In this document: in pieces, positions 1 through 64,000 of the stretch
How the letters are laid out: every line of letters begins with the position of its first letter
Position numbering within the stretch: the first letter of the stretch is position 1
Source of the DNA: an uncultured Ruminococcus sp.
GTDB taxonomy: Bacteria; Bacillota; Clostridia; Oscillospirales; Ruminococcaceae
DNA length: 64,000 bases
Assembly: GCA_902787825.1 (NCBI GenBank)
Contig: CADAHS010000016.1
Location: 8,934 to 72,933, forward strand
Direction: 5' to 3'
The notes under the pieces: generated by a model
Told to the model about the DNA's origin: nothing
What the model saw: the letters and a program-made list of their open reading frames with translations, nothing else
Database searches by the model: none
Program-made: the position numbers and the translations under genes

Positions 1-83
1 ATTGGGGTCGTAGACCCCAATGGCGAAAAATCATTAAAAAGTTTCTGAGGGGGGCTCGGGGGGAACTCTTTCCAAAGAGTTCC
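1..83. repeat. Intergenic hairpins next to the left edge
   Basis: Two perfect stem-loops are visible. The first has arms ATTGGGGTC and GACCCCAAT (1-21, three-base loop). The second has arms GGAACTCTTT and AAAGAGTTCC (62-83, two-base loop), flanked by GGGCT-like and GCCC bases and a G-rich stretch. They lie downstream of the flavodoxin gene on the minus strand. They could be terminators or a dispersed intergenic repeat. One window cannot decide between these. Confidence 0.45.
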
Positions 84-159
84 AGCCCGATTACTCACCG
101 AATATGCGGTGGCAAATTCTGATTTAGTTTATTAAGAACATCAGAGAAAAGATTGGACT

Positions 160-1269
160 TTATGAGAGTTCTTTCACCCAATCAAGCAATCTTTGTCTTG
201 AATTCGGGATATCGTCGCAATAGATACTCATAACCTCTTCGACGTTTGCACCCTTTGCGCTTTCTTTGATATCCTCTGTACTGCTTGAAAAGCCGGAGCT
301 GCCCTGAGTTGCGATAAGATAGATCGTTTTACCCTCAAAGTCACTGCTTTCAAGGAATGTCGATACCGGCGGAGGGACGGTGCCCCACCAAAGCGGATAC
401 ACAAGGATAATGCTGTCGTAGTCAGTTATTTCTATCGGTTCGATTTCAGGGCGGGCATTGGCTTTGATCTCCTTGCTCGCTGCCGAAACAGTCGCACCAT
501 AGCTTGACGGATACTTCTCACCGGTGAGTGTCACTGCTTTTTTATCGCAGCCGATAATATCCTCAAGCATATCTGCGATAAGCTGATCGCTGCCTGTAAG
601 CTTACCGTCGGCATACATCAAAGATGCTCCGGATACCGCATCGACATCATCATCAAAATCGGTATTTCCAAGACGTGTGAAATAGACTACAAGCGGCTTC
701 TTTCCTTTCCAGTCGGCTTTCTCGCCGTGGACGCTGCTTGAATAATCTATACTCACGGTACGGAAATGTCTGTTAATATACGGTACGCCGAACAGTCCCA
801 GCGCAACGCAGGCTAAGGTCATCACAATGATAAGCACAGCTGCTTTTTTCTTTTTCTTTGCACGGATATAAAAGTGCATCCCGCCGTGGGCTGCGGCAAG
901 GGAGAGCACTGCTGTTGCGAGGTAACGGTGCAGGTCACTGCTGCCAAGAAACTTGATACTGGGGAAGATAAATCTTGAAACACCCATACTGCTGAGCGCA
1001 AGCGTGATGATGCACAAAAACAGCAGACAGGTCAGCACAGCCGAAAAGATCTGCGCTTTGCTGCCTTTAAAGATCTTTCCGCTGAGCATTGCCTTTATCC
1101 ACTTTCGTTTCAGCAGGATATGAACGACCAGGCAGACAAAGAATGCTATGCCGGTTATCTCGTGAATATTATTGCCCGTAAATACATACAGCATCTGCGT
1201 CAACAGCAGCGCAAACATAACTATATCGGCCACTATGCCGAGCCGCTTTTCAATAGTACCTTTTTTCAT
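160..1269 (-). CDS. Membrane protein with C-terminal flavodoxin domain
   Basis: A 369-residue fusion. The N-terminal half has about five hydrophobic helices with histidines (H36, H50, and others near 114 and 125) in a DUF4405/cytochrome b-like arrangement that might bind haem. From about residue 190 a flavodoxin fold starts (PLVVYFTRLGNT, the FMN phosphate loop) and continues with YPLWWGTVPPP and IATQGSSGF, typical of Flavodoxin_4 proteins. It probably moves electrons at the membrane through FMN; the partners are unknown. The ATG at 1269 has a CGGAGG site just upstream. A promoter and a perfect 17-bp palindrome precede it. The flavodoxin assignment is strong, the haem idea weak. Confidence 0.8.
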   Translation of the reverse strand: MKKGTIEKRLGIVADIVMFALLLTQMLYVFTGNNIHEITGIAFFVCLVVHILLKRKWIKAMLSGKIFKGSKAQIFSAVLTCLLFLCIITLALSSMGVSRFIFPSIKFLGSSDLHRYLATAVLSLAAAHGGMHFYIRAKKKKKAAVLIIVMTLACVALGLFGVPYINRHFRTVSIDYSSSVHGEKADWKGKKPLVVYFTRLGNTDFDDDVDAVSGASLMYADGKLTGSDQLIADMLEDIIGCDKKAVTLTGEKYPSSYGATVSAASKEIKANARPEIEPIEITDYDSIILVYPLWWGTVPPPVSTFLESSDFEGKTIYLIATQGSSGFSSSTEDIKESAKGANVEEVMSIYCDDIPNSRQRLLDWVKELS

Positions 1270-1308
1270 TACTGAGCCTCCGTTTCAGTCTGCCATTCAG
1301 GTTGATAC

Positions 1309-1325
1309 CGCACAATCATTGTGCG
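1309..1325. promoter_or_regulatory. Palindromic operator candidate of the flavodoxin gene
   Basis: Perfect inverted repeat, arms CGCACAAT and ATTGTGCG around one base. It sits between the minus-strand promoter (1342-1370) and the start codon at 1269, where a repressor could block transcription. The regulator is not identified. Confidence 0.5.
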
Positions 1326-1341
1326 ATGCTGCTTTAAATAA

Positions 1342-1370
1342 ATAATAACAGAATGACGCACAAAAGTCAA
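1342..1370 (-). promoter_or_regulatory. Sigma-A promoter of the flavodoxin gene
   Basis: On the minus strand TTGACT (1365-1370) and TATTAT (1342-1347) are separated by 17 bases, upstream of the start at 1269. Confidence 0.65.
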
Positions 1371-1383
1371 TAAAACGCCCCCC

Positions 1384-1412
1384 TTGACAAACATTTGTTC
1401 GTGTGCTATAAT
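1384..1412 (+). promoter_or_regulatory. Sigma-A promoter of the Y-family polymerase operon
   Basis: Consensus TTGACA (1384-1389) and TATAAT (1407-1412) with 17 bases between. One LexA-type box overlaps the spacer and another follows the -10, so the promoter should be silent until DNA damage. Confidence 0.85.
1388..1401. promoter_or_regulatory. SOS (LexA) box 1
   Basis: CAAACATTTGTTCG differs by one base from the Gram-positive LexA consensus CGAAC-N4-GTTCG. It overlaps the -35 and the spacer of the polymerase promoter. Confidence 0.7.
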
Positions 1413-1418
1413 GTAAAA

Positions 1419-1432
1419 AGAACAAACGTTTC
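1419..1432. promoter_or_regulatory. SOS (LexA) box 2
   Basis: AGAACAAACGTTTC fits the Gram-positive LexA consensus (GAAC, four bases, GTTT/C) and lies just downstream of the -10. Two boxes around one promoter suggest tight SOS control. Confidence 0.7.
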
Positions 1433-1483
1433 TAACGGTTGAATATGTGACACGAAATATAAATGAAATGGAGTGTGAGGACC

Positions 1484-2962
1484 GTGGACAGAGTATACGT
1501 TGCGATAGATTTGAAATCATTCTATGCAAGTGTTGAGTGCGTAGCAAGAGGGCTTGATCCGCTTAACACAAATCTTGTTGTGGCTGATCTCAGCCGTACA
1601 GAAAAAACCATTTGTCTTGCGGTCACTCCGTCTTTAAAGAGCCACGGCATTTCGGGCAGAGCGAGACTATTTGAGGTGATACAGCGTGTGGGTGAGGTAA
1701 ACGCACAGCGCAGGCAGAAAGCTCCGCACAGAGAATTCAGCGCAAAGAGCTTTATCCACTCGCAGCTTATCGCAGATGCGTCGCTGGAGCTTGATTACAT
1801 CGTTGCGACACCGCAGATGGCAAAATATATGCAGGTCAGCTCACAGATATACGGAATTTATCTGAAATATGTTGCAGCGCAGGATATTTTCGCTTACTCG
1901 ATAGACGAGGTCTTTATTGATGCTACGAGCTATCTTGTGACTTACAAGACTGATGCTCACGGCTTTGCAAGAATGCTGATAAATGACGTGCTTTCTGAAA
2001 CAGGGATAACGGCTACGGCAGGCATCGGGACGAATATGTACCTTGCGAAGATCGCTATGGATATCGTTGCAAAGCACATTCCCGCTGACAAGGACGGTGT
2101 GAGGATAGCTCAGCTTGACGAGCAAAGTTACCGTGAAAAGCTGTGGGATCACCAGCCGATAACCGATTTCTGGATGGTCGGCAGCGGAACTGCAAGGCGG
2201 CTGGAAAAGCTGCACATACGCACTATGGGCGACATTGCCCGACACTCTATGGATCACTATCAGATCAGGTGCATTTACAAGTCGCTCGGCAAAAACGCAG
2301 AGCTGCTCATCGACCATGCGTGGGGCATCGAGCCGACGACTATTGCAGACGTAAAGGCTTACCGGCCGCAGCACAACAGCATAACCTCGGGGCAGGTGCT
2401 GTCAGAGCCGTGCGACTACGACCGCACAAGGCTGATCGTATGGGAAATGGCAGATATGCTGTCGCTTGATCTGGTGGACAAGGGGCTTGTGACAAAGCAG
2501 ATAGTGCTCACTGTGAACTATGACAGGCTAAGTCTTTCAAGCGGAAATTACACAGGCGAGGTAGTTACGGATCATTACGGCAGGCTGATACCCAAGCACT
2601 CTCACGGCACGCAAAATCTCAGCAGGCACACCTCATCGACACGAAAGATCGTTGATGCGGTGATGCAGCTTTTTGACCGTATCACCGACCCGTCGCTGCT
2701 CACAAGGCGTCTGACGCTCGTTGCGTGTGATGTTATAAGGGAGCAGGACATTCCTCAAAGTGAGGCATATGAGCAGATGAGTCTGTTTGACGTGGTAAGA
2801 CCCGACGAGGACAAGGCTTTGCAAAAGGAACGTGCACTTCAGGAAGCGATACTGAAAATAAAACACCGATACGGAAAAAATGCGGTACTCAAGGGTGCAA
2901 ACTACACAGAGGGAGCTACTGCAAAGGATCGCAACAGGCAGATAGGCGGACACAAGGCATGA
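1484..2962 (+). CDS. Y-family DNA polymerase (UmuC/DinB type)
   Basis: Translesion DNA polymerase expected to copy past damaged bases during the SOS response. The opening VYVAIDLKSFYASVEC is the catalytic palm motif with the first metal-binding Asp. YSIDEVFIDAT, near residue 140, carries the second acidic pair, and TATAGIGTNMYLAKIAMDI follows. The rest holds the thumb and little-finger regions, about 490 residues in all, close to UmuC-like proteins of Firmicutes. A GTG start at 1484 is preferred because GGAG (1470-1473) precedes it and homologues begin here. An ATG at 1463 in the same frame has no ribosome site. A YolD-like gene follows after 12 bases. Confidence 0.92.
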   Translation: MDRVYVAIDLKSFYASVECVARGLDPLNTNLVVADLSRTEKTICLAVTPSLKSHGISGRARLFEVIQRVGEVNAQRRQKAPHREFSAKSFIHSQLIADASLELDYIVATPQMAKYMQVSSQIYGIYLKYVAAQDIFAYSIDEVFIDATSYLVTYKTDAHGFARMLINDVLSETGITATAGIGTNMYLAKIAMDIVAKHIPADKDGVRIAQLDEQSYREKLWDHQPITDFWMVGSGTARRLEKLHIRTMGDIARHSMDHYQIRCIYKSLGKNAELLIDHAWGIEPTTIADVKAYRPQHNSITSGQVLSEPCDYDRTRLIVWEMADMLSLDLVDKGLVTKQIVLTVNYDRLSLSSGNYTGEVVTDHYGRLIPKHSHGTQNLSRHTSSTRKIVDAVMQLFDRITDPSLLTRRLTLVACDVIREQDIPQSEAYEQMSLFDVVRPDEDKALQKERALQEAILKIKHRYGKNAVLKGANYTEGATAKDRNRQIGGHKA

Positions 2963-2974
2963 GGTGATAATAAA

Positions 2975-3406
2975 ATGCTTGATAATCACAACCAGATAAT
3001 ACACGCTTGCAGACCGCAGTATGAGGACTTTCCTCAGATGAGCATAAGCGACAGAGCAGCTCAGTTCTCGCCGTTTGCGGCGCTTGTGGGGTACGACGAG
3101 GCTGTTGCGGAAACAGCAAGGCTGACAGACAGCAGGACAGAGCTTACCCAGGACGAGCAGGACGCACTCAACGATGGGCTGAACAGGCTGCTCGGGCTGC
3201 TTGACGAATACGCTGTGACTGCTGCGGTAACATACTTCGTTGCCGATAAAAGAAAGCAGGGCGGGCGGTATGTCTGCAAGACCGGTGAGGTGCGGATCTA
3301 CGACTGCTATGACAACGCACTTGTATTCACCGATGGTGAGAGGGTCGCAGTAGATGATATGTACAGCATCAGCATTGCCTGCGATGACACTATGATACAG
3401 CAATAG
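2975..3406 (+). CDS. YolD-like protein, partner of the Y-family polymerase
   Basis: A 143-residue soluble protein. The segment MSISDRAAQFSPFAAL followed by a GYDEAVAETARLTD helix resembles small proteins found directly after UmuC/DinB-type polymerases in Clostridia and grouped with YolD. These are thought to assist or regulate the polymerase. It starts 12 bases after the polymerase stop, with GAGGTGATAA as ribosome site, so the two genes are surely cotranscribed under the SOS promoter. The role is inferred from this association, because no catalytic motif is visible. Confidence 0.75.
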   Translation: MLDNHNQIIHACRPQYEDFPQMSISDRAAQFSPFAALVGYDEAVAETARLTDSRTELTQDEQDALNDGLNRLLGLLDEYAVTAAVTYFVADKRKQGGRYVCKTGEVRIYDCYDNALVFTDGERVAVDDMYSISIACDDTMIQQ

Positions 3407-3410
3407 ATCA

Positions 3411-3439
3411 TTGACTTTTGTGAGGATTTATGGCATAAT
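3411..3439 (+). promoter_or_regulatory. Sigma-A promoter of the FMN-binding protein gene
   Basis: TTGACT (3411-3416) and CATAAT (3434-3439) separated by 17 bases, 37 bases before the start codon at 3476. Confidence 0.6.
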
Positions 3440-3475
3440 AATAATATCAAAAATAATATCAAGGAGGTCAGATCA

Positions 3476-3868
3476 ATGAAAGAAGTTTATGATTTTCTCA
3501 AAAGTGCAGGGACGTACTACCTCGCTACTGTTGAGGGCGATCAGCCAAGGGTCAGACCGTTCGGAACGGTAGACATCTTCGAGGATAAGCTGTACATTCA
3601 GACGGGCAGGTCAAAGGACGTTTCAAAGCAGCTTGCTGAAAATCCCAAGGCTGAGCTGTGCGCTTTCAAGGACGGAGTATGGCTGAGAGTGTCGGGGGAA
3701 CTGGTTGACGATAACAGGACAGAACCAAAGCAGCATATGCTTGACAATTATCCCGACCTTAAAGCGATGTACTCAGCAGACGACGACAACACACAGGTAC
3801 TCTATTTCAAGAATGCGACTGCTGTTTTCAGCTCATTTACCGCACCGCCGAGAACGGTCAATTTCTGA
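3476..3868 (+). CDS. Pyridoxamine 5'-phosphate oxidase-like FMN-binding protein
   Basis: 130 residues, the usual length of short split-barrel flavoproteins. TYYLATVEGDQPRVRPFGTV is the typical first strand pair, followed by LYIQTGRSKDVSKQL and a C-terminal ATAVFSSF strand. Such proteins bind FMN or F420 and reduce small molecules; the substrate is unknown. It has its own promoter and a strong AAGGAGG site, and ends at a bidirectional terminator facing the hydrogenase-like gene. Confidence 0.85.
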   Translation: MKEVYDFLKSAGTYYLATVEGDQPRVRPFGTVDIFEDKLYIQTGRSKDVSKQLAENPKAELCAFKDGVWLRVSGELVDDNRTEPKQHMLDNYPDLKAMYSADDDNTQVLYFKNATAVFSSFTAPPRTVNF

Positions 3869-3880
3869 TACACACAAAAA

Positions 3881-3902
3881 ACGCCGCCCACACGGACGGC
3901 GT
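3881..3902. terminator. Bidirectional terminator
   Basis: Stem ACGCCG/CGGCGT, with A-rich bases on the left and T-rich bases on the right, between convergent genes. Confidence 0.7.
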
Positions 3903-3923
3903 TATTATTATGCTGTTATGCTG

Positions 3924-5609
3924 TTACTTTGTGTCAGATTCCTTGAGGGTCTCATTGATAGTTATACCAAGCTTTCTTATATCCTCGACATAAGCATTTA
4001 CCTTTTCGGTATTCTCATTTGTGCTCTTGACATTATCGTTGAGGTCATGGAATGCAGAAGCTGTCTTTTCAAGTATAGTTACAAGTGTTTTGAGTCCGTT
4101 TTCATCAAGGCTGTCGTTGCTGCTGCAGAATGTGATGACCTTTGAAAGCAGATCGTGAACGACTGATGCTCTGTCCTCGGTAGCATTTGTGGACTCGCTG
4201 ATAGAACCCATTGAACCTACGATGCTGTCAACGTCCTGATCGAGCTTATCAAACAGCTCCTTGCACCTTGCGTTGATGTTCGCCATTTTTTCGTGCTGAT
4301 TCATAAGTGCGGAATGACGGGCGATAAGCACGCTCTTAGCATGTACGATACAGTTATCAGAGGTGTTGAGTCCTCTGAATATAGAGATCGCCATATCACG
4401 GCAGGAACGATAACCACAGGCATGACAGTTGTAGTTTCTTTCCTCCTCGGTATGCTTGCCCATTGATTCAAAGATAGGATCAAGCTGTTTGTCTGTCGGG
4501 ATAGGTGTTGGGATAGCAGGCAGGTACTTTCTTGTGAAATCGCCCAGCTGAAGCTCTTCATCAAAACGCTTGAACAGCTTATCCTCAGCGCCTCTGAAGA
4601 AACCGCCGCTGGTTTTTCTCCTGCTCTTTGCTTCCTTCTCGACCTCTCTCATGGTCTCCATAACGTCAAACACAGTCTTCTTTGAGCCGGTACCTGCGCC
4701 TACGTTACAGCCAAACTCACATGACAAAACATCAAACACTCTCGGGTGCTTGTTCTCGGGGAGAGATGCATACATATCAAGCTCAGGATATACCTTATGC
4801 ACGCCCTCAGATGTAGTTATGTTCAGTTCGGGATCGTGCAGCCAGAGGTTATCACGAAGTCCGCCCGGACGAGGATAGATGGCTCCGACCTGTCCCTGCT
4901 CGCCTTCAAAGTCATATTTGAACTCGCCGCCGAAATCGGGCGGGATCACTACATGATTCTTCTCAAAGAACTCATCAAGCTTCTGGAACGTTACGTTATA
5001 ATCAACAAGACCAGTTTCCATAAACTCGTTTTTCTTTGCGATACAAGGCGACAAAACAAGTATCTTATTCTGTCTTTGCAGATATTTCTTTATGTACACA
5101 ACAGCGCACATGATCGGGCTGTGTATAGGTGACAGATTTTTGAGAAGCTTTGGCTGATATGTCTCGACATATTTTACGATAGCAGCGCAAGGCTGGGTCA
5201 CTACATTTCCGACTGTATTGTTCTGGATCGCACGCAGGTGCGCCCATGTGCATATGTCCGCACCGAACGATACGTCATAGATCAGCTGACCCTGTTTTCT
5301 GAACCAGTTGAGTATTCCCTTCCACTTATCGGGGAAAGTCGATTTGATAGCCGGTGTAGCGAGGATAATCAGCTTTTCCTTACGCACAGCAGCAAGCGCT
5401 TCTTCGGTATCGTCAATATAATCTCTTGCGCCGTGTGCACAGTTGCGGACACACTCACCGCAGGCAATGCAGCGGTCGGGGTTTACGGTCGTTACAAATC
5501 TGCCGGACTCAAGCATCTTGGTGATGTTTGCCTCGGGGGCAGGGCAGGTTCTTACGCAGGAATTACAGCCCACGCACTTTTCCGGTTTTACAATAATGAG
5601 TTCTTTCAT
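3924..5609 (-). CDS. Sensory-type [FeFe] hydrogenase-like protein (HydS-like)
   Basis: 561 residues. Two ferredoxin clusters lie at residues 12-58 (CVGCNSC, CIACGEC). An H-cluster domain follows with TQPC (138-141), LSPCIAKKNE (from about 186) and CEFGC (297-301), diverged from the catalytic TSCCP and ACxxGC forms in the way of group C/D hydrogenases. A further four-cysteine Fe-S motif (CHACGYRSC, 395-403) precedes a helical tail with methyl-accepting-like repeats (about 430-561). There is no signal peptide. It probably senses H2 or redox state in the cytoplasm and passes a signal through the tail. The ATG at 5609 has an AGGAGG site; the frame is open further upstream but homologues begin here. 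Confidence 0.85.
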   Translation of the reverse strand: MKELIIVKPEKCVGCNSCVRTCPAPEANITKMLESGRFVTTVNPDRCIACGECVRNCAHGARDYIDDTEEALAAVRKEKLIILATPAIKSTFPDKWKGILNWFRKQGQLIYDVSFGADICTWAHLRAIQNNTVGNVVTQPCAAIVKYVETYQPKLLKNLSPIHSPIMCAVVYIKKYLQRQNKILVLSPCIAKKNEFMETGLVDYNVTFQKLDEFFEKNHVVIPPDFGGEFKYDFEGEQGQVGAIYPRPGGLRDNLWLHDPELNITTSEGVHKVYPELDMYASLPENKHPRVFDVLSCEFGCNVGAGTGSKKTVFDVMETMREVEKEAKSRRKTSGGFFRGAEDKLFKRFDEELQLGDFTRKYLPAIPTPIPTDKQLDPIFESMGKHTEEERNYNCHACGYRSCRDMAISIFRGLNTSDNCIVHAKSVLIARHSALMNQHEKMANINARCKELFDKLDQDVDSIVGSMGSISESTNATEDRASVVHDLLSKVITFCSSNDSLDENGLKTLVTILEKTASAFHDLNDNVKSTNENTEKVNAYVEDIRKLGITINETLKESDTK

Positions 5610-5631
5610 TATTTGCGATCCTCCTAAATCT

Positions 5632-5687
5632 GGTGACTTTCTATCAGTCTGGAAACACTTACACCCTATTCTACAGTTTCCGTCACC
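5632..5687 (-). ncRNA. Structured 5' leader of the hydrogenase-like gene
   Basis: Between promoter and ribosome site the minus-strand RNA can form two nested stems. GGTGAC (5682-5687 read on the minus strand) pairs with GTCACC (5632-5637), and GGAAAC pairs with GTTTCC (5676-5681 with 5651-5656). The inner stem starts directly on the 5' strand of the outer one. I do not recognise a known riboswitch class. It ends about 5 bases before AGGAGG, so it could affect translation. Confidence 0.45.
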
Positions 5688-5696
5688 TTGGTTTTT

Positions 5697-5725
5697 AATA
5701 TAACACAATATTTACATTTTGTCAA
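5697..5725 (-). promoter_or_regulatory. Sigma-A promoter of the hydrogenase-like gene
   Basis: Minus strand TTGACA (5720-5725), 17 bases, TATATT (5697-5702). The leader between it and the start codon is about 85 bases. Confidence 0.75.
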
Positions 5726-5931
5726 TAGTTGTCGAAGATAGTTGCAAATTGAAAACAAATATATGAGCACCCGTCAAACCTACGTTATTACGCTGTTTCA
5801 GAGGAGCTTTCGTCAAATTGCACAGATATCAGATGCGATTTTATCATTTAAAGCAAAAAAATATTTCAGCAAACCAATGTCATAATTCTAACAAAATGTC
5901 ACGATAATTATAAAAGTTTGTAGATCTGACC
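5726..5931. other. AT-rich intergenic stretch without recognised genes
   Basis: Part of a roughly 320-base gap between the hydrogenase-like start and the next gene end. Apart from the promoter and leader listed separately I see no open frame with a ribosome site, no strong dyad and no clear terminator. Confidence 0.5.
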
Positions 5932-6426
5932 TTATTTTCCGCCGATCTTGCCGGTGAGTCTGCACAGCATAATAAACTCCTGTTCGTTTTCACCGATCAC
6001 CTCAAAGCCGCAGATCCGGTACATTCTCACGGCGTAATTATCCTTTTGCACAGCGAGCGAGACTTGTTCAACGCCTTTGCTTGCAAGCCTTTGCAGCATC
6101 GATCTCATCAGCGACGTGCCTATGCCGTTCCCACGGTACTGCGGCAGCAGCGAGATCGCAAAAGATGGCGTATCGTCGTCGATATGCCCATAATCGTTCA
6201 TTATCCGCACCCACACTGCACCGACGATCTTTTCACCAACCTCTGCGACAAGGCAATCATCGCCGGCTTGCTGTCCAAAATTCTGTACATATACCTGCAA
6301 GGCAGGATCATTTGTAATATCCCTTGCAGGCGGCTCAGCGCCCTTCGGAACGAAGATCGCCTGATACAAAAACTCGTCCAGCAGCGGGTACTCCTGTGCT
6401 TTCATCTCTCTGATGATAAACTGCAT
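5932..6426 (-). CDS. GNAT family N-acetyltransferase
   Basis: About 164 residues. The acetyl-CoA loop is visible in ISLLPQYRGNGIGTSLMRSML (Q/RxxGxG/A), followed by the typical SLAVQKDNYAVRMYRICGFE strand-helix. The substrate, an amine of a protein or small molecule, cannot be told. The start at 6426 is chosen for an AGGAG site about 12 bases upstream; a longer frame to 6468 would overlap the preceding gene. It is the last gene of a minus-strand pair with a second, unrelated acetyltransferase. Confidence 0.85.
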   Translation of the reverse strand: MQFIIREMKAQEYPLLDEFLYQAIFVPKGAEPPARDITNDPALQVYVQNFGQQAGDDCLVAEVGEKIVGAVWVRIMNDYGHIDDDTPSFAISLLPQYRGNGIGTSLMRSMLQRLASKGVEQVSLAVQKDNYAVRMYRICGFEVIGENEQEFIMLCRLTGKIGGK

Positions 6427-6454
6427 ATGCTCGCATTCGCTCCTCTGTTTTTTC

Positions 6455-7207
6455 TTAACGGCAGGCAAGGCGCACGATAAAGCATTCGTTTACCTTTTTA
6501 AACCCAACCTTCAAAGCTGTTCTGTGCGATGCTGTGTTGTCGGCATGGCACGCCCAGACAGGCTTTTTGCCGGCGCAAAGCACATATTCCGCCATTTTGC
6601 CTGCGACCGCAGCGGCAAGCCCTTTTCCACGGAACAGCTCAAGCGTTTCAACGCCGATGTCGATCTCGGTATCGCTTACTGCCGCCGAGAAAGCCCACGC
6701 CGCAGGTGTGTCGCCACAGACGGCACAAAAGCCCTTGCCGTTTTCAAGAAAGCGCTTGCTGCTCTCCCACGAGAACGAAGGCGTGATGTGTCCATCAAGT
6801 CGGCTCAGAAGGCGCTCATCAAGCTCTCTTATCTCAAAGCCGCCCGGCAAAATGATGTCATTCGGTCTTTTCTGCGCAAACTCATAAAACGATCTGTTCT
6901 CAACACAAACATCACAGCGCACAAACGCCTCTGCTAAGCTCCTGCTTTCGCAAAACAGCACAAGTCGTTTCGCATCTGACTTTGCATTGTTCATCAGCTC
7001 AAAAATGCTCTCACAGTCAGTTTCTGACGGTGTGCCGCTGACAAAGCAAAACCCACTGTAATGCCAGATCAGCACACAGTCTTCAAGCTCATAGATCCTG
7101 CCTTGCTGAAAGCCTTGTGTGACCGACATCGGATAGACTTTGCCGCAGATGATCTTTTGTGAAATTGAATTATAGTCCGAAAATTTGGATAGTTCTACCG
7201 TTCGCAT
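6455..7207 (-). CDS. GNAT acetyltransferase of the GNAT_acetyltran (PF12746-like) group
   Basis: 250 residues. The N-terminal part is the substrate domain of this two-domain group. The C-terminal half has VETLELFRGKGLAAAVAGKMAEY, an acetyl-CoA loop of the RGKGLA type, followed by WACHADNTASHRTALKVGF. The target is unknown. It is encoded 3 bases after the glycosyltransferase stop, and its end abuts the second acetyltransferase, so the three genes probably form one transcript. Confidence 0.82.
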   Translation of the reverse strand: MRTVELSKFSDYNSISQKIICGKVYPMSVTQGFQQGRIYELEDCVLIWHYSGFCFVSGTPSETDCESIFELMNNAKSDAKRLVLFCESRSLAEAFVRCDVCVENRSFYEFAQKRPNDIILPGGFEIRELDERLLSRLDGHITPSFSWESSKRFLENGKGFCAVCGDTPAAWAFSAAVSDTEIDIGVETLELFRGKGLAAAVAGKMAEYVLCAGKKPVWACHADNTASHRTALKVGFKKVNECFIVRLACR

Positions 7208-7210
7208 ATC

Positions 7211-7948
7211 TCACCCGTTGTAATCATAAAACAGTTTATCAATGAGCTTATCGTACTCCTTACTGTCGCCAAGAGCTGCCTTTGCAAGTGTGCCTGCGTT
7301 TTCAAACAAAAGCTTGATATACAGCCAGTCGCCCATATCGTCCCACTTACGAGTGGAATTTATAAGATAGTTCTTTTGCAGGCAGCCATACTTTTTGCCC
7401 AGCTTTTTGCCGTAAGCTTTCAGGCTTTTAGCTGTCTGAACGTCCTCCATAGCACGCTTGTCCGCAAAGCCGCCTATCGCCTCAAAGGTCTGCTTTGAAG
7501 CCCAGAATATGCCGCAGTAAAGCCCTGTCAGTCCAAAACCGACACGGCACATATAGTCGTTCATATAAAGAGGGAACGAATATCTTTCAAAGCGTATCGG
7601 AGCGCCGCCGCCGATATAGTTTCCGCTTCTGAGCAGACGGTAGGCTTCCTTAATAGTGCCCTTTGTCATACGATTATCGCAGTCGATAGTCATTATGTAT
7701 TTTCCACGGGCAGCTTTTATGCCTGCGTTTCTGACAGATGCGATGCAGCGATCCTCGTTGAGCAGAGTTCTTGCGCCGTTAGCCTCTGCAAGCTGCTGCG
7801 TTTTATCGGTGCAGCGGTTGCAGACTACTATTATCTCAACAGGCTTTGCGAAATGATCTGCTGCCTTTTTAATTGAGTTTATACACCTGACAACGTATTT
7901 CTCCTCATTATGCGCAGGTACAACGACTGTAAAAGCATACTTTTCCAT
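7211..7948 (-). CDS. Family 2 glycosyltransferase
   Basis: About 245 residues. The protein opens with YAFTVVVPAHNEEKYVVRCI, the GT-A nucleotide-sugar fold. A DCDN motif (metal/UDP binding) sits near residue 90, and GGFADKRAMEDV gives the ED acceptor motif. There is no membrane segment, so it acts at the inner face of the membrane or in the cytoplasm. The acceptor is unknown. The ATG at 7948 has a GAGGG site; the frame continues upstream to 8017 without one. Confidence 0.85.
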   Translation of the reverse strand: MEKYAFTVVVPAHNEEKYVVRCINSIKKAADHFAKPVEIIVVCNRCTDKTQQLAEANGARTLLNEDRCIASVRNAGIKAARGKYIMTIDCDNRMTKGTIKEAYRLLRSGNYIGGGAPIRFERYSFPLYMNDYMCRVGFGLTGLYCGIFWASKQTFEAIGGFADKRAMEDVQTAKSLKAYGKKLGKKYGCLQKNYLINSTRKWDDMGDWLYIKLLFENAGTLAKAALGDSKEYDKLIDKLFYDYNG

Positions 7949-8041
7949 TTGTATTCCCTCTTCCTGTAAATTGTCCGCTTTTTTGTACATATAGCAGATC
8001 TCTGCCAAACATATCATAGCATGGACAACATTAAGAAGTCT

Positions 8042-8626
8042 TTAAGTTTTGTAAAAATGCTGGTAGTCCTTCTGGGTCTTCCAGTCGCCGCCCCACGTCC
8101 AGCCGTGGCTCTTAAAAAGCTTATAGCAAATATCATCGTGGTTTATCTTGTGCGGGAATGACTTTGTTCTGTCTGCAAAAGCCGCACCGTTTGCGGGCAT
8201 CACCTTTTCGCCTACTATGTACGGATTTATCCTCGGGTTTATGTCGATAGCACGCCCATAGCCGTGCATTGAGATGATGTCGGTATCCGCAACGACACGG
8301 TAGTTGAATGCAGAGGAATTGTTGTCAGACATTGAACGCTCGTCGTCTGCGTCATACTCGTCCACAAGCTTCATTTTCTCGATCTGATAGCCGGACTTGT
8401 ACAGCTCGCAGAATATCTCCAGCACTTCCCTTGCAAGTGAATAGTGCACGATCATTTCACCCGTCTGCGTTATACCGTCAAAACCGACGAACTTCATTTG
8501 AAGATACGCAAGCTCGTCAAGCCCGATATCTTTATTTTCACGATAAGATCTTCCTGTTATAAACTGCTGAATGCTTTCGGGGAGGGGCTGCGCTGTAAAG
8601 CCCTCCTCATAGGTGATAGTCTCCAA
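8042..8626 (-). CDS. M15-family (VanY-like) carboxypeptidase domain protein
   Basis: About 194 residues ending in the zinc peptidase core. SMHGYGRAIDINPRINPY carries the HxxGxAxD zinc motif, and GGDWKTQKDYQHFYK carries the last zinc His. These enzymes trim D-Ala or L-Ala-D-Glu bonds of peptidoglycan peptides. There is no signal peptide, so it may act inside the cell or be exported by another route. A TTG start at 8626 behind AAAGGGGG fits best; an in-frame start at 8671 would overlap the amylase gene. Confidence 0.8.
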   Translation of the reverse strand: METITYEEGFTAQPLPESIQQFITGRSYRENKDIGLDELAYLQMKFVGFDGITQTGEMIVHYSLAREVLEIFCELYKSGYQIEKMKLVDEYDADDERSMSDNNSSAFNYRVVADTDIISMHGYGRAIDINPRINPYIVGEKVMPANGAAFADRTKSFPHKINHDDICYKLFKSHGWTWGGDWKTQKDYQHFYKT

Positions 8627-8645
8627 AGTGTTACCCCCTTTAAAG

Positions 8646-9956
8646 TCACTTCTCCATTTTCCAGTATTCAACGCTGTAAGGCTTCAGCTCGCTTCCGCCG
8701 CCGAAATCGTGGAGCGTTCCTGTGATAAGCTCCTCAGCCTGACCGCAGCCTGCATCAAAGTGCACGGTGTATGGCTCTTTGTCGGCATTGATGGCGATCA
8801 GCACTCTTTCGTCCTCAAATTTTCTCTGGATAACGCACTGCTTGTTTGTGAGCACAGGGACGGAAATGTCGCCGTAGCACAGCGCCTTGCTGTTTTTGTG
8901 TATCTCGCACAGCTTTGCGATAAGATCGGTCAGTTCGTTCCACTCGGGCTTTTCAAAGCTGACTCTGAGCGCAGGGTCGCCGTCCTTCTTTTCTGCCTTT
9001 GTTCCCCACTCCGAGCCGTAGTAGATACAAGGTATGCCCTTTATCGCAAAAAGCAGTCCGTAGATAAGCGGAAGGTGGTTGGGGTCGCTAAGCACGCTTG
9101 CAACTCTGGAGACATCGTGATTGTCAACGAAATTGAGCAGCGTCATTCCCTTGCAGCGGCACCAGTCCTCGGGACCGAACATATTCTTTACCGAGTGGCA
9201 TATTTCAAACATATTCAGCGAATTGAAGCTTGAGTACATTCCCTTGTAGCACTCGTAGTTGGTGCAGGAATGAAGCATCTCGTCGTTGACGATCTGCTTG
9301 TAGTCGCCGTGGATTATCTCACCGATAAGGAAGAAATCCTGCTTCACCCAGTTGCAGTGCTGACGCAGACGCTTCATAAAGTTCCTGTCAAGGCAATACG
9401 CAACATCAAGACGCAGTCCGTCGATGTCAAATTCCTTGACCCACTGAGTTATGCACTCAAGGATATGATCTACGACCTGGGGATTGCCGAGGTTGAGCTT
9501 TACAAGGTCAAAGTGACCCTCCCAGCCCTCATACCACAGTCCGTCGTTATAGTTGGAGTTTCCGCCGAAATTGATATAGAACCAGTCCTTGTAAGGCGAT
9601 GCCTCACGATTTTTCAGCACGTCCTGAAAAGCCCAGAAGCCTCTGCCGACATGGTTGAACACTCCGTCGAGAACGACCTTTATACCAGCCTCGTGAAGAT
9701 CCTTGCAGACCTTTGCAAAGTCCTCATTTGTCCCAAGGCGGCAGTCGATCTTTCGGAAATCCCTTGTATTGTAGCCGTGAGTATCAGACTCAAAGACAGG
9801 TGAAAAATAGATAGCATTGATGCCCAGCTTTGACATATGACCTATCCAATCCGACACCTTTGATATCCTGTTGACCAGCACACCGTCGTTTTCAAACGGA
9901 GCTGCGCAGAACCCCAACGGATAGATCTGATAAAACACGCTTTCGTAAGCCCACAT
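8646..9956 (-). CDS. GH13 alpha-amylase family glycoside hydrolase
   Basis: 436 residues without a signal peptide, so a cytoplasmic enzyme for maltodextrin breakdown. The four conserved regions are present: DGVFNHVG (97-104), GLRLDVAYCLD with nucleophile D184, GEIIHGD with acid/base E213, and FVDNHDV with D278. A C-terminal beta-domain ends the protein. The length and YQIYPLGF opening fit the neopullulanase/cyclomaltodextrinase side of GH13, but the N-terminal dimer domain of those enzymes is absent. It has its own promoter and is followed closely by the M15 gene. Confidence 0.9.
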   Translation of the reverse strand: MWAYESVFYQIYPLGFCAAPFENDGVLVNRISKVSDWIGHMSKLGINAIYFSPVFESDTHGYNTRDFRKIDCRLGTNEDFAKVCKDLHEAGIKVVLDGVFNHVGRGFWAFQDVLKNREASPYKDWFYINFGGNSNYNDGLWYEGWEGHFDLVKLNLGNPQVVDHILECITQWVKEFDIDGLRLDVAYCLDRNFMKRLRQHCNWVKQDFFLIGEIIHGDYKQIVNDEMLHSCTNYECYKGMYSSFNSLNMFEICHSVKNMFGPEDWCRCKGMTLLNFVDNHDVSRVASVLSDPNHLPLIYGLLFAIKGIPCIYYGSEWGTKAEKKDGDPALRVSFEKPEWNELTDLIAKLCEIHKNSKALCYGDISVPVLTNKQCVIQRKFEDERVLIAINADKEPYTVHFDAGCGQAEELITGTLHDFGGGSELKPYSVEYWKMEK

Positions 9957-9975
9957 AATATTAACATCCTTTCAC

Positions 9976-10001
9976 GGCGGCAAAAATTTGTGCAAACCGC
10001 C
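9976..10001. repeat. Hairpin in the amylase 5' leader
   Basis: Stem GGCGG/CCGCC with extra GCAAA-like pairs, between the promoter and the start codon of the amylase gene. It may act on translation or mRNA stability; no known class. Confidence 0.35.
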
Positions 10002-10007
10002 TTATAC

Positions 10008-10036
10008 ATTATAACAAATATTCAATGAGTTATCAA
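10008..10036 (-). promoter_or_regulatory. Sigma-A promoter of the amylase gene
   Basis: Minus strand TTGATA (10031-10036), 17 bases, TATAAT (10008-10013). Confidence 0.7.
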
Positions 10037-10143
10037 TATATAATTCACATTATATTTTATTTATTTTTTGTGCATTTTATACAACACAGGCAATTATCAA
10101 ACGTTCGCTTTTGTCAGCAATGCTGTCAGATCATTTCTTGCCT

Positions 10144-10929
10144 CTAAAGGGCAACATCAAGCGTCATCATCAGAATAAAGCCGATCATTACGCCGATCGT
10201 ACCAATGTGCGAGTTGCCAAGATGCGCCTCCGGGATAAGCTCCTCGACAACGACGTACAGCATTGCGCCTGCTGCAAAGGACAACAGCCACGGAAGAAGC
10301 GTCTGAACAGTACCGGCAATGAGCACGGTCACAAGTCCGAACACAGGCTCGACAACTCCGGAAGCTGCGCCGCAGAGGAAGGCTCTTGTGCGTGATCTGC
10401 CGGACTGTCTTATCGGAAGCGCTATCGCAGCGCCCTCGGGAAAGTTCTGGATACCCATTCCCACGGCGAGTGCGACCGCAGAAGCAAGCAGCACGCTGCT
10501 GTCGTTTTTTGCGGCAAGAGCAAAAGCAAGTCCGACCGCCATTCCCTCAGGTATATTGTGCAGAGTTATGGCAAATATGAGCATTGAGGTTCGTTTCAGT
10601 CCACGCCGAACACAGTCCTCTCTCGCCGGTTCGGGCTGAAAGTACGGAACTATCTTGTCAAGCAGCATTAGAAATATCACGCCGAACAGAAAACCAAACG
10701 ATGCCGGCACCCAGCCGACCTTGCCGAGGCTTTCAGCTTCCTCGATCGCAGGGATCAGCAGCGACCAGACAGAAGCTGCGATCATCACGCCTGATGCAAA
10801 GCCGAGAAATGCAGACTGGGTCTTCTGATTTTGTTTATCGTTTCTGAGAAAAAACACCACAGCGGCGCCGAGCACGGTCATCATGAATGTGAAACCGGTC
10901 CCGCCAAGTGCATAAAGCAAACCGTTCAT
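10144..10929 (-). CDS. ZIP family metal transporter
   Basis: About 261 residues with eight hydrophobic helices. Helix IV reads TLHNIPEGMAVGLAF and helix V MGIQNFPEGAAIALPI, the H-N-x-P-E-G and N-x-P-E-G metal-binding motifs of ZIP transporters of the ZupT/GufA branch. It imports zinc or another divalent ion. The start at 10929 is preceded by AAAGGA; the longer frame upstream lacks a ribosome site. A dyad just upstream may be a metal-regulator site. Confidence 0.9.
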   Translation of the reverse strand: MNGLLYALGGTGFTFMMTVLGAAVVFFLRNDKQNQKTQSAFLGFASGVMIAASVWSLLIPAIEEAESLGKVGWVPASFGFLFGVIFLMLLDKIVPYFQPEPAREDCVRRGLKRTSMLIFAITLHNIPEGMAVGLAFALAAKNDSSVLLASAVALAVGMGIQNFPEGAAIALPIRQSGRSRTRAFLCGAASGVVEPVFGLVTVLIAGTVQTLLPWLLSFAAGAMLYVVVEELIPEAHLGNSHIGTIGVMIGFILMMTLDVAL

Positions 10930-10959
10930 TAAAGCAGTCCTTTCGGGTAGTTTTGCAAG

Positions 10960-10977
10960 TGTACGATAATTTGTACA
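10960..10977. promoter_or_regulatory. Dyad upstream of the ZIP transporter
   Basis: Arms TGTAC and GTACA separated by eight A/T-rich bases, about 30 bases before the start codon. The position fits an operator for a metal-responsive repressor. The family is not identified. Confidence 0.4.
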
Positions 10978-11039
10978 ATTAAGCTGCACCTGCATACTAC
11001 AATCTATGCTTGCAAGCGGTTGGTTGTTAAAACAAAAAC

Positions 11040-11075
11040 AGGCTGCAAAACGTGTAACAAAACGCATTGCAGCCT
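11040..11075 (-). terminator. Terminator of the XRE regulator gene
   Basis: Minus-strand stem AGGCTGCAA/TTGCAGCCT followed by a T-rich run; it begins at the stop codon of the regulator gene. Confidence 0.7.
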
Positions 11076-11286
11076 ATTTATTGAGTTCTCTTTTGTTGGT
11101 TCGTCCGAGGATATAATCGACAGAAACGTCGTGAAAATTTGCGAGTTTTATGAGTATCTCGGTGGGAATGTCGATATCGCCGCGCTCGTAGTTGCTGTAG
11201 ACACGCTGAGAACAGTTGAGTATCTTTGAGATCTGCACCTGCGTCATATCAGCGTCCTCACGCAGGTCACGGATACGTTTGTACAT
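11074..11286 (-). CDS. Small XRE/Cro-type transcriptional regulator
   Basis: 70 residues, a single helix-turn-helix domain: DADMTQVQISKILNCSQRVYSNYERGDIDIP, then LIKLANFHDVSVDYILGRT, the standard Cro/C1 pattern. The ATG at 11286 has AAAGGAG eight bases upstream. It is divergent from the 11450 gene, whose promoter region holds two strong dyads, so it likely binds there. There is no sensing domain; related small regulators are found both in the core genome and on mobile elements. Confidence 0.85.
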   Translation of the reverse strand: MYKRIRDLREDADMTQVQISKILNCSQRVYSNYERGDIDIPTEILIKLANFHDVSVDYILGRTNKRELNK

Positions 11287-11372
11287 AATAATCTCCTTTG
11301 GCATTTTCTACAAATCATTGTTTGAAATTTTGTCAAGATTATTATATAATATTTTGTTAAATCCGCTTGACT

Positions 11373-11393
11373 TTTAGCGAAAAATCCGCTAAA
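11373..11393. promoter_or_regulatory. Operator dyad 1 of the small-gene island
   Basis: Arms TTTAGCG and CGCTAAA, seven-base centre. It overlaps the promoter region of the 11450 gene (TTGACT 11368-11373; TATAAT 11395-11400 or TAAACT 11390-11395). It shares the TTTAGCG half-site with dyad 2. Confidence 0.65.
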
Positions 11394-11407
11394 CTATAAT
11401 TGTAAAG

Positions 11408-11430
11408 TTTTAGCGAATTAGTCGCTAAAA
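11408..11430. promoter_or_regulatory. Operator dyad 2 of the small-gene island
   Basis: Perfect nine-base arms TTTTAGCGA and TCGCTAAAA around five bases. Its centre is about 36 bases from that of dyad 1. The probable ligand is the divergent XRE regulator. Confidence 0.65.
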
Positions 11431-11449
11431 AGAAACGGAGGTTACTACA

Positions 11450-11602
11450 ATGGCAAAAACCGCAACATTTATTGACACCGGTAAAGATGCAGAATTAGTC
11501 AAGAAAATCAAAGCGTATCAAAAACAAAAGAAGCTAACTTTTATCGATGCTGTACGAGAGCTTTGCGATAAAGGTCTTACAGTTGAAAAGCTCAAGAAGT
11601 GA
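11450..11602 (+). CDS. Small basic protein, 50 residues, unknown function
   Basis: Starts at an ATG eight bases after CGGAGG. The protein is Lys-rich, beginning MAKTATFIDTGKD and continuing with a helix (AELVKKIKAYQKQKK), then a LTFIDAVRELCDKGLTVEKLKK helix. The pattern of a short strand followed by two helices recalls small ribbon-helix-helix DNA-binding proteins, but no family is certain. It is the first gene behind the double operator, so it could be an autoregulatory or antitoxin-like protein. Confidence 0.6.
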   Translation: MAKTATFIDTGKDAELVKKIKAYQKQKKLTFIDAVRELCDKGLTVEKLKK

Positions 11603-11617
11603 AAGGAGAAATTAACT

Positions 11618-11950
11618 ATGAAACGTGTTATTTGTAATGCTACTATTTTTGTGATACTTTTAGCAAGTTTAGCGTTGGTAGGCTGTGATGGTGGAACAAC
11701 AAGAACAAACAAAAGCGACGAAAACTATACAACCAGATATGAATTTAATAATAAGACCACTACAAGATACAAGTCCGATGGAGACGAAAACTATACAACC
11801 AAATATGAATTTAAAAATAAGACCACTACAAGATACAAGTCCGATGGATATGTTAATGATATTGATAAAAACGGAAAAGTAGATAATAAAGAATGGGAAA
11901 AGCAGTGGAAGGATTATCTCAATAAGCAATATGATAAATACGGGGTATAA
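11618..11950 (+). CDS. Small repeat-bearing lipoprotein
   Basis: 110 residues. A signal peptide ends in the lipobox LALVGC, so Cys23 is likely lipidated and the protein held on the outer face of the membrane. Two near-identical 22-residue units (DENYTTRYEF, then TTTRYKSDG) follow, encoded by a 66-bp direct repeat at 11717-11782 and 11783-11848. The C-terminus (DIDKNGKVDNKEW) looks like one EF-hand/dockerin-type calcium loop. Function unknown. AAAGGAG precedes the start. Confidence 0.75.
   Translation: MKRVICNATIFVILLASLALVGCDGGTTRTNKSDENYTTRYEFNNKTTTRYKSDGDENYTTKYEFKNKTTTRYKSDGYVNDIDKNGKVDNKEWEKQWKDYLNKQYDKYGV
11717..11848 (+). repeat. 66-bp direct repeat inside the lipoprotein gene
   Basis: Two consecutive copies starting GACGAAAACTATACAACC, with only a few base differences. 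The unit is a multiple of three, so copy number could change without breaking the frame. Confidence 0.8.
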
Positions 11951-11970
11951 AAAATAAATGAGGTATTATA

Positions 11971-12177
11971 ATGGGTTATGCACCAAGCAAGTGTCCTGTT
12001 TGTGGCTCATACAAATGGATGAAAGTTGACAAGTCTAAAAAAGGATTTAGCGTTGGCAAAGCAGCTGCAGGTGGAGTATTGTTAGGTCCGGTTGGACTTT
12101 TAGGCGGTGCTCTTGGTAAGAAAACAGTTACATATTACTGTCCTGATTGTCATTTTGAGCACGAATACAAGGGGTGA
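11971..12177 (+). CDS. Small zinc-ribbon protein with glycine-rich hydrophobic centre
   Basis: 68 residues. CPVCGSYKW near the start and YYCPDCHFEHEY near the end form a split zinc ribbon (CxxC...CxxC). Between them lies AAAGGVLLGPVGLLGGALG, a glycine-rich hydrophobic segment that could sit in a membrane. Function unknown. It precedes the next lipoprotein gene by only a few bases and shares the zinc-ribbon theme of the island. Confidence 0.7.
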   Translation: MGYAPSKCPVCGSYKWMKVDKSKKGFSVGKAAAGGVLLGPVGLLGGALGKKTVTYYCPDCHFEHEYKG

Positions 12178-12181
12178 TTAT

Positions 12182-12397
12182 ATGAAAAACATATTGAAAC
12201 GAGTAATAACAGTCTCGCTTATTCTCTTGACTTCTGTCTCTTTACTTACCGGCTGCAAACATTATTGTAGTTACGGCGGTTGTATGAAAGAAGTAGAAAA
12301 TGAAGGCGATAGATGCGCCGAGCATAGTGGGTTACAAAACGACCCAAACTATGGTCTTCCTGAAAAATACAAAGCCACTGGCGAATGGGTAAGATAA
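12182..12397 (+). CDS. Small cysteine-rich lipoprotein
   Basis: 71 residues beginning MKNILKRVITVSLILL, with lipobox SLLTGC, so a membrane-anchored outer protein. The mature part has Cys and His residues (CKHYCSYGGCMKEV and GDRCAEHSG) that could bind a metal or form disulphides. The start is the ATG at 12182, behind AGGGGTGATT. It ends 9 bases before a terminator, closing the first transcript of the island. No family recognised. Confidence 0.65.
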   Translation: MKNILKRVITVSLILLTSVSLLTGCKHYCSYGGCMKEVENEGDRCAEHSGLQNDPNYGLPEKYKATGEWVR

Positions 12398-12406
12398 TAT
12401 CACTTC

Positions 12407-12428
12407 CAAGCCCTCCCCCGAGGGCTTG
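12407..12428 (+). terminator. Terminator
   Basis: Perfect stem CAAGCCCTC/GAGGGCTTG with a four-base loop, then a T-run. The next promoter begins inside it. Confidence 0.75.
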
Positions 12429-12454
12429 ACTTTTTACCCTCAATATTGTACAAT
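12426..12454 (+). promoter_or_regulatory. Sigma-A promoter of the first zinc-ribbon membrane gene
   Basis: TTGACT (12426-12431), 17 bases, TACAAT (12449-12454). Confidence 0.65.
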
Positions 12455-12484
12455 ATGCTTGAAAACTATCGGGGGGGTTATATT

Positions 12485-12949
12485 ATGTACGGTTACTATA
12501 CTACTTCAGATGACTGGACTGCGTTCTGGATCGGTATTCTGATAGGCTCTCTTATCTCGGCTACCATCTTCGGTTGTGTTGTACGCTATCTTATGAAAAA
12601 CAAGGGCTATCAGAATCTCGGAACGTGGTTCTGCTGCGGTTTCTTCCTCGGCATCATCGGGTTGGTCATTGCGATCACACGTCCCGATCTCAAAAACCAG
12701 CCCTTCCAGAACGGCAATCCTTACGGCAACCCATACGGCAATCCCTATGGTCAGCCGATGCAGCCGCCTTATCCGAACCAGCCATATCAGAACGGTCAGC
12801 CGATGCAGCCGCCGTATCCGCCGAATGCGCCTTACGGTATGCCTAACCAGCCTATGCCGAATCAGCAGGGCGTTCGCTGTCAGTCGTGCGGAATGATGAA
12901 TCCTCCCGACACAAAATTCTGTATGCAGTGCGGAAACAAAATGGCATAG
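12485..12949 (+). CDS. Two-helix membrane protein with Pro/Asn-rich linker and zinc ribbon
   Basis: About 154 residues. Two hydrophobic segments (WIGILIGSLISATIF and FCCGFFLGIIGLVIAI) enclose a short basic turn. A GNPY/QPMQPPYP repeat linker of about 60 residues follows, and a zinc ribbon (CQSCGMMNPPDTKFCMQCG) ends the protein. A paralogue with the same plan follows at 13067. The zinc ribbon should face the cytoplasm if both helices cross the membrane. The start at 12485 has a G-rich site upstream; an earlier in-frame ATG at 12446 overlaps the promoter. Function unknown. Confidence 0.7.
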   Translation: MYGYYTTSDDWTAFWIGILIGSLISATIFGCVVRYLMKNKGYQNLGTWFCCGFFLGIIGLVIAITRPDLKNQPFQNGNPYGNPYGNPYGQPMQPPYPNQPYQNGQPMQPPYPPNAPYGMPNQPMPNQQGVRCQSCGMMNPPDTKFCMQCGNKMA

Positions 12950-12957
12950 CTTTTCTG

Positions 12958-12982
12958 ACAAGTCCTCACACCGGGGACTTGT
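12958..12982 (+). terminator. Terminator
   Basis: Stem ACAAGTCC/GGACTTGT followed by CTTTTT, right after the gene. Confidence 0.7.
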
Positions 12983-13001
12983 CTTTTTACGCGTTAATTT
13001 C

Positions 13002-13030
13002 TTGACTTTTGCCGAAAAAAGTATTAAACT
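13002..13030 (+). promoter_or_regulatory. Sigma-A promoter of the second zinc-ribbon membrane gene
   Basis: TTGACT (13002-13007), 17 bases, TAAACT (13025-13030). Confidence 0.6.
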
Positions 13031-13066
13031 GTATACATACATAATTCTGATCCGGAGGTTTACACT

Positions 13067-13516
13067 ATGGTTTTAAGCGATTTTTTTGTAGGGTTCGGAG
13101 AGGTCACCCTCGGACTTGCAATATTCAGCATCATATTTGCGACAGTATTTGCAACGACTATGGGCATTGTTTGTATGGAGATCATGAAAAAGAAAGGCTA
13201 CGACACTCTTGCAGGCTGGTTCTGCTGCGGGTTCTTCCTTGGACTGATCGGGCTTATAATCTGCCTTTGCATTGAGGACAAGACAAAGCAGATACCACCG
13301 AGTCCATTTGACCAGTATGTCAATCCGCCTTTCCAGAATCAGCCGCCATATCCTTATCAGCCGCCAATGCAAAATCAGCCGCCGTTTCCTAACCAGCCGT
13401 CAATGCAAAATCAGCCGTTCCCCGATCACCAAACAGCAAGGCAGTGTCCGCACTGCGGTATGACCAATCCGATCGAAGCGAGATTCTGCAACGCCTGCGG
13501 CGAAAAGCTTAACTGA
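13067..13516 (+). CDS. Paralogue: two-helix membrane protein with zinc ribbon
   Basis: 149 residues with the same order as the 12485 product. Helix one (LGLAIFSIIFATVFATTMGIV) is followed by MKKKGYDTLAGWFCCGFFLGLIGLIICL, closely matching the paralogue's GW/TWFCCGFFLG segment. Then come a PPYPYQPPMQNQPPFP linker and a final CPHCGMTNPIEARFCNACG zinc ribbon. The duplication is old, because the linkers differ. It has its own promoter and a CGGAGG site. Confidence 0.72.
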   Translation: MVLSDFFVGFGEVTLGLAIFSIIFATVFATTMGIVCMEIMKKKGYDTLAGWFCCGFFLGLIGLIICLCIEDKTKQIPPSPFDQYVNPPFQNQPPYPYQPPMQNQPPFPNQPSMQNQPFPDHQTARQCPHCGMTNPIEARFCNACGEKLN

Positions 13517-13535
13517 ACTGAAAAGGAGACTATAT

Positions 13536-13829
13536 ATGAACTTAACAATATTTGGTCAACCGACGGGTCCGTCACTGCCCGAGCTGGGACTACAGCTCCT
13601 TATCTACATAGCTGTATGTGCAGCGATCGTAGCCGTATTACGCTTCATTTTTGCTTCGATAAACAGAAAAGTCAAGAACAAGATCACAAATGTTATAGCT
13701 CCGCCCGAACAGCCGACGCCGGATAAGACCTTTCAGGATCAGACGCTCGGCATTCGCTGTACCCATTGCGATACCAAAAATCCCGCAGGCGTCACCACCT
13801 GCATCGGCTGCGGAAAAAGACTATTCTGA
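13536..13829 (+). CDS. Single-helix membrane protein with zinc ribbon
   Basis: 97 residues. One hydrophobic helix (LLIYIAVCAAIVAVLRFIFA), a basic stretch, a short proline-bearing linker, and a CTHCDTKNPAGVTTCIGCG zinc ribbon like those of the two upstream paralogues. It starts 19 bases after the previous stop with AAAGGAG, so it is cotranscribed. A bidirectional terminator follows and separates it from gapA. Confidence 0.68.
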   Translation: MNLTIFGQPTGPSLPELGLQLLIYIAVCAAIVAVLRFIFASINRKVKNKITNVIAPPEQPTPDKTFQDQTLGIRCTHCDTKNPAGVTTCIGCGKRLF

Positions 13830-13840
13830 AAACCATAAAA

Positions 13841-13869
13841 AAACTCCCGACCTTTCCGATCGGGAGTTT
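13841..13869. terminator. Bidirectional terminator between the island and gapA
   Basis: Stem AAACTCCCGA/TCGGGAGTTT, nine-base loop, with A-run left and T-rich bases right. Confidence 0.8.
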
Positions 13870-13890
13870 GTTATTTCATCAGGTAAACTA

Positions 13891-14928
13891 TTAGCAGTTC
13901 TCAGCGAAGTACTTGATAGTTCTAACCATCTGGCTTGTGTAGCTGTTCTCGTTGTCGTACCAGGAAACAACCTGTACCTCATAGAGGTCGTCAGCGATCT
14001 GGCTAACCATTGTCTGTGTAGCATCAAACAGTGAGCCGAACTTCATGCCGATTACGTCAGAAGATACGATAGGATCCTCATTGTAGCCGAAGCTCTCAGA
14101 AGCAGCAGCCTTCATAGCAGCGTTGATGCCCTCTGCTGTAACGTCCTTGCCCTTAACAACAGCTGTAAGGATAGTTGTTGAACCTGTTGGAACAGGAACT
14201 CTCTGTGCAGAACCGATAAGCTTGCCGTTGAGCTCAGGGATAACAAGTCCGATAGCCTTTGCAGCACCTGTTGAGTTAGGAACGATGTTTGCAGCACCAG
14301 CTCTTGCTCTTCTCAGGTCGCCCTTTCTGTGAGGACCGTCAAGGATCATCTGGTCGCCTGTGTAAGCGTGGATAGTGCTCATGATACCGCTCTGGATAGG
14401 AGCATACTTGTTAAGTGTATCTGCCATAGGTGCAAGACAGTTTGTTGTGCAGGATGCAGCAGAAATGATCTGATCCTCACTTGTAAGTGTCTTCTCGTTT
14501 ACTGAGAATACGATAGTCTTGAGATCCTTGCCTGCAGGTGCAGAGATAACTACCTTCTTAGCACCAGCGTTGATGTGAGCCATGGACTTCTCCTTTGAGC
14601 AATAGAAGCCTGTGCACTCCAGAACAACGTCTACGCCAAGCTCGCCCCAAGGACAATCGTTAGCGTCCTTTTCAGCATAGATCTTCAGAACCTTGCCGTC
14701 AACTGTGATGGTGTTAGCCTCGTCGTCTGCTGATACAGTGTGAACGTTCTCGCCGATCTTTCCGCAATATCCGCCCTGAGCGGTGTCATACTTGAGAAGA
14801 TTAGCCAGCATGGAAGGCTTTGTGAGGTCGTTGATAGCAACTACATCGTAGCCCTCTGCTCCGAACATCTGTCTGAATGCAAGACGTCCGATTCTTCCAA
14901 AACCATTGATTGCAACTTTAACTGCCAT
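13891..14928 (-). CDS. gapA: Glyceraldehyde-3-phosphate dehydrogenase, type I
   Basis: 345 residues, the normal length. It oxidises glyceraldehyde 3-phosphate to 1,3-bisphosphoglycerate in glycolysis with NAD. The Rossmann loop [11 protein letters not shown] opens the protein. AINDLT with Asp at position 34 indicates NAD preference. The active site ASCTTNC has the thiol C160, and H187 lies in [10 protein letters not shown]. The strong AGGAGG site, consensus promoter and terminator-bounded single-gene unit fit a highly expressed glycolytic gene. Confidence 0.97.
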
Positions 14929-14961
14929 AATTGTTATACCTCCTAAAAAAATTCTGTAATC

Positions 14962-14990
14962 ATTATACTACATTTCGCCTATGATTGCAA
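14962..14990 (-). promoter_or_regulatory. gapA promoter
   Basis: Minus strand TTGCAA (14985-14990), 17 bases, TATAAT (14962-14967). Confidence 0.75.
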
Positions 14991-15068
14991 GCGTTTTTCT
15001 GAATTTTATACTAACTTTTTATTAAGCGCCGATATTAGCTGAAAATTTATGCATATTGCACATTTGTG

Positions 15069-15097
15069 TTGACACTTTGTATGAAATTGGCTATAAT
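15069..15097 (+). promoter_or_regulatory. Sigma-A promoter of the kinase-like gene
   Basis: Perfect TTGACA (15069-15074), 17 bases, TATAAT (15092-15097), divergent from gapA. Confidence 0.85.
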
Positions 15098-15130
15098 ATA
15101 TATGGATGTATTTTAAGGAGAGAACAGCAT

Positions 15131-16216
15131 ATGGATTTGATCGACACATTAGTAGCGATATACGGTTCGTCGCAAAGGCTGGTTGCTGTCGCAGATGAGA
15201 ATATGCAGATCATCTGGCAAAACAAGCCTGCCGATCTCAGTGACTTTTCGTCTTGCAAGCTGCGGCTTTTTGATGCACAGCGCAGCGAGGTCGTCCTACC
15301 GCTGGAAGACCCGGTCACGGCGGAGTTCAACGGTGCTTTTACAGGTGCACTGACTGTGGAGATAAGCGTTATTCAGCACAGCGAAAAGGCAAGATATGTT
15401 TTGCAGTTTTACAGCTGTGATGACATTGAAAAGCTCTCAGACAGGTCGGAGCATCTGAAGATAAGAACGAATTATCTCGGCAATATCCGAAACGAGCTGT
15501 CGCAGCTGATAGGCCTGCTTGATTCAAACAGGCAAAAGTATGCCAAGGCAGGCGACATTGACTACATCAGGTTTGACAGCGATGCAAGATACCGGATACT
15601 GAAGACATTTTCTGCGACGGTCAACATCAGTGAACTTTCAAGGTATTACAGCGGCGGTCACAAAAACGATGTTATGAGCATCTCAGACGTTTTGAACGAA
15701 CTGTGCGGCGAGATAGGTGAGCTGTTTGAAAAGGGCGGCTGCAAATTTGAGGCTGATATCCAGCCCTCGGTCTACCTGCGCACGAACGCTGACAGACTGC
15801 GTGCTGCGGTATGCAATCTGCTGATAAATGCGTTTATTTATAACAAGGCTGATAAACGCTGCTGCATCGTAAAACTCACAAGCGACGAAACACAGATATG
15901 TCTGAGCATCGAGGACAACGGCGGACAGGTGAGTCAGCAGACTCTTGAATCATTCAAAAAGCCGTTCAGCTCATTCAGAGGGTACGCACAAAGAGAGTCA
16001 CTGGGTATAGCGATAGCTGAACTATATTGTAATAGTCTTGGAGGAAAGCTGGAGTTTACCTGTGTTGAGGACCGCTTCACAAGGGCGCAGATGAAGATCC
16101 CCGCACAGCCTGACTGCTCGCCTCACGAGTTCAGGGTGTACAACAGTGTGAGCTTCACCGGTCCGTACGACCTGCTTTACTGCATACTTGCAAAGGGTCT
16201 TGACCCGATGAAATAA
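15131..16216 (+). CDS. Histidine-kinase-like protein without an obvious phospho-acceptor His
   Basis: 361 residues, soluble. An N-terminal PAS-like region (residues 1-110; LVAVADENMQIIWQNKPADL) precedes a helical dimerisation region. The ATPase-like end shows LLINAFIYNKAD where the N box is expected, then LSIEDNGG, and SLGIAIAELYCNSLGGKLEF as a degraded G2 region. Where the H box should be, the sequence reads YLGNIRNELSQLIG, with Asn in place of His, so it may not autophosphorylate. No response regulator is adjacent. The ATG at 15131 follows AAGGAGAG. It may be a pseudokinase partner or a binding-only sensor. Confidence 0.7.
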   Translation: MDLIDTLVAIYGSSQRLVAVADENMQIIWQNKPADLSDFSSCKLRLFDAQRSEVVLPLEDPVTAEFNGAFTGALTVEISVIQHSEKARYVLQFYSCDDIEKLSDRSEHLKIRTNYLGNIRNELSQLIGLLDSNRQKYAKAGDIDYIRFDSDARYRILKTFSATVNISELSRYYSGGHKNDVMSISDVLNELCGEIGELFEKGGCKFEADIQPSVYLRTNADRLRAAVCNLLINAFIYNKADKRCCIVKLTSDETQICLSIEDNGGQVSQQTLESFKKPFSSFRGYAQRESLGIAIAELYCNSLGGKLEFTCVEDRFTRAQMKIPAQPDCSPHEFRVYNSVSFTGPYDLLYCILAKGLDPMK

Positions 16217-16235
16217 CTGTGCAAGCGCCGATTTT

Positions 16236-16259
16236 AGAGAGGAAAATGCTTTCCTCTCT
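16236..16259 (+). terminator. Terminator
   Basis: Perfect stem AGAGAGGAAA/TTTCCTCTCT, four-base loop, then TTTTTT. Confidence 0.85.
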
Positions 16260-16288
16260 TTTTTATTTGGTTTTTCAGGGCACAGTAC

Positions 16289-16317
16289 TTGACTTGTAAA
16301 TAGTTTTGGTGTATAAT
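16289..16317 (+). promoter_or_regulatory. Sigma-A promoter of the foldase-like gene
   Basis: TTGACT (16289-16294), 17 bases, TATAAT (16312-16317). Confidence 0.75.
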
Positions 16318-16376
16318 ATATAGGTTAAATTATGCCTATAACAGGGAAACATAAATTGAAAGGATTTGGATATAAG

Positions 16377-17834
16377 ATGGCAAAGCTCAAAAGACTGGCA
16401 TCGGCAGTAGTCAGCATCGCTATGGCAGCTGTAATGCTTACAAGCTGCAACAGCGGAAGATACTGCATGAGCTATGACAACAAGGACATAAACTCGGGTG
16501 TGTACATCTACAATATCATGAGCGAGCTGCTCAACCAGCAGTACATGATGTACTATACCGGCGAAGATGCAAGCAAGCTTATGGACAAGGAGATCGAGGG
16601 CAAGAAGATGTCTGAGTTCCTTGAAGATACCGCCATGAAAAACACCAAGGAATACTGTGCGCTGAGCGAGCAGTTCAAAAAGCTCGGTCTTTCATTCTCA
16701 GAAGAGGATAAGAAGTCTATCAGCTCCTCTGCAACAAGCGCATACAATGCCCAGAAATCAATGTTTGAGGAAATGGGAATTTCCAAGGAATCTATCAAGA
16801 TGGTGATAGAGCAGGGCAAGATGAGAGACAGTATCTTTGAGTACTACTACGGCAAGGAAGGCAAAAATGCCGTTTCTGATGAGGAGCTTGAGAAATATGT
16901 CAACGAAAGCTACCTCAGATACAAAGTCATAAGCATCAGCAAGAGCACAAAAAGCGACAAGGCTGAAAAGGAAAAAGAGAATAAAGAGAACGAGGAGCTT
17001 ATCGAGAAATATTTCAAGCAGGCTGAGGGCAAGAGCTTTGAGGATTTCGATGCGGTCATTGAACAGTACAACAAGGACGTTGAGGAAAAGAACAAAGCTG
17101 CTTCTGACAGCACATCATCTGACACCGATTCTAGCTCGGCAAGCACAGATTCAAGCTCGGCAAGCACAGATTCAAGCAGCTCTGACAGCGACCTGAGCAC
17201 TGTTTCCCTTGATTCAAGCAAGGTCGGCGAACCTGACAGCTCTTCACAGGCGGACAGCTCTTCGCAGGCGGACAGCTCTTCTCAGGCAGACAGTTCTTCT
17301 CAGGCAGACAGTTCTTCGCAGACAGACAGTTCTTCGCAGACAGACAGCTCAGCTGCAAGCGATGATACGTCGTCAGTTGCTGATACAAACAGCTCCGCCG
17401 CTGACGAGCACGATCACGAGCACGAGCACGAGCACGATGATGACAGCTCTGCAGCAGACGCTGAGAATTCAAAGTACAAGAACGAGTCGATGGTAAACTA
17501 TGCAAATCTGAATGAGTCAACGCTCAAAGAGGATTACGGCAAGCTGCTCACCAAGATCAAGGATATGTCTCAGGGCAAGGCAGAAAAGTTTGACAACGAC
17601 AGCACATATTACATCATCATAAAGGGTGATGTTACTCAGAGAAGCAAAGAATACGTTTCCGAAAACCGTGACACCGTTCTCAAAGAGATGAAGGATAAAG
17701 ATTTTGAGAAGATGATAGAGGATTGGGAGAAAGAGCTGAACATCAAAGTTGATGACAATGCTATCAAGAGATACTCTGCAACATCGCTGTTTGACAGATA
17801 CACCAACTACATCTCAAAGAATCAGAAGTCATAA
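16377..17834 (+). CDS. PrsA/SurA-like lipoprotein with Ser/Asp-rich and His-rich insert
   Basis: About 485 residues. A signal peptide ends at the lipobox MLTSC. The helical N-terminal part (about 30-240) has the pattern of the SurA/PrsA chaperone domain, with an EEL-YVNESYLRYKVISISKS segment as in foldases. Where a rotamase domain is expected there is a low-complexity insert of six 18-bp SSSQAD/T repeats and a EHDHEHEHEHDD cluster that could bind zinc or nickel. A helical tail follows. It is probably a membrane-anchored folding helper for secreted proteins. The neighbouring cyclophilin on the opposite strand has a related role. Confidence 0.65.
   Translation: MAKLKRLASAVVSIAMAAVMLTSCNSGRYCMSYDNKDINSGVYIYNIMSELLNQQYMMYYTGEDASKLMDKEIEGKKMSEFLEDTAMKNTKEYCALSEQFKKLGLSFSEEDKKSISSSATSAYNAQKSMFEEMGISKESIKMVIEQGKMRDSIFEYYYGKEGKNAVSDEELEKYVNESYLRYKVISISKSTKSDKAEKEKENKENEELIEKYFKQAEGKSFEDFDAVIEQYNKDVEEKNKAASDSTSSDTDSSSASTDSSSASTDSSSSDSDLSTVSLDSSKVGEPDSSSQADSSSQADSSSQADSSSQADSSSQTDSSSQTDSSAASDDTSSVADTNSSAADEHDHEHEHEHDDDSSAADAENSKYKNESMVNYANLNESTLKEDYGKLLTKIKDMSQGKAEKFDNDSTYYIIIKGDVTQRSKEYVSENRDTVLKEMKDKDFEKMIEDWEKELNIKVDDNAIKRYSATSLFDRYTNYISKNQKS
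17235..17342 (+). repeat. Six tandem 18-bp units in the foldase-like gene
   Basis: Units starting GACAGC/TTCTTC at 17235, 17253, 17271, 17289, 17307 and 17325 encode DSSSQA-like hexapeptides. Slippage would change linker length in frame. Confidence 0.85.
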
Positions 17835-17845
17835 TACAAAAAATT

Positions 17846-17879
17846 ATCAGCCATACAGAAAAAGCTCTGTATGGCTGAT
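17846..17879. terminator. Bidirectional terminator
   Basis: Perfect 14-base arms beginning ATCAGCCATACAGA, six-base loop, T-run on one side and A-run on the other, between convergent genes. Confidence 0.9.
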
Positions 17880-17894
17880 TTTTTTGTTAATGCT

Positions 17895-18701
17895 TTACTT
17901 GTCCGGGAAGAAGCTGTCGTTTTTATTTTCGCCGTAGGTGGACATATAGACCTTGGTGAACTTTATCTCCTCTTTTGGCTTGGGGTCGTCCTTGGAGGTA
18001 GCTTCGACTGCGCAAATCTTTTCGTAGACATCCATTCCGTCATAGATCTGTCCGAAGATCGTGTACTGCCTTGTGAAGTTCGGCACACCGCCCATTTCCA
18101 CAAAGGTCTTTCTGACCTCCTCGCTGCCGCCTGCCTCTTCAAGCTCCTTTTTGATCTCGTCGGTAAACTCAATGGTGTTGACAAACATCAGTCTGCTTCC
18201 CGACACATTTGAGCTGACAAACTTTTTGTTCTTTCCGCCGTAGGAGACCAAAGCGCCCTTGAAAGGCCAGAGATCTGAGGAGATCTCCTTGTCATAAACG
18301 GTCTTGTCGGTGTCGTCGGTATCAACGCCGTCGGGATCCTTTGAGCCGCCCATGAAATAAACGTTCTTTTCAACGCCGAAAACGTAGGTATCATTATAGT
18401 AGCCGTCTTTGACAAGCTTTTCAAAATGCTCGGTGAATTCGGGAGCCTGCTTTTCATAGATCACGGCTTTGAACGTTCCCTTTGTGGTCTCAAACACCAC
18501 AACAGGCATATCGTCTGTGGGCAGCTTTTTCTGCACAAGGGTAGGATCGTCATAATTCTGCCCCTCTTTTTTTGTAAAGTTGCTGAACATTATCGTCAGC
18601 ACAGCGATCATTATAAAACAAACCACAAGAATAGATATCTGCGCTATTGATCTGTTTTTGCTCTTGCTGTACTCGTACCCGCCTTTTTTCTTCTCGCTCA
18701 T
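17895..18701 (-). CDS. Membrane-anchored cyclophilin-type peptidyl-prolyl isomerase
   Basis: 268 residues. One hydrophobic helix near residues 20-40 anchors it, with the domain outside. PVVVFETTKGTFKAVIYEKQAPEFTEHFEKLVKDGYYND is the usual cyclophilin start, and QYTIFGQIYDGMDVYEKI is the conserved end. The middle is changed: the common FHR and GFxxQGGDP motifs read YVFGVEKNVYFMGGSKDPDG, so activity may be weak or specialised. It starts right after cysS, in the same direction. Confidence 0.85.
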   Translation of the reverse strand: MSEKKKGGYEYSKSKNRSIAQISILVVCFIMIAVLTIMFSNFTKKEGQNYDDPTLVQKKLPTDDMPVVVFETTKGTFKAVIYEKQAPEFTEHFEKLVKDGYYNDTYVFGVEKNVYFMGGSKDPDGVDTDDTDKTVYDKEISSDLWPFKGALVSYGGKNKKFVSSNVSGSRLMFVNTIEFTDEIKKELEEAGGSEEVRKTFVEMGGVPNFTRQYTIFGQIYDGMDVYEKICAVEATSKDDPKPKEEIKFTKVYMSTYGENKNDSFFPDK

Positions 18702-18716
18702 TGTCTTTCCTTTCGC

Positions 18717-20132
18717 TTATCTGCGTCTTATCTTTGTTCCCTGTCTTGTTTCCTCGATAACATAGCCCTTTGCGGTGATCTCGTCACGCAGGGCATCTGC
18801 CTTTGCAAAGTCCTTTGCTTTTCTTGCCTCGGCTCTTTGCTCGACAAGCTTCATTATCTCCTCCGGGATATCCTCCTGCTCGTCAGCCTTTGCAAGCTTT
18901 GCGGCGTGCTCGGTAAGTCCCAGAGAAAGCACCTTGTCAAAATCCTCAACCAGCGCAAGCTTTGTTGAAGCATTGGTATCAGCTTTGAGGACATCATAAA
19001 GTGCAGTAATGCCAAGGGCTGTGTTTATATCGTTGTCAAGAGCGTCCTTGAAGCCTTTTTTCAGCTCATCGAACTTAGCGCTGTCAACAGGCTTGGTATC
19101 ATTCTCGGCAATAAGCTGGGCTATCCTTGCAGTGAGCTTGTCATAAGCGATCTTTGCGTTGTCAAGGTTCTCATATGAGAACACAAGGCTTTTTCTGTAA
19201 TGCGACTGAAGGCAGAAAAATCTGTATACAACAGGGTCATAGCCCTTGCTTTCAAGCAGTGAAACGGTAAGGAACTCACCTTTTGACTTGCTCATCTTTC
19301 CGCCCGTCGTATTGAGGTGGTGAACGTGGAACCAGTAGTTGCACCACTTGTGACCGAGGTAGGACTCTGACTGAGCTATCTCATTGGTGTGGTGCGGAAA
19401 AGCGTTGTCTATTCCGCCGCAGTGGATATCAAGGTACTCGCCAAGATTTTTCATCGAGATGCATGAGCACTCGATATGCCAGCCCGGATAGCCCACACCC
19501 CACGGAGAATCCCATTTAAGCTCCTGATCGTCAAATTTGGACTTGGTGAACCAAAGCACAAAGTCTGCCTTATTACGCTTGTTTCCGTCCTCCTCTACGC
19601 CCTCACGGACACCTACTTCAAGGTCGTCCTCGCTGAAATCGCCGAACACATAATACTGCTTGAGCTTTGATGTATCAAAGTATATATTTCCGCCGGCCTC
19701 ATAAGCGTAGCCCTTTTCGATAAGCGACTGAATAACTTTGATAAAGTCATCTATCATTCCCGTTGCAGGCTGAACGACATCAGGAGTTTTGATATTGAGT
19801 TTAGCGCAGTCCTCAAAGAAAGCTTTGGTATAGAACTCGGCTATCTCCATGACTGTTTTATGCTCTCTTTTTGCGCCCTTGAGCATCTTATCGTCGCCTG
19901 TATCGCCGTCACTGGTCAGGTGTCCGACATCGGTGATGTTCATAACACGCTTGACATCAAGCCCGTCGTATCTCATATACTTTTCCAGAACGTCCTCCAT
20001 TATATAGCTTCTGAGATTTCCAATGTGGGCGTAATGATAGACTGTCGGTCCGCAGGTGTACATTGCGACCTTCCCCGGGACGTTGGGGACAAACTCCTCT
20101 TTTTTATGCGTAAGTGTGTTATATATCTGCAT
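18717..20132 (-). CDS. cysS: Cysteinyl-tRNA synthetase
   Basis: About 471 residues, normal length. It charges tRNA-Cys with cysteine. CGPTVYHYAHIGNLRS holds the HxGH signature, WHIECSCISMKNLG the zinc-binding C and H, and GGKMSKSKGEF the KMSKS loop. The frame is open upstream to 20240, but MQIYNTLTHKKEEF at 20132 is the family start and AAGGAGG precedes it. The stop of cysE lies two bases before the start, so both genes are translated from the T-box-controlled transcript. Confidence 0.97.
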   Translation of the reverse strand: MQIYNTLTHKKEEFVPNVPGKVAMYTCGPTVYHYAHIGNLRSYIMEDVLEKYMRYDGLDVKRVMNITDVGHLTSDGDTGDDKMLKGAKREHKTVMEIAEFYTKAFFEDCAKLNIKTPDVVQPATGMIDDFIKVIQSLIEKGYAYEAGGNIYFDTSKLKQYYVFGDFSEDDLEVGVREGVEEDGNKRNKADFVLWFTKSKFDDQELKWDSPWGVGYPGWHIECSCISMKNLGEYLDIHCGGIDNAFPHHTNEIAQSESYLGHKWCNYWFHVHHLNTTGGKMSKSKGEFLTVSLLESKGYDPVVYRFFCLQSHYRKSLVFSYENLDNAKIAYDKLTARIAQLIAENDTKPVDSAKFDELKKGFKDALDNDINTALGITALYDVLKADTNASTKLALVEDFDKVLSLGLTEHAAKLAKADEQEDIPEEIMKLVEQRAEARKAKDFAKADALRDEITAKGYVIEETRQGTKIRRR

Positions 20133-20133
20133 T

Positions 20134-20805
20134 TTACTTTTCCTCCTTGTTTTTCTTATCGCTTTGCATCGCTTCAAGCTCGGCAATTCGTTTTTCGAGC
20201 TTTGCAAGTCGCTTTCTGTCACGGGCAAGTTCCAGAGCAACGGGGTCAGGGATATGCACCTGATCCAGATCCAATGTACGCTTTCCGTCCTGTCTTACTA
20301 TCCTTGCGGGGACGCCGACTGCCGTAGAGTTAGGCGGCACTTCCTTCAGAACGACCGCATTTGCGGCGATCTTTGCATTGTCGCCGACCTTGAACGGTCC
20401 AAGTATCTTTGCGCCTGCTCCGACCATTACGTTATTTCCGAGTGTCGGGTGACGCTTTCCGTGATCCTTTCCGGTGCCGCCGAGCGTACAGCCCTGATAT
20501 AGCAGGCAGTAGTCGCCTATCTCGGCAGTCTCACCGATAACCACTCCGCTTCCGTGGTCGATGAGCAGACCCTTTCCGATCTTTGCACCGGGGTGTATCT
20601 CGATGCCGGTGAGACCTCTCATTGCCTGAGAGATCATTCTTGCGATGATCTTATGATCGTGCTTATAGAACCAATGTGCGGCTCTGTGGACGATAACTGC
20701 GTGCACTCCGGAGTATGTCAAAAGCACTTCCAGCGCACTGCTCGCCGCAGGGTCTCGCTCCATTATCGAGTGAATATCCTTTTTTATCTCCTTGATAAAG
20801 CCCAT
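20134..20805 (-). CDS. cysE: Serine O-acetyltransferase
   Basis: 223 residues, the short Firmicute form. It makes O-acetylserine, the direct precursor of cysteine. A left-handed beta-helix of hexapeptide repeats is visible, including [43 protein letters not shown] and [14 protein letters not shown]. The His and Asp residues of the IDHGSG and IHPGA turns are catalytic in the family. It is the first gene after the T-box leader and is followed by cysS. Cysteine synthesis and cysteine use are thus controlled together by charging of tRNA-Cys. Confidence 0.96.
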
Positions 20806-20820
20806 TCAAACGCACCTCTT

Positions 20821-21075
20821 AAAAACAAAAATGCCTCACAGACGACGCTTTGTCATCTGCGAAGGCAAGTCATCAACGACCTACGGTCCCACTTCGTTTT
20901 TCCGTTTTCACGGCTCATTTATCCTTAACGCAGATCTACGGGAGAGAATACTGAGCTTTCCGCCGTTGTTGCTCTCCTGCTGTCAGCCGCACTTCACTAA
21001 CGCTCACCGCAGACACTCTCACCAACGTGTCTTCTCTGTAACGGCAATGCACCGGCTACTCTTGCTGATACGCAT
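20821..21075 (-). ncRNA. T-box riboswitch, cysteine-type, upstream of cysE-cysS
   Basis: The minus strand shows the T-box core GTGGGACCG (20884-20892), a stem I distal hairpin with the GGTGAGA loop (near 21018-21044) and, on its 3' side, GTGAAGTGC, with UGC (20989-20991) as the likely specifier codon for cysteine. A terminator stem (20833-20866, GCCT...AGGC with CAGATGAC/GTCGTCTG) is followed by a T-run. Uncharged tRNA-Cys should pair with the core and prevent termination. The 5' end is uncertain. Confidence 0.85.
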
Positions 21076-21080
21076 TTATT

Positions 21081-21656
21081 TTATTTACTTGAATCAATGT
21101 ATTTCCAGTATCCCGAAAGATAAACGCCTCCGGAGATCAGTGTAAGTATCACAGATATCCAGATGAGTGCTTCGTTCACGAGAAACACCGGTGCGCCCCA
21201 GTTCAGATCGGGGCTTCCCTTTGCATCGGGATAAAGTATCTGCAAAAACATTATCACCAGCAAAGCCACCATTGTGAACGCTGTTTTGAGTTTTCCCCAG
21301 ATACCTGCTGCGACCACAACGCCTTCATTTGCGACCACAAGTCTCAGACCTGTCACCATGAATTCTCTGGAAAGTATAAGCACCACCGCAACAGGATCTA
21401 TCCATCGTTCAAAGGCGAATGCGATAAGTGCGGTCATCACCAGCAGCTTATCTGCAAGCGGATCGAGGAACTTTCCGAAGGTAGTCACGAGGTTGTTTTT
21501 TCTTGCGATCTTTCCGTCGAGAAAATCAGTTATCGACGCAAGTGCGAAAAACACCAGTGCGACTATCATATGTCCCTTGAAAAACCACAATACCGATGCC
21601 AGAAAAAACGGTATCAGTATCACTCGAAGGACAGTCAGTTTATTTGGCAGATTCAT
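21081..21656 (-). CDS. pgsA: CDP-diacylglycerol-glycerol-3-phosphate 3-phosphatidyltransferase
   Basis: 191 residues with four to five membrane helices. The CDP-alcohol phosphatidyltransferase signature is complete: DFLDGKIARKNN, then GKFLDPLADKLL, giving D-G-x2-A-R-x8-G-x3-D-x3-D. It makes phosphatidylglycerol phosphate, the first committed step to phosphatidylglycerol, at the inner membrane. It is downstream of rimO with a gap of about 24 bases, so probably the same transcript. Confidence 0.94.
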   Translation of the reverse strand: MNLPNKLTVLRVILIPFFLASVLWFFKGHMIVALVFFALASITDFLDGKIARKNNLVTTFGKFLDPLADKLLVMTALIAFAFERWIDPVAVVLILSREFMVTGLRLVVANEGVVVAAGIWGKLKTAFTMVALLVIMFLQILYPDAKGSPDLNWGAPVFLVNEALIWISVILTLISGGVYLSGYWKYIDSSK

Positions 21657-21680
21657 ATATCTATTATCTCACTTTCATTT

Positions 21681-23015
21681 TTAGCCATTTACCCTTGAAC
21701 CGATAAGGTCATAATCCAGAGTATCATCGACCAGCACCTTGACGTACTCGCCGACTGCGACCTTCTGCTCGCTCATGAAAAACACCTTTCCATCTATCTC
21801 GGGAGCATCATACACGCTCCTTCCGTAGTAGCACTCGGCATATCTGTCATAGCCCTCGCACACGACCTCCAGCGTTTTTCCGTTGCACTTTTCATTGAAT
21901 TCGTCAGATATCAGCATCTGCTCTTCCATTATTATCTCGGCACGTCTTTCCCTTGTTTTAAGGTGCACCTGGTCGGGCATATCAAATGCGGGTGTTCCTT
22001 CCTCGGGTGAAAATGCAAAACAGCCAAGCCTTTCAAATCTCACCTGCTTGACAAACTCGCAAAGCTCCTCAAACTGTTCATCTGTCTCGCCGGGAAAGCC
22101 TGCGATAAGCGTTGTTCGCAGCACAACTCCGGGTATCTTTTCACGGATATGCTGCACAAGCTGTGTAAGCTGCTGTCTGCTGCCGTGTCTGTTCATACGT
22201 CTGAGAATATCCTCGTTACAGTGCTGGATAGGCATATCAATATATTTAACAAGCTTTTCCTCGCTTGCTATCGTTTCGAGCAGCTCGTCTGTTATTCTTT
22301 CGGGATAGCTGTAAAGTGTTCTTATCCATTTCAGTCCGTCTACCCTGCAAAGCTCTCTGAGCAGCTTTGGAAGCTCGCTTTTGCCATAGATATCCTCACC
22401 ATACCTGGTGGTATCCTGAGCGACCACAACAAGCTCGGTAACGCCGTTTTCGGCAAGCCATTGCGCTTCTTTGATTATGTCCTCTATCTTACGGCTGCGG
22501 AAGCTGCCCCTTATGGACGGTATTGCGCAATAGGTACAGCAGTTGTTGCAGCCCTCGGCTATTTTAATATATGCATAAAACGGCTCGGTCGATATCACTC
22601 TTCCGCCCTCGAGCGAAAGCGCGGTCTTTTCACCGTAAGAGCAGACCTGCTGCTTATCAATGAGGATCTGTCTGATGATATCGCACAGCTTATCATTTGA
22701 TCCGATGCCTATAACGGCGTCGATCTCGGGCATTTCCTTCATCATTTCGTCACGGTATCTTTCCGCAAGGCAGCCGGTTGCGATGACAGCCTTTATCCTG
22801 CCCTCTTTTTTCAGCTCGCAGAATTCAAGTATAGTGTCGATAGCCTCCTGCTTTGCAGACTCGATAAAACCGCAGGTATTGACTATCACGACATCGGCAA
22901 GCGCCGCATCGGTGATTATCTCAAACCCCTGCTTTCTGAGATCAAATAGCATATGCTCGGCATCGACCTGATTTTTCGGGCAGCCGAGTGAGACCATTCC
23001 AACTCTTGTAGACAT
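21681..23015 (-). CDS. rimO: Ribosomal protein S12 methylthiotransferase
   Basis: About 444 residues. A radical-SAM enzyme that adds a methylthio group to Asp of ribosomal protein S12. The first Fe-S cluster Cys are C12, C48 and C82. The radical-SAM motif is GCNNCCTYCAIP (C156, C160, C163). A TRAM-like beta domain ends the protein. The signature GxVSLGCPKNQVDAE is typical of RimO rather than MiaB. The ATG at 23015 has an AGGAG site. The operon promoter lies at 23061-23089. Confidence 0.94.
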   Translation of the reverse strand: MSTRVGMVSLGCPKNQVDAEHMLFDLRKQGFEIITDAALADVVIVNTCGFIESAKQEAIDTILEFCELKKEGRIKAVIATGCLAERYRDEMMKEMPEIDAVIGIGSNDKLCDIIRQILIDKQQVCSYGEKTALSLEGGRVISTEPFYAYIKIAEGCNNCCTYCAIPSIRGSFRSRKIEDIIKEAQWLAENGVTELVVVAQDTTRYGEDIYGKSELPKLLRELCRVDGLKWIRTLYSYPERITDELLETIASEEKLVKYIDMPIQHCNEDILRRMNRHGSRQQLTQLVQHIREKIPGVVLRTTLIAGFPGETDEQFEELCEFVKQVRFERLGCFAFSPEEGTPAFDMPDQVHLKTRERRAEIIMEEQMLISDEFNEKCNGKTLEVVCEGYDRYAECYYGRSVYDAPEIDGKVFFMSEQKVAVGEYVKVLVDDTLDYDLIGSRVNG

Positions 23016-23060
23016 ACTGATTTCTCCTGTCCTGCACAACTTGATAAATACATATTAATT

Positions 23061-23089
23061 ATTATCTCACTTTTGAAAGCGTTTGTCAA
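23061..23089 (-). promoter_or_regulatory. Promoter of rimO-pgsA
   Basis: Minus strand TTGACA (23084-23089), 17 bases, GATAAT (23061-23066). Confidence 0.65.
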
Positions 23090-23127
23090 GCGTATTCTAT
23101 GTCGTATTAGTTAATTTTGCAAGCTTA

Positions 23128-23745
23128 TCAGTCTTGCGTATCATCTTCAGCCATTTGTCTGAGAACACGATTGATATCGCTGTAATCGTAGCCGTAACGC
23201 ACGAGGGCGTTTTTCGTTCTGGTCAAGCCCTTTTCGTCGTCAAGGTATCTGAGATACTTTTTTTCGATGAGCGCTGCGAGTCTTTCGTCCGTTCCCTCGG
23301 CATAGCCTTCAAGGGCGTTGTCGATGACCTCTTTGGTCAGCCCCTTGAGCCGCATCTCCCGGAAAGCACGCCTTGCGCCGAACAGCTTGACCTCGATATA
23401 ATGCCGTGCCAATCCTTCGGCGTATCGGTTATCGTTGATGACACCCATTTCGACGAGCTTTTGCATCACACGATAGCAGATATCCTCATCATAATTCGCC
23501 CTGAGCTTTTTGAACATATCCACAAACGAATAGTCCCTGTAATCCAGCAGGTACAACGCTCTTTCACGAGCCTTGCGGTAATCGTTCTCCGATCGTATCT
23601 GCTGCCATGCAGACAAAGGCAGACTAATGCCTGCCTTCAGATTGAACTTGTTTACTATCTCTATGTTGAGATAAGCAGGCTCTGCGTCATCAAAATTGAT
23701 CTGATAAGTAGAGCCTTTATATTTTTCTACCGAAACTATCTTCAT
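23128..23745 (-). CDS. recX: RecA regulator RecX
   Basis: 205 residues of three-helix repeats. ARERALYLLDYRDYSFVDMFKKLRANY and VINDNRYAEGLARHYIEVKLFGARRAFREMRLKGL are the central RecX repeats. It limits RecA filament growth. It begins 18 bases after the recA stop in the same direction, the common recA-recX arrangement, so the two are made from one message. The C-terminal repeat (NALVRYGYDYSDINRVL) is intact. Confidence 0.92.
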   Translation of the reverse strand: MKIVSVEKYKGSTYQINFDDAEPAYLNIEIVNKFNLKAGISLPLSAWQQIRSENDYRKARERALYLLDYRDYSFVDMFKKLRANYDEDICYRVMQKLVEMGVINDNRYAEGLARHYIEVKLFGARRAFREMRLKGLTKEVIDNALEGYAEGTDERLAALIEKKYLRYLDDEKGLTRTKNALVRYGYDYSDINRVLRQMAEDDTQD

Positions 23746-23763
23746 ATCTTAATGCTTGTCGGC

Positions 23764-24969
23764 TCAGTCGCCAAGTTCAGAGATGTCCACCGGTGCAAAT
23801 TCTTCAAAATCGTCCTCCGGGTCTGCAAGCACATCAGGCTTTTTTGCAGGCTTCTGCTCGGCAGTTATACCTGCGCTCGCATTAGCTGCCTCTTCAAGCT
23901 TTGAGGTCTTTTTCTTCGGAGTTACCACCTCAGAGGTATCCTGCTGTCTGATAAGCTCCTCTATCTCCTGCATCACCTCGGGATTATCCAGCAGGAACTG
24001 TTTGGAGTTATCTCTGCCCTGTCCGAGCTTCATATCGTTATAGCTGAACCATGCGCCGCCTTTCTTGACGATACCAAGCTCAACACCGATATCAAGTATC
24101 TCGCCGACCTTTGAGATACCCTTGCCGTACATGATATCGAACTCAGCCTCCTTGAACGGAGGAGCGACCTTATTTTTAACGACCTTGCAGCGTGTTCTGT
24201 TTCCGATAACATTAGCACCATCCTTGATCTGCTCACCACGCCTTACCTCGATGCGGACAGAAGCATAGAATTTAAGTGCACGTCCGCCCGGAGTTGTTTC
24301 GGGGTTGCCGTACATAACGCCGATCTTTTCTCTGATCTGGTTGATAAAGATAGCAGTTGTATTGGATTTTGCGATAACAGAGGTAAGCTTTCTCATACCC
24401 TGTGACATCAGTCTTGCAAGCTGTCCGACGTGGTTATCGCCCATTTCGCCGTCTATTTCAGCCTTAGTGGTCATAGCGGCAACAGAGTCGATAACGATGC
24501 AGTCGATCGCACCCGACCTTGCAAGCGCCTCAGCGATCTCCAGAGCCTGCTCGCCCGAATCCGGCTGTGAAACGAGCATATTGTCGATATCGACGCCCAG
24601 CGCCTTTGCGTACACCGGATCAAGAGCGTGCTCAACGTCGATAAATGCGACATCTCCGCCCAGTTTCTGAGTCTGTGCGATAACGTGCAGCGCAACCGTG
24701 GTCTTACCGGAGGACTCAGGTCCGTAGATCTCGATAATTCTTCCTCTTGGCACACCACCTATACCCAGAGCCATATCAAGCGTGAGTGAGCCTGTCGAGA
24801 TCGCCTCAATGTCCATTGCCCTTGCGTCGCCAAGCTTCATGATAGCTCCCTTTCCGAACTGCTTTTCAATATAAGCGATAGCAGTATCAAGAGCTTTTTT
24901 TCTTTCAGCCTTGTCGGTGATGTTGGTAACAGGTGCAGCCGCAGCCTTTTTCTTCTTGTCCATAGCCAT
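23764..24969 (-). CDS. recA: Recombinase RecA
   Basis: 401 residues, somewhat longer than usual because of an acidic Lys/Pro/Ala-rich tail. It forms filaments on single-stranded DNA, catalyses strand exchange and triggers LexA self-cleavage. The Walker A motif is GPESSGKTT (near residue 72), Walker B is [12 protein letters not shown], and loop L2 is [27 protein letters not shown] precedes the ATG at 24969. No typical GAAC-N4-GTTC box is seen upstream. Instead two other dyads (25027-25050 and 25054-25072) occupy the promoter region. Confidence 0.97.
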
Positions 24970-25026
24970 AAGTGTCTACCTCCGTATTGTTTGTGTTTTG
25001 CTTTTGCAAGTATATAATAACACACT

Positions 25027-25050
25027 AACTGTCCATTTGTCCGGACAGTT
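25027..25050. promoter_or_regulatory. Perfect dyad in the recA promoter region
   Basis: Arms AACTGTCC and GGACAGTT around eight bases, overlapping the probable -35 region of recA (minus strand). It does not match the LexA box seen at the polymerase promoter, so another regulator or an RNA structure is possible. Confidence 0.5.
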
Positions 25051-25053
25051 CCG

Positions 25054-25072
25054 GTACAGCTTTCAACTGTAC
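25054..25072. promoter_or_regulatory. Second dyad upstream of recA
   Basis: Arms GTACAG and CTGTAC around seven bases, next to the first dyad and 15 bases after the prmC stop. It could be part of a binding region or a weak terminator for prmC. Confidence 0.35.
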
Positions 25073-25086
25073 TGATTTTTGTACTC

Positions 25087-25941
25087 TTATTTTTTGAAGC
25101 CCGTAACGCATCGGAATATCCCGCAGGCATCTTTTACTGCACGGACATTCTCGAACCCGTGTCTGACGAGCATTGTCATTACCTCATCCTGCATATCTAT
25201 CCCTATCTCAAAAGCCATCATTCCGCCTTGTCTGAGGCGTGTTTTCCACAGTCTGATGATCGTTGTGTAAAAATCGAGTCCGTCATCACCGCCGAAAAGT
25301 GCGCTCTCAGGCTCAAAAGATACCTCTTTTTGCAGCGCCTGCATATCCTCTTTAGTGAGATACGGCGGATTGGAAACTATAATATCGGCTGTATCGAAGC
25401 GGTTCAGCGTTTGCTCATCAGTGACATCGCCCTGCACGGCAATTACTCTGCTGTTGTTGAGGGAAATATTCTGCCTCAGATAATCCATTGCCTGCATGGA
25501 CTTTTCAACAGCGTACACCTTTTCACATTCAAGGTGTTTTTCCAAAGCGACTGCGATACAGCCGCTGCCGGCACACAGGTCGATTATCGTCAGCGGCTTG
25601 TCCACGGGAGCTTTTCTGAGCACCGTCTCGACCACTGTTTCGGTATCCTGCCGTGGTATCAGCACACCCTTTCCGACCTTGAACGGCAGCCCGTAGAACT
25701 CCCACTCGCCGATTATGTATTGCAGCGGTTCGCCCTGTATACGGCGTTTGCAAAGGTTTTCGACCTGCGTCTGCACGCTGCTGTCAGCCTGCTGCTTCAG
25801 CTTCATATCAAACTCTATGCTTCGGCAGTCAGTCTGCATTGCCTTTCCCACAAGCTCCCTTGCGTTGAGCAAAGCGTCCTCGATGCCTGCTGCTTCAAGC
25901 TGTTTTACGCAGGCTTGCATAAGCTGTGCACAGCTGCTCAT
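25087..25941 (-). CDS. prmC: Release factor glutamine methyltransferase
   Basis: 284 residues. It methylates the GGQ glutamine of peptide release factors. A helical N-terminal domain (1-75) precedes a class I SAM fold with DLCAGSGCIAVAL (SAM loop, near residue 122) and the catalytic DIIVSNPPYL (NPPY, near 190). It overlaps the DUF1385 gene by four bases, so translation is coupled. It closes the lipoprotein/two-component/DUF1385 operon. Confidence 0.94.
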   Translation of the reverse strand: MSSCAQLMQACVKQLEAAGIEDALLNARELVGKAMQTDCRSIEFDMKLKQQADSSVQTQVENLCKRRIQGEPLQYIIGEWEFYGLPFKVGKGVLIPRQDTETVVETVLRKAPVDKPLTIIDLCAGSGCIAVALEKHLECEKVYAVEKSMQAMDYLRQNISLNNSRVIAVQGDVTDEQTLNRFDTADIIVSNPPYLTKEDMQALQKEVSFEPESALFGGDDGLDFYTTIIRLWKTRLRQGGMMAFEIGIDMQDEVMTMLVRHGFENVRAVKDACGIFRCVTGFKK

Positions 25942-26909
25942 AGTCTGTCCTCCTCGGGGTCATCGGGGATACAGCTTTGCAGCGCTTTGATTGCACATTC
26001 TATCTCGCTTCCGTCGGGTTCTCTTGTGGTTATTCTCTGTATCCACAGTCCCGGTGCGGAAATAATTCTTGTTGCGATGTTGTTATATCTGCCTGCAAGC
26101 CTTATCACCTCATATGAGATACCCATTACTATCGGCAGCAGCGCAAGTTTTAAAAGTGTTCTCACAAGAAGATTTCCCCACGACACCTGAAAAACGGTGT
26201 TCACGAAAATGCTGATAAAAAGCACGAGGAAGATAAAGCTCGTTCCGCACCTGGGGTGGAAGCGGCAATGCTTTTTGACATTTTCGACCGTAAGCTCTTC
26301 GCCGTGCTCATAGCAGGTAATGGTCTTGTGTTCTGCGCCGTGGTACTCGTATGTTCTTCTGATATCCTTCATCAGAGCAGTCAGCGAGGTATATCCCACG
26401 AAAATAGCGATCTTCAGCACACCCTCGATAATGTTTTTCGCCACTGACGGAAGCTCAACGATGAACTTGTCGATCAGCTTTGAGATACCGCTTGGCAGCA
26501 GCATAAACAGTGCGATCGCAAGGGCAAGTCCAAGGATTATTGAAACGGTTGTGATCACAGGCATCAGCTTATCGCCGATCTTGTCGTCAAGCCACTTTTC
26601 AAACTTTGTCTGCTCCTCATCTTCGTCGTCGGTCATCTGCTTGTCCGCAGAACGTGACAGGCACTTATAGCCGTCTATCATCGAGGAGATAAACACAAAC
26701 ACTCCCCTGACGAACGGGATCTTTTTATAAAACGGAGCGTTCTTTCCGCCTTTGATATCCCACTGTTCAAGGTCTATCTCGCCGCTTGGCAGTCTGCAAG
26801 CCATAGCTGCTTTATCTATACCACGCATCATTACGCCTTCGATAACAGCCTGCCCGCCGATCTTTGATCTGAACTTCTCAGTTGATGCTTCTTCCTTACT
26901 ATTGTTCAT
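25938..26909 (-). CDS. DUF1385 membrane protein
   Basis: 323 residues. The family signature IGGQAVIEGVMMRGIDKAAMA is at the N-terminus. The centre has two to four hydrophobic helices and EYHGAEHKTITCYEHGEELTVENVKKHCRFHPRCGTSF, whose His and Cys residues suggest a metal site. The family is common in Firmicutes next to prmC or prfA. Its biochemical role is unknown to me. It overlaps the histidine kinase gene by 11 bases upstream and prmC by four bases downstream. Confidence 0.9.
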   Translation of the reverse strand: MNNSKEEASTEKFRSKIGGQAVIEGVMMRGIDKAAMACRLPSGEIDLEQWDIKGGKNAPFYKKIPFVRGVFVFISSMIDGYKCLSRSADKQMTDDEDEEQTKFEKWLDDKIGDKLMPVITTVSIILGLALAIALFMLLPSGISKLIDKFIVELPSVAKNIIEGVLKIAIFVGYTSLTALMKDIRRTYEYHGAEHKTITCYEHGEELTVENVKKHCRFHPRCGTSFIFLVLFISIFVNTVFQVSWGNLLVRTLLKLALLPIVMGISYEVIRLAGRYNNIATRIISAPGLWIQRITTREPDGSEIECAIKALQSCIPDDPEEDRL

Positions 26910-28419
26910 TCTCTGGGTTTATCCTTTCCGGTTCTGGTTCGGACGATATGAGCCGTACATCGGTAGTATCGTTGCTCTCGTCACTATTTGTATCATTCTT
27001 TTTCATACACGGCAGAGTTATCAGCACCGTGGTACCCACTCCCTGTTCGCTGTTAATGGTAAGCGTACCTCCGTGACGCTGGATTATCTCATCTGCGACT
27101 GCAAGTCCGATACCGGAGCCTCGGCGTGTATGGTTAGCCTTGAAGAACTTGGTCTTGACCTTTGGCAGGTCCTCAGCAGAGATACCCATTCCCGTATCGG
27201 AGATAGAAATGCATATCTCTCCGTGCTCCTCGTAAGCCTCCACTGAAACGGTATCGCCCTTGTCAGAATACTTGATCGCATTGTCAACGATGTTGATAAA
27301 TACCTGCCTGAGTCTGTTTTTATCGCCGTAGACGAACGAGAGCATCTCAGGCTCATAGTAATCGAGCTTTATGCCAAGCGCTCTTGCTCTTTCCTGATAT
27401 ATCAGCACCGTTTCGCCAAGCTCGGCAAGAATGTCGATAGTATCCATTATCAGCGTCAGCCGGTTGTCCTGTATCCTTGAAAAGTCCAGAAGTTCCTCGA
27501 CCATCTGCGATAGTCTTTCTGTCTCGCTGGTAATGACCCTCATTCCTTTTTTGAAGGTCTCTCTGTCCTCATACATCGAGGTGACTGTCTCGGTCCAGCC
27601 CTTTATTGCGGTGAGCGGAGTTCGCAGCTCGTGAGATACCGAGGATATGAACTCGTTTTTCATCTGCTCGGTATTTGAAAGCTCGTCCGCCATATTGTTG
27701 ATCGAATCGCAAAGGTCACCAAGCTCATCTTCAGACTCCTTCTTGATCCTGTCGGTAAAGTCGCCCTTTGCAAATTTCTGCGTCATATTTCCTATGCTTC
27801 TTATCGGATAGACGATAGATCTTATAAAATACATTCCCGAGAAGAATATGAGCAGCATTATCGCCAGACATATCATCAGCGTGGTTATACTGATAAGAAG
27901 TATCTGATTGTCTATCTTTTTCATTGAAGAAAGCATTCTCAGTGCGCTGTACTGGCAGCCCTTTGCATTTATCACCGCCGTGACCGCCACGACCTTTTCT
28001 CCGGTGGAAAGCTCATAGATCTGTGAGGAAATGCCCTGCGAAGATGTCTTTGCTTCCTCGAAATCCAGCATAAGCTCGTCATTTGACGGCAAAAATCCGG
28101 ATGATGTGACCTCTACCTCACCGTCGTTGTTGATAGCCATCAGCTCGATGCGTTCCTTATCCTCATAGCTCTCGACGTATGTCCTGATGCGTGAGTTGAG
28201 GTTAGCCTTGCCCGAATCAGAGTTGCTCTGCACGGCAGCTGTCACGATATTCATTTTTGAGGTGACGTATTCTTTTGCTGTGTTGTAATAATAGTTACGC
28301 ACAACGAATACCATCAGCAGCGCTATCAGCAGCAGTATCGCAACTATCACGCCAAAGCTGTTTCTCAGCCAGTGGCGTGTGATGCTGTGCTTTGAGTATC
28401 TGATCTCAGGTCTTGTCAA
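26899..28419 (-). CDS. Membrane sensor histidine kinase
   Basis: 506 residues. A membrane helix near 20-45, an extracellular sensor region, a second helix near 180-205 and a HAMP linker (IRSIVYPIRSIGNMTQKFAKGDF) precede the HisKA domain with FISSVSHELRTPLTAIKGW, which has the phospho-accepting His. The ATPase has N, G1 (SDTGMGIS) and G2 (RGSGIGLAVA) boxes. A Pro/Glu-rich tail ends it. The start appears to be TTG at 28419 behind GGAG. It pairs with the response regulator just upstream; architecture as in PhoR/WalK-type kinases. Confidence 0.93.
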   Translation of the reverse strand: MTRPEIRYSKHSITRHWLRNSFGVIVAILLLIALLMVFVVRNYYYNTAKEYVTSKMNIVTAAVQSNSDSGKANLNSRIRTYVESYEDKERIELMAINNDGEVEVTSSGFLPSNDELMLDFEEAKTSSQGISSQIYELSTGEKVVAVTAVINAKGCQYSALRMLSSMKKIDNQILLISITTLMICLAIMLLIFFSGMYFIRSIVYPIRSIGNMTQKFAKGDFTDRIKKESEDELGDLCDSINNMADELSNTEQMKNEFISSVSHELRTPLTAIKGWTETVTSMYEDRETFKKGMRVITSETERLSQMVEELLDFSRIQDNRLTLIMDTIDILAELGETVLIYQERARALGIKLDYYEPEMLSFVYGDKNRLRQVFINIVDNAIKYSDKGDTVSVEAYEEHGEICISISDTGMGISAEDLPKVKTKFFKANHTRRGSGIGLAVADEIIQRHGGTLTINSEQGVGTTVLITLPCMKKNDTNSDESNDTTDVRLISSEPEPERINPENEQ

Positions 28420-28438
28420 CTGTCTTTACTCCATTCAT

Positions 28439-29143
28439 TCAGGCGTTGTTGCCCGACCATTTATAGCCAAAGCCCCATATGGTAAGGATATACTTGGGGT
28501 TTGAAGGCTCGTCCTCTATTTTCATTCTTATTCTTCTGATATTAACATCAACGATCTTATCATCGCCGTAGTAGCTCTCGCCCCAGATGTGACTGAGTAT
28601 ACTTGAACGGTCAAGCGCAGTATTCTGGTTCTTGAAGAAGTACTCCATTATCTGATACTCGACCTGGGTGAGATCGACCTGCTCGCCGTTTTTGAACACT
28701 GTCCTGCTCTTGAGATTGAGAGTGAACGGTCCCGAGGTTATCACCGAAGCCTCCTCCGGTTTTGAGCTTGAGCGTGTGACCCTTCTGCACACTGCGTCAA
28801 CTCTTGCGATAAGCTCGCTTATAGAGAACGGCTTAGTGATATAGTCGTCCGCACCGCTCATAAGGCAGGAGATCTTGTCCATTTCCTGCGATTTTGCAGA
28901 AAGCATTATTATACCGATCGAATCGCTTTTTTCTCTGATCTTTTTGCATACCTGCATACCGTCGATGCCAGGCATCATTATATCCAGCAGTGCCACATCA
29001 AACTGCCCTGCGTTGTCGTCAAAAGCTTTGAGAGCGTCCTCGCCGCAGTTGACATCGACTACCTCGTAGCCGCTTCTTACAAGATTTATTACGACAAACT
29101 CCCTGATGGAATCCTCGTCCTCACACACAAGCACTCTTTTCAT
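28439..29143 (-). CDS. OmpR/PhoB-family response regulator
   Basis: 234 residues. The receiver domain has VCEDEDSIREFV (acidic pocket), DVALLDIMMPGIDG with the phospho-acceptor Asp, and ITKPFSISELIARV with the conserved Lys. The winged-helix DNA-binding domain reads VDLTQVEYQIMEYFFKN, then DVNIRRIRMKIEDEPSNPKYILTIWGFGYKW. It binds DNA as a dimer when phosphorylated by the downstream kinase. A strong AAGGAGGAG site overlaps the lipoprotein stop region. Confidence 0.95.
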   Translation of the reverse strand: MKRVLVCEDEDSIREFVVINLVRSGYEVVDVNCGEDALKAFDDNAGQFDVALLDIMMPGIDGMQVCKKIREKSDSIGIIMLSAKSQEMDKISCLMSGADDYITKPFSISELIARVDAVCRRVTRSSSKPEEASVITSGPFTLNLKSRTVFKNGEQVDLTQVEYQIMEYFFKNQNTALDRSSILSHIWGESYYGDDKIVDVNIRRIRMKIEDEPSNPKYILTIWGFGYKWSGNNA

Positions 29144-29158
29144 TTTTTGTTCTCCTCC

Positions 29159-30487
29159 TTAATCTATGATATAGAAATTGCTTTTTACCTCATCTATCGT
29201 CGGGATCAGCTGATCGTTCTTATCTTTGGGAAACTTGACGAAATACTGGAGCTGTCCTCTGGTATTTATAAGCTCATAACCCTTTGTCAGCCTGTCGGGC
29301 GCATTGTTTTTCGTTTCCGAGCAGAACCTGACAAGCTCTGTTGTCGAGGTGTTGATATTGCCTGAATATCTGTAGCAGACGACATCTCCGGTATCATTAT
29401 CACGCCTTACCGTTACCATGTCTGTCCAGCGTTTGGGAAACGCAAAGAAAAATCCGTTTTGTATCGAATAGTATCCCGTATATTTTTCCTCGAGCCTGTA
29501 AAAATCCTTATACACGTTCCAGGTAGTTTTATAAAGCATTTCGTCTGCAACGGCATTTTCGTAGCCAAGCATCGGTTTGACCGAGGGTATCTCTATCACA
29601 GTGTCGCCGTCAACGTCAGTGCAGTAGTAGCCCGATGGTCTTGTGCAGCTCGGCAGAAGCTTTTCTTTTCTTTGCTGAACGGGATTTTGCAGCGTTGAGT
29701 ATCTGAAATACACAAGCTCCGTCTGCAAACTGCCTTCAGAGTTGAGGCTGTCGATGAATATTGCATTTCTGCCCTTGTCCAGCATTCCCTTGGTCGACTT
29801 CACATAGCTTGCGACGTTATCGCACATTTCTATCGTCTGCTCACGCTTTATCTCACCGTTTTCAAGCACCAGCATCGAGGTCCTTGCGGTAACTTTTTCG
29901 GTCTCCGGATTTACTGTTTTCTGAACCGAGATTATCTCAGTCTGCCCGTCAGCATTTATGTCCAGCATCTCCAGCACCGAGTAATTGTCCGTTCCGATCT
30001 TGCTGAATGACTTGTTATCGTAGCTGTATATCTCAAGCGTCTTGTCGTCGGTCGACGGATTCTGATAGCCGACCAGCACGCTTTTTCCTGAATTTTCGCC
30101 TAATGATGATATCAGCACCTTATCAATATCCGTTCCTGCGCCGTGCAGCTCCTTAACGGAATACCACTCACCGTTTTCATTGGTATCAAGGACATTTATC
30201 CTCATTCCGTTATCCTTGCTTCCGCTGTATTCGTAAAAAACGATAGCCTCGTCATCAGGCTCATCGTCGATATCAGCGATGACATAAGCGCTTCTGTGGT
30301 CGCCGTTTCTTGGATATTTCAGCGTTATATTGCTTCCAACGCTTCTGATAAGCGCCTCATGTATCTGCGACTGTTCCGCTGTCAGCTTAGGGGCGTTGAC
30401 AAGTCCCTCAACAGAGAAATTCAACGCTGTGCAGCCCGTCAGAAACACGCTCAGAGCACACACTGCCGCCCTTTTGATCCTTGTCAA
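29159..30487 (-). CDS. Lipoprotein encoded ahead of a two-component system
   Basis: 442 residues. A short signal peptide with lipobox FLTGC places it on the outer membrane face. The mature part has repeated strands such as YVIADIDDEPDDEAIVFYEYSG, LDTNENGEWYSVKEL and MLDINADGQTEIISVQK, an FG-GAP/VCBS-like pattern with acidic loops that may bind calcium. A TTG start at 30487 is preceded by GGAAGGGAAG. As the first gene of the operon it could be the ligand-binding partner of the kinase, or a regulated product. No close family is recognised. Confidence 0.7.
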   Translation of the reverse strand: MTRIKRAAVCALSVFLTGCTALNFSVEGLVNAPKLTAEQSQIHEALIRSVGSNITLKYPRNGDHRSAYVIADIDDEPDDEAIVFYEYSGSKDNGMRINVLDTNENGEWYSVKELHGAGTDIDKVLISSLGENSGKSVLVGYQNPSTDDKTLEIYSYDNKSFSKIGTDNYSVLEMLDINADGQTEIISVQKTVNPETEKVTARTSMLVLENGEIKREQTIEMCDNVASYVKSTKGMLDKGRNAIFIDSLNSEGSLQTELVYFRYSTLQNPVQQRKEKLLPSCTRPSGYYCTDVDGDTVIEIPSVKPMLGYENAVADEMLYKTTWNVYKDFYRLEEKYTGYYSIQNGFFFAFPKRWTDMVTVRRDNDTGDVVCYRYSGNINTSTTELVRFCSETKNNAPDRLTKGYELINTRGQLQYFVKFPKDKNDQLIPTIDEVKSNFYIID

Positions 30488-30521
30488 TCGCTCACTTCCC
30501 TTCCTTCATAGCATAAAAACA

Positions 30522-30543
30522 GGCCGGGTACGCATACCCGACC
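30522..30543 (-). terminator. Terminator of the citrate synthase gene
   Basis: Minus-strand stem GGTCGGGTA/TACCCGGCC with a four-base loop and a following T-run. Confidence 0.85.
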
Positions 30544-30588
30544 TTATTATACCACAATCCGCTCTTTTTTTCAAGTGCTTTGAACAAA

Positions 30589-31932
30589 TTATCTCTGTTC
30601 CAGCGGAATATATATCTTTTCTCTCATTACAGCCTTATAAGCAGGTCTGATAATGCGCTTGCCCGTTACGAGCTCCTCAAATCTGTGAGCACACCAGCCG
30701 GCCATTCTTGAAACGGCAAACATCGGTGTGAACAGATCGTCCGGGATACCCAGCATCTTATAAACAAGACCCGAGTACATATCAACGTTTGCACACATCG
30801 ACTTATCGCTTCCCTTAACGTCCCTGATTATTGCAGGTGTAAGTTTTTCGATGGTTTCAAGGAGTCTGAACTGCTTTTCAAACTCGGTCCCCTGCGCAAG
30901 CTTTCTCGCATTAGCTTTAAGTATCTTTGCTCTTGGGTCCGAAAGCGTATATACAGCGTGTCCCATGCCGTAGATAAGACCTGTTTTGTCAAACACCTCT
31001 TTGCGGACGATCTTTTTGAGCATCTCGCCGACCTCGTCCTCGTCCTCCCAGTCCTTGATGTTGTCCTCCATGAACTGGTGCATAGCCGACACCTTGATGT
31101 TTGCACCGCCATGACGAGTACCCTTCAGCGCACCCACAGCTGCGGCATATGCCGAGTAAGGATCGGTGCCTGATGAAGTCAGCACACGGCAGGCAAATGT
31201 GGAGTTGTTTCCTCCGCCGTGCTCTGCGTGCAGAACCATGAGCAGATCAAGCAGCTTAGCTTCCTCGTCGGTGAACTTTCTGTCGGGTCTGAGCGCAGAG
31301 AGTATCATCTCCGCTGTTGACTGACCCGGGATAAGCGGGTGCATAAACATACTCTCGCCGTCAAACGAACGCTTTTTCACCTGATAAGCCGACACCATGA
31401 TATTTGGCAGCTTTGAGATTATCGAGATAGCCGTAGCCATTTCAAACTCAGGCGAACGCTCCTCGGGATTCGGATCGTATGAATACAGAGCAAGGATCGA
31501 TCTTTCCATCTTGTTCATGATGTTTTTTGACGGAGCCTTTGAGATCATATCCTCAAAGAAATCGTCCGGAAGCGGTCTGTTGTCAGCGATCATCGCCCTG
31601 AACGCTTCAAGCTCGGTCTTGTTCGGCAGATCGCCCATAAGCAGAAGATAAACTATCTCCTCGTAAGCGAACCTGTTTTCCTTTCGTGCATTCTCAACAA
31701 GATCGTTGATATTGTATCCACGATAGATGAGCTGTCCTTCGATCGGAGCCTTCTCACCCTCGCTGATAACATATCCGTGAACGTTGCATATGTTGGTAAG
31801 GCCTGCGATAACTCCTGTTCCGTCAGCGTTTCTCAGTCCTCTTTTAACAACGTACTTATCATAATATCGTGGGTCTATGGTATTGTTATCCGTAAACTGT
31901 TTATAGAATATAGACCTCGCTGTCTCTTTCAT
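30589..31932 (-). CDS. Citrate synthase
   Basis: 447 residues. It joins acetyl-CoA and oxaloacetate to citrate. The active-site His lies in VLHAEHGGGNNSTFACRV. GTRHGGANIKV is the second conserved His region, and GMGHAVYTLSDPRAKILK is the signature around the acetyl-CoA site. The length and an N-terminal extension of about 60 residues fit the long clostridial form. In an anaerobe it probably feeds 2-oxoglutarate and glutamate synthesis. It has its own promoter and terminator. Confidence 0.95.
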   Translation of the reverse strand: MKETARSIFYKQFTDNNTIDPRYYDKYVVKRGLRNADGTGVIAGLTNICNVHGYVISEGEKAPIEGQLIYRGYNINDLVENARKENRFAYEEIVYLLLMGDLPNKTELEAFRAMIADNRPLPDDFFEDMISKAPSKNIMNKMERSILALYSYDPNPEERSPEFEMATAISIISKLPNIMVSAYQVKKRSFDGESMFMHPLIPGQSTAEMILSALRPDRKFTDEEAKLLDLLMVLHAEHGGGNNSTFACRVLTSSGTDPYSAYAAAVGALKGTRHGGANIKVSAMHQFMEDNIKDWEDEDEVGEMLKKIVRKEVFDKTGLIYGMGHAVYTLSDPRAKILKANARKLAQGTEFEKQFRLLETIEKLTPAIIRDVKGSDKSMCANVDMYSGLVYKMLGIPDDLFTPMFAVSRMAGWCAHRFEELVTGKRIIRPAYKAVMREKIYIPLEQR

Positions 31933-31982
31933 TTTTACACTCTCCCGTCACTGCTGTTTTTCAGAACATATTGTAATTATTT

Positions 31983-32011
31983 ATTTTACAATATTTCAGC
32001 TTTTTTGTCAA
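31983..32011 (-). promoter_or_regulatory. Citrate synthase promoter
   Basis: Minus strand TTGACA (32006-32011), 17 bases, TAAAAT (31983-31988). Confidence 0.75.
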
Positions 32012-32052
32012 GCACAAAGAGCACAGCAGGACATTTTTCACGCAGATCAGCC

Positions 32053-32571
32053 TCAGACGGATATTACTCCTGCATTTTTCAAAGCAATTATCATTTTGCT
32101 CTGTCTTTTGCTGTCAAAGCGTGAGCCGACCGCATTTTGGTGAACATACACCTTTTTGCAGGACTTTGCTGCGCCAAGGGCTGTTTTGCCTACGCAGCCG
32201 CAAAGATCAAGTCCGCACAGATGCACCTCGCTGTAATCCATAGCAGCCATATGCTCCCTGAAAGGCTTTGAGGTAAAGCTGTTTGAGAGCTTCTTTTCAA
32301 AGAAAAGCTGAGAAACGATGTCAAGTCCGCCGTACAGCTCCGCACCCGGGGTGTTTCTTATCGAAAAGCCGATGAACAGACGGTTTGTAACGATGTCTGG
32401 CAGGATATGTGCAATATAAATAACATCATCGCCTGACTGTTCAAAAGTGTGTATCAATTCGTTGACTTCAGCTGTCAGCCTGTCCGTATCGTACGAGAAC
32501 ATCGGCTTTCTTTTATCCCACAGATAATCATTTTGCATATCTATCACGACAAGCGCTTTTTTATCAGACAT
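32053..32571 (-). CDS. Isochorismatase-family cysteine hydrolase
   Basis: 172 residues. The triad is visible: Asp in ALVVIDMQNDYLW, Lys in FFEKKLSNSF, and Cys in VHLCGLDLCGCVGKTALGA. Family members hydrolyse amides such as nicotinamide or N-carbamoyl compounds; the substrate is unknown. A strong AGGAGG site lies inside the end of the upstream membrane-protein gene, with which it overlaps by 28 bases. It closes an operon led by a TetR regulator. Confidence 0.85.
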   Translation of the reverse strand: MSDKKALVVIDMQNDYLWDKRKPMFSYDTDRLTAEVNELIHTFEQSGDDVIYIAHILPDIVTNRLFIGFSIRNTPGAELYGGLDIVSQLFFEKKLSNSFTSKPFREHMAAMDYSEVHLCGLDLCGCVGKTALGAAKSCKKVYVHQNAVGSRFDSKRQSKMIIALKNAGVISV

Positions 32572-33062
32572 AACGCACCTCCTACAACTATCGCAAGTGA
32601 CGAATAAACGAATACGAACTTGATGATATTAAGCACTGTGAATACACCGCACAGAGCCGTTGCTGTGCTTGACGAAAGCAGTATGAACATAACCGTGTTT
32701 TCAAGCAGATCGGCTGTCATTCCCACCACCGGCAGCAGCGGCAGGATCACACTCGAACGGTCCCCGGCGCCGAGCCTTTCAAGCAGCGACTTTATAGTGC
32801 ATCGGTAAAACGTACAGTACGCAAATGCATACACCATATCCACCGACAAAAACACCCACTGATAAAATGCCGCAGCCTTTTTCCCGTAGCCTGAAAGTGC
32901 AGATCGTATCCTTTCCGGAGAGATCCCGAAGGTCAGGTCGATTATCCCCTGTCCGCCCGAGAGCGTTTTAACGTTTGCAGCCGTCACTCTCATAAGCGCC
33001 ATCATGCCCAGAAACAGCGCCAGCAGTATGCCTAAGCCCAATATCCCGTGTGTCCTTTTCAT
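32544..33062 (-). CDS. Four-helix membrane protein, unknown function
   Basis: 172 residues with hydrophobic segments near 8-25, 72-90, 105-125 and 140-163. No catalytic motif is seen. It follows the TetR-type gene by 12 bases and overlaps the isochorismatase-like gene, so the three are one unit; a role in export or membrane sensing can only be guessed. Confidence 0.7.
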   Translation of the reverse strand: MKRTHGILGLGILLALFLGMMALMRVTAANVKTLSGGQGIIDLTFGISPERIRSALSGYGKKAAAFYQWVFLSVDMVYAFAYCTFYRCTIKSLLERLGAGDRSSVILPLLPVVGMTADLLENTVMFILLSSSTATALCGVFTVLNIIKFVFVYSSLAIVVGGALCLIKKRLS

Positions 33063-33074
33063 ATGTCCCCCCCA

Positions 33075-33659
33075 TTAGTCAAGAAACCTTTCAACACTTT
33101 TGATAACATACTCCTCAAGCACCCTGTCGTCCGTCAGGTCGATGCCGCATAAGCTTTTCATCTCCCTGTGCCGAAGCACCGCAAGCTCGTGGATGCTTGA
33201 AAGCTCAAATGCGATCAGCCTGCACTCCTGCTCACTTTTTCTTCCGCCGAAATGCTCGGTGATACATGGCAGGCTCTCCATTCCCATGTCACCGCTGCGA
33301 TTGAGCAGGATATACTTTGTGATAGCCTTTGAATAGCTGAAATTAGCTATCATCAGCTTCATCATACTATAATGCAGCATGATCACACGCTGTTTAGCAG
33401 GGATATCAGCACCCAGCATCGCAGCAAGCTGAGGATCTGCTCTTTGAGCATCTGCAAGCAGCTGCTTGAACACCTCGTACAATAGTCCTTCTCTTGAACC
33501 GTAGCAATAGTTTATCATTGCCGGATTGACCTCAGCCCTTGCAGCTATCGCACGGGATGTCACCTCGTCCGAATCCGAACAGCTCGTCATAAGCTCCTTT
33601 GCGGCATCAAGCAGCGCCTGCCTGGTCGCCTGCAAGTTCCTTTTACCCTTTTGCGGCAT
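33075..33659 (-). CDS. TetR/AcrR-family transcriptional regulator
   Basis: About 194 residues. The N-terminal helix-turn-helix reads LLDAAKELMTS, then SRAIAARAEVNPAMINYCYGSREGLLYEVF, typical of TetR proteins. The ligand domain is not assignable. The start at 33659 is chosen because GGAGG lies 8 bases upstream; an in-frame ATG at 33674 has no ribosome site. A perfect palindrome at 33673-33694 lies directly upstream and likely is its own operator. Confidence 0.88.
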   Translation of the reverse strand: MPQKGKRNLQATRQALLDAAKELMTSCSDSDEVTSRAIAARAEVNPAMINYCYGSREGLLYEVFKQLLADAQRADPQLAAMLGADIPAKQRVIMLHYSMMKLMIANFSYSKAITKYILLNRSGDMGMESLPCITEHFGGRKSEQECRLIAFELSSIHELAVLRHREMKSLCGIDLTDDRVLEEYVIKSVERFLD

Positions 33660-33672
33660 ATAGTCCGCCTCC

Positions 33673-33694
33673 ATAATTAAACGTGTTTAATTAT
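33673..33694. promoter_or_regulatory. TetR-type operator
   Basis: Perfect ten-base arms ATAATTAAAC and GTTTAATTAT around two bases, immediately before the regulator start. This fits autoregulation. Confidence 0.75.
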
Positions 33695-33810
33695 TTAGAT
33701 GATAACATATCTTATTTCATTTGTCAAGGGCTTTCAGAAATATTTTTGGAATATTCTCCCCGCAAGGTGAATATAAATAGTTACAGACAAGCATACGGAG
33801 GAATGAGAAA

Positions 33811-34809
33811 ATGAAAGAATACATACAGATAACAGTCGTTTTTGCGATACTATTGATGGTGATACCGAGCATAGTTTTTTTAAATACCGATCGGGATCTG
33901 CCGGCAAGGGACGAGCCTTCCTCAGCTGTACAGACGAAAAGCGAAAACAGCGTGAAGATATACTTTACCGAGCAAAAGCAGATCAGGGAGTTCACAATGC
34001 AGGAGTACATGGTAGGTGCGGTAATGGCTCAGATGCCTGCTGATTACGAACCTGCGGCTTTGCAGGCTCAGGCAGTGCTTGCTCACACCTATGCACTTTA
34101 CCGTATGAACGCAGAAAAAAGCCGTCCCACCGCTGAGCTTTACGGTGCGCTCATGAGCGACGACCGGAAACTTTATCAGGCATTTTTCACACCCGAGCAG
34201 GCAAAGGAGTTTTACAAAGATGATTACGAAAAAGCACACAAAAAAGTTGTTGATGCTGTAAACAATGTTTCGGACAAGCTCCTGACCTACGAAGACAAAC
34301 CCGTGGTGATAGCCTTTCACGCTGTCTCAGACGGCTTCACACGTTCGGCAAAAGATGCGTGGGGACAGGATATCCCCTATCTTACAAGCGTTGAGAGCAA
34401 GCCCGATACCCTGCTCAAGCAGGCTGTCACAAAAACCGAATTCACATCTTCGCAGTTCAGGGAAAAGCTCAGTAAAAGCTATAACGATATAAAGTTCTCC
34501 GACAATATCCACAGCTGGCTGAACATCACCAAAACAGGCGAACACGGGCTTGTGACCGAAGTCAGCGTCTGCGGCAAAAAGATAGATGCCCAGGGATTTT
34601 GCGAGGTACTTGATCTTGCATCGCAAAGCTTTGCCTTTGAGACCTCCGGCGACAAATTCATCTTTACCTGCCGTGGTCTGGGACACCTTGTCGGAATGAG
34701 CCAGTACGGCGCAAACGAGATGGCAAAGCAGGGGCAGAGCTGCGATCAGATACTTACTCACTATTTCACAGGTTGTAAAATTTGTGAGAAATCTCGTTCA
34801 GGGTCTTGA
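33811..34809 (+). CDS. SpoIID/LytB-domain protein
   Basis: 332 residues. One N-terminal membrane helix (residues 5-25) anchors it outside the cell. The SpoIID domain begins at about 50 (REFTMQEYMVGAVMAQMPADYEPAALQAQAVLAHTYAL) and ends with CRGLGHLVGMSQYGANEMAKQGQSCDQILTHYF, the usual C-terminal motif. Relatives are lytic transglycosylases that cut peptidoglycan stripped of stem peptides during engulfment. Whether this organism sporulates cannot be told from the window. GGAGG precedes the start. The galE promoter lies across its stop codon. Confidence 0.88.
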   Translation: MKEYIQITVVFAILLMVIPSIVFLNTDRDLPARDEPSSAVQTKSENSVKIYFTEQKQIREFTMQEYMVGAVMAQMPADYEPAALQAQAVLAHTYALYRMNAEKSRPTAELYGALMSDDRKLYQAFFTPEQAKEFYKDDYEKAHKKVVDAVNNVSDKLLTYEDKPVVIAFHAVSDGFTRSAKDAWGQDIPYLTSVESKPDTLLKQAVTKTEFTSSQFREKLSKSYNDIKFSDNIHSWLNITKTGEHGLVTEVSVCGKKIDAQGFCEVLDLASQSFAFETSGDKFIFTCRGLGHLVGMSQYGANEMAKQGQSCDQILTHYFTGCKICEKSRSGS

Positions 34810-34834
34810 AATCCAAGGGAAAAATTGCTATAAT
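34806..34834 (+). promoter_or_regulatory. galE promoter
   Basis: TTGAAA (34806-34811), 17 bases, TATAAT (34829-34834); it overlaps the stop codon of the preceding gene. Confidence 0.7.
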
Positions 34835-34864
34835 AGACCTATCAAGACCGAAAGGAATGATGCT

Positions 34865-35875
34865 ATGCCAAATATACTCGTGACCGGAGGTGCAGGCTTT
34901 ATCGGCAGCCACACCTGCGTTGCCCTGCTGAATGCAGGCTATGACATCATAATCGCCGACAACTTTTCAAATTCAAAGCCCGAGGCACTCAACAGGATAA
35001 AAACTATCACAGGAAAAGACTTCGGGTTCTACGAGGTCGATCTTCTTGACCTTAAAAAACTTGAAAAGATATTTGAGGAAAACAGCGTTGATGCAGTTAT
35101 CCATTTTGCAGGCTACAAAGCAGTCGGAGAATCTGTCGCACAGCCTGTAAAGTATTATCACAACAATATAACAGGCACGCTGATGCTTATCAAAGCTATG
35201 GCGAAATACGGCTGCAAGAAGATAGTTTTCTCATCATCTGCGACTGTATACGGCCCTGTAAATCCTATCCCCTACGTTGAAGATATGCCGACCTCAGCAA
35301 CAAACCCATACGGCTACACCAAGCTGATGATAGAGCAGATACTCAAAGATGTCTTTGTTTCTGACAATGACTGGTCGATCTCGCTGCTGCGCTATTTCAA
35401 CCCGATCGGCGCTCACCCGAGCGGACTTATCGGCGAGGATCCCAACGGCATTCCGAACAATCTTCTGCCTTACATCTGTCAGGTCGCTGTCGGCAAGCTT
35501 GAAAGGCTTGGCGTTTTCGGTGACGATTATGATACCCCCGACGGCACGGGCGTGAGGGATTATATCCACGTCTGCGACCTTGCCGACGGGCATCTGTGCG
35601 CTGTAAAATATGTGCTGGAGCATAAGGGCGTTGAAGCTGTGAACCTTGGCACGGGCAAAGGCTCAAGCGTGTTTGACGTTCTGCATAGCTTTGAAAAAGC
35701 GTGCGGAAAGCAGCTGCCGTATAAGGTGCTGCCGCGCAGACCCGGCGACCTGCCTGCCTACTACGCAAAGACCGACAAAGCGAAAGAGCTTTTCGGCTGG
35801 GAAGCAAAGTACGACCTCGATCAGATGACCGCAGACAGCTGGAACTTTATCAGCAAAAACCCGAACGGCTTATAA
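34865..35875 (+). CDS. galE: UDP-glucose 4-epimerase
   Basis: 336 residues, normal length. It interconverts UDP-glucose and UDP-galactose for the Leloir pathway and surface sugars. The NAD loop VTGGAGFIGSH opens the protein. The catalytic Ser in FSSSATVYG and the YxxxK motif YGYTK follow, and the substrate end reads RRPGDLPAYYA. The frame continues upstream to 34784, but the ATG at 34865 has AAAGGA and matches the family start. Confidence 0.95.
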   Translation: MPNILVTGGAGFIGSHTCVALLNAGYDIIIADNFSNSKPEALNRIKTITGKDFGFYEVDLLDLKKLEKIFEENSVDAVIHFAGYKAVGESVAQPVKYYHNNITGTLMLIKAMAKYGCKKIVFSSSATVYGPVNPIPYVEDMPTSATNPYGYTKLMIEQILKDVFVSDNDWSISLLRYFNPIGAHPSGLIGEDPNGIPNNLLPYICQVAVGKLERLGVFGDDYDTPDGTGVRDYIHVCDLADGHLCAVKYVLEHKGVEAVNLGTGKGSSVFDVLHSFEKACGKQLPYKVLPRRPGDLPAYYAKTDKAKELFGWEAKYDLDQMTADSWNFISKNPNGL

Positions 35876-35890
35876 ATCAAAACAGTACAA

Positions 35891-35920
35891 AAAAGAGGAC
35901 AGTTAATACTGTCCTCTTTT
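35891..35920 (+). terminator. galE terminator
   Basis: Perfect 13-base arms starting AAAAGAGGACAGT around four bases, with A- and T-runs, possibly active both ways. Confidence 0.85.
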
Positions 35921-36007
35921 GATATAACACCATATAAATTTCTACCCGAAGGGGTTCGGACGGGCGCATATTTGCGGAAAGCCCCCGAGAATATCCTTGA
36001 ACTATGA

Positions 36008-36047
36008 AAAAGAGACAAGACCTGCTTTGACAGCATCTTGCCTCTTT
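36008..36047 (-). terminator. Terminator of sufC-sufB
   Basis: Minus-strand stem AAAGAGGCAAGA/TCTTGTCTCTTT with a T-run after it, 10 bases past the stop. Confidence 0.7.
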
Positions 36048-36056
36048 CATTTTGCC

Positions 36057-36974
36057 TTATTTCAAAAATCCCGAGATTATCTTCTGCTCTGCTTCTTCCT
36101 CGGTAAGTCCGAGTGTGCGAAGCTTCAGGATCTGCTCGCCTGCTATCTTTCCGATAGCCGCTTCGTGAATAAGCGCTGCGTCTGCGTGCTCTGCGTCAAG
36201 CTGCGGTGATGCCGAGACCTTTCCGTTTCCCACAAGTATCGCATCGCACTCTGAATGTCCCGTACAGGCGTTCATTCCCTTGATCGTGCTGTGATACTCC
36301 TGATATGACTCGTCCCTTGCCACCGACCTTGACATAAGGTCTACGCCGCTGTTCTCACCTTTGAGCTCAACATAAAAATCAGTCTTCGCCTGCTCAACTC
36401 CGTCGGTCATGATCCTCTCTTTGATTATGAGTCTTGCGTTCGCTGCAAGCGTTCCTCTGGTCGTTCTCGAGGTGAGATCAACTCCGCTGAGCTGAACTGT
36501 GTCCATAGTCAGCTTTGCATTCTCTCCCAGCTCGATATCCGTAACCGGGTCTATCTTTCTCAGACCCTTTGCCTCACCCGTTCCGATATGCTTCTCCTGA
36601 TACAGCACGTTAGCGTCTTTCTCGATAAAAAAGCGGTGTATGCCGTTGTGGCGTGCTTCCTCATCGCCTGAATTGTGCACACCGCAGCCAGCTACGATAG
36701 TAACATCTGCACCCTCACCAACGTAAAAGTCGTTGTATACCAGATCGTCGATGCCGCTTTTTGTAACGCAGGCAGGGATATATACCTTTTCACCCTTGGT
36801 AAACGGTTTGATCTTTATCACAAGTCCCGGTGCGTCCTGCTTTGATTCTATCTTGATATTCTCCGAGGATTCCCTCGCAGCACACTGACCGTCCTCACGG
36901 ATATTGTATGCCCCCTTGAATCCGTCCTTGTAATCAGAAATGATCTCCAGGAGCTGTCTTGTCGTTTCATTCAT
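36057..36974 (-). CDS. sufB: SufB/SufD-type Fe-S assembly protein (short form)
   Basis: 305 residues, shorter than standard SufB (about 460). It forms the beta-helix core: IDDLVYNDFYVGEGADVTIVAGCGVHNSG, TMDTVQLSGVDLTSRTTRGTLAANARL and SPQLDAEHADAALIHEAAIGKI. The final segment has the conserved Glu/His/Asp of the cluster site. With the adjacent SufC it forms a minimal two-gene scaffold, known as SMS/SufBC-like in anaerobes; no SufS, SufU or SufD is present nearby. It starts five bases after the sufC stop. Confidence 0.88.
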   Translation of the reverse strand: MNETTRQLLEIISDYKDGFKGAYNIREDGQCAARESSENIKIESKQDAPGLVIKIKPFTKGEKVYIPACVTKSGIDDLVYNDFYVGEGADVTIVAGCGVHNSGDEEARHNGIHRFFIEKDANVLYQEKHIGTGEAKGLRKIDPVTDIELGENAKLTMDTVQLSGVDLTSRTTRGTLAANARLIIKERIMTDGVEQAKTDFYVELKGENSGVDLMSRSVARDESYQEYHSTIKGMNACTGHSECDAILVGNGKVSASPQLDAEHADAALIHEAAIGKIAGEQILKLRTLGLTEEEAEQKIISGFLK

Positions 36975-36979
36975 CGTCC

Positions 36980-37693
36980 TCAGCTCCTTTCACACGGTCT
37001 TGGCGCTCTGCTGCCGCTTACAAGCGTTGGCAGTATCTCATCAGCCGTTCCGCAGTTTTCCACCTTGCCCTTTGAAATAACTATTATTTCATCGGCAATT
37101 TCAAGTATTCTCTCCTGATGCGAAATAATCATCAGTGTCCCGTTGATCTTTTCCTTGACCTCTTTGAATACGTCAACAAGTCCCGCAAAGCTCCACAGAT
37201 CAATTCCGGCTTCCGGCTCGTCAAAGATCGACAGCTTCGTGTTTCTTGCAAGCGCCGTTGCGATCTCTATACGTTTTATCTCACCGCCCGAAAGTGATGC
37301 GTTCACCTCACGGTCGATGTAATCATTCTTGCAAAGTCCGACCTTGCCAAGTATCTCACAGACCTCGACCTGCTTGAGCTCCCTGCCTGCTGCAAGCTCC
37401 AGAAGATCCCTGACGGTAAGTCCCTTGAATCTCACAGGCTGCTGGAAAGCATAGCTTATGCCTTTTTTTGCACGCTGGGTTATATCAAGCCCCGTGATAT
37501 CCTCACCATCAAAGATTATCCTTCCGCTTTCCGGAGTTATCAAACCTGCGACCGTCTTTGCAAGCGTCGTTTTTCCTCCGCCGTTGGGACCCGTTATTAC
37601 AACGAGCTTATTATCAGGTATCTCAAGGCTGACATCATTAAGTATGCCTCTGCCGTCTTCAAGATTCCAAACTATATTTTCAAGTCTGAGCAT
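36980..37693 (-). CDS. sufC: SufC-type ABC ATPase of Fe-S assembly
   Basis: 237 residues. Walker A is VITGPNGGGKTTLAKTVA, the ABC signature is ASLSGGEIKRIEIATALA, and Walker B is LSIFDEPEAGID. This GPNGGGK-type loop and EPEAGID are typical of SufC rather than of transporters. There is no membrane protein beside it. It drives the SufB scaffold to accept or release clusters in the cytoplasm. It has a good promoter and a GGAG site. Confidence 0.88.
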   Translation of the reverse strand: MLRLENIVWNLEDGRGILNDVSLEIPDNKLVVITGPNGGGKTTLAKTVAGLITPESGRIIFDGEDITGLDITQRAKKGISYAFQQPVRFKGLTVRDLLELAAGRELKQVEVCEILGKVGLCKNDYIDREVNASLSGGEIKRIEIATALARNTKLSIFDEPEAGIDLWSFAGLVDVFKEVKEKINGTLMIISHQERILEIADEIIVISKGKVENCGTADEILPTLVSGSRAPRPCERS

Positions 37694-37748
37694 TTCACTT
37701 CTCCTTCTTTTTCAGTTCTCAGGTGTATATCCCACCTGCATAGTATGT

Positions 37749-37777
37749 ATTATACCACGGATACCCATTTTCGTCAA
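37749..37777 (-). promoter_or_regulatory. sufC-sufB promoter
   Basis: Minus strand TTGACG (37772-37777), 17 bases, TATAAT (37749-37754). Confidence 0.75.
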
Positions 37778-37845
37778 TAGTAAATATCACTAAATCGGTA
37801 TCGTTTTCATTCTGTTCAAATGCTGTCCGAAAATACCCCAAACGC

Positions 37846-37874
37846 TTGACAAATCAAGGGATATGATGTATAAT
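37846..37874 (+). promoter_or_regulatory. greA promoter
   Basis: TTGACA (37846-37851), 17 bases, TATAAT (37869-37874), divergent from the sufC promoter. Confidence 0.8.
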
Positions 37875-37945
37875 ATCAATTTGACAGTATGCGTGTTTTT
37901 AAGGAACATGTTAAAAGAAATTTTAGATTTTAGGAGTGAACTATC

Positions 37946-38419
37946 ATGCCAAACGCAAAGACAGTTTCCAGAGCAGGTTATGAAAAATTACAGGAAGAAA
38001 GAGAGTACCTTGTAACCGTCAAACGTAAAGAGGTCGCTCAGAAGCTTAAAGAAGCACGTTCTTTCGGTGACCTTTCCGAGAACGCAGAGTACGATGAAGC
38101 CAAGAACGAGCAGGCTATTCTCGAATCCAAGATCAACGAGCTGGAGCTTCTCATTGCCAATGCTATCGTCGTTGAGGACGATGAGATCTCAACTGACGAG
38201 ATCGGTGTAGGCTCGATGATAAAGATCAAGGATCTTGAATTTGACGAGATCGAGACCCTTCAGATCGTTGGTTCTACCGAGTCTGACCCTGACAATGGAA
38301 AGATCTCTGACGAGTCACCTATCGGCAAAGCTGCACTCAGAAAGAAAGTCGGCGATATATTTGAGGTAGAGGCTCCCGCAGGTATACTCAAATTCGAGGT
38401 GCTGGAGATCTCGAGATAA
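37946..38419 (+). CDS. greA: Transcription elongation factor GreA
   Basis: 157 residues, normal length. It rescues stalled RNA polymerase by stimulating RNA cleavage. The coiled coil carries the acidic tip GDLSENAEYDEAKNEQ, and the C-terminal globular domain contains SPIGKAALRKKVGD. It is upstream of lysS, a frequent pairing in Firmicutes, with a small hairpin between the two. Confidence 0.96.
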   Translation: MPNAKTVSRAGYEKLQEEREYLVTVKRKEVAQKLKEARSFGDLSENAEYDEAKNEQAILESKINELELLIANAIVVEDDEISTDEIGVGSMIKIKDLEFDEIETLQIVGSTESDPDNGKISDESPIGKAALRKKVGDIFEVEAPAGILKFEVLEISR

Positions 38420-38422
38420 CAA

Positions 38423-38448
38423 ACAAGTCCGATTTTTCGGACACTTGT
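38423..38448 (+). repeat. Hairpin between greA and lysS
   Basis: Arms ACAAGTCCG and CGGACaCTTGT (one bulge), six-base A/T loop. It lacks a following T-run, so it may act in mRNA processing or as an attenuator. Confidence 0.4.
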
Positions 38449-38467
38449 CAAGAAAGGAAAGTAAACG

Positions 38468-40045
38468 ATGAGTGAGGAAATCATAAATAATTCGTCCGAA
38501 CAGGAGGAGCTGTCTCAGGAGGAAGTCAACAGCCTCAAGCAGATCAGGATAGACAAGCTCAACGCCCTGAAGAACAAGGGCGCCGATCCGTTTCAGATCA
38601 CAAAGTTTGATGTAACTTCATCAAACGCTGATGCAAAGGCAGCCTACGAAGCTCACGAAGCCGAGTGCAAGGCGCAGGCAGGCGATGACGAGGAAAAGCT
38701 CAAGCAGCTGCTGGAGGAAAGCAGAAAAAATATCACCATCGCCGGCAGGATCATGTCATGGCGTGATATGGGAAAGGCTAACTTTATTGACGTTCGTGAC
38801 AAGACCGACAGAATGCAGGTCTATGTGAGAATGAACGACATCGGCGAGGACGCTTTCAAGGAGTTCAAGACCTGGGATATCGGTGACATCGTGGGCATCG
38901 AGGGCTTTGTTTTCAGAACAAGGCGTGGAGAAATATCCGTTCATGCACATAAGATCACTATGCTCTCAAAGTCGCTTCTGCCGCTTCCCGAAAAGTGGCA
39001 CGGTCTGACCAATACAGACGTAAGATACCGTCAGAGATACACCGACCTCATCTGCAATCCCGAGGTCAAGGAAACATTTATCAAGCGTTCAAAGATAATC
39101 GCATCAATAAGACGTTATCTTGACGACCGTGGGTTTATGGAGGTCGAAACACCAATGCTCGTATCAAATGCGGGCGGTGCTGCTGCCAGACCTTTTGAAA
39201 CACACTATAATGCTCTTGACGAGGACGTTAAGCTGAGAATAAGCCTGGAGCTTTATCTTAAAAGACTTATCGTCGGCGGGCTTGAAAGAGTTTACGAGAT
39301 AGGCAGAGTTTTCAGAAACGAGGGCGTTGACGCAAGACACAACCCTGAGTTCACACTTATGGAGCTTTATCAGGCATATACCGATTATCACGGTATGATG
39401 GATCTTACCGAGGATATGTTCAGACACGTCGCAATGGAGGTCTGCGGGACGACCTGCGTGCCTTACGGCGAATATGAGATAGACCTCGGAAAGCCGTTTG
39501 AAAGGCTGACAATGATCGAAGCAGTCAAGAAATATTCAGGTGTCGATTTCAACGAGGTTGCTGATGATGAGACCGCAAAGAAGCTCGCTAAGGAGCGTCA
39601 CATCGAGTTTGAGGACAGGCACAAAAAGGGCGATATCCTCAATCTGTTCTTTGAGGAGTTCGTTGAGGAGCATCTTATCCAGCCTACATTTATTATGGAT
39701 CACCCGGTCGAGATCTCACCGCTGACAAAGAGAAAGCCCGACGCTCCGGATTATGTTGAGAGATTTGAGCTGTTCATCACAGGAAGGGAGATGTGCAATG
39801 CATACTCCGAGCTGAACGACCCGATCGACCAGCGTGAAAGATTCAAGGCGCAGGAAGAACAGTTTGCAGCAGGTGATGAAGAAGCGAACCACACTGATGA
39901 GGACTTCCTCAGAGCGCTGGAGATAGGTATGCCTCCTACGGGCGGTATCGGCTATGGTATCGACAGACTTGTAATGCTGCTGACCAACTCCCCTGCTATC
40001 CGTGATGTCCTGCTCTTCCCGACAATGAAGAGCATTGACAAATAA
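38468..40045 (+). CDS. lysS: Lysyl-tRNA synthetase, class II
   Basis: 525 residues. It charges tRNA-Lys. An N-terminal OB-fold anticodon domain (about 85-175; AGRIMSWRDMGKANFIDVRD) is followed by the class II core: motif 1 (FMEVETPML), motif 2 (VYEIGRVFRNEGVDARHNPEFTLMELYQAY) and motif 3 (GIGYGIDRLVMLLTN). AGAAAGGAAAG precedes the start. A strong terminator follows. Confidence 0.97.
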   Translation: MSEEIINNSSEQEELSQEEVNSLKQIRIDKLNALKNKGADPFQITKFDVTSSNADAKAAYEAHEAECKAQAGDDEEKLKQLLEESRKNITIAGRIMSWRDMGKANFIDVRDKTDRMQVYVRMNDIGEDAFKEFKTWDIGDIVGIEGFVFRTRRGEISVHAHKITMLSKSLLPLPEKWHGLTNTDVRYRQRYTDLICNPEVKETFIKRSKIIASIRRYLDDRGFMEVETPMLVSNAGGAAARPFETHYNALDEDVKLRISLELYLKRLIVGGLERVYEIGRVFRNEGVDARHNPEFTLMELYQAYTDYHGMMDLTEDMFRHVAMEVCGTTCVPYGEYEIDLGKPFERLTMIEAVKKYSGVDFNEVADDETAKKLAKERHIEFEDRHKKGDILNLFFEEFVEEHLIQPTFIMDHPVEISPLTKRKPDAPDYVERFELFITGREMCNAYSELNDPIDQRERFKAQEEQFAAGDEEANHTDEDFLRALEIGMPPTGGIGYGIDRLVMLLTNSPAIRDVLLFPTMKSIDK

Positions 40046-40132
40046 GCCACGCAGATGCGTTGTTTTAAGCACATCAAGTGCTGATTTTACGACCAATTTA
40101 CGACCATACAAGGATAAATGCCAAAAAGATAA

Positions 40133-40162
40133 CGGCTGTTGCATCATGTGATGCAGCAGCCG
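40133..40162 (+). terminator. lysS terminator
   Basis: Fourteen-base arms beginning CGGCTGTTGCATCA with one mismatch, two-base loop, then CTTTTT. Confidence 0.85.
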
Positions 40163-40292
40163 CTTTTTAGTTCACCGTCATATCAGCCATAGCTTTCATC
40201 TGATCTCTCCGGTCACAGACACTGCTTTTCATAGACTTTTTCGGAAGGCTCTCTTCAGCGCCTTCATATCATCTATCAGATTTATGCTGCTT

Positions 40293-40308
40293 TGTAGTTT
40301 ATGCTACA
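40293..40308. promoter_or_regulatory. Operator dyad A (TGTAG)
   Basis: Arms TGTAG and CTACA around six bases, 30 bases (about three DNA turns) before the like-sited dyad B and upstream of the secreted-protein promoter. Confidence 0.5.
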
Positions 40309-40321
40309 CTGCACAGGCAGG

Positions 40322-40339
40322 TTGTAGTTTAAACTACAA
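40322..40339. promoter_or_regulatory. Operator dyad B (TGTAG)
   Basis: Perfect 18-base palindrome with arms TTGTAGTTT and AAACTACAA. With dyad A it forms a tandem pair that probably binds a dimeric regulator; the regulator is not encoded next to it. Confidence 0.55.
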
Positions 40340-40358
40340 AAACGCAGAGATCTGAATA

Positions 40359-40387
40359 TTGAAAACGTTTAAGAAATATGCTATTGT
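40359..40387 (+). promoter_or_regulatory. Promoter of the secreted-protein gene
   Basis: TTGAAA (40359-40364), 17 bases, TATTGT (40382-40387). A TATAAT at 40387-40392 would need a 22-base spacer, so the -10 choice is uncertain. Confidence 0.45.
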
Positions 40388-40438
40388 ATAATCACAGCAA
40401 GGGAAACAACAAAAAAAATGATCAAAGGAGAAATTACT

Positions 40439-41047
40439 ATGAAAAAGACAACCAAGAAAACAAAGAGAGCACTTACCGCAGCACTTGCAGGAATAATGAT
40501 GATGACTACCGTAGCTTCGATCTCAGCATCGGCTGATGATTCGGTCCTTGACTATGATAGCAAATACTATGAAACTATTGATGAAGATGCACTTGCAGCT
40601 GCCAGATACAACGCAAGAAAAGATCAATTCCATAACCTTTACGGGACACGAAAGTCAGTAAATATCACCAACAGTGGCCTTTATCATGCGAAAAAGATAA
40701 AGCTCTACGGACGCAGGGCGCTGGGAGTTGACAAGGACGGCAACTTTATTCTCGGCGGCTGGGAGCAGATCATAGATAATGTATCAGTACACGGAGAATC
40801 TTCATTGGATAACGAAATTACATTTGATGGAACGTATGTGAATTTTGCATTCAGCTTTGATATCACCTGGGGAACGGATTTCCCGTACAGCGATGTCTTC
40901 TGGACCAACACATATGACACTGACTGGGATACGATCGATATAGAATTGCGTGGTCTTTGCAGAAATGCCAGCATACAGATCCATGTAGGTGATACAAGAG
41001 CGGTCGACAAAAGAAACTGTGATTCCCACACAGAATGGAAGCCATAA
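40439..41047 (+). CDS. Secreted protein of unknown function
   Basis: About 202 residues. A basic start and hydrophobic core (ALTAALAGIMMMTTVASISASA) form a signal peptide cut near ASA-DD. The mature protein has many aromatic and Asp residues, a beta-rich centre (GGWEQIIDNVSVHGESSLDNEITFDGTYVNFAFSF) and two Cys near the end that may pair. No membrane anchor or catalytic motif is seen. AAAGGAG precedes the start, and two upstream dyads suggest regulated expression. Confidence 0.7.
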   Translation: MKKTTKKTKRALTAALAGIMMMTTVASISASADDSVLDYDSKYYETIDEDALAAARYNARKDQFHNLYGTRKSVNITNSGLYHAKKIKLYGRRALGVDKDGNFILGGWEQIIDNVSVHGESSLDNEITFDGTYVNFAFSFDITWGTDFPYSDVFWTNTYDTDWDTIDIELRGLCRNASIQIHVGDTRAVDKRNCDSHTEWKP

Positions 41048-41074
41048 GCTTTCAATATTTTTGAAATGATAAAC

Positions 41075-41110
41075 ACCCTGTCCGAGATATGAAATTCTCC
41101 CCGGGCAGGG
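41075..41110 (+). terminator. Terminator of the secreted-protein gene
   Basis: Stem of CCCTG-type arms (CCCTGTCCG and CGGGCAGGG) followed by CTTTTTG. Confidence 0.75.
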
Positions 41111-41190
41111 CTTTTTGTTGTCTTGCCGGAATAAATGAACAGTATGTAAAAAAAACAAACTTGTTCTTTTTAGTTTTATATAATGAGTAC

Positions 41191-41219
41191 TTGATTTTAT
41201 TTTGTTAATATGTTAAAAT
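41191..41219 (+). promoter_or_regulatory. Promoter of the S41 peptidase gene
   Basis: TTGATT (41191-41196), 17 bases, TAAAAT (41214-41219). Confidence 0.6.
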
Positions 41220-41281
41220 AGAAGCGATAGGTTAATGGCCTATAAGCATATCAGCTTAATTAAGTACGAGGAGGAATGATT

Positions 41282-43276
41282 ATGGCTGTAAAAAGACGGA
41301 TCATCACAGCTGTGGCTGCTGCGGTCTTTTCCGTTTCACTGATCCCTTTTTCCGCATTTGCTGACACTCAACCGACCTACGAAGTAAAGGACGTTACTTC
41401 ATACAGGTTCAGCATGGATAAGAAAGAAACTCTCCAGTGCCTGTTTACTAAAGAGCTTCCGGAGGTACCGTATGTGAATGTTGAGGATTATCTCGACAGG
41501 ATCTATACCGTTGATTTTACCACCAAGGCAAAAGGCGACGTTTACACGATAAGCGGAAACGATATGACGATCGTGGCAGATACGTCCAAAGAAACCGTTA
41601 CCATCAAAAATTTCGACAACGGCTTACAGTATAATGTCATAGAGGTCGAAAAGGAAGATGTCCCCGATTATCTCAAGTATGATAAACCGGTTGTTAAAGG
41701 CAGTGATAAACCTGTTAATCTTGATTATTCAAAATACAGCATCGACCTTATCGGCGACAGCGGAAAGCTCTATTTCCCGCTGACGACCCTTTCAGATCTG
41801 TTTGACTGCACATACCGTGCAGCTGAGTATGTAAACAACAATCTGTACTTTTTGCAGACTCTGTCTGTTAAATCTGATGCGGACGGATATTTTGACCGTT
41901 CATCTGTCTATGTGCAGACAGAGCGCTCGCAGGCTATGATAGATTATACCTACAACGAGCTGTGCTTTTTTATGGATCATTTTTATGGCAGACCTCCGAA
42001 GGCTGCTATATCAAAGAGCATTGCAGAAAAAGGATTTGACAAGACCCTTGATGATTACAGCGAAATAAAAAAGATGCTCAAGTCAAACAAGCGTGCTGAG
42101 TTCCAGCTCGGTCTGCTGCTTCTTTCCGATGCAGTTGATGACGGCGGACACACGATCATGTGCGCAGGTATACTCGGTGATCTGGACATCTATGGTGAAA
42201 ATGACAAATGCGCAATGCTTTCAAAGTTCCAGCTCGAAATGATGTTCTCAGATAAAGCGAATGAGATCATACAAAGGCAGATGTCAGATCAGAAAAAAAA
42301 GGATCTGATCGAAAAAGCCAGAAAAGAAATGCTTAAAGATGCAGCTTTGGTAAAAAAATGGGACGAGCATCAAACAGCCCTTTATATCAAAGGCAAAACT
42401 GCTATGTTCAGTTTTGATCAATTTGAGCATCCGGTTGTCAGAGATTTTGCATGGTCACTGGATTATGCTTCTAAAAACGGCGTAAAGAACTTTGTTATAG
42501 ATATTGCTACAAACGGCGGCGGTGATGAAAGTATTGCTCACTTTATAAATACCATCATCACAAATAAGAATAAAAACACAAATGAGATAGTCACCCAAAT
42601 GCGTGATGCAGCAAACGGCAATCTTCTCGACTCTAACTGGACAATAGACCTTGATCTCAACGGTGTAATTGATGACAAGGATAAAAAAGTATACTACGAC
42701 TTCAACTATGCGATGCTTACGTCGGAAAACTCGTTCTCAAGCGGAAACCTGATGCCTTGCATGGCAAAGGACAGAGGCATACTCATCATGGGTGAGACCT
42801 CCGGCGGCGGAACCTGTATGGTAAGCAAGCATTATTATCCCGATGGTACATACTACATGACCTCAGGTATCTATACCATGCTTCGTGGCGATAAAACCGA
42901 CGTTGACAATGGCGCAAAGGTAGATTATGACCTTGTTAAAAAAGCTGCTGACGGCAAAAAGGATTATTCGGATTTCTATGATTTTGCAAAGCTTGAAAAA
43001 TGCATCAACGAGTTTTACGGTATAAAGCCAGATGACAACTCCAAGAAGGACGAGTCTTCTAAAAAAGACGAATCCTCCAAGAAAGACGAGTCTTCCAAGA
43101 AAGAAGAGTCTTCCAAGAAGGACGATAACAGCAAGCCTGATCCATCAAAGCCTGATAATAACAAGCCCTCTGATGATACACCTCCTCCGACAGGCTATAC
43201 CGGCTCTACCATTACAGTAAGCGTACTTCTGATCGGTGCTGCCGCTATTGCAGTTATTCGCAAAAAAGATGACTAA
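41282..43276 (+). CDS. Secreted S41-family peptidase with wall anchor
   Basis: About 664 residues. The signal peptide ends near AFA-DT. The S41 core lies at about 370-560: FVIDIATNGGGDESIAHFINT, then MLTSENSFSSGNLMPCMAKDRGILIMGETSGGGT with the likely catalytic Ser. A KKDESS repeat linker (18-bp units near 43044-43133) leads to PPPTG, a membrane helix and RKKDD, a variant of the sortase signal used in Ruminococci. It is probably a wall-attached protease facing outside. The second ATG (41282) follows GAGGAGG; the first, at 41276, lies within it. Confidence 0.82.
   Translation: MAVKRRIITAVAAAVFSVSLIPFSAFADTQPTYEVKDVTSYRFSMDKKETLQCLFTKELPEVPYVNVEDYLDRIYTVDFTTKAKGDVYTISGNDMTIVADTSKETVTIKNFDNGLQYNVIEVEKEDVPDYLKYDKPVVKGSDKPVNLDYSKYSIDLIGDSGKLYFPLTTLSDLFDCTYRAAEYVNNNLYFLQTLSVKSDADGYFDRSSVYVQTERSQAMIDYTYNELCFFMDHFYGRPPKAAISKSIAEKGFDKTLDDYSEIKKMLKSNKRAEFQLGLLLLSDAVDDGGHTIMCAGILGDLDIYGENDKCAMLSKFQLEMMFSDKANEIIQRQMSDQKKKDLIEKARKEMLKDAALVKKWDEHQTALYIKGKTAMFSFDQFEHPVVRDFAWSLDYASKNGVKNFVIDIATNGGGDESIAHFINTIITNKNKNTNEIVTQMRDAANGNLLDSNWTIDLDLNGVIDDKDKKVYYDFNYAMLTSENSFSSGNLMPCMAKDRGILIMGETSGGGTCMVSKHYYPDGTYYMTSGIYTMLRGDKTDVDNGAKVDYDLVKKAADGKKDYSDFYDFAKLEKCINEFYGIKPDDNSKKDESSKKDESSKKDESSKKEESSKKDDNSKPDPSKPDNNKPSDDTPPPTGYTGSTITVSVLLIGAAAIAVIRKKDD
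43044..43133 (+). repeat. KKDESS-coding tandem repeat in the S41 gene
   Basis: About five imperfect 18-bp units (AAGAAAGACGAGTCTTCC-like) encode the spacer between the protease domain and the cell-wall anchor. Limits are approximate. Confidence 0.7.
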
Positions 43277-43306
43277 TATGTCACCCGATCAATAAAACAT
43301 CAAAAG

Positions 43307-43333
43307 CCCTGCCCGATCTCAAATCGAGCAGGG
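43307..43333 (+). terminator. Terminator of the S41 gene
   Basis: Stem CCCTGCCCGAT/ATCGAGCAGGG, five-base loop, then TTTTG. Confidence 0.8.
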
Positions 43334-43503
43334 TTTTGTCTTTTCAAACAGGTTAAAAGCTTACGGTCTCCACTCTGTGTGGGAATCACAATCTTTATTA
43401 TTGACCACACAATTATAGATATCCGCCGCAGAGTGTGGTAATGCTATGTTAAAGAAAAAGCACCAACTATACAGATTTTTGTACAGTTAGTGCTTTAATA
43501 CTC

Positions 43504-43818
43504 TTATTGCTGTTCAAGGAAAACATCAATTCGTTCTTCGATCCTGGTTTTGTTTTCCGATGTAAGCTTTCTGTATTTATTCATTACTCGCCGCTCGTCA
43601 TTTGTCAGCTTTTCCAATCGTTCATTTTCATTTTCTATAAGATAATCAACAGACACATTAAACAACTCCGCAAGCTTGATGAGTAATGCGATCTCAGGTT
43701 CACGAAGCCCACGTTCATAATAGCTATATGACATTTGTGTAATGCTTAAATAATCAGCTATATCTCTTTGGCGAAGTCCCCGCTCTTTCCGAAGTTCTTT
43801 CAACCGCACTGCTCTCAC
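43504..43818 (-). CDS. XRE/Cro-type transcriptional regulator
   Basis: 104 residues. The helix-turn-helix domain (1-65) reads LKELRKERGLRQRDIADYLSITQMSYSYYERGLREPEIALLIKLAELFNVSVDYLI. A charged helical tail (70-104) may mediate dimerisation. It is divergent from the zinc-ribbon/TM2 gene at 43978. The CAAAACGTTTTG palindrome inside that promoter is a candidate binding site. No ligand domain. Confidence 0.85.
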   Translation of the reverse strand: MRAVRLKELRKERGLRQRDIADYLSITQMSYSYYERGLREPEIALLIKLAELFNVSVDYLIENENERLEKLTNDERRVMNKYRKLTSENKTRIEERIDVFLEQQ

Positions 43819-43898
43819 CTCATTTCTTTCTATTTAATATTATAACAATTTAAGCAACATTAACAACCGCACATTCAACATTTTGTTTAAATCTTGCA

Positions 43899-43927
43899 TT
43901 GATTTCCAAAACGTTTTGTTGTATAAT
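43899..43927 (+). promoter_or_regulatory. Promoter with internal palindrome upstream of the TM2 gene
   Basis: TTGATT (43899-43904), 17 bases, TATAAT (43922-43927). The perfect 12-base palindrome CAAAACGTTTTG (43907-43918) fills the spacer and would block polymerase if bound. Confidence 0.65.
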
Positions 43928-43977
43928 GTAAAAAACAAATAAACAAATCGTTTTCTATTGAAAGAAAGGTTAAGAAT

Positions 43978-44352
43978 ATGTTTTGTAATAAATGTGGAAA
44001 AGAAATTAGTGATGAATCAGTAGTCTGTAACTTTTGCGGCACTCCGACTAATTCAAGTCCTCTTAGTCAGAACGCAAATTTATCAGGACAACAACCGAGT
44101 ATTGTAATAATGAATCAAAACAATCAGCAAGCAATGATCTCTGCTTTATCTGATAAAAGTTGGTCAACAGCATTACTGCTCTGCATTTTCCTTGGTGTTT
44201 TTGGCATTCATAGGTTCTATGTTGGCAAAGGCGGAACTGGTGTAATATGGCTGTTTACAGCAGGACTGTTTGGTGTTGGCTGGATAATTGATCTGATTAT
44301 GCTTGTAACTGGAGGATTTACAGATAGTTTGCGGCGTCCTCTTCGTCGATAA
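43978..44352 (+). CDS. Zinc-ribbon and TM2-domain membrane protein
   Basis: 124 residues. An N-terminal zinc ribbon ([19 protein letters not shown]), an Asn/Gln-rich linker, then a TM2 domain of two helices ([47 protein letters not shown]) with the family FLGxFGxHRFYxG turn. Such proteins are widespread and of unknown function. It shares the zinc-ribbon-plus-membrane plan with the 12.5-13.8 kb proteins, but the domain order is reversed. Confidence 0.85.
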
Positions 44353-44368
44353 ATACAGCAATATTAAA

Positions 44369-44395
44369 AACCTGTAGTTCAGCTTACTACAGGTT
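44369..44395 (+). terminator. Terminator of the TM2 gene
   Basis: Stem AACCTGTAG/CTACAGGTT, nine-base loop, then TTTATT. Confidence 0.75.
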
Positions 44396-44475
44396 TTATT
44401 GTGTCCATTTTTTTGTACATGATTGCTTGTTCAAAATCAAAAAATTCCCTTTGATAATTTCGCACGCAGTGCAGA

Positions 44476-44511
44476 AGATCCCAAACCCGGATCATAACGA
44501 GTTTGGGATCT
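44476..44511. repeat. Stem-loop after the SirTM gene
   Basis: Perfect eleven-base arms AGATCCCAAAC and GTTTGGGATCT. The T-run lies on the plus side, so it is not a classic terminator for the minus-strand SirTM gene but may still stop or protect the transcript. Confidence 0.55.
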
Positions 44512-44517
44512 CTGTTT

Positions 44518-45366
44518 TTATAGTATTTTCTCCAATATCTCACGAATATCCCCATTGATAAGAACGCTCTGCTCCGCTATCTCGTCAGGCGCATACGCTT
44601 CACCGAAATTAAGGCAGGCATAGACCGCTTTCGGATTTGCATAGGTCATCTTCCAGAACGGATACTTGATGATAACAGGCGTGTTCATGCCCACACCAAG
44701 CTCCAAAAACAGGATATGCAGTCCATCATGGCGGCGCAGAAATTCATCATAACGCTCTGCCGCTGTGTGCCAGCCCTCGTCCTCTACGAATGTATCATCT
44801 GCCCTGAGGTTCATGCTCATGGGCTTGCCGCAGACAGGACAGTGCGGAACAAGCTCTGACGGAACATGCATATCTTTCTGCTGCTCAAACATCGCCCTGA
44901 CCGTTTTTTCGTTGTCATAGGTCTTTTGGTGACAAGGCTCACTGCACTGCCAAAGCCCGTAATCGCCCTGGGTATAGAAAAGGCGGTGCTTGTCAAATCC
45001 TGCCTTTTGAAACTGGTGATCGACATTTGTGGTGATAACGAAATAGTCCTTGTCTTTCATAAGCTCAAACAGCGTCTTGTATGTGCCGTTGTCCACGTCC
45101 ATATAGCGGTTGATGTAAATGAATCGTGACCAGTACGCCCACTGCTCTTCGGGCGTTTCAAAGGGGTAGAAGCCGCCGGAATACATATCCCGAAAGCCAT
45201 ACTTTGCTTCAAAATCCGAGAAATATTTTTCAAACCTCTCTCCCGAATAGGTAAACCCTGCGGCGGTGGAAAGCCCTGCACCCGCACCGATGACTATCGC
45301 ATCAGCGGTCTGTATTTCTTTTTTCAGACGCTCAATTCCCGCCGAGTAATCTCTTGTAGATCTCAT
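44518..45366 (-). CDS. Class M sirtuin (SirTM), probable protein ADP-ribosyltransferase
   Basis: 282 residues. The NAD-binding GAGAGLSTAAGF (27-38) and TTNVDHQ (N114, D116) are sirtuin motifs. Where deacetylases have the catalytic His the sequence reads YTQGDYG with Gln133, as in SirTMs, which transfer ADP-ribose instead of removing acetyl groups. Cys141, 145, 176 and 179 form the zinc site. The start at 45366 has AAGGAGG and overlaps the macrodomain gene by 35 bases, so the pair is translationally linked. The usual targets of SirTM operons, GcvH-L and LplA2, are not beside it. Confidence 0.88.
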   Translation of the reverse strand: MRSTRDYSAGIERLKKEIQTADAIVIGAGAGLSTAAGFTYSGERFEKYFSDFEAKYGFRDMYSGGFYPFETPEEQWAYWSRFIYINRYMDVDNGTYKTLFELMKDKDYFVITTNVDHQFQKAGFDKHRLFYTQGDYGLWQCSEPCHQKTYDNEKTVRAMFEQQKDMHVPSELVPHCPVCGKPMSMNLRADDTFVEDEGWHTAAERYDEFLRRHDGLHILFLELGVGMNTPVIIKYPFWKMTYANPKAVYACLNFGEAYAPDEIAEQSVLINGDIREILEKIL

Positions 45367-46096
45367 GATCGTCCTCCTTGAATACGTTGAAAATGACCTG
45401 TATATCGTGGCTCTTGCGAAACTCCCTGACGGTGCGGACTGCGATCTGTGCCGCCTTATCCTGCGGAAAGCCGAACACCCCTGTTGAGATACAGCAAAAA
45501 GCTACCGACTGTACATTATTTTGTACAGCTATATCAAGACAGCTTTTGTATGAGCTTTCAAGCAGACGGCAATGTTCATCTGTAAGCCGTCCCTGCACAA
45601 TGGGACCCACCGTGTGTATCACATAGTCACATGGCAGGTTGTAGGCAGGGGTGATCTTTGCCTTACCCGTGGGTTCTTCATGCCCCTGCGCCTGCATCAT
45701 CTGACCGCACTCATACCGCAGACGAACGCCTGCAAAAGTGTGTATGCAGTTGTCGATACAAGAGTGACACGGCTGCCAGCAACCGGTCATTCCCGAATTT
45801 GCGGCATTGACTATCGCACCACATCGGAGCGTGGTAATATCGCCTTTCCAAAGAAATATGCCGTCCTCTATGGGCGACAGATCTGCAATATCCGTGATAC
45901 CCTTGCTCTCGGTCAAGGCTGTGAGATATTCGTCCTCGGCTTGCAGAAAGTCATCACTTGCTTTCACAGCAGGACGGATATTCACAAGGCTTCTGTAAAG
46001 GCGGAATTTATCCTCTTGTGTTTTGGGTATCTTTATCCCGTCAACATTGTTTCTCTCTGACAACAGATAGTTTATAAGGAAATCGATTTTGTTCAT
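45332..46096 (-). CDS. Zinc-type macrodomain ADP-ribosyl hydrolase
   Basis: 254 residues. The macrodomain starts with LWKGDITTLRCGAIVNAANSGMTGCWQPCHSCIDNCIHTFAG, the ADP-ribose loop with a Cys/His-rich insertion as seen in SirTM-linked zinc macrodomains. ITPAYNLPCDYVIHTVGPIV and FCCISTGVFGFPQDKAA follow, the second substrate loop. It should remove the ADP-ribose added by the SirTM encoded next to it. A helical N-terminal region (1-75) precedes it. It forms a two-gene operon with the sirtuin. Confidence 0.9.
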   Translation of the reverse strand: MNKIDFLINYLLSERNNVDGIKIPKTQEDKFRLYRSLVNIRPAVKASDDFLQAEDEYLTALTESKGITDIADLSPIEDGIFLWKGDITTLRCGAIVNAANSGMTGCWQPCHSCIDNCIHTFAGVRLRYECGQMMQAQGHEEPTGKAKITPAYNLPCDYVIHTVGPIVQGRLTDEHCRLLESSYKSCLDIAVQNNVQSVAFCCISTGVFGFPQDKAAQIAVRTVREFRKSHDIQVIFNVFKEDDHEIYKRLLGGN

Positions 46097-46206
46097 ACCA
46101 GCACCTCGCTTTGGAATTGACTTTTTTGGGAAGAAGACGTATAATTATGAAGTAATAGCAATTGGGCGGACCGCTCGTGTAAATAGGATTTTATAGGAGG
46201 TTTATA

Positions 46207-46530
46207 ATGATTGGTGAAATTGTTACAGTTACAGTTGACAGACCGCTTGGAAGCTATCATCCGAAATACAAAGATATGTATTATCCGATAAACTACGGAT
46301 ATATTGAGGGTATAATTGCCCCTGATGGCGAGGAACAGGATGCGTACATTTTAGGCGTTGATAAGCCAGTAGAAAGGTTTACAGGTAAGATAATTGCGAT
46401 CGTTCAGCGAAATGATGATGCGGAAGAAAAGTGGGTCGTTTGTCCCGAAGATGTTTCATATACAAAAGAAGAAATCATGGAATTGATCCGTTTTCAGGAA
46501 CAGTATTTTCAATCGGAAATCATTATGTGA
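46207..46530 (+). CDS. Short family I inorganic pyrophosphatase-like protein
   Basis: 107 residues, shorter than true family I enzymes (about 165-180). GSYHPKYKDMYYPINYGYIEGIIAPDGEEQDAYILGVDKPV matches the core of these enzymes, with an acidic DGEEQD in place of DGDPLD, so some metal ligands are kept. It may be a small pyrophosphatase or a phosphohydrolase with another substrate. AGGAGG precedes the start. It is divergent from the macrodomain operon. Confidence 0.75.
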   Translation: MIGEIVTVTVDRPLGSYHPKYKDMYYPINYGYIEGIIAPDGEEQDAYILGVDKPVERFTGKIIAIVQRNDDAEEKWVVCPEDVSYTKEEIMELIRFQEQYFQSEIIM

Positions 46531-46602
46531 ATCCCGATCTGCAACAGCCGCCAAACCGATTTATGAAAAGAGTGTGCCGATATTTTTCAGCACACTCTTT
46601 TT

Positions 46603-47040
46603 TTATTCTCCGTATATTATCTTGCGTGTGTCTGCGACCACCTGTGCAAGCGTGGTGCTTTTCAGCTCGTTTTCCAAAGCCTCCTGTGCCGCTTTAAGCC
46701 TGCCGTCCATAGCCTTGTGGATATTTCGTCCCACAGGACAATCCACATTTGGGTTCTCATGAAAATGGAACAGTCCCTCATCGTCTATGCAGTCAACCGC
46801 CTTGTAAATATCGTACAGCGTGATCTCATCAAGTGCTTTTGCAAGGTGTGCGCCGCCGCTTCCCTGACGAGTTTCCACGATCCCTGCATTGCGAAGCTGC
46901 CCGAGAACATTGCGGACTATCACCGCATTTACCCCCGTACTGCCCGACAGGAAATCGCTGGTCACTCTCATCTGTCCGCCAAAAACGTCGATACAGGTGA
47001 GGATATGCACCGCCACTGTGAATTTACTTGTTATCTGCAT
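46603..47040 (-). CDS. Rrf2-family transcriptional regulator
   Basis: 145 residues. The winged helix shows KFTVAVHILTCIDVFGGQMRVTSDFLSGSTGVNAVIVRNVLGQLRNAGIVETRQGSGGAHLAKALDEITLYDIYKAVD. Only one Cys (in NPNVDCPVGRNI) is present in the usual cluster region, so an Fe-S cluster is unlikely; it belongs to the YwnA-like side of the family. It follows the NAD(P)-binding gene by 16 bases and probably represses that operon. Confidence 0.88.
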   Translation of the reverse strand: MQITSKFTVAVHILTCIDVFGGQMRVTSDFLSGSTGVNAVIVRNVLGQLRNAGIVETRQGSGGAHLAKALDEITLYDIYKAVDCIDDEGLFHFHENPNVDCPVGRNIHKAMDGRLKAAQEALENELKSTTLAQVVADTRKIIYGE

Positions 47041-47056
47041 AGATATTCATCTCTCT

Positions 47057-47686
47057 TTACTCCCTTACCACGCTGATACGCTGCCCGATGTGATCGCCTT
47101 TTTCGATCTCGTCCACCATAGCAATAGCGTAATCCGCATAGCTGATAATGCTCTCGCCCTTAGAGTTGAGTGTCAGCTCCTCGCCTGCGAGAATGTACTT
47201 GCCGCTGCGTTCGCCGTCAGCCTGAAAATCTCCTGCCGGGCTGATGTAAGTCCACTTTACATCATTTCTCTGACGGAGTTCGCCAAGCGCCTTTGCCATA
47301 GCAGCAGCCAGCGGCTTGAACACTTCGGGGAAATCTGCACCGTCAGAAACGCAGGCGGTATGCTCAGCGTTCACATACAGGCTGCCTGCGCCGCCGACAA
47401 CGAGAAGTCTTGTGTCAGTTCCCGAAAGAATGTCGCACAGGTGAGCAAGTGACGTGGAGTGCTGCGGAAGTGTTTCGGGTGTCCATGCGCCGAATGCGTC
47501 CACAACTGCGTCAAAACCCGTAAGGTCTGCTGCGGTCAGGTCGAACAGATCCTTCACGATAACATTCTGAGCAGCGGACTTGTTCTCTCCCTTGACAACT
47601 GCCGTAACGTCAAATCCTCTGTTTACTGCCTCTTTCACGATAAGCTGACCTGCCTTGCCATTTGCACATACTACTGCGATTTTCAT
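47057..47686 (-). CDS. NAD(P)-binding SDR/NmrA-like protein
   Basis: About 209 residues. The Rossmann start IAVVCANGKAGQLIVKEAVNRGFDVTAVVKG, the acidic region GFDAVVDAFGAW and the VVGGAGSLYV loop are typical of atypical short-chain NAD(P)-binding proteins that often pair with Rrf2 or redox regulators. The start at 47686 has GGAGG; the frame is open to 47713 but lacks a site there. The substrate is unknown, perhaps a quinone or reactive-species-linked reductase. Confidence 0.85.
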   Translation of the reverse strand: MKIAVVCANGKAGQLIVKEAVNRGFDVTAVVKGENKSAAQNVIVKDLFDLTAADLTGFDAVVDAFGAWTPETLPQHSTSLAHLCDILSGTDTRLLVVGGAGSLYVNAEHTACVSDGADFPEVFKPLAAAMAKALGELRQRNDVKWTYISPAGDFQADGERSGKYILAGEELTLNSKGESIISYADYAIAMVDEIEKGDHIGQRISVVRE

Positions 47687-47738
47687 AATATTTACCTCCT
47701 GAATTATAACCACGACTTATGTCCCCCGCCTCTTAGGC

Positions 47739-47875
47739 GGCGGTCATCTTAGTCTTTCGGTGGTGGGAATGAATCCCCCGCCGAAACCCTGAGCGGCTAA
47801 CGCCCGGGCGGTCATCTTAGTCTTTCGGTGGTGGGAATGAATCCCCCGCCGAAACCCTGAGCGGCTAACGCCCGG
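47739..47875 (+). mobile_element. Two tandem copies of an IS605/TnpB-like element end
   Basis: A 68-bp unit (47739-47806 and 47807-47874, essentially identical) contains GGTGGGAATGAATCCCCC and GAGCGGCTAACGCCCG. These resemble the right end and guide-RNA scaffold end of IS200/IS605-family TnpB elements. It is followed by CTTGAATGACGGGGC and a GGGGC/GCCCC hairpin (47891-47903). No transposase gene is present, so this is a remnant or a minimal element. Identity is from memory of such ends. Confidence 0.5.
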
Positions 47876-47930
47876 TCGTGCTTGAATGACGGGGCGATGC
47901 CCCTTATTGAACATAAAATTTGGTTGCTGT

Positions 47931-47959
47931 AAAGTTGTAACTAATTTTGTTTCAACTTT
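47931..47959. promoter_or_regulatory. Dyad downstream of the Rrf2 operon promoter
   Basis: Arms AAAGTTG and CAACTTT around 15 bases, just after the minus-strand -10. Possible Rrf2-type operator. Confidence 0.4.
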
Positions 47960-47967
47960 CTGACTTT

Positions 47968-47996
47968 AGTATATCACGCAAGTTTAAAGTTGTCAA
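47968..47996 (-). promoter_or_regulatory. Promoter of the NAD(P)-binding/Rrf2 operon
   Basis: Minus strand TTGACA (47991-47996), 17 bases, TATACT (47968-47973). Transcription would cross the duplicated IS-like end before reaching the first gene. Confidence 0.65.
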
Positions 47997-48104
47997 TAGT
48001 ATCATTACAACTTTGGAGAATTGCATAAAATTTAAGTGTAGTTATGCGCTTAATTAACAAAACTTATTGCGTAAAAGGAGTATTTGATATAGAAGGATCA
48101 AAAA
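47997..48104. other. AT-rich spacer without recognised genes
   Basis: Rest of a roughly 480-base gap between the NAD(P)-binding gene and the TetR gene. No open frame with a ribosome site and no strong dyad beyond those listed. Confidence 0.5.
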
Positions 48105-48139
48105 AACACCATGCCCGACTTCAAATCGGACATGGTGTT
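48105..48139 (-). terminator. Terminator of the TetR gene
   Basis: Stem AACACCATG-type arms with an inner CCGA/TCGG, and T-run on the minus strand (48101-48106). Confidence 0.75.
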
Positions 48140-48166
48140 GTATTTTAATACATCAGCAAGCGTGCA

Positions 48167-48700
48167 TCACAGCATCGGTTTTACGTTAAACAAATGGTTG
48201 TAATAAAAATCAGTTATCTGCTTGACTGATTCCTCGCAGTCGTTTCGCACCCACTGCATCGATACATTGAACAAGCTTCCCATGAAATAATAGGGTGAAT
48301 ACTTTGAAACAATAAAACCGTTTTGTTCGTAATTTCTTACCATTGCCGTGTTCATAAATTCAAGGTACATAAACTCAAGATGCGCCGAGATAAGCAGCTT
48401 AACTATCTCCTTGTTGTCCCTGAGCGCAGAAAATACGCTGAATATCACCTCGTAGAGATCCTCCGCGCCCGTTATCCGGATATTTTTCATGTCCTGAAAG
48501 ACTGCATTGTTTTTCTCAAAATAAGACTTGATCATGTCCTCCTTTGACTGAAAGTGACGGTAAAGCGTAGCACGACCATAACCTGCCGTGTTCGCCACCT
48601 CGCTCATAGTAATACTCTGATAATCCTTTTGCGCCATAAGTTCAAACAAAGCATCTATAAGGCTCTGCTTTGTGCGCTCGATCTCCTCTGCTGTTCTCAT
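48167..48700 (-). CDS. TetR-family transcriptional regulator
   Basis: 177 residues. The N-terminal HTH reads LIDALFELMAQKDYQSITMSEVANTAGYGRATLYRHFQSKEDMIKSYF, the standard TetR motif. A helical ligand domain with a C-terminal TetR_C-type pattern follows. It is divergent from two membrane-protein genes. The TACGAG-TGT-CTCGCA dyad behind their promoter is the probable site. Confidence 0.9.
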   Translation of the reverse strand: MRTAEEIERTKQSLIDALFELMAQKDYQSITMSEVANTAGYGRATLYRHFQSKEDMIKSYFEKNNAVFQDMKNIRITGAEDLYEVIFSVFSALRDNKEIVKLLISAHLEFMYLEFMNTAMVRNYEQNGFIVSKYSPYYFMGSLFNVSMQWVRNDCEESVKQITDFYYNHLFNVKPML

Positions 48701-48756
48701 TGCTTCCTCCTATGCGATACAGAATATGCCGTAATGTCTCAAAAAGCGTGAAATAA

Positions 48757-48785
48757 TTGACTTGTGAAATACATTGTGATATAAT
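48757..48785 (+). promoter_or_regulatory. Promoter of the membrane-protein pair
   Basis: TTGACT (48757-48762), 17 bases, TATAAT (48780-48785). Confidence 0.8.
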
Positions 48786-48797
48786 CCAAATATAAGA

Positions 48798-48812
48798 TAC
48801 GAGTGTCTCGCA
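48798..48812. promoter_or_regulatory. TetR-type operator candidate
   Basis: Near-perfect dyad TACGAG/CTCGCA around three bases, at about +5 to +20 of the transcript, where a repressor would block elongation. Confidence 0.6.
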
Positions 48813-48867
48813 TTCATCATACACCACTATAAAACAAATGTCAATAATGATTTGAGGAGGTTTCGTT

Positions 48868-49224
48868 ATGAGTAATGAAAGCATCGCACAGGAAGCAAGA
48901 AACATCGCACAGAAGTATCAGAAAAAGCCCGAATCGGTCAATAAGATCGAGCTGCTGCGCAAGCTGGACCGCAGCGTTACCTCAATACCGTCCTTTATCA
49001 GCCTGACTGTTGGGATCATCGGTATCCTCATATTTGGTGTGGGTATGTGCTGCTGGCTCGTGTGGACCGACCTTTTTGCACTCGGTGTAGTCCTTGGCAT
49101 AGTCGGTGCAGCAGTCTGCATTGTGAACTATCCCGTGTATTCAAAGATGGTCGCCGCTAAAAAGGAAGAGCTTACACCGCAGATCATTCAGCTTTCAAAC
49201 GAGATAGCACAGCAAAACAGCTGA
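48868..49224 (+). CDS. Two-helix membrane protein, unknown function
   Basis: 118 residues. A soluble N-terminal helix, then two hydrophobic segments (ISLTVGIIGILIFGVGMCCWLVW and LFALGVVLGIVGAAVCIVNYPVY), and a charged tail (SKMVAAKKEELTPQIIQLSNEIAQ). The ATG follows GAGGAGG. It is the first gene behind the TetR-controlled promoter, directly before the larger membrane protein. No family recognised. Confidence 0.75.
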   Translation: MSNESIAQEARNIAQKYQKKPESVNKIELLRKLDRSVTSIPSFISLTVGIIGILIFGVGMCCWLVWTDLFALGVVLGIVGAAVCIVNYPVYSKMVAAKKEELTPQIIQLSNEIAQQNS

Positions 49225-49237
49225 ACCGAGGGTAACT

Positions 49238-50167
49238 TTGAAAACGCTTCTCTCAAAGATATTCAAGCCGCCTGTCAAAGTGGTGATCGTCACCGATCTG
49301 ATAGCAATACCTCTCACAGTTATTGCGCTTGTGTTTCTATCTTCCACAAACCCGATATCACTTATCGCATATCTGCTTTCGACATATGCACTTGTCATAA
49401 CCATTATCGGCTTAAAGCGTTTCTGCCGGCGTCTGAAGCAGCTTGTCAAGGGCGACGAGATCAGATCCATAGTCCGTTTCAGACAGCTGATGAACAGGCA
49501 TAAGCTGACCGCAATGTATCTGGACAGCAAGGATTTCAGAGCTGAGGTCTCGCTGTATTTCGGACTTGCTTTCAATCTGTTGTTTGCGACCTTTAAAGCA
49601 GCCAGCGGGATACACGATAGATCTGCCTGGCTCATCTCGATAGGATTTTACTATTTTGCCTTTGCAGCCGCAAGATTTATGCTCACACAAAACTACCGCA
49701 GGCAAAAGACAGATGAGCGCACGAACAATAAGCTGTATGAGTACCGAACCTACCGCAGATGCGGGATCATGATGATGCTGCTCAACCTGACGATAGGCGG
49801 AATGTCCGTGCAGATGATATGGCAAAACGAGGTGACAAGCTATTCAAAAGCAGCCATTATAATCTCCGCAGCTTACACATTTTATTGCTTTATCATCGGA
49901 ATAAAAAATGTGGTGTCCTTCCGCAAAAGCGACAATGCGATACTGCGGGCGACAAAGGATCTGACAATGAGCGGTGCTGTGATGTCAATGTTTTCATTGC
50001 AAAACTCAATGCTGCATACCTTCGGCGGCGATGATGATGTAAGGTTCAGACTGATAATGAACACCGTCACAGGCGGCTGCGTCCTTGTGATCGTCCTCGC
50101 CATCGCATCTTTTATGATAATAAACGGCACAAAAAAGATTCGACAGATCGAAAACAGATCACTGTAG
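49238..50167 (+). CDS. Multi-helix membrane protein, unknown function
   Basis: 309 residues with about seven hydrophobic segments (for example VIVTDLIAIPLTVIALVFL, IIISAAYTFYCFIIGI and VLVIVLAIASFMII). A basic cytoplasmic stretch near 65-100 precedes helix three. The start seems to be TTG at 49238 with GAGGG in front. It lies 13 bases after the first membrane gene and probably acts with it; drug or stress export is a guess from TetR control. Confidence 0.75.
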   Translation: MKTLLSKIFKPPVKVVIVTDLIAIPLTVIALVFLSSTNPISLIAYLLSTYALVITIIGLKRFCRRLKQLVKGDEIRSIVRFRQLMNRHKLTAMYLDSKDFRAEVSLYFGLAFNLLFATFKAASGIHDRSAWLISIGFYYFAFAAARFMLTQNYRRQKTDERTNNKLYEYRTYRRCGIMMMLLNLTIGGMSVQMIWQNEVTSYSKAAIIISAAYTFYCFIIGIKNVVSFRKSDNAILRATKDLTMSGAVMSMFSLQNSMLHTFGGDDDVRFRLIMNTVTGGCVLVIVLAIASFMIINGTKKIRQIENRSL

Positions 50168-50182
50168 ATCTTTACAAAAACC

Positions 50183-50210
50183 CACCCTGCCCGACTGATC
50201 GGACAGGGTG
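50183..50210 (+). terminator. Terminator of the membrane-protein pair
   Basis: Stem CACCCTG...CAGGGTG with inner CCGA/CGGA pairs, T-rich after; it belongs to the recurring CCCTG-type terminators of this region. Confidence 0.75.
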
Positions 50211-50239
50211 TTGTCGTTGGGTATATGAGATTCAAGCCG

Positions 50240-51133
50240 TCAGCTTTTTGCTGTCTGCTTTTCAAGATAGGTCAGGATATGTGACATTGCATCTTCAAAG
50301 GGCTGATCGAAAAATTCGTGTCCGCCGTTTTTGATAACATAATACTCACAGTCGGGAATTATCTTTTTGGCATTCTCAGACCAGGACATAGGAACAGTGC
50401 TGTCCTTGTCGCCGTGCATAAGCAGCATATGTCCCTTGTAGGAAGAAAGCAGCCGGTCAAAATCAACCTTCCACAGATCCGTTATGTAGTTTTTGCCCAC
50501 ATGGATCCAGCCGCCGAAAAGGCTGACATCTTCGGGGATATCGCTTTCTGTTTTGTACCCATCACTTCCGCTGTCGACCTTTGCAGACAGAGCCGGGTAC
50601 ATAAGGATCATTCCGGCTATCTCGTCCTGATGATCGCTGCCAACAACGGTTGTAACAAGTCCGCCCATGCTGCCGCCGAGAAGCACGATCCTGTCATGAT
50701 CAACAAAGTCCCACGACTTTGCTGCCTTGAGTACCGCCTCAAGATCGGAAGCCTCTGTCAGTATGGACATTTCCTTATTGCTCACGTCGCTTTTGTTTCC
50801 CCCGACGGTGCCGCCGCAGAAATCAAATACATACGCAGCATATCCCGATCCCGCAAGCCGTTTGGCATACCGCTCACCTGATGTATGATCGTTGCCGAGT
50901 TCATGTGAAAAGATAACAAGCGGCACCTTCCCACCCGTGTCCAGAATATAGGCTTCGCCGTATATTTTGAAGGCGCCGTTTTGCACCCATATTTCCTGTG
51001 TTTTGTATGTGTGCATGGCTGATTCTCCTTCCCCCTGCGAAGATCCGCTGTTGCTGCTGTCCGAACTGCCGCACGATGGAAAAATACATAGTATCAAGCA
51101 CAATGACAGCGCATAGGTCAAAATCTTTTTCAT
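50240..51133 (-). CDS. Alpha/beta-hydrolase lipoprotein
   Basis: 297 residues. The signal peptide with lipobox IFPSC and a Ser-rich linker anchor it on the outer face. The hydrolase fold shows VPLVIFSHELGNDHTSG (oxyanion region), LLGGSMGG with the nucleophile Ser, HMLLMHGDKDSTVPMSW with the Asp, and IKNGGHEFFDQPFEDAMSH with the His. Relatives are esterases or acyl-peptide-type hydrolases; the substrate is unknown. Its promoter region lies before the BREX operon terminator. Confidence 0.86.
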   Translation of the reverse strand: MKKILTYALSLCLILCIFPSCGSSDSSNSGSSQGEGESAMHTYKTQEIWVQNGAFKIYGEAYILDTGGKVPLVIFSHELGNDHTSGERYAKRLAGSGYAAYVFDFCGGTVGGNKSDVSNKEMSILTEASDLEAVLKAAKSWDFVDHDRIVLLGGSMGGLVTTVVGSDHQDEIAGMILMYPALSAKVDSGSDGYKTESDIPEDVSLFGGWIHVGKNYITDLWKVDFDRLLSSYKGHMLLMHGDKDSTVPMSWSENAKKIIPDCEYYVIKNGGHEFFDQPFEDAMSHILTYLEKQTAKS

Positions 51134-51224
51134 AACGTTCCCCCTTGATGCTTTTCATTCTCATAGTAACATAGTACCGCCCCATTGTCAAGCGGACAAA
51201 CTCATCATGTGAGATATCAAAAAA

Positions 51225-51244
51225 CAGCCGGGTTCCCCCGACTG
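51225..51244 (-). terminator. Terminator of the extended BREX operon
   Basis: Minus-strand stem CAGTCGGG/CCCGGCTG with a four-base loop and TTTTTT after it, the first terminator after a gene run of more than 12 kb. Confidence 0.8.
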
Positions 51245-51257
51245 CTTTTAATGTATG

Positions 51258-51353
51258 CTACTTTTTCTTTCCGAAGAAGATATCAAGCACGGTATCGCAA
51301 AATGCTTTGACCAGCAGAAAACCGATAACTATTACGAGTATTCCTTTGAGCAT
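51258..51353 (-). CDS. 31-residue membrane peptide at the end of the BREX operon
   Basis: An ATG at 51353 follows a near-ideal TAAGGAGGT site by eight bases. The product is MLKGILVIVIGFLLVK, then AFCDTVLDIFFGKKK: one hydrophobic helix with a basic end. It lies between the last LRR gene (36 bases) and the terminator. Single-helix peptides of this size can act as membrane toxins or as subunits; neither is shown. Confidence 0.6.
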   Translation of the reverse strand: MLKGILVIVIGFLLVKAFCDTVLDIFFGKKK

Positions 51354-51389
51354 AGATGATACCTCCTTATCAGCATCCATATCCATCCG

Positions 51390-52610
51390 TTATTTTTTCA
51401 GCGTTAGTATCTTGACTCTTCTTGAATCCTTCTTATACAACTGATCGCCTTTCAGTTCCAGATACGGATTATCAGCAAGGACAAGCTTTGAGACGTTATT
51501 GCATCGCAAAAACACACTCGTTCCTATTTTGCGCAAAGTACTTGGCAGCTTTAGTTCTGTGATCTTTTCACAATCCTGAAATGCTTGATCACATATTGTT
51601 GTAACCCCCTCAGGTATAGTCAACGATGTGATCTTTGCGCCCAAGAACGATCGACCCGCAATTACAGTAACACCTTCCGGAATAACAAGATCACCCGTGA
51701 CAGGTTGAGATGAACACAAAAGAGTTTTACCAAGCGCAACAAAGTCGGACTTCTTTTTCATATCTTCTATCAACTTGGTTCCGGCAAAAGAATCTGCATA
51801 GACAAATGGTATATCGCAGTTTATATTGACATTTTTAAGCATTTTACATCCACTGAATGCCGATGAATCAATGCGTACTACCGAATCAGGAATATCAACA
51901 GAACGCAGTTTTGCACATCCGGAGAATGCCGTTTCTCCAATCACCTCAAGCCCTTGTGGAAGATCTATGCTTTCAAGCTTTTCACATCCGAAGAAAGCAC
52001 AATCAGAAATTGATGTTACTCCTTCAGGTATGTCTATATGTGTTAAACTCTTACACTTATTGAATGATGAATAACCAATCCTCTTTAATCCCTTTGGGAG
52101 TTCTATAGATACGACCTTGGGTGTTTCTCTGCGTTCCATATCATAAAAAGCATTGTCTGCAATACAAGTAATATGTTCAGGTACTTTGAAAACAACTTCT
52201 TCTCTTTTATATACATTCCCAATGGTCGAGCCATACATAGGCAGTTTTACCTCTATCAAAGCCGAATCTATTATGATAGTTCTACAGTAAAGAACATCCA
52301 CCTTATTATCCTGATAATCCTTATAAGCCTGTTTTCTCAGGTCTTCAATCAGTTTTGTTTCATCGAATGCATCTGTCCCGATTTTTTCTACACTTTTAGG
52401 TATATTAATCATCGTCAGCTTTTTGCATCCGCGAAAAGCTTTACCATCTATCTCCAGAAGGCCATCCGGCAGTGTAACAGATTTAATTCCAGCGCAGTAT
52501 TCAAATGCACCATAAGCTATTTTTATTACTCCATTCGGAACAACAACCGATGTTTCTCCGGGTGTTTTAATATACTTACGCAAAAGCCCGTTTTCAATTT
52601 CAAATCCCAT
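51390..52610 (-). CDS. LRR_5 (BspA-type) leucine-rich-repeat protein 2
   Basis: 406 residues without signal peptide or membrane helix, so cytoplasmic. Repeats of about 23 residues fit the BspA pattern (for example SLTHIDIPEGVTSISDCAFFGCEKLESIDLPQGL). The first 30 residues (MGFEIENGLLRKY...VVVPNGVIKIAYGAF) closely match the start of the neighbouring LRR protein, so they are paralogues. An unusual non-LRR insert near 95-150 breaks the repeat. It probably binds protein. It lies 29 bases after LRR protein 1. Confidence 0.88.
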   Translation of the reverse strand: MGFEIENGLLRKYIKTPGETSVVVPNGVIKIAYGAFEYCAGIKSVTLPDGLLEIDGKAFRGCKKLTMINIPKSVEKIGTDAFDETKLIEDLRKQAYKDYQDNKVDVLYCRTIIIDSALIEVKLPMYGSTIGNVYKREEVVFKVPEHITCIADNAFYDMERRETPKVVSIELPKGLKRIGYSSFNKCKSLTHIDIPEGVTSISDCAFFGCEKLESIDLPQGLEVIGETAFSGCAKLRSVDIPDSVVRIDSSAFSGCKMLKNVNINCDIPFVYADSFAGTKLIEDMKKKSDFVALGKTLLCSSQPVTGDLVIPEGVTVIAGRSFLGAKITSLTIPEGVTTICDQAFQDCEKITELKLPSTLRKIGTSVFLRCNNVSKLVLADNPYLELKGDQLYKKDSRRVKILTLKK

Positions 52611-52639
52611 AATATATCCCTCCCGTTATCTCGATCCAA

Positions 52640-54505
52640 TTATACAATTCCTTTTTCTTTAAGTGCTGTCAATGTGTCGATATAACCATCAGCTTTAAGC
52701 ATATTTACAATATCCGCCGATTTTTTTGACACATAATCTCTGATGACCTCGTCCATTCCCTTCAAGGCGAGCATCACAGCAACGGCAGGTTTGAGCTTTG
52801 CATTTTTGATAGTTCCGAACATCTCTCTGCATTTATCGATATCCGTTTCCTTTTGTATCATAAGTGCGGTTTTAGGTTCTTTGGTACACCATTTTGCCAC
52901 ATATGGAAGCTTTACTCTGAGTTTACCCTTTGTCAGAATAATATCACACTTGAGCGAATCTTTTGTATGTTTTAAGTTTATTCTTGTATCGGGATAATAA
53001 TCAAAACTCAGAGCCTTGCTCGGATCATCATCCATAAAGCTGCAATCGAGTGCCATTACGAGCGTTTTCAATGACGGATAGTCATAACCACCCCATACAT
53101 CACCGCTAATCAATGCATTGTCGGGTATCTTTTTTATAGTTTCGGAAAACTCAATATATTCGAGTTGCTTTGAAAAAGGTGATCTGCCAATTGATTCAAC
53201 ATTAGGAGGTATAACTACTCTTTTGATACCTGTAGAATCAAACGCACCTCCACCAATATCAGTAATGCTGTCGGGCAAATCTATATGATCAAGATTTTCA
53301 CATCGTGAAAATGCGGCATCGCCAATAATCTCAACACCTTCATGTATTATCACTTCTTCGGCTGTGCAGCATTTAAAAGCTCTAAATCCTATCTTCTTCA
53401 CACTGCCGGGTATGATTACTCTCTTGACATTTGTACCACCAAAGAAACTCTCCGGTATCTCTACGGTTCCATCAGGCATTTCCAGCGTGTCCCCTGTTGC
53501 ATTACAGCTGATCAATATCCCGTTCACAACAATCGGCAAATTCCCTTTTTCTATAAATTTTGTTCCTCTGAATGCATATTCTGAAATGGTTGTAATACTA
53601 TCAGGTATGAGAACATCCTTCAGGTTTGTACAGCCATCAAATGCTCTATCACCGATAATCTCCAGCCCTTCCGGCAGTTCTATTTTTTCGAGACTTGTAC
53701 AAGACTCAAAAGCATAACGATTTATTATTTTCAGACCTTTGGGGAGCACTATGCTTTTAAGACTCGAGCACTTAGCAAACGCACTCTGACCGATTTTCTT
53801 AACAGTTTCGGGAACATCAACTTCGGTAAGACTATCGCAGCATCCGAAAAGAGCACTGTCTATTTCGTCAATTTGACAATTCAGCACAACAGAACGAAGA
53901 CCTGTACAACCGGCAAAAGCACCTCCCAAAATCACCTTTACACTCCCGGGTATTATCAGTGAAGTAATATTTGTACAATTTCTGAATGCATCTGCTCCTA
54001 TTTCCACCACACTGTCGGGTATAGCTATTGAATCAAGGCTTGAACAGTTTTCAAAAGCACTGTAACCAATCTCCGTAACACTGTCAGGGATCGTCACAGT
54101 TCTCAAATTAGAACAATCCAAGAAAAGTGATGATGGTATTTCTGTGATCCCTTTTTCTATTCTGACCGATGTCAAACCGATACATCCTTTAAAGGCTGTC
54201 GCTCCTATCTTCTTTATGTTTCCTAAAATTGTTACCGAGGTCAAGTTTTTGCAATCTCCAAATGCTTCCTCACTTATTTCTGTCACACTCTCAGGTATTG
54301 TGACCGAGGTCAGGCTTGTACAGTTTGCAAAAGCACTACTGCCTATTTTTGTCACACCGTATGGTATCACAATCGAGGTCAGATCCGTACAGCGAGAGAA
54401 AGCATCCTCGCCTATTTCCGTCACACCATCGGGTACAACTACTTCGGTAACTCCATATTCCCATTCGTATTTTTTTAATGTTTGATTCTTTATCTCAAAT
54501 CCCAT
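52640..54505 (-). CDS. LRR_5 (BspA-type) leucine-rich-repeat protein 1 with C-terminal domain
   Basis: 621 residues, no signal peptide. About 20 LRR_5 repeats fill residues 20-480 (SLTSVTIPESVTEISEEAFGDCKNLTSVTI and similar). A separate C-terminal segment (about 490-621; ends ALKGMDEVIRDYVSKKSADIVNMLKADGYIDTLTALKEKG) is helical and may be the effector or docking part. In most bacteria such proteins are secreted; this one seems intracellular. The start is 14 bases after the AAA+ stop, with GAGGAGG. It is probably a recognition subunit working with the AAA+ protein, by inference only. Confidence 0.88.
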   Translation of the reverse strand: MGFEIKNQTLKKYEWEYGVTEVVVPDGVTEIGEDAFSRCTDLTSIVIPYGVTKIGSSAFANCTSLTSVTIPESVTEISEEAFGDCKNLTSVTILGNIKKIGATAFKGCIGLTSVRIEKGITEIPSSLFLDCSNLRTVTIPDSVTEIGYSAFENCSSLDSIAIPDSVVEIGADAFRNCTNITSLIIPGSVKVILGGAFAGCTGLRSVVLNCQIDEIDSALFGCCDSLTEVDVPETVKKIGQSAFAKCSSLKSIVLPKGLKIINRYAFESCTSLEKIELPEGLEIIGDRAFDGCTNLKDVLIPDSITTISEYAFRGTKFIEKGNLPIVVNGILISCNATGDTLEMPDGTVEIPESFFGGTNVKRVIIPGSVKKIGFRAFKCCTAEEVIIHEGVEIIGDAAFSRCENLDHIDLPDSITDIGGGAFDSTGIKRVVIPPNVESIGRSPFSKQLEYIEFSETIKKIPDNALISGDVWGGYDYPSLKTLVMALDCSFMDDDPSKALSFDYYPDTRINLKHTKDSLKCDIILTKGKLRVKLPYVAKWCTKEPKTALMIQKETDIDKCREMFGTIKNAKLKPAVAVMLALKGMDEVIRDYVSKKSADIVNMLKADGYIDTLTALKEKGIV

Positions 54506-54519
54506 TTTCCTACCTCCTC

Positions 54520-57165
54520 TTAAAATCCGATCTTCTTTGTCTGGTTCTTGGAAAGATCTATCTTTTCGTCGTTGATATAGTCCTGCACATCGCTGAGTAT
54601 AATGTCATTTCCTCCCTTGTCCTCGGTGCGCAGGTTCTGGTTCATTATAACCTGATCGAGTATATTTCTGACTGTTCGTGCGTTCGCAAAGTTGTCCTGC
54701 TTTCTGAAATGATCTGTAAGGTCAAGCACCAGCCTGAGTGCATCGTCCCTGATGACATAGCCCTTGCCTTCAAGCATTCTCACAGCTATCTCACCAAGCT
54801 CTTCACGGGTATAGTCCTCAAAATCCAGCGTGAACTGAATGCGTGATGCAAGTCCCGGGTTGGTACTTATCATCTCCGCCATTTCGTCTTTATAGCCTGC
54901 CATGATAACGCAGAACTTTCCACGTTTGTCTTCCATCTCTTTCAGCAGAACAGATATTGCCTCGTCGCCGTACTCTGCACTCTTGCTGTCATTTGTCAAT
55001 GCATACGCCTCATCAATAAACAGCACACCGCCCATAGCATCGTTGATTTTTTCAAGCGTCTTTGGTGCAGTAGAACCTACATACTTTCCGATAAGACCGT
55101 GTGCATCGGTCTCTGTCAGTTTTGCTTCGGGCAGAACACCTGCATCATACAAAAGCCGTGAAAGTATCCTGGCAACTTCTGTCTTGCCCGTTCCGGGGTT
55201 TCCGTAAAAGCACATGTGCATATTGAAATCTGCGCTGTCCTTGTTACGCTTTCCATAAGCCTTTATCTTTTTCACCATACGCTTGACAGCGTCAAGCCCG
55301 ACAAGAGCATCAAGTTCCTCATCAGCTGTGAGAATACGCCTGTTGACCTTATCGTTCGTCAGCGGCAAATTAATGCCAGAATCCTTTATGTACTTGTTGA
55401 CATCAACGATCTCGACGTGGCGTTCTTCAGAACCAATACAGCGCAGGCTGTTGTTCATAACTACCTGGTCGATTATATTTCTGATCTCTCTTGCGTTTGC
55501 AAAGTTGGGATCCTTTCGCCTGACATCAGTTATATCAAGCACCTTGTCCATAGCAGGATCACTGATGGAATATTTTCTGTTTCTGAACATCAGCTTTGCT
55601 ATCCTGCCAAGCTCCTCACGGGAGTAGTTGGGGAAATCAAGCTCGAACTGAATGCGGGAACGAAAACCCGGATTGGTTTTTATCATCTCGTTGAGCTTGT
55701 TCTTATAGCCTGCAAGGATAACGCAGAATTTGCCTCTGAAATCCTCCATCGCCTTTATAAGCGTGGCAACAGCCTCGTGACCGTAATCCTGTCCATTATC
55801 ATCAGGCACAAGCGAATACGCTTCGTCAATAAACAGCACACCGCCCATTGCAGCGGCTATGACCTCAAGAGTTTTCTGCGGCGTTTCGCCCATATATCTG
55901 CCAACAAGTCCGCTGCGGTCTGTTTCTATCACCTTGTCTGTCGGCAGCAAACCATTTTCGTGCAGTATTCCAGCAATAATGCGGGCGACCTCCGTCTTGC
56001 CAGTTCCCGGATTTCCGTAAAAGCACATATGCAGGTTGAAATTCTCATCATTTTTATTTGCGAGCGCATATGCCTTTATCTTCTGGATATTGTTTTTAAT
56101 AACATCAAGCCCGATAAGCTCGTTAAGCTTTCGCTCTGCCCTGCCTACAAACAGCTTGCCCTTGTAAAGCTTCATATACATTTTAGGATCCATTTCAAGC
56201 ATCTCGTTGTAGATATCAAAGAGCTTATCCTCGGATTCTTCTTTTAAGAAATCCTCACTGTCTGCAACCTCTCTTGCATCGGCAAATATGCTGTTCATGC
56301 ACTCGCTGATACGCTGCTCACACTCATCCTGCCCAAGCCATTTTTCACCGTTGAAAATATACTCCTTACTTGACCGCAGTATATCCGAGCTGATGATAAC
56401 ATTGACAGCACTCATTACCGCACCGAGCATTTCACCGATCTCTGCAGTGCCATCATCAAATATATCCACCATATACCTTTTTTCAAGTACTCGTTCAAGT
56501 TCCTGCCTGCATTTGGAATAAAGCTCGTCCCACTGCGGATCCTTGCCGAGTTTCATTATCTTCTTTGAGGCAAACGACTTCTCACCGAACAGATTGTTCT
56601 GCTTAATGAACTTCCACAGCTTTGCTATCACCTGTTTTTGCAGTTCAAAAAGCTCATCGGCTTTTCTTACACGTTCATCAAAAGGCGTCACTACATAGTG
56701 CATAACGACTTTCGGCAGCTCAATATCCTTTACTTCGTATCTCTTTCCAAGCACATCAAAAAAGGCATCAAGAGTAAGCTTGTTTTCGATCATATGATCC
56801 TCTGCTTTGTCAAGATCGGCAACAAAACTGTTTTCATAGCTTTTGTGTACATACTCGTTCAGCTGGTCACATGACCTGTTAAGACGGTCAATGAATACCT
56901 CTGTCTTTTCTGCATCGTGAACAAACCTGCTTATTTCGCTGTAGCTTGGGAAACGTGTCAATGCCTCTTTGAGACCACGGAATTCCAGCTCATTCATTTT
57001 AATCGGATCGGTAGAGTACGAATAAATATATCTTCTTATCTCCGAAATGATGAGATCTTTTCTGTCATACGGAGTCTTATACATTGTGAATCCGCAGATA
57101 CTGCAGCTGCAGGGCGTATCGCTCTGCTTTTCTTCACCGCAGGCTATGCACTTGTAAACGTCCAT
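54520..57165 (-). CDS. Double CbxX/CfxQ-type AAA+ ATPase with N-terminal zinc ribbon
   Basis: 881 residues. A zinc ribbon (C6-x2-C9, C21-x2-C24) starts it, then a helical region to about 340. Two complete AAA+ modules follow, each with FYGNPGTGKTEVARI (Walker A, near 385 and 655) and GGVLFIDEAYSL/AL (Walker B), and conserved PGFRSRIQF or PGLASRIQFTLDF sensor stretches. The pair resembles SpoVK/CbxX proteins, hexameric remodelling motors. The ATG at 57165 shares its A with the brxL stop TGA, so it is translationally coupled to BREX. A TTG at 57168 in frame is possible but less likely. Confidence 0.9.
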   Translation of the reverse strand: MDVYKCIACGEEKQSDTPCSCSICGFTMYKTPYDRKDLIISEIRRYIYSYSTDPIKMNELEFRGLKEALTRFPSYSEISRFVHDAEKTEVFIDRLNRSCDQLNEYVHKSYENSFVADLDKAEDHMIENKLTLDAFFDVLGKRYEVKDIELPKVVMHYVVTPFDERVRKADELFELQKQVIAKLWKFIKQNNLFGEKSFASKKIMKLGKDPQWDELYSKCRQELERVLEKRYMVDIFDDGTAEIGEMLGAVMSAVNVIISSDILRSSKEYIFNGEKWLGQDECEQRISECMNSIFADAREVADSEDFLKEESEDKLFDIYNEMLEMDPKMYMKLYKGKLFVGRAERKLNELIGLDVIKNNIQKIKAYALANKNDENFNLHMCFYGNPGTGKTEVARIIAGILHENGLLPTDKVIETDRSGLVGRYMGETPQKTLEVIAAAMGGVLFIDEAYSLVPDDNGQDYGHEAVATLIKAMEDFRGKFCVILAGYKNKLNEMIKTNPGFRSRIQFELDFPNYSREELGRIAKLMFRNRKYSISDPAMDKVLDITDVRRKDPNFANAREIRNIIDQVVMNNSLRCIGSEERHVEIVDVNKYIKDSGINLPLTNDKVNRRILTADEELDALVGLDAVKRMVKKIKAYGKRNKDSADFNMHMCFYGNPGTGKTEVARILSRLLYDAGVLPEAKLTETDAHGLIGKYVGSTAPKTLEKINDAMGGVLFIDEAYALTNDSKSAEYGDEAISVLLKEMEDKRGKFCVIMAGYKDEMAEMISTNPGLASRIQFTLDFEDYTREELGEIAVRMLEGKGYVIRDDALRLVLDLTDHFRKQDNFANARTVRNILDQVIMNQNLRTEDKGGNDIILSDVQDYINDEKIDLSKNQTKKIGF

Positions 57166-59285
57166 CAATAATCAACTCCGAGTGCTTTTTTAGCCGCATC
57201 CAGCGGCGACGTATAAAAGACGACCTTTATCTCGTTTTTTATTCTTTCTGGCAGAGTGTCATACTTATCCCTGAAATCGTCAGGCATAAAGATCCTCTTT
57301 GCACCTGCATTTGCACAGGCAACAAATATCTCGCTGATATCACTTGTAAGCGGCATCATGCTGCCCGACATTACCACCTTGCCGCAGATTATAGTTGAAG
57401 GCATAACAGGACGGTTAGCGAGTGCCGAAAACAGCCCAACGACCTCTGCAACTGAAAGCTCATCACTTGAACCCTTTCCCTGAAGGTCATTGAAGAACAG
57501 GCTGTAATCGTAATCAGCGAATCTGTTTCTGACCAGATTAGCATAAGTTTCACCGCAATAATTGAATGCAGCAATAATGCTTTCCCTGACTGCTTTCGGA
57601 GATTTTCCCAAGCCCTCAACATTCTTGAAGCTGAGCTTTCCGCTTCCGCTGTCAAGCAGCTTATTTTCAAGCCTGTATATGCCGACCTTATCCTCGACAG
57701 ACTTTCCGACAGCATATACATAACCAGGCTTTTCAAAGCCTTCCGGAATAAGCGTGCCGTCTGCTTCTTCGGGAAGATAAACTATATGTTCTTCATTAGT
57801 TTCCAGGTCAATGTATCCCAGTCCTACATCACTGAACTCGGTAGGCTCCATTTTACGAAGCTGCTCTTTCACTCTGCGTCGGCATTCGATCGAATACTCA
57901 AGCAGTTCTTTCATCTCGTCCTTGGTCATAACTTCATCAGGGTACAATAGCTTTGCAAGCCCTGAGAATGTCCTTCTGACAGCCGTTTCATCACGGGTAT
58001 TGAAGTTGCGGTTAAGCTCAAAATACTCGCCGAAGCTGTTGGTGAAATCATACTTTCTCATAGCATGACAATACTCTGAAAAGCAGTCTGAAATAAGCCC
58101 GAAGTGCTGAGTGAACAGGCTTGAACGCAGCTTCGGTGTCTCCCAGCCCGGAAGATATGCGTGTATCCTGTCAAAGAATGCCGAGTCATTATTGAACGAA
58201 TCCGGGAACGGTTCAAACAGATTCGTTGTGCGCAGCATTTCGCCGACTGTTCTGAAAGTGTTGCCCTCAAATGCGATAGATGCATCGCTGCCTATCGATT
58301 CAGAGCCTCTTGCAAACGAACCGTTAGCCATGTAGTTTTTCATTGTCTGAACAAAATCAACGGGAGCTTTTTTCATTCCGCCGACCTCATCAAAAGCAAC
58401 ACAGTCCCAGTTACCTACCAGACCGACTCTGCGTGCAGACAGATTGTAAAACATATTTGAAACAGTCGTCTGTCCGCTGCTCATCAGGATCGAGAACGGC
58501 GAAAGCTCGCTGTAAACATGGCTTTTGCCTGTACCCCTCGGTCCAAGTTCAACGAGGTTATAATTCTTCTGAATGAATGGCACGAATCTGAGCATATAAT
58601 GCAGCTTCTGCTTTTCATCAAGCTCATCAGGCTCGTATCCTGCGGAGCGCAGCATAAGAGATATCCATTCGTCTTTTGTAAACTCTCTCCTTGCATTTAT
58701 TATCTCATCAAGATCAAGATTTGCCATCTGTATCGGTCTTAACGACTCAATGCTAAATGGTGATCCGTACTTTGACTTCTTTTTTCTGCCCCTTTTCTGT
58801 TTTTGCTTGTCGCCGTCAAAGATATCGAAGGTTTCTTCTTCCTGCTGCATATCAGGATCCTTATACTCGATCTTTACTATGCACCAGATACCGCCGATAA
58901 GCAGCTTTTCGTTATGTGAAACAAGGTCAGACTTCACCTCAAACGGTGATATATCAAGGTTTGTAAACTCAGCAATGTACTTGCATTCATCCTCATCAAA
59001 ACGCACAGTTATCTTGTCGATGACCGTGTAGCGGCCTTTTTCCTTGATCTTGTATTTCACATACTCACTCTGATCTGGCTTGACATAATTCTCGGAAAGA
59101 ATTTTCTTTATCTTTTCGATGCCGTTATTTATGATCTCCTCATCATCGGTCGAGCAGTACATTCCAAGTAGATATTCAAGCACATACGTTGGCACATTCG
59201 CTCCACGCTTCATCAGCGCAGTGAGATCCTTTCTTACTATCTTCCCCGGAAAAGTATCTATGACCTTTCTGTCAAGAGCATCCAT
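57165..59285 (-). CDS. brxL: BREX protein BrxL (AAA+ with Lon-like domain)
   Basis: 706 residues. An N-terminal DUF4357-free region (1-175), a basic linker, then the ATPase with GPRGTGKS (248-255), CVAFDEVGGMKKAP and GSESIGSDASIAFEGN. The C-terminal Lon-like region (about 590-706) has SVAEVVGLFSALANRPV and SEIFVACANAGAKRIFMP. By hand alignment the Lon catalytic Ser and Lys positions hold Glu and Ile, so proteolysis is unlikely. BrxL forms a DNA-translocating ring in other systems and is needed for phage restriction. It starts 18 bases after pglZ and overlaps the AAA+ gene by one base. Confidence 0.93.
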   Translation of the reverse strand: MDALDRKVIDTFPGKIVRKDLTALMKRGANVPTYVLEYLLGMYCSTDDEEIINNGIEKIKKILSENYVKPDQSEYVKYKIKEKGRYTVIDKITVRFDEDECKYIAEFTNLDISPFEVKSDLVSHNEKLLIGGIWCIVKIEYKDPDMQQEEETFDIFDGDKQKQKRGRKKKSKYGSPFSIESLRPIQMANLDLDEIINARREFTKDEWISLMLRSAGYEPDELDEKQKLHYMLRFVPFIQKNYNLVELGPRGTGKSHVYSELSPFSILMSSGQTTVSNMFYNLSARRVGLVGNWDCVAFDEVGGMKKAPVDFVQTMKNYMANGSFARGSESIGSDASIAFEGNTFRTVGEMLRTTNLFEPFPDSFNNDSAFFDRIHAYLPGWETPKLRSSLFTQHFGLISDCFSEYCHAMRKYDFTNSFGEYFELNRNFNTRDETAVRRTFSGLAKLLYPDEVMTKDEMKELLEYSIECRRRVKEQLRKMEPTEFSDVGLGYIDLETNEEHIVYLPEEADGTLIPEGFEKPGYVYAVGKSVEDKVGIYRLENKLLDSGSGKLSFKNVEGLGKSPKAVRESIIAAFNYCGETYANLVRNRFADYDYSLFFNDLQGKGSSDELSVAEVVGLFSALANRPVMPSTIICGKVVMSGSMMPLTSDISEIFVACANAGAKRIFMPDDFRDKYDTLPERIKNEIKVVFYTSPLDAAKKALGVDY

Positions 59286-59303
59286 GGTTATTCCTCCAAA
59301 AAA

Positions 59304-61889
59304 TTAAAAATCAAAGTCATCAGCAAAAGCGATATTGATCTTGTAGTCTTCCTTTGCAAGCACTTCCTTGCTATCCTTATCGGCTATGTTAAGATAATAT
59401 ACCTCGCTGTCGCTGAACTGCTCACCTTTCATAGCAAAGTTCACTTTGAAAACTCTGTCCTGAGCATTCTGTGAAACCTTATCAGCTGTAATAGTATGCA
59501 CATCACTAATGATATTTCCGTTTTTATCGGTGAAGTACACCTCAAATGATGCAGCGATCGTCTTGCCCTCAACAGGCTCTACCTGATAGAATCTGATAAA
59601 TACAGACGATGTGGTTATCCTTCTGCTTTCCGCAAGCAGCTGGAGCTGGACTTTCCTTATGTCCACAAAATTCTTTGAATCCGCACGGTAGTTCTTGAAC
59701 TCAATAACAGGAACAACTATTTCCTGCAGACTCATTCCGCCGTGCACATAGTTCACACCACCGCCCTGCATTTTGATCCTTATCGACTCCTGAGGTGCAA
59801 AGCCCTTGTAATCAGTGCCATATCTGTTTAAAGAAACATCAAGCATATACTCTGCATTTGAATCAGCCGAAGTTACAGCATATCGTCTGTCGAGTTCTTT
59901 TATCTCACCCGTAATATGCTGCTTATCAAGTTTTTCGCTCTCCTCAAGCGGACTTCTTGAGTACAAAAATCCGTGATCTGCGGTGATGAGTATGTTTGAA
60001 CCGCTGAGTGTTCCGCAGATCATTTTGACTGCTGACTTGATCTCCTCCATTGCTGTCTCACAAGCCTCAAACACCTGATTTTCGGTAGCAGCCTCTTCAC
60101 CCATTGCATCTATGCTGTTGTGGTAGATATAAACTACATCAGCACCATTGACAAGAGCACGTCTGTCCTCTTTTTTCATAGCCATAAGGTCTGTGTACTT
60201 CACAGCAGTGTTTTTAGCGTTACTTTTTTTGAGGATCTTATCACGATTTGAAGTGCCTGAGGTGCTTGATCCGTCACAGTTGACCTTCATATTGTCTGTT
60301 AACTCAAGATCGCTATGCGGAAGCAGTGCAGCCATTCCATATTTGGTCGCAGAAGGAAAAACAGACTGCATGGAAGAAAGCTTAGCATTACCGTTAGTTT
60401 CAGCAGTAAGTCTTTTTTCAAGCTCCTTTGCTGCTTCGTATCTGAATGCATCGGAGATTATAACATAGGCTCTTGATCCGCCCGAAACTATCGGCTGGAC
60501 CTTGCGCTTATAGAATTCACATTGCTGCTCGATACCCACAAGACACATATCTTCTCTCACATCATCAGTGATAAGTGCAGACCATTTTGAACCGAGCTTG
60601 CAAAGATATTCATTCTTGTATATATTCTCTACCCTTTCAGCAGCTGTCTTGAAAATATCGTCAAGATAGTCGATCGGGTGCTTTACCGAGCGTTCAAATG
60701 CAAGGCAGAACTTTCTGTAATATGTATCAATAAAGCAGAGCTTTTCTGTATACAGCGACCACAATTCGCTATACTGCGATACGTGCAGCTGTGCCATGCT
60801 TTCACGCAGACACTCTATCATCTGTGCAGCGCAGCTGATACCATCATATACATCACGATACTTATCTATCCAGCCGCAGAGCTTTCGGCTCTCACATACG
60901 CTGATAAGTTCATCTGTGCGGATGCTGTCATTTATCAGACCTGAGAACATCTTTTCAAGCAAAAGCTCATCAAAGCAAAGCAGACAGCTGGCACGCTGCA
61001 GAGTTTCGTATTCCAGTGTTCTGAACTTTTCATTAAGCTGCAAACGCTCATTGACTTGTGCTATTATTTCGTACAATACATCACTGTCACCCGAGTGCTG
61101 CCAATCGCTGATAAGAGAATAGCAATTATCACATTTAGAGCTCTGCTCGGAAATATACTTTTCCAAGCCGTCCACCATATCGTCGCCCAGCTCTGATGCT
61201 GCTGCTGAAATGATAACATGCGCCGCAAGCTCATTCAGATCGATCGCTTCACTTGCAAAGCCAACAGAGTTTATCAGCATCTGGCGGAAAGCATCATCAT
61301 TACCGAACTTAGTTATGTTTTCAAGCATATCGCTGTCATCACACCGCAGTGAAGCAATCATCAGCGACTTGATGATCCCTCGGCTGCTGTTATCTTTAAC
61401 GCCGAGAAGTACGGCAATAATATCACAGTTCAGCTGACCGACAGATGTGTAGTTCGTGCCGAAAGCCTTCAGCTTACCCACTCTGTCCTGGCTTGCCAGA
61501 AACTTTGAATAGCCCTTTAAAGCCTTACGGAAATTATGCTCGTCGGGGATGCCAAGATCCTGCATAAACATAGATATCCTGTCAGCACTGAAAGATTCGC
61601 TGTAAAGCTCGATATCGTGCAGCCAGTTGTCCTGGGCTCTGCCGTGTTCGGTGGTGTCGTAGATAAGATAATCACTTTGAGCATCATCGTGCTCGAGCAG
61701 CTTTTTTGCAGTGAAATTATTGCTGCCCGTGAGCTTTAGCAGCTTAACACCGTCAGGTACAAGCTCATCAATAACGTCCTCGAACTCTTTTTCGGGATCG
61801 AACCAGAACACAATGCGACGCTTGTAGAACTCCTGCAGCGGTGCGCTGAAACGCTCGGTAAGATTTTGCTTTATATTTTCAATGGTCAT
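59304..61889 (-). CDS. pglZ: BREX-1 phosphatase-like protein PglZ
   Basis: 861 residues, typical for type A PglZ. The N-terminal RIVFWFDPEKEFEDVI is the family start. The alkaline-phosphatase-like core holds YVIISDAFRYEAAKEL (about 478-494) and ILITADHGFLYSRSPLEE (about 640), with the metal-binding Asp and His. A C-terminal beta-rich region ends it. PglZ is essential for BREX modification and defence. It lies between the C-terminal part of pglX and brxL, the canonical type 1 order, with gaps of only 15 and 18 bases. Confidence 0.95.
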   Translation of the reverse strand: MTIENIKQNLTERFSAPLQEFYKRRIVFWFDPEKEFEDVIDELVPDGVKLLKLTGSNNFTAKKLLEHDDAQSDYLIYDTTEHGRAQDNWLHDIELYSESFSADRISMFMQDLGIPDEHNFRKALKGYSKFLASQDRVGKLKAFGTNYTSVGQLNCDIIAVLLGVKDNSSRGIIKSLMIASLRCDDSDMLENITKFGNDDAFRQMLINSVGFASEAIDLNELAAHVIISAAASELGDDMVDGLEKYISEQSSKCDNCYSLISDWQHSGDSDVLYEIIAQVNERLQLNEKFRTLEYETLQRASCLLCFDELLLEKMFSGLINDSIRTDELISVCESRKLCGWIDKYRDVYDGISCAAQMIECLRESMAQLHVSQYSELWSLYTEKLCFIDTYYRKFCLAFERSVKHPIDYLDDIFKTAAERVENIYKNEYLCKLGSKWSALITDDVREDMCLVGIEQQCEFYKRKVQPIVSGGSRAYVIISDAFRYEAAKELEKRLTAETNGNAKLSSMQSVFPSATKYGMAALLPHSDLELTDNMKVNCDGSSTSGTSNRDKILKKSNAKNTAVKYTDLMAMKKEDRRALVNGADVVYIYHNSIDAMGEEAATENQVFEACETAMEEIKSAVKMICGTLSGSNILITADHGFLYSRSPLEESEKLDKQHITGEIKELDRRYAVTSADSNAEYMLDVSLNRYGTDYKGFAPQESIRIKMQGGGVNYVHGGMSLQEIVVPVIEFKNYRADSKNFVDIRKVQLQLLAESRRITTSSVFIRFYQVEPVEGKTIAASFEVYFTDKNGNIISDVHTITADKVSQNAQDRVFKVNFAMKGEQFSDSEVYYLNIADKDSKEVLAKEDYKINIAFADDFDF

Positions 61890-61904
61890 TTGAACCAGCC
61901 CTTT

Positions 61905-62909
61905 TTACTTGATTTTCTCCAGAATGTCTGAAAGCTTTTCGTAGTTATTCTTTACGCCGTCATCAAGGTCAAGCGGTATCATCGAATCCGCAAGGTGTTT
62001 GACCTTTGGCTCGTAAGCGGCGATCTCATCGGATTGTGTACGCAGTTTTTCCAGCTGCTTTTTGAGGCGTGACTGCTGTGCACCCGATGCCGATACGAGC
62101 TGAGACTCCAGCATTTCTATCTGCGTGTGGTAACGCTCCTGAAGCTCGTGAACGTAGTTCGTTCTGACAGTTGCAACGGTGTCGGGGCGGTAGCGGTGAA
62201 TATACATCAGCGCCTTGAAGCCGTGTTTTTTGCCCGAGCTGAAAAGCCAGTAGATCGGACGTTTCTGATAGATCTTGCAGTGGTCTGCGTAAAAATCGTT
62301 CAGAAAATAGCTGCGTATCTTTTCCCTAGCGCCGTCGCCCTTTGTGCCGAGAGCGTCAGCGACAAAATTGAGGTTTTCCTCAAGGGTGTCCTCGCCGTAA
62401 ACGACCTTAACGAACTCGACAAAGCGGGTGGTTGCATCGTCACGGAAATACTCGTCATCGCAGATCGGGATAACATTGTCGCTGTCGGGCGGGAAAATGC
62501 ACTTTTCCCAGGCACCGTCAATAAATATCTCATCGTAGACTTTTTTCTTGACATTCAGCGCCCTGCCCGCCTCGGAGAGCGCCTCCTCCTGCTGATTTTT
62601 CGACTCCTCGCTTTCACGGAACGCATCGCCCCACTCGCCGCCTGCGAACACCAGCCCTTTGCGCTGAACGCTGTAACGCCCGAACATACAGCCCACAGCG
62701 TAGCTGACAAGGCTTTTGATCTCACGGGTGAGGTCGGCACGGCGCACGGTCACGTCCCTGTCCTCGACCTCGGGTGTCAGCTCGCCGCCCAAGCCGTAAA
62801 TGTCGATAAAAATGCGGTTGAGTTCTTCCTCGTTCGCCTTTAGCTTCTGGAAACGTGCTTCGCATTCGGATTCCCATTTCTTGTATTTATCGGATATTAG
62901 TGTTCCCAT
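61905..62909 (-). CDS. pglX: C-terminal part of BREX methyltransferase PglX
   Basis: 334 residues matching the end of PglX (usually about 1200 residues). WESECEARFQKLKANEEELNRIFIDIYGLGGELTPEVEDRDVTVRRADL is the helical region just after the specificity domain. RFVEFVKVVYGEDTLEENLNFVADALG and HCKIYQKRPIYWLFSSGKKHGFKALMYIHRY follow. The methyltransferase and specificity domains are missing; they are on a separate frame beyond a phosphoribosyltransferase gene. This piece has its own ATG with GGAGTGAGG overlapping the upstream stop, so it may be made as an independent subunit. Confidence 0.9.
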   Translation of the reverse strand: MGTLISDKYKKWESECEARFQKLKANEEELNRIFIDIYGLGGELTPEVEDRDVTVRRADLTREIKSLVSYAVGCMFGRYSVQRKGLVFAGGEWGDAFRESEESKNQQEEALSEAGRALNVKKKVYDEIFIDGAWEKCIFPPDSDNVIPICDDEYFRDDATTRFVEFVKVVYGEDTLEENLNFVADALGTKGDGAREKIRSYFLNDFYADHCKIYQKRPIYWLFSSGKKHGFKALMYIHRYRPDTVATVRTNYVHELQERYHTQIEMLESQLVSASGAQQSRLKKQLEKLRTQSDEIAAYEPKVKHLADSMIPLDLDDGVKNNYEKLSDILEKIK

Positions 62910-62918
62910 TGTTATTCC

Positions 62919-63497
62919 TCACTCCAACTCAACTTGTGTTTTTTCGGTTCTGAAAATAGAAATACATACAATTCCAACATTAGGGTTTGTTTTTCTAATT
63001 GATTGAATACATTCTCTAAATGTTGTTCCACTATCAACAAAATCATCAATCAAAAGAATGTAATCATCAGCATCAAAAGTGTAATTACATGATATAAACC
63101 CTGTTTCACTTTTTCTTGTACTAATAGGCTCTATTTTTTTCATTTTGAAACTTCGGTTCTTTTGCAAAGCATCAATGTATCGCAAATTTATTATCGGAGC
63201 AATCAGCTTAACAATGTAATTGAAATTATGGCTGGGTACTGGAACTATACAATTACACTTAGAGAACAAAGTATTGTTCTTTTCCAAAATTGCAGAAATA
63301 TCGTCCGCAATTTCTTTTTTTAATTCAACCTTTGAATAATACTTATACTTACGGTATTTATCACTTAGCTCTTTGCTTATGTCATCAATATTAACAAATT
63401 CATCAATATACTGATCAAGTGTGTATATCATTCCCGCGCTTTTGCTACTATGAAACATAGATGACTTATAATCAGGGTGTTTATCCATTTTTGACAT
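62919..63497 (-). CDS. ComF-like phosphoribosyltransferase inserted in pglX
   Basis: 192 residues. The PRPP-binding motif YILLIDDFVDSGTTFRECI (near residues 142-160) is intact, and IVPVPSHNFNYI upstream resembles the ComF/PRTase hood pattern. The base or substrate is unknown. It starts 11 bases after the stop of the PglX N-terminal part and ends within the ribosome site of the PglX C-terminal part, so it is in the same operon. The DNA is clearly more AT-rich than 61.9-62.9 kb. It may alter nucleotide or DNA chemistry for defence, or be a passenger gene. Confidence 0.85.
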   Translation of the reverse strand: MSKMDKHPDYKSSMFHSSKSAGMIYTLDQYIDEFVNIDDISKELSDKYRKYKYYSKVELKKEIADDISAILEKNNTLFSKCNCIVPVPSHNFNYIVKLIAPIINLRYIDALQKNRSFKMKKIEPISTRKSETGFISCNYTFDADDYILLIDDFVDSGTTFRECIQSIRKTNPNVGIVCISIFRTEKTQVELE

Positions 63498-63508
63498 AAC
63501 TCTACCTC

Positions 63509-63973
63509 CTATATCAACGGGTGCCTTTCAAAATCCCAGCTTGTTTCAAAGCTGTCCCAGTCTTGCTTTGATAAATCCGTGTTTTCTTCAGCAAGTTTAT
63601 CTACTATATCTTTTTTTGATTCATCAATTATGATTGGTAAATTTGAAATATGACCAACCTCATACGTAATAGTAGGAGCAATTATTTCAAATATTTTTCT
63701 TGCAACAATGCTATTATACAAACCAAGTAAATAATAGACTTGCTCACCGAAGATTGCAGGTCCACGAGCACCCTGAATAAAACCTGAGCCTAACAACCTA
63801 AATGATGGAATACCCGATGTAATATTTGTCCAAGTAACACCTGGGAGAAAATAATAATCCATGTTTTGTGGTCTAGATGCAAGACGACCATTTTGTCCGT
63901 AAAAATGTCTAATCTCATATCCATCATTATACCAATCTACAATATACTCAAGGTTTCCGTACCACTTTCTCAA
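63509..63973 (-). CDS. pglX: PglX, methyltransferase/specificity part (C-terminal 154 residues in window)
   Basis: The frame runs off the right edge; only the end is seen. RLLGSGFIQGARGPAIFGEQVYYLLGLYNSIVARKIFEIIAPTITYEVGHISNLPIII is the TaqI-like/specificity-type end of PglX adenine methyltransferases, followed by WDSFETSWDFERHPLI and a stop. In standard PglX this SWDFxRHPL segment continues straight into the region found at 61905-62909. Here a stop codon intervenes, so the protein is divided into two. The listed start (63973) is not the real one. The true 5' end lies outside. Confidence 0.88.
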   Translation of the reverse strand: MRKWYGNLEYIVDWYNDGYEIRHFYGQNGRLASRPQNMDYYFLPGVTWTNITSGIPSFRLLGSGFIQGARGPAIFGEQVYYLLGLYNSIVARKIFEIIAPTITYEVGHISNLPIIIDESKKDIVDKLAEENTDLSKQDWDSFETSWDFERHPLI

Positions 63974-64000
63974 TTCGCCACCTTTTGTATGAGGAAACCA

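Follow-up and report, generated by a model that had tools for sequence, protein, structure and literature searches.

A type 1 BREX operon of Ruminococcus in which pglX is split around an exchangeable cargo gene

Genes of the locus and the place of the cut

The window, a 64,000-nucleotide stretch of a contig from an uncultured Ruminococcus sp., ends within a minus-strand operon that continues on the contig. The operon has the order brxA-brxB-brxC-pglXN-PRTase-pglXC-pglZ-brxL, followed by a gene for a double-AAA protein resembling SpoVK/CbbX (Table 1), and thus holds the type 1 BREX set of brxA, brxB, brxC, pglX, pglZ and brxL. The two PglX parts, PglZ and BrxL were identified by profiles, and brxA, brxB and brxC were named from their position and from comparison with other BREX operons rather than by profile search. 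All BREX frames of the operon are open and full-length. PglX, usually a single polypeptide in type 1 BREX, is encoded by two genes that flank a gene for a phosphoribosyltransferase (PRTase); the intergenic gaps are 11 bases (pglX-N/PRTase) and 9 bases (PRTase/pglX-C). The frames, coordinates, direction and gap sizes given for these three genes in the initial annotation were all confirmed, as was a ribosome-site-like stretch before the ATG of pglX-C; the PRTase gene also has one.

Table 1. Features of the locus, in window coordinates unless prefixed L002 (the operon locus as extended beyond the window)
Feature	Position	Strand	Length	Remarks
BREX leader (candidate)	L002:19709-19881			upstream of brxA on contig G000:C16; outside the window
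pglX-N, full gene	L002:14971-12443	(-)	842 aa	start lies outside the window; NPPY at residue 467
pglX-N, 3′ part	63509..64000	(-)		end of TRD half and predicted first spacer helix
PRTase cargo gene	62919..63497	(-)	192 aa	
pglX-C	61905..62909	(-)	334 aa	separate gene for the predicted second spacer helix and the PglX C-terminal region; PADLOC PglX profile 7.5e-128
Exchanged block, in-window part	62862..64000	(-)		TRD half, cargo and first ~16 codons of pglX-C; other border ~64,600 (window-extended coordinates), directly past the NPPYMGG codons
pglZ (type A)	59304..61889	(-)	861 aa	PF08665 2.8e-61; TIGR02687 2e-188
brxL	57165..59285	(-)	706 aa	BrxL_ATPase 2.8e-130; TIGR02653 3.4e-241
SpoVK/CbbX-like double-AAA gene	54520-57168	(-)		directly after brxL
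Sirtuin-like and macrodomain-like genes	44518-46096	(-)		overlapping; named by eye from translations

The two PglX parts fit one profile (PADLOC PDLC02521) without overlap, the N part reaching position 869 and the C part starting at 878, and the NPPY methyltransferase, TRD, spacer and C-terminal region are all present across them. PglX-N ends in SWDFERHPLI followed by the stop at 63509 (tail DWDSFETSWDFERHPLI) and its alignment with Salmonella PglX (8c45 chain) extends to residue 885. The predicted model of PglX-C (pLDDT 73.3) opens with a helix (residues 5-38) and resembles the solved PglX/BrxX structures 8c45, 9ewz, 8q56, 8zek and 9ex7 (TMq 0.71-0.75). Since the N part ends at Salmonella residue 885 and the C-part model begins with this helix, the cut most likely lies close to the turn that joins the two spacer helices of PglX.

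Three features outside the core genes were also observed. The leader upstream of brxA consists of a TTGACA-N17-TACAAT promoter-like site followed directly by a (GACA)n repeat and then by a 20-bp terminator-like hairpin, with counterparts at L063:1932-1988 and at about 418-432 of L062. The repeat has 17.2 copies at the window operon, 14.2 in RUG060 and, by eye, about 3 in FC2018, which makes this a candidate for a phase-variable, attenuated leader. The SpoVK/CbbX-like protein, possibly an extra BREX-linked gene product, has a 98.5% identical counterpart in FC2018; in R. callidus, brxL is followed at a contig end by the first part of a related protein (38% over 106 aa). Elsewhere in the window, the overlapping sirtuin-like and macrodomain-like genes look like a macrodomain-linked sirtuin pair.

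Recurrence of the split and the genes in the gap

Among the best 80 of 310 matches to an alignment headed by the split sequence of the window, pglX was split at the same place in 20 loci. The contig includes pglX-N in 18 of these; the other two (L081 and L090) were counted with pglX-N off the contig. The other loci comprised 53 with fused pglX, four orphan pglX-C genes and three broken genes. Because the window's split sequence led the query alignment, 20/80 overstates the prevalence of the split. The carriers are gut bacteria, among them cultured isolates: Ruminococcus sp. FC2018, R. callidus and two Pseudoflavonifractor. At the genus level, 4 of 29 genomes matched, all four with frames of the short, split size (310-340 aa). 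The family sample gave 24 matching genomes out of 297, and seven of the 18 that were read are split; the six unread matches have match frames of 612-1258 aa. Five of the 12 matching genomes in the order sample (394 genomes) and three of the 44 in the phylum sample (398 genomes) are split, G1070 and G952 being frameshift-like and most other phylum matches having been judged by the open-frame column alone. Repeats were dropped (L044=L062, L045=L065, L047=L073, L048=L118, L189=L122, L190=L116), and matching coordinates and identity led us to take G312 as L093 and G309 as L063.

An assembly error or a frameshift was rejected as the source of the split, which is found in many other assemblies and differs from the frameshift-like pglX breaks of L194-L196, where the frames overlap, the same protein continues and no cargo is present; in L193 a fused frame is ended by the contig edge. 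We also rejected a single origin: the split and fused labels on the pglX-C tree require 10 changes, at least five of them forced by well-supported branches (the mean for shuffled labels was 24, and the bootstrap was not fully settled). Since the start signature described below sits inside the block that is exchanged, these repeated changes likely come from spread by recombination.

The junction itself is conserved. The N part ends in PL[VI] and a stop at the same place in 22 of 24 cases (L069 is 14 residues longer and L118 ends in PLT and a stop), and the stop is merged with TGAGG in 11 of the 24. A start signature resembling MGTLISDKY was found in all 28 split C parts and in 4/4 orphans, as compared with 0/53 fused and 0/3 broken genes; this pattern was written after the rows had been viewed, and one of the 28, G329, lies in a decayed operon. 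Among the window locus, FC2018 and RUG060, pglX-C has a dN/dS of 0.16-0.21, indicating purifying selection, with values of 0.11-0.13 for pglZ and 0.09-0.13 for brxC in the same three genomes. The orphan genes, with no pglX-N directly in front, lie at L107:9995-10888, L112:8793-9680, L097:3859-4743 and L104:9977-10966; the stretch inspected around those of L107 and L112 showed no BREX gene. The orphans may be remnants or solo genes with another use.

At least one open reading frame precedes pglX-C in 24 distinct split loci, including the window locus and three (L081, L090 and L197) in which pglX-N is off the contig. When only split loci with pglX-N in view were considered, the gap was filled in 21 of 24, L068, L071 and G108 having no cargo frame. 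The commonest cargo is a DUF2971 protein (PADLOC PDC-S31; L066, L067, L116, L118, L126 and, weakly, L125), and a second protein resembling this cargo lies between pglX and pglZ in L116. In PADLOC naming the PDC prefix denotes candidate defense genes, and DUF2971 is a candidate BREX-linked effector family. DUF559 cargos occur in L070, L079, L090 and L197. The cargos of L063, L064 and L093 share an R[ND]xFAH motif that we read as HEPN, with one weak Pfam match (L064, E 0.01, below cut-off), and a clear pEK499_p136 HEPN protein is encoded by the second gene in L199. The remaining assignments were AAA_21 plus DUF4276 (HEC-01A/B) in L069, weak RES-like matches below cut-off in L122 and L191, RhuM (PDC-S05) as second gene in L067 and Schlafen AlbA_2 as second gene in L191. 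The short frame of L081 gave a weak match only, and the cargos of L062, L046, L073 and L192 match no family, that of L046 appearing EVE-like by eye with no Pfam match. The majority of the classifiable cargos resemble defense or toxin families. Some of these cargos may be listed in a 2024 preprint by Payne et al. that reportedly treats defenses embedded in immune systems.

The PRTase is the cargo of the window locus and of R. callidus, the latter protein being 36% identical to the former. The window protein contains the PRPP-site-like motif ILLIDDFVDSGTT, and a motif of this kind is kept in both PRTases. The predicted model of the window protein (pLDDT 68.7, from 2 sequences) resembles PurF, ComF and ShosT chains (TMq 0.40-0.50), and motif and predicted fold are those of a type I PRTase. 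The initial annotation called the protein ComF-like, and this holds at the level of the fold only: the NCBIfam comF profile (TIGR00201) scored 21.2 bits against a cut-off of 233.55. The closest profiles were PRTase-CE (5.3e-6; 26.9 bits, cut-off 27) and the PADLOC profiles for the retron PRTase_III-A (1.3e-11), PsyrT (2e-8) and ShosT (3.2e-7). A PDB sequence search gave nothing below E 0.02, and 27 stretches in viral contigs fitted a sequence pattern for PRTase relatives, with none confirmed. Matches were present in 10 of 297 genomes of the family sample, namely the window's own, the R. callidus cargo and eight that were 23-33% identical. The absence of the pglX-N/PRTase/pglX-C order from relatives, with the PRTase only elsewhere, had been named beforehand as grounds for doubt; this doubt is removed by R. 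callidus, which has the three genes in that order.

ShosTA and PsyrTA carry an adjacent antitoxin gene, DprA-like or RecQ-like, and retron type III-A carries an adjacent reverse transcriptase gene and an msr-msd RNA. On the basis of gene neighborhood, we rejected assignment of the locus to either class: the genes on both sides of the PRTase encode PglX parts, and its neighbors are all BREX genes. The PRTase is related to the toxin PRTases and is most likely a second-line antiphage effector.

Exchange of the specificity block

Identity among the window genome, FC2018 and RUG060 was scored per 150-bp bin over the region spanning brxC to pglZ. Outside a block extending from ~64,600 to ~62,862 (codon 16 of pglX-C), 153 of 171 bin values were at least 96%, the lowest being 88%. 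Inside the block, identity fell to 21-77%, with 35 of 39 values between 30 and 70. The exchanged unit of ~1.7 kb consists of the methyltransferase part past NPPY, the TRD and the gap gene, and the cargo is different in each of the three genomes. The TRD part has a G+C content of 36-38% and the cargo one of 29-34%, as compared with 51-52% for the flanking pglX parts. A second set of loci (L116, L125, L122 and L192) displayed the same pattern with unlike cargos, although the cargos of L125 and L116 may be distantly related and this pair has a blurred left border. These data show that the TRD and the cargo are exchanged together among close relatives, presumably by recombination. The suggestion in the initial annotation of a cassette exchange of the target-recognition half is thus strongly supported, with one refinement: the block that is exchanged also takes in the inserted gene.

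Fused pglX genes undergo a corresponding exchange. In all ten fused pairs compared (eight sets), identity dropped in the TRD part and recovered at or just past the position at which the C part starts. The left border lay at NPPY in most pairs, later in L113-L132 and much earlier, and blurred, in L098-L101. The TRD exchange of fused pairs thus stops at this right border too, which places the split on the boundary of a natural specificity-exchange unit, and a cut at this border allows an accessory gene to ride inside the unit. Five draft genomes searched for silent TRD copies each had a single TRD locus (present in G309 as two pieces of one gene), a result that favors exchange with other cells. 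In L064, a 52-nt remnant of a pglX-C start (L064:4371-4422, 73% identical to L064:4952-5003) lies directly behind the HEPN-like cargo, and the intact pglX-C starts 581 bp past it with other DNA between; this remnant is perhaps a trace of a past block arrival or exchange.

Over long distances the TRD and cargo mix freely and are not strictly paired. Same-cargo pairs were no closer in the TRD half (N2-N1 of -13.1 versus -14.9), and L065 and L118 have a TRD half in common (at 63%) while carrying a PRTase and a DUF2971 cargo, respectively. We also counted the use of the other accessory slots, in a set cleaned of duplicates, orphans and masked rows. The pglX-pglZ slot was used in 10 of 26 split as compared with 37 of 50 fused operons (Fisher p 0.003, kinship not corrected). 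For the brxC-pglX slot, the corresponding counts were 3 of 23 and 20 of 47 (Fisher p 0.016, kinship not corrected). This lower slot use in split operons suggests a shift of the accessory gene into the specificity block.

Models for the divided PglX and its cargo

We consider it probable that the locus represents a variant of type 1 BREX with a working two-polypeptide PglX, cut at the spacer, and an interchangeable effector inside the specificity-exchange block. PglX-N would supply the methyltransferase and TRD, and PglX-C the conserved C-terminal region together with the second spacer helix; the two spacer helices probably bring the parts together again, and these would then act as an ordinary PglX. 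Homologous recombination near NPPY on the left and at the pglX-C start on the right would swap the TRD and cargo together, so that replacement of the block would change the BREX target specificity while the cargo would provide a second line of defense. The possibility of a two-subunit PglX, raised in the initial annotation, gains from the recurrence of the split, the conserved junction and the selection on pglX-C; physical assembly of the parts is our inference. A point against this model is that the C-terminal domain of Salmonella PglX alone, TRD included, could not be expressed, according to PMC11341690. Further points against it are the three cargo-less splits, the lack of a tie between TRD and cargo, the occurrence of some cargo families in the pglX-pglZ slot, the blurred left borders (L116-L125 and L098-L101) and the four cargos that match no family.

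A working two-gene PglX might instead accommodate a cargo that has no link to BREX, an independent defense gene merely using a permissive gap. We regard this as a real possibility that falls short of being probable. The cargo changes freely and unpaired with the TRD, some cargo families also occur between pglX and pglZ, and three splits have no cargo, all of which would be expected of such a passenger. However, the gap is seldom empty and its classifiable genes are mostly toxin- or defense-like, although this reading is still compatible with both findings.

Somewhat unlikely, by analogy with PrrC, is that the cargo is a latent suicide effector that the PglX complex would silence and that would be freed when a phage protein such as Ocr blocks PglX. 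PrrC is embedded in EcoprrI and is freed on inhibition (PMC3874165; see also PMC12707154), DarTG2 lies between hsdS and hsdR (PMC12255303), and the locus studied here likewise contains an effector-like gene embedded in a modification operon. Ocr is described as binding PglX (PMC11341690, PMC11842806) and as contacting the TRD in E. coli BrxX (PMC11842806), and the cargo lies in the specificity block and adjoins the TRD. In the window locus, L065, L063 and L093, moreover, the PRTase or HEPN-like gene stands alone in the gap with no antitoxin-like neighbor. In contrast, the DUF559 cargos and those with no family match are unlike latent toxins, and the free mixing of cargo and TRD argues against a close fit of the one to the other. 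A more elaborate and rather doubtful extension is that split-PglX BREX is a plug-in platform in which one recombination event would bring both a new specificity and an abortive effector, the two-piece PglX silencing the effector as long as neither a phage inhibitor nor a failed BREX reaction disturbs the complex, and in which the cut would have evolved to place the effector in the block.

It is very improbable that the PRTase is a dedicated PglX subunit that, for example, makes or alters a cofactor or DNA mark. The PRPP-site-like motif is kept in both PRTases and the gene order recurs in R. callidus, but FC2018 and RUG060 hold unrelated proteins in the slot while their BrxC, PglZ and BrxL are 98-100% identical to those of the window. 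The added enzyme envisaged in the initial annotation is likewise not borne out as a fixed partner of PglX, as only one other PRTase was found among the 24 cargo loci. That pglX simply broke and left the remnants of a dead BREX can hardly be right: relatives do hold decayed BREX operons (L055 and L198) and the frameshift-like breaks noted above, but the window frames are intact, the junction with its start signature is kept across genera and pglX-C is under purifying selection, in agreement with the initial view that this is not simple decay.

If the preferred model of an effector inside the exchange block is correct, joint exchange of specificity and effector would be a new route of defense-system diversification. 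A natural two-piece PglX also offers separable subunits with which to probe PglX-BREX contacts and the role of the conserved C-terminal region, and inspection of the gap between pglX-N and pglX-C provides a rule for finding effectors.

Searches of open-access papers gave no description of this arrangement, in agreement with the initial annotation. In the sections covered of a 2026 survey of BREX (Rakesh & Krishnan 2026, PMC12839542), neither a divided PglX nor an effector within pglX nor joint exchange of TRD and effector is mentioned, and the words 'split', 'PRTase', 'DUF2971', 'DUF559', 'truncated' and 'recombination' are absent from its main text. The locus resembles the type 1 BREX of E. 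coli and Salmonella (PDB 9ewz, 8c45, 8q56) in its core families and their order, and its two PglX parts can be aligned to opposite ends of the solved PglX chains; unlike those systems, in which PglX is one polypeptide, it has two genes with cargo between. Accessory effectors in or beside the core genes also recall the auxiliary or backup effectors described for BREX loci, where PARIS-like modules were proposed to be an answer to Ocr (PMC12839542). The PRTase is similar in sequence to ShosT, PsyrT and the retron III-A PRTase over the PRTase core and resembles ShosT (8zvd/8zvb) in predicted fold, but its neighbors are BREX genes, with no adjacent antitoxin or reverse transcriptase gene. Type I R-M systems with an embedded effector (PrrC in EcoprrI; DarTG2 between hsdS and hsdR) share the placement of an effector beside the specificity gene, and crossing-over in the DNA for the HsdS dimerization helix, next to the TRD, is reported to have made new specificities (PMC3874165). 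Unlike type I R-M, in which M and S are ordinary separate subunits, the BREX described here has one enzyme that is cut at its spacer.
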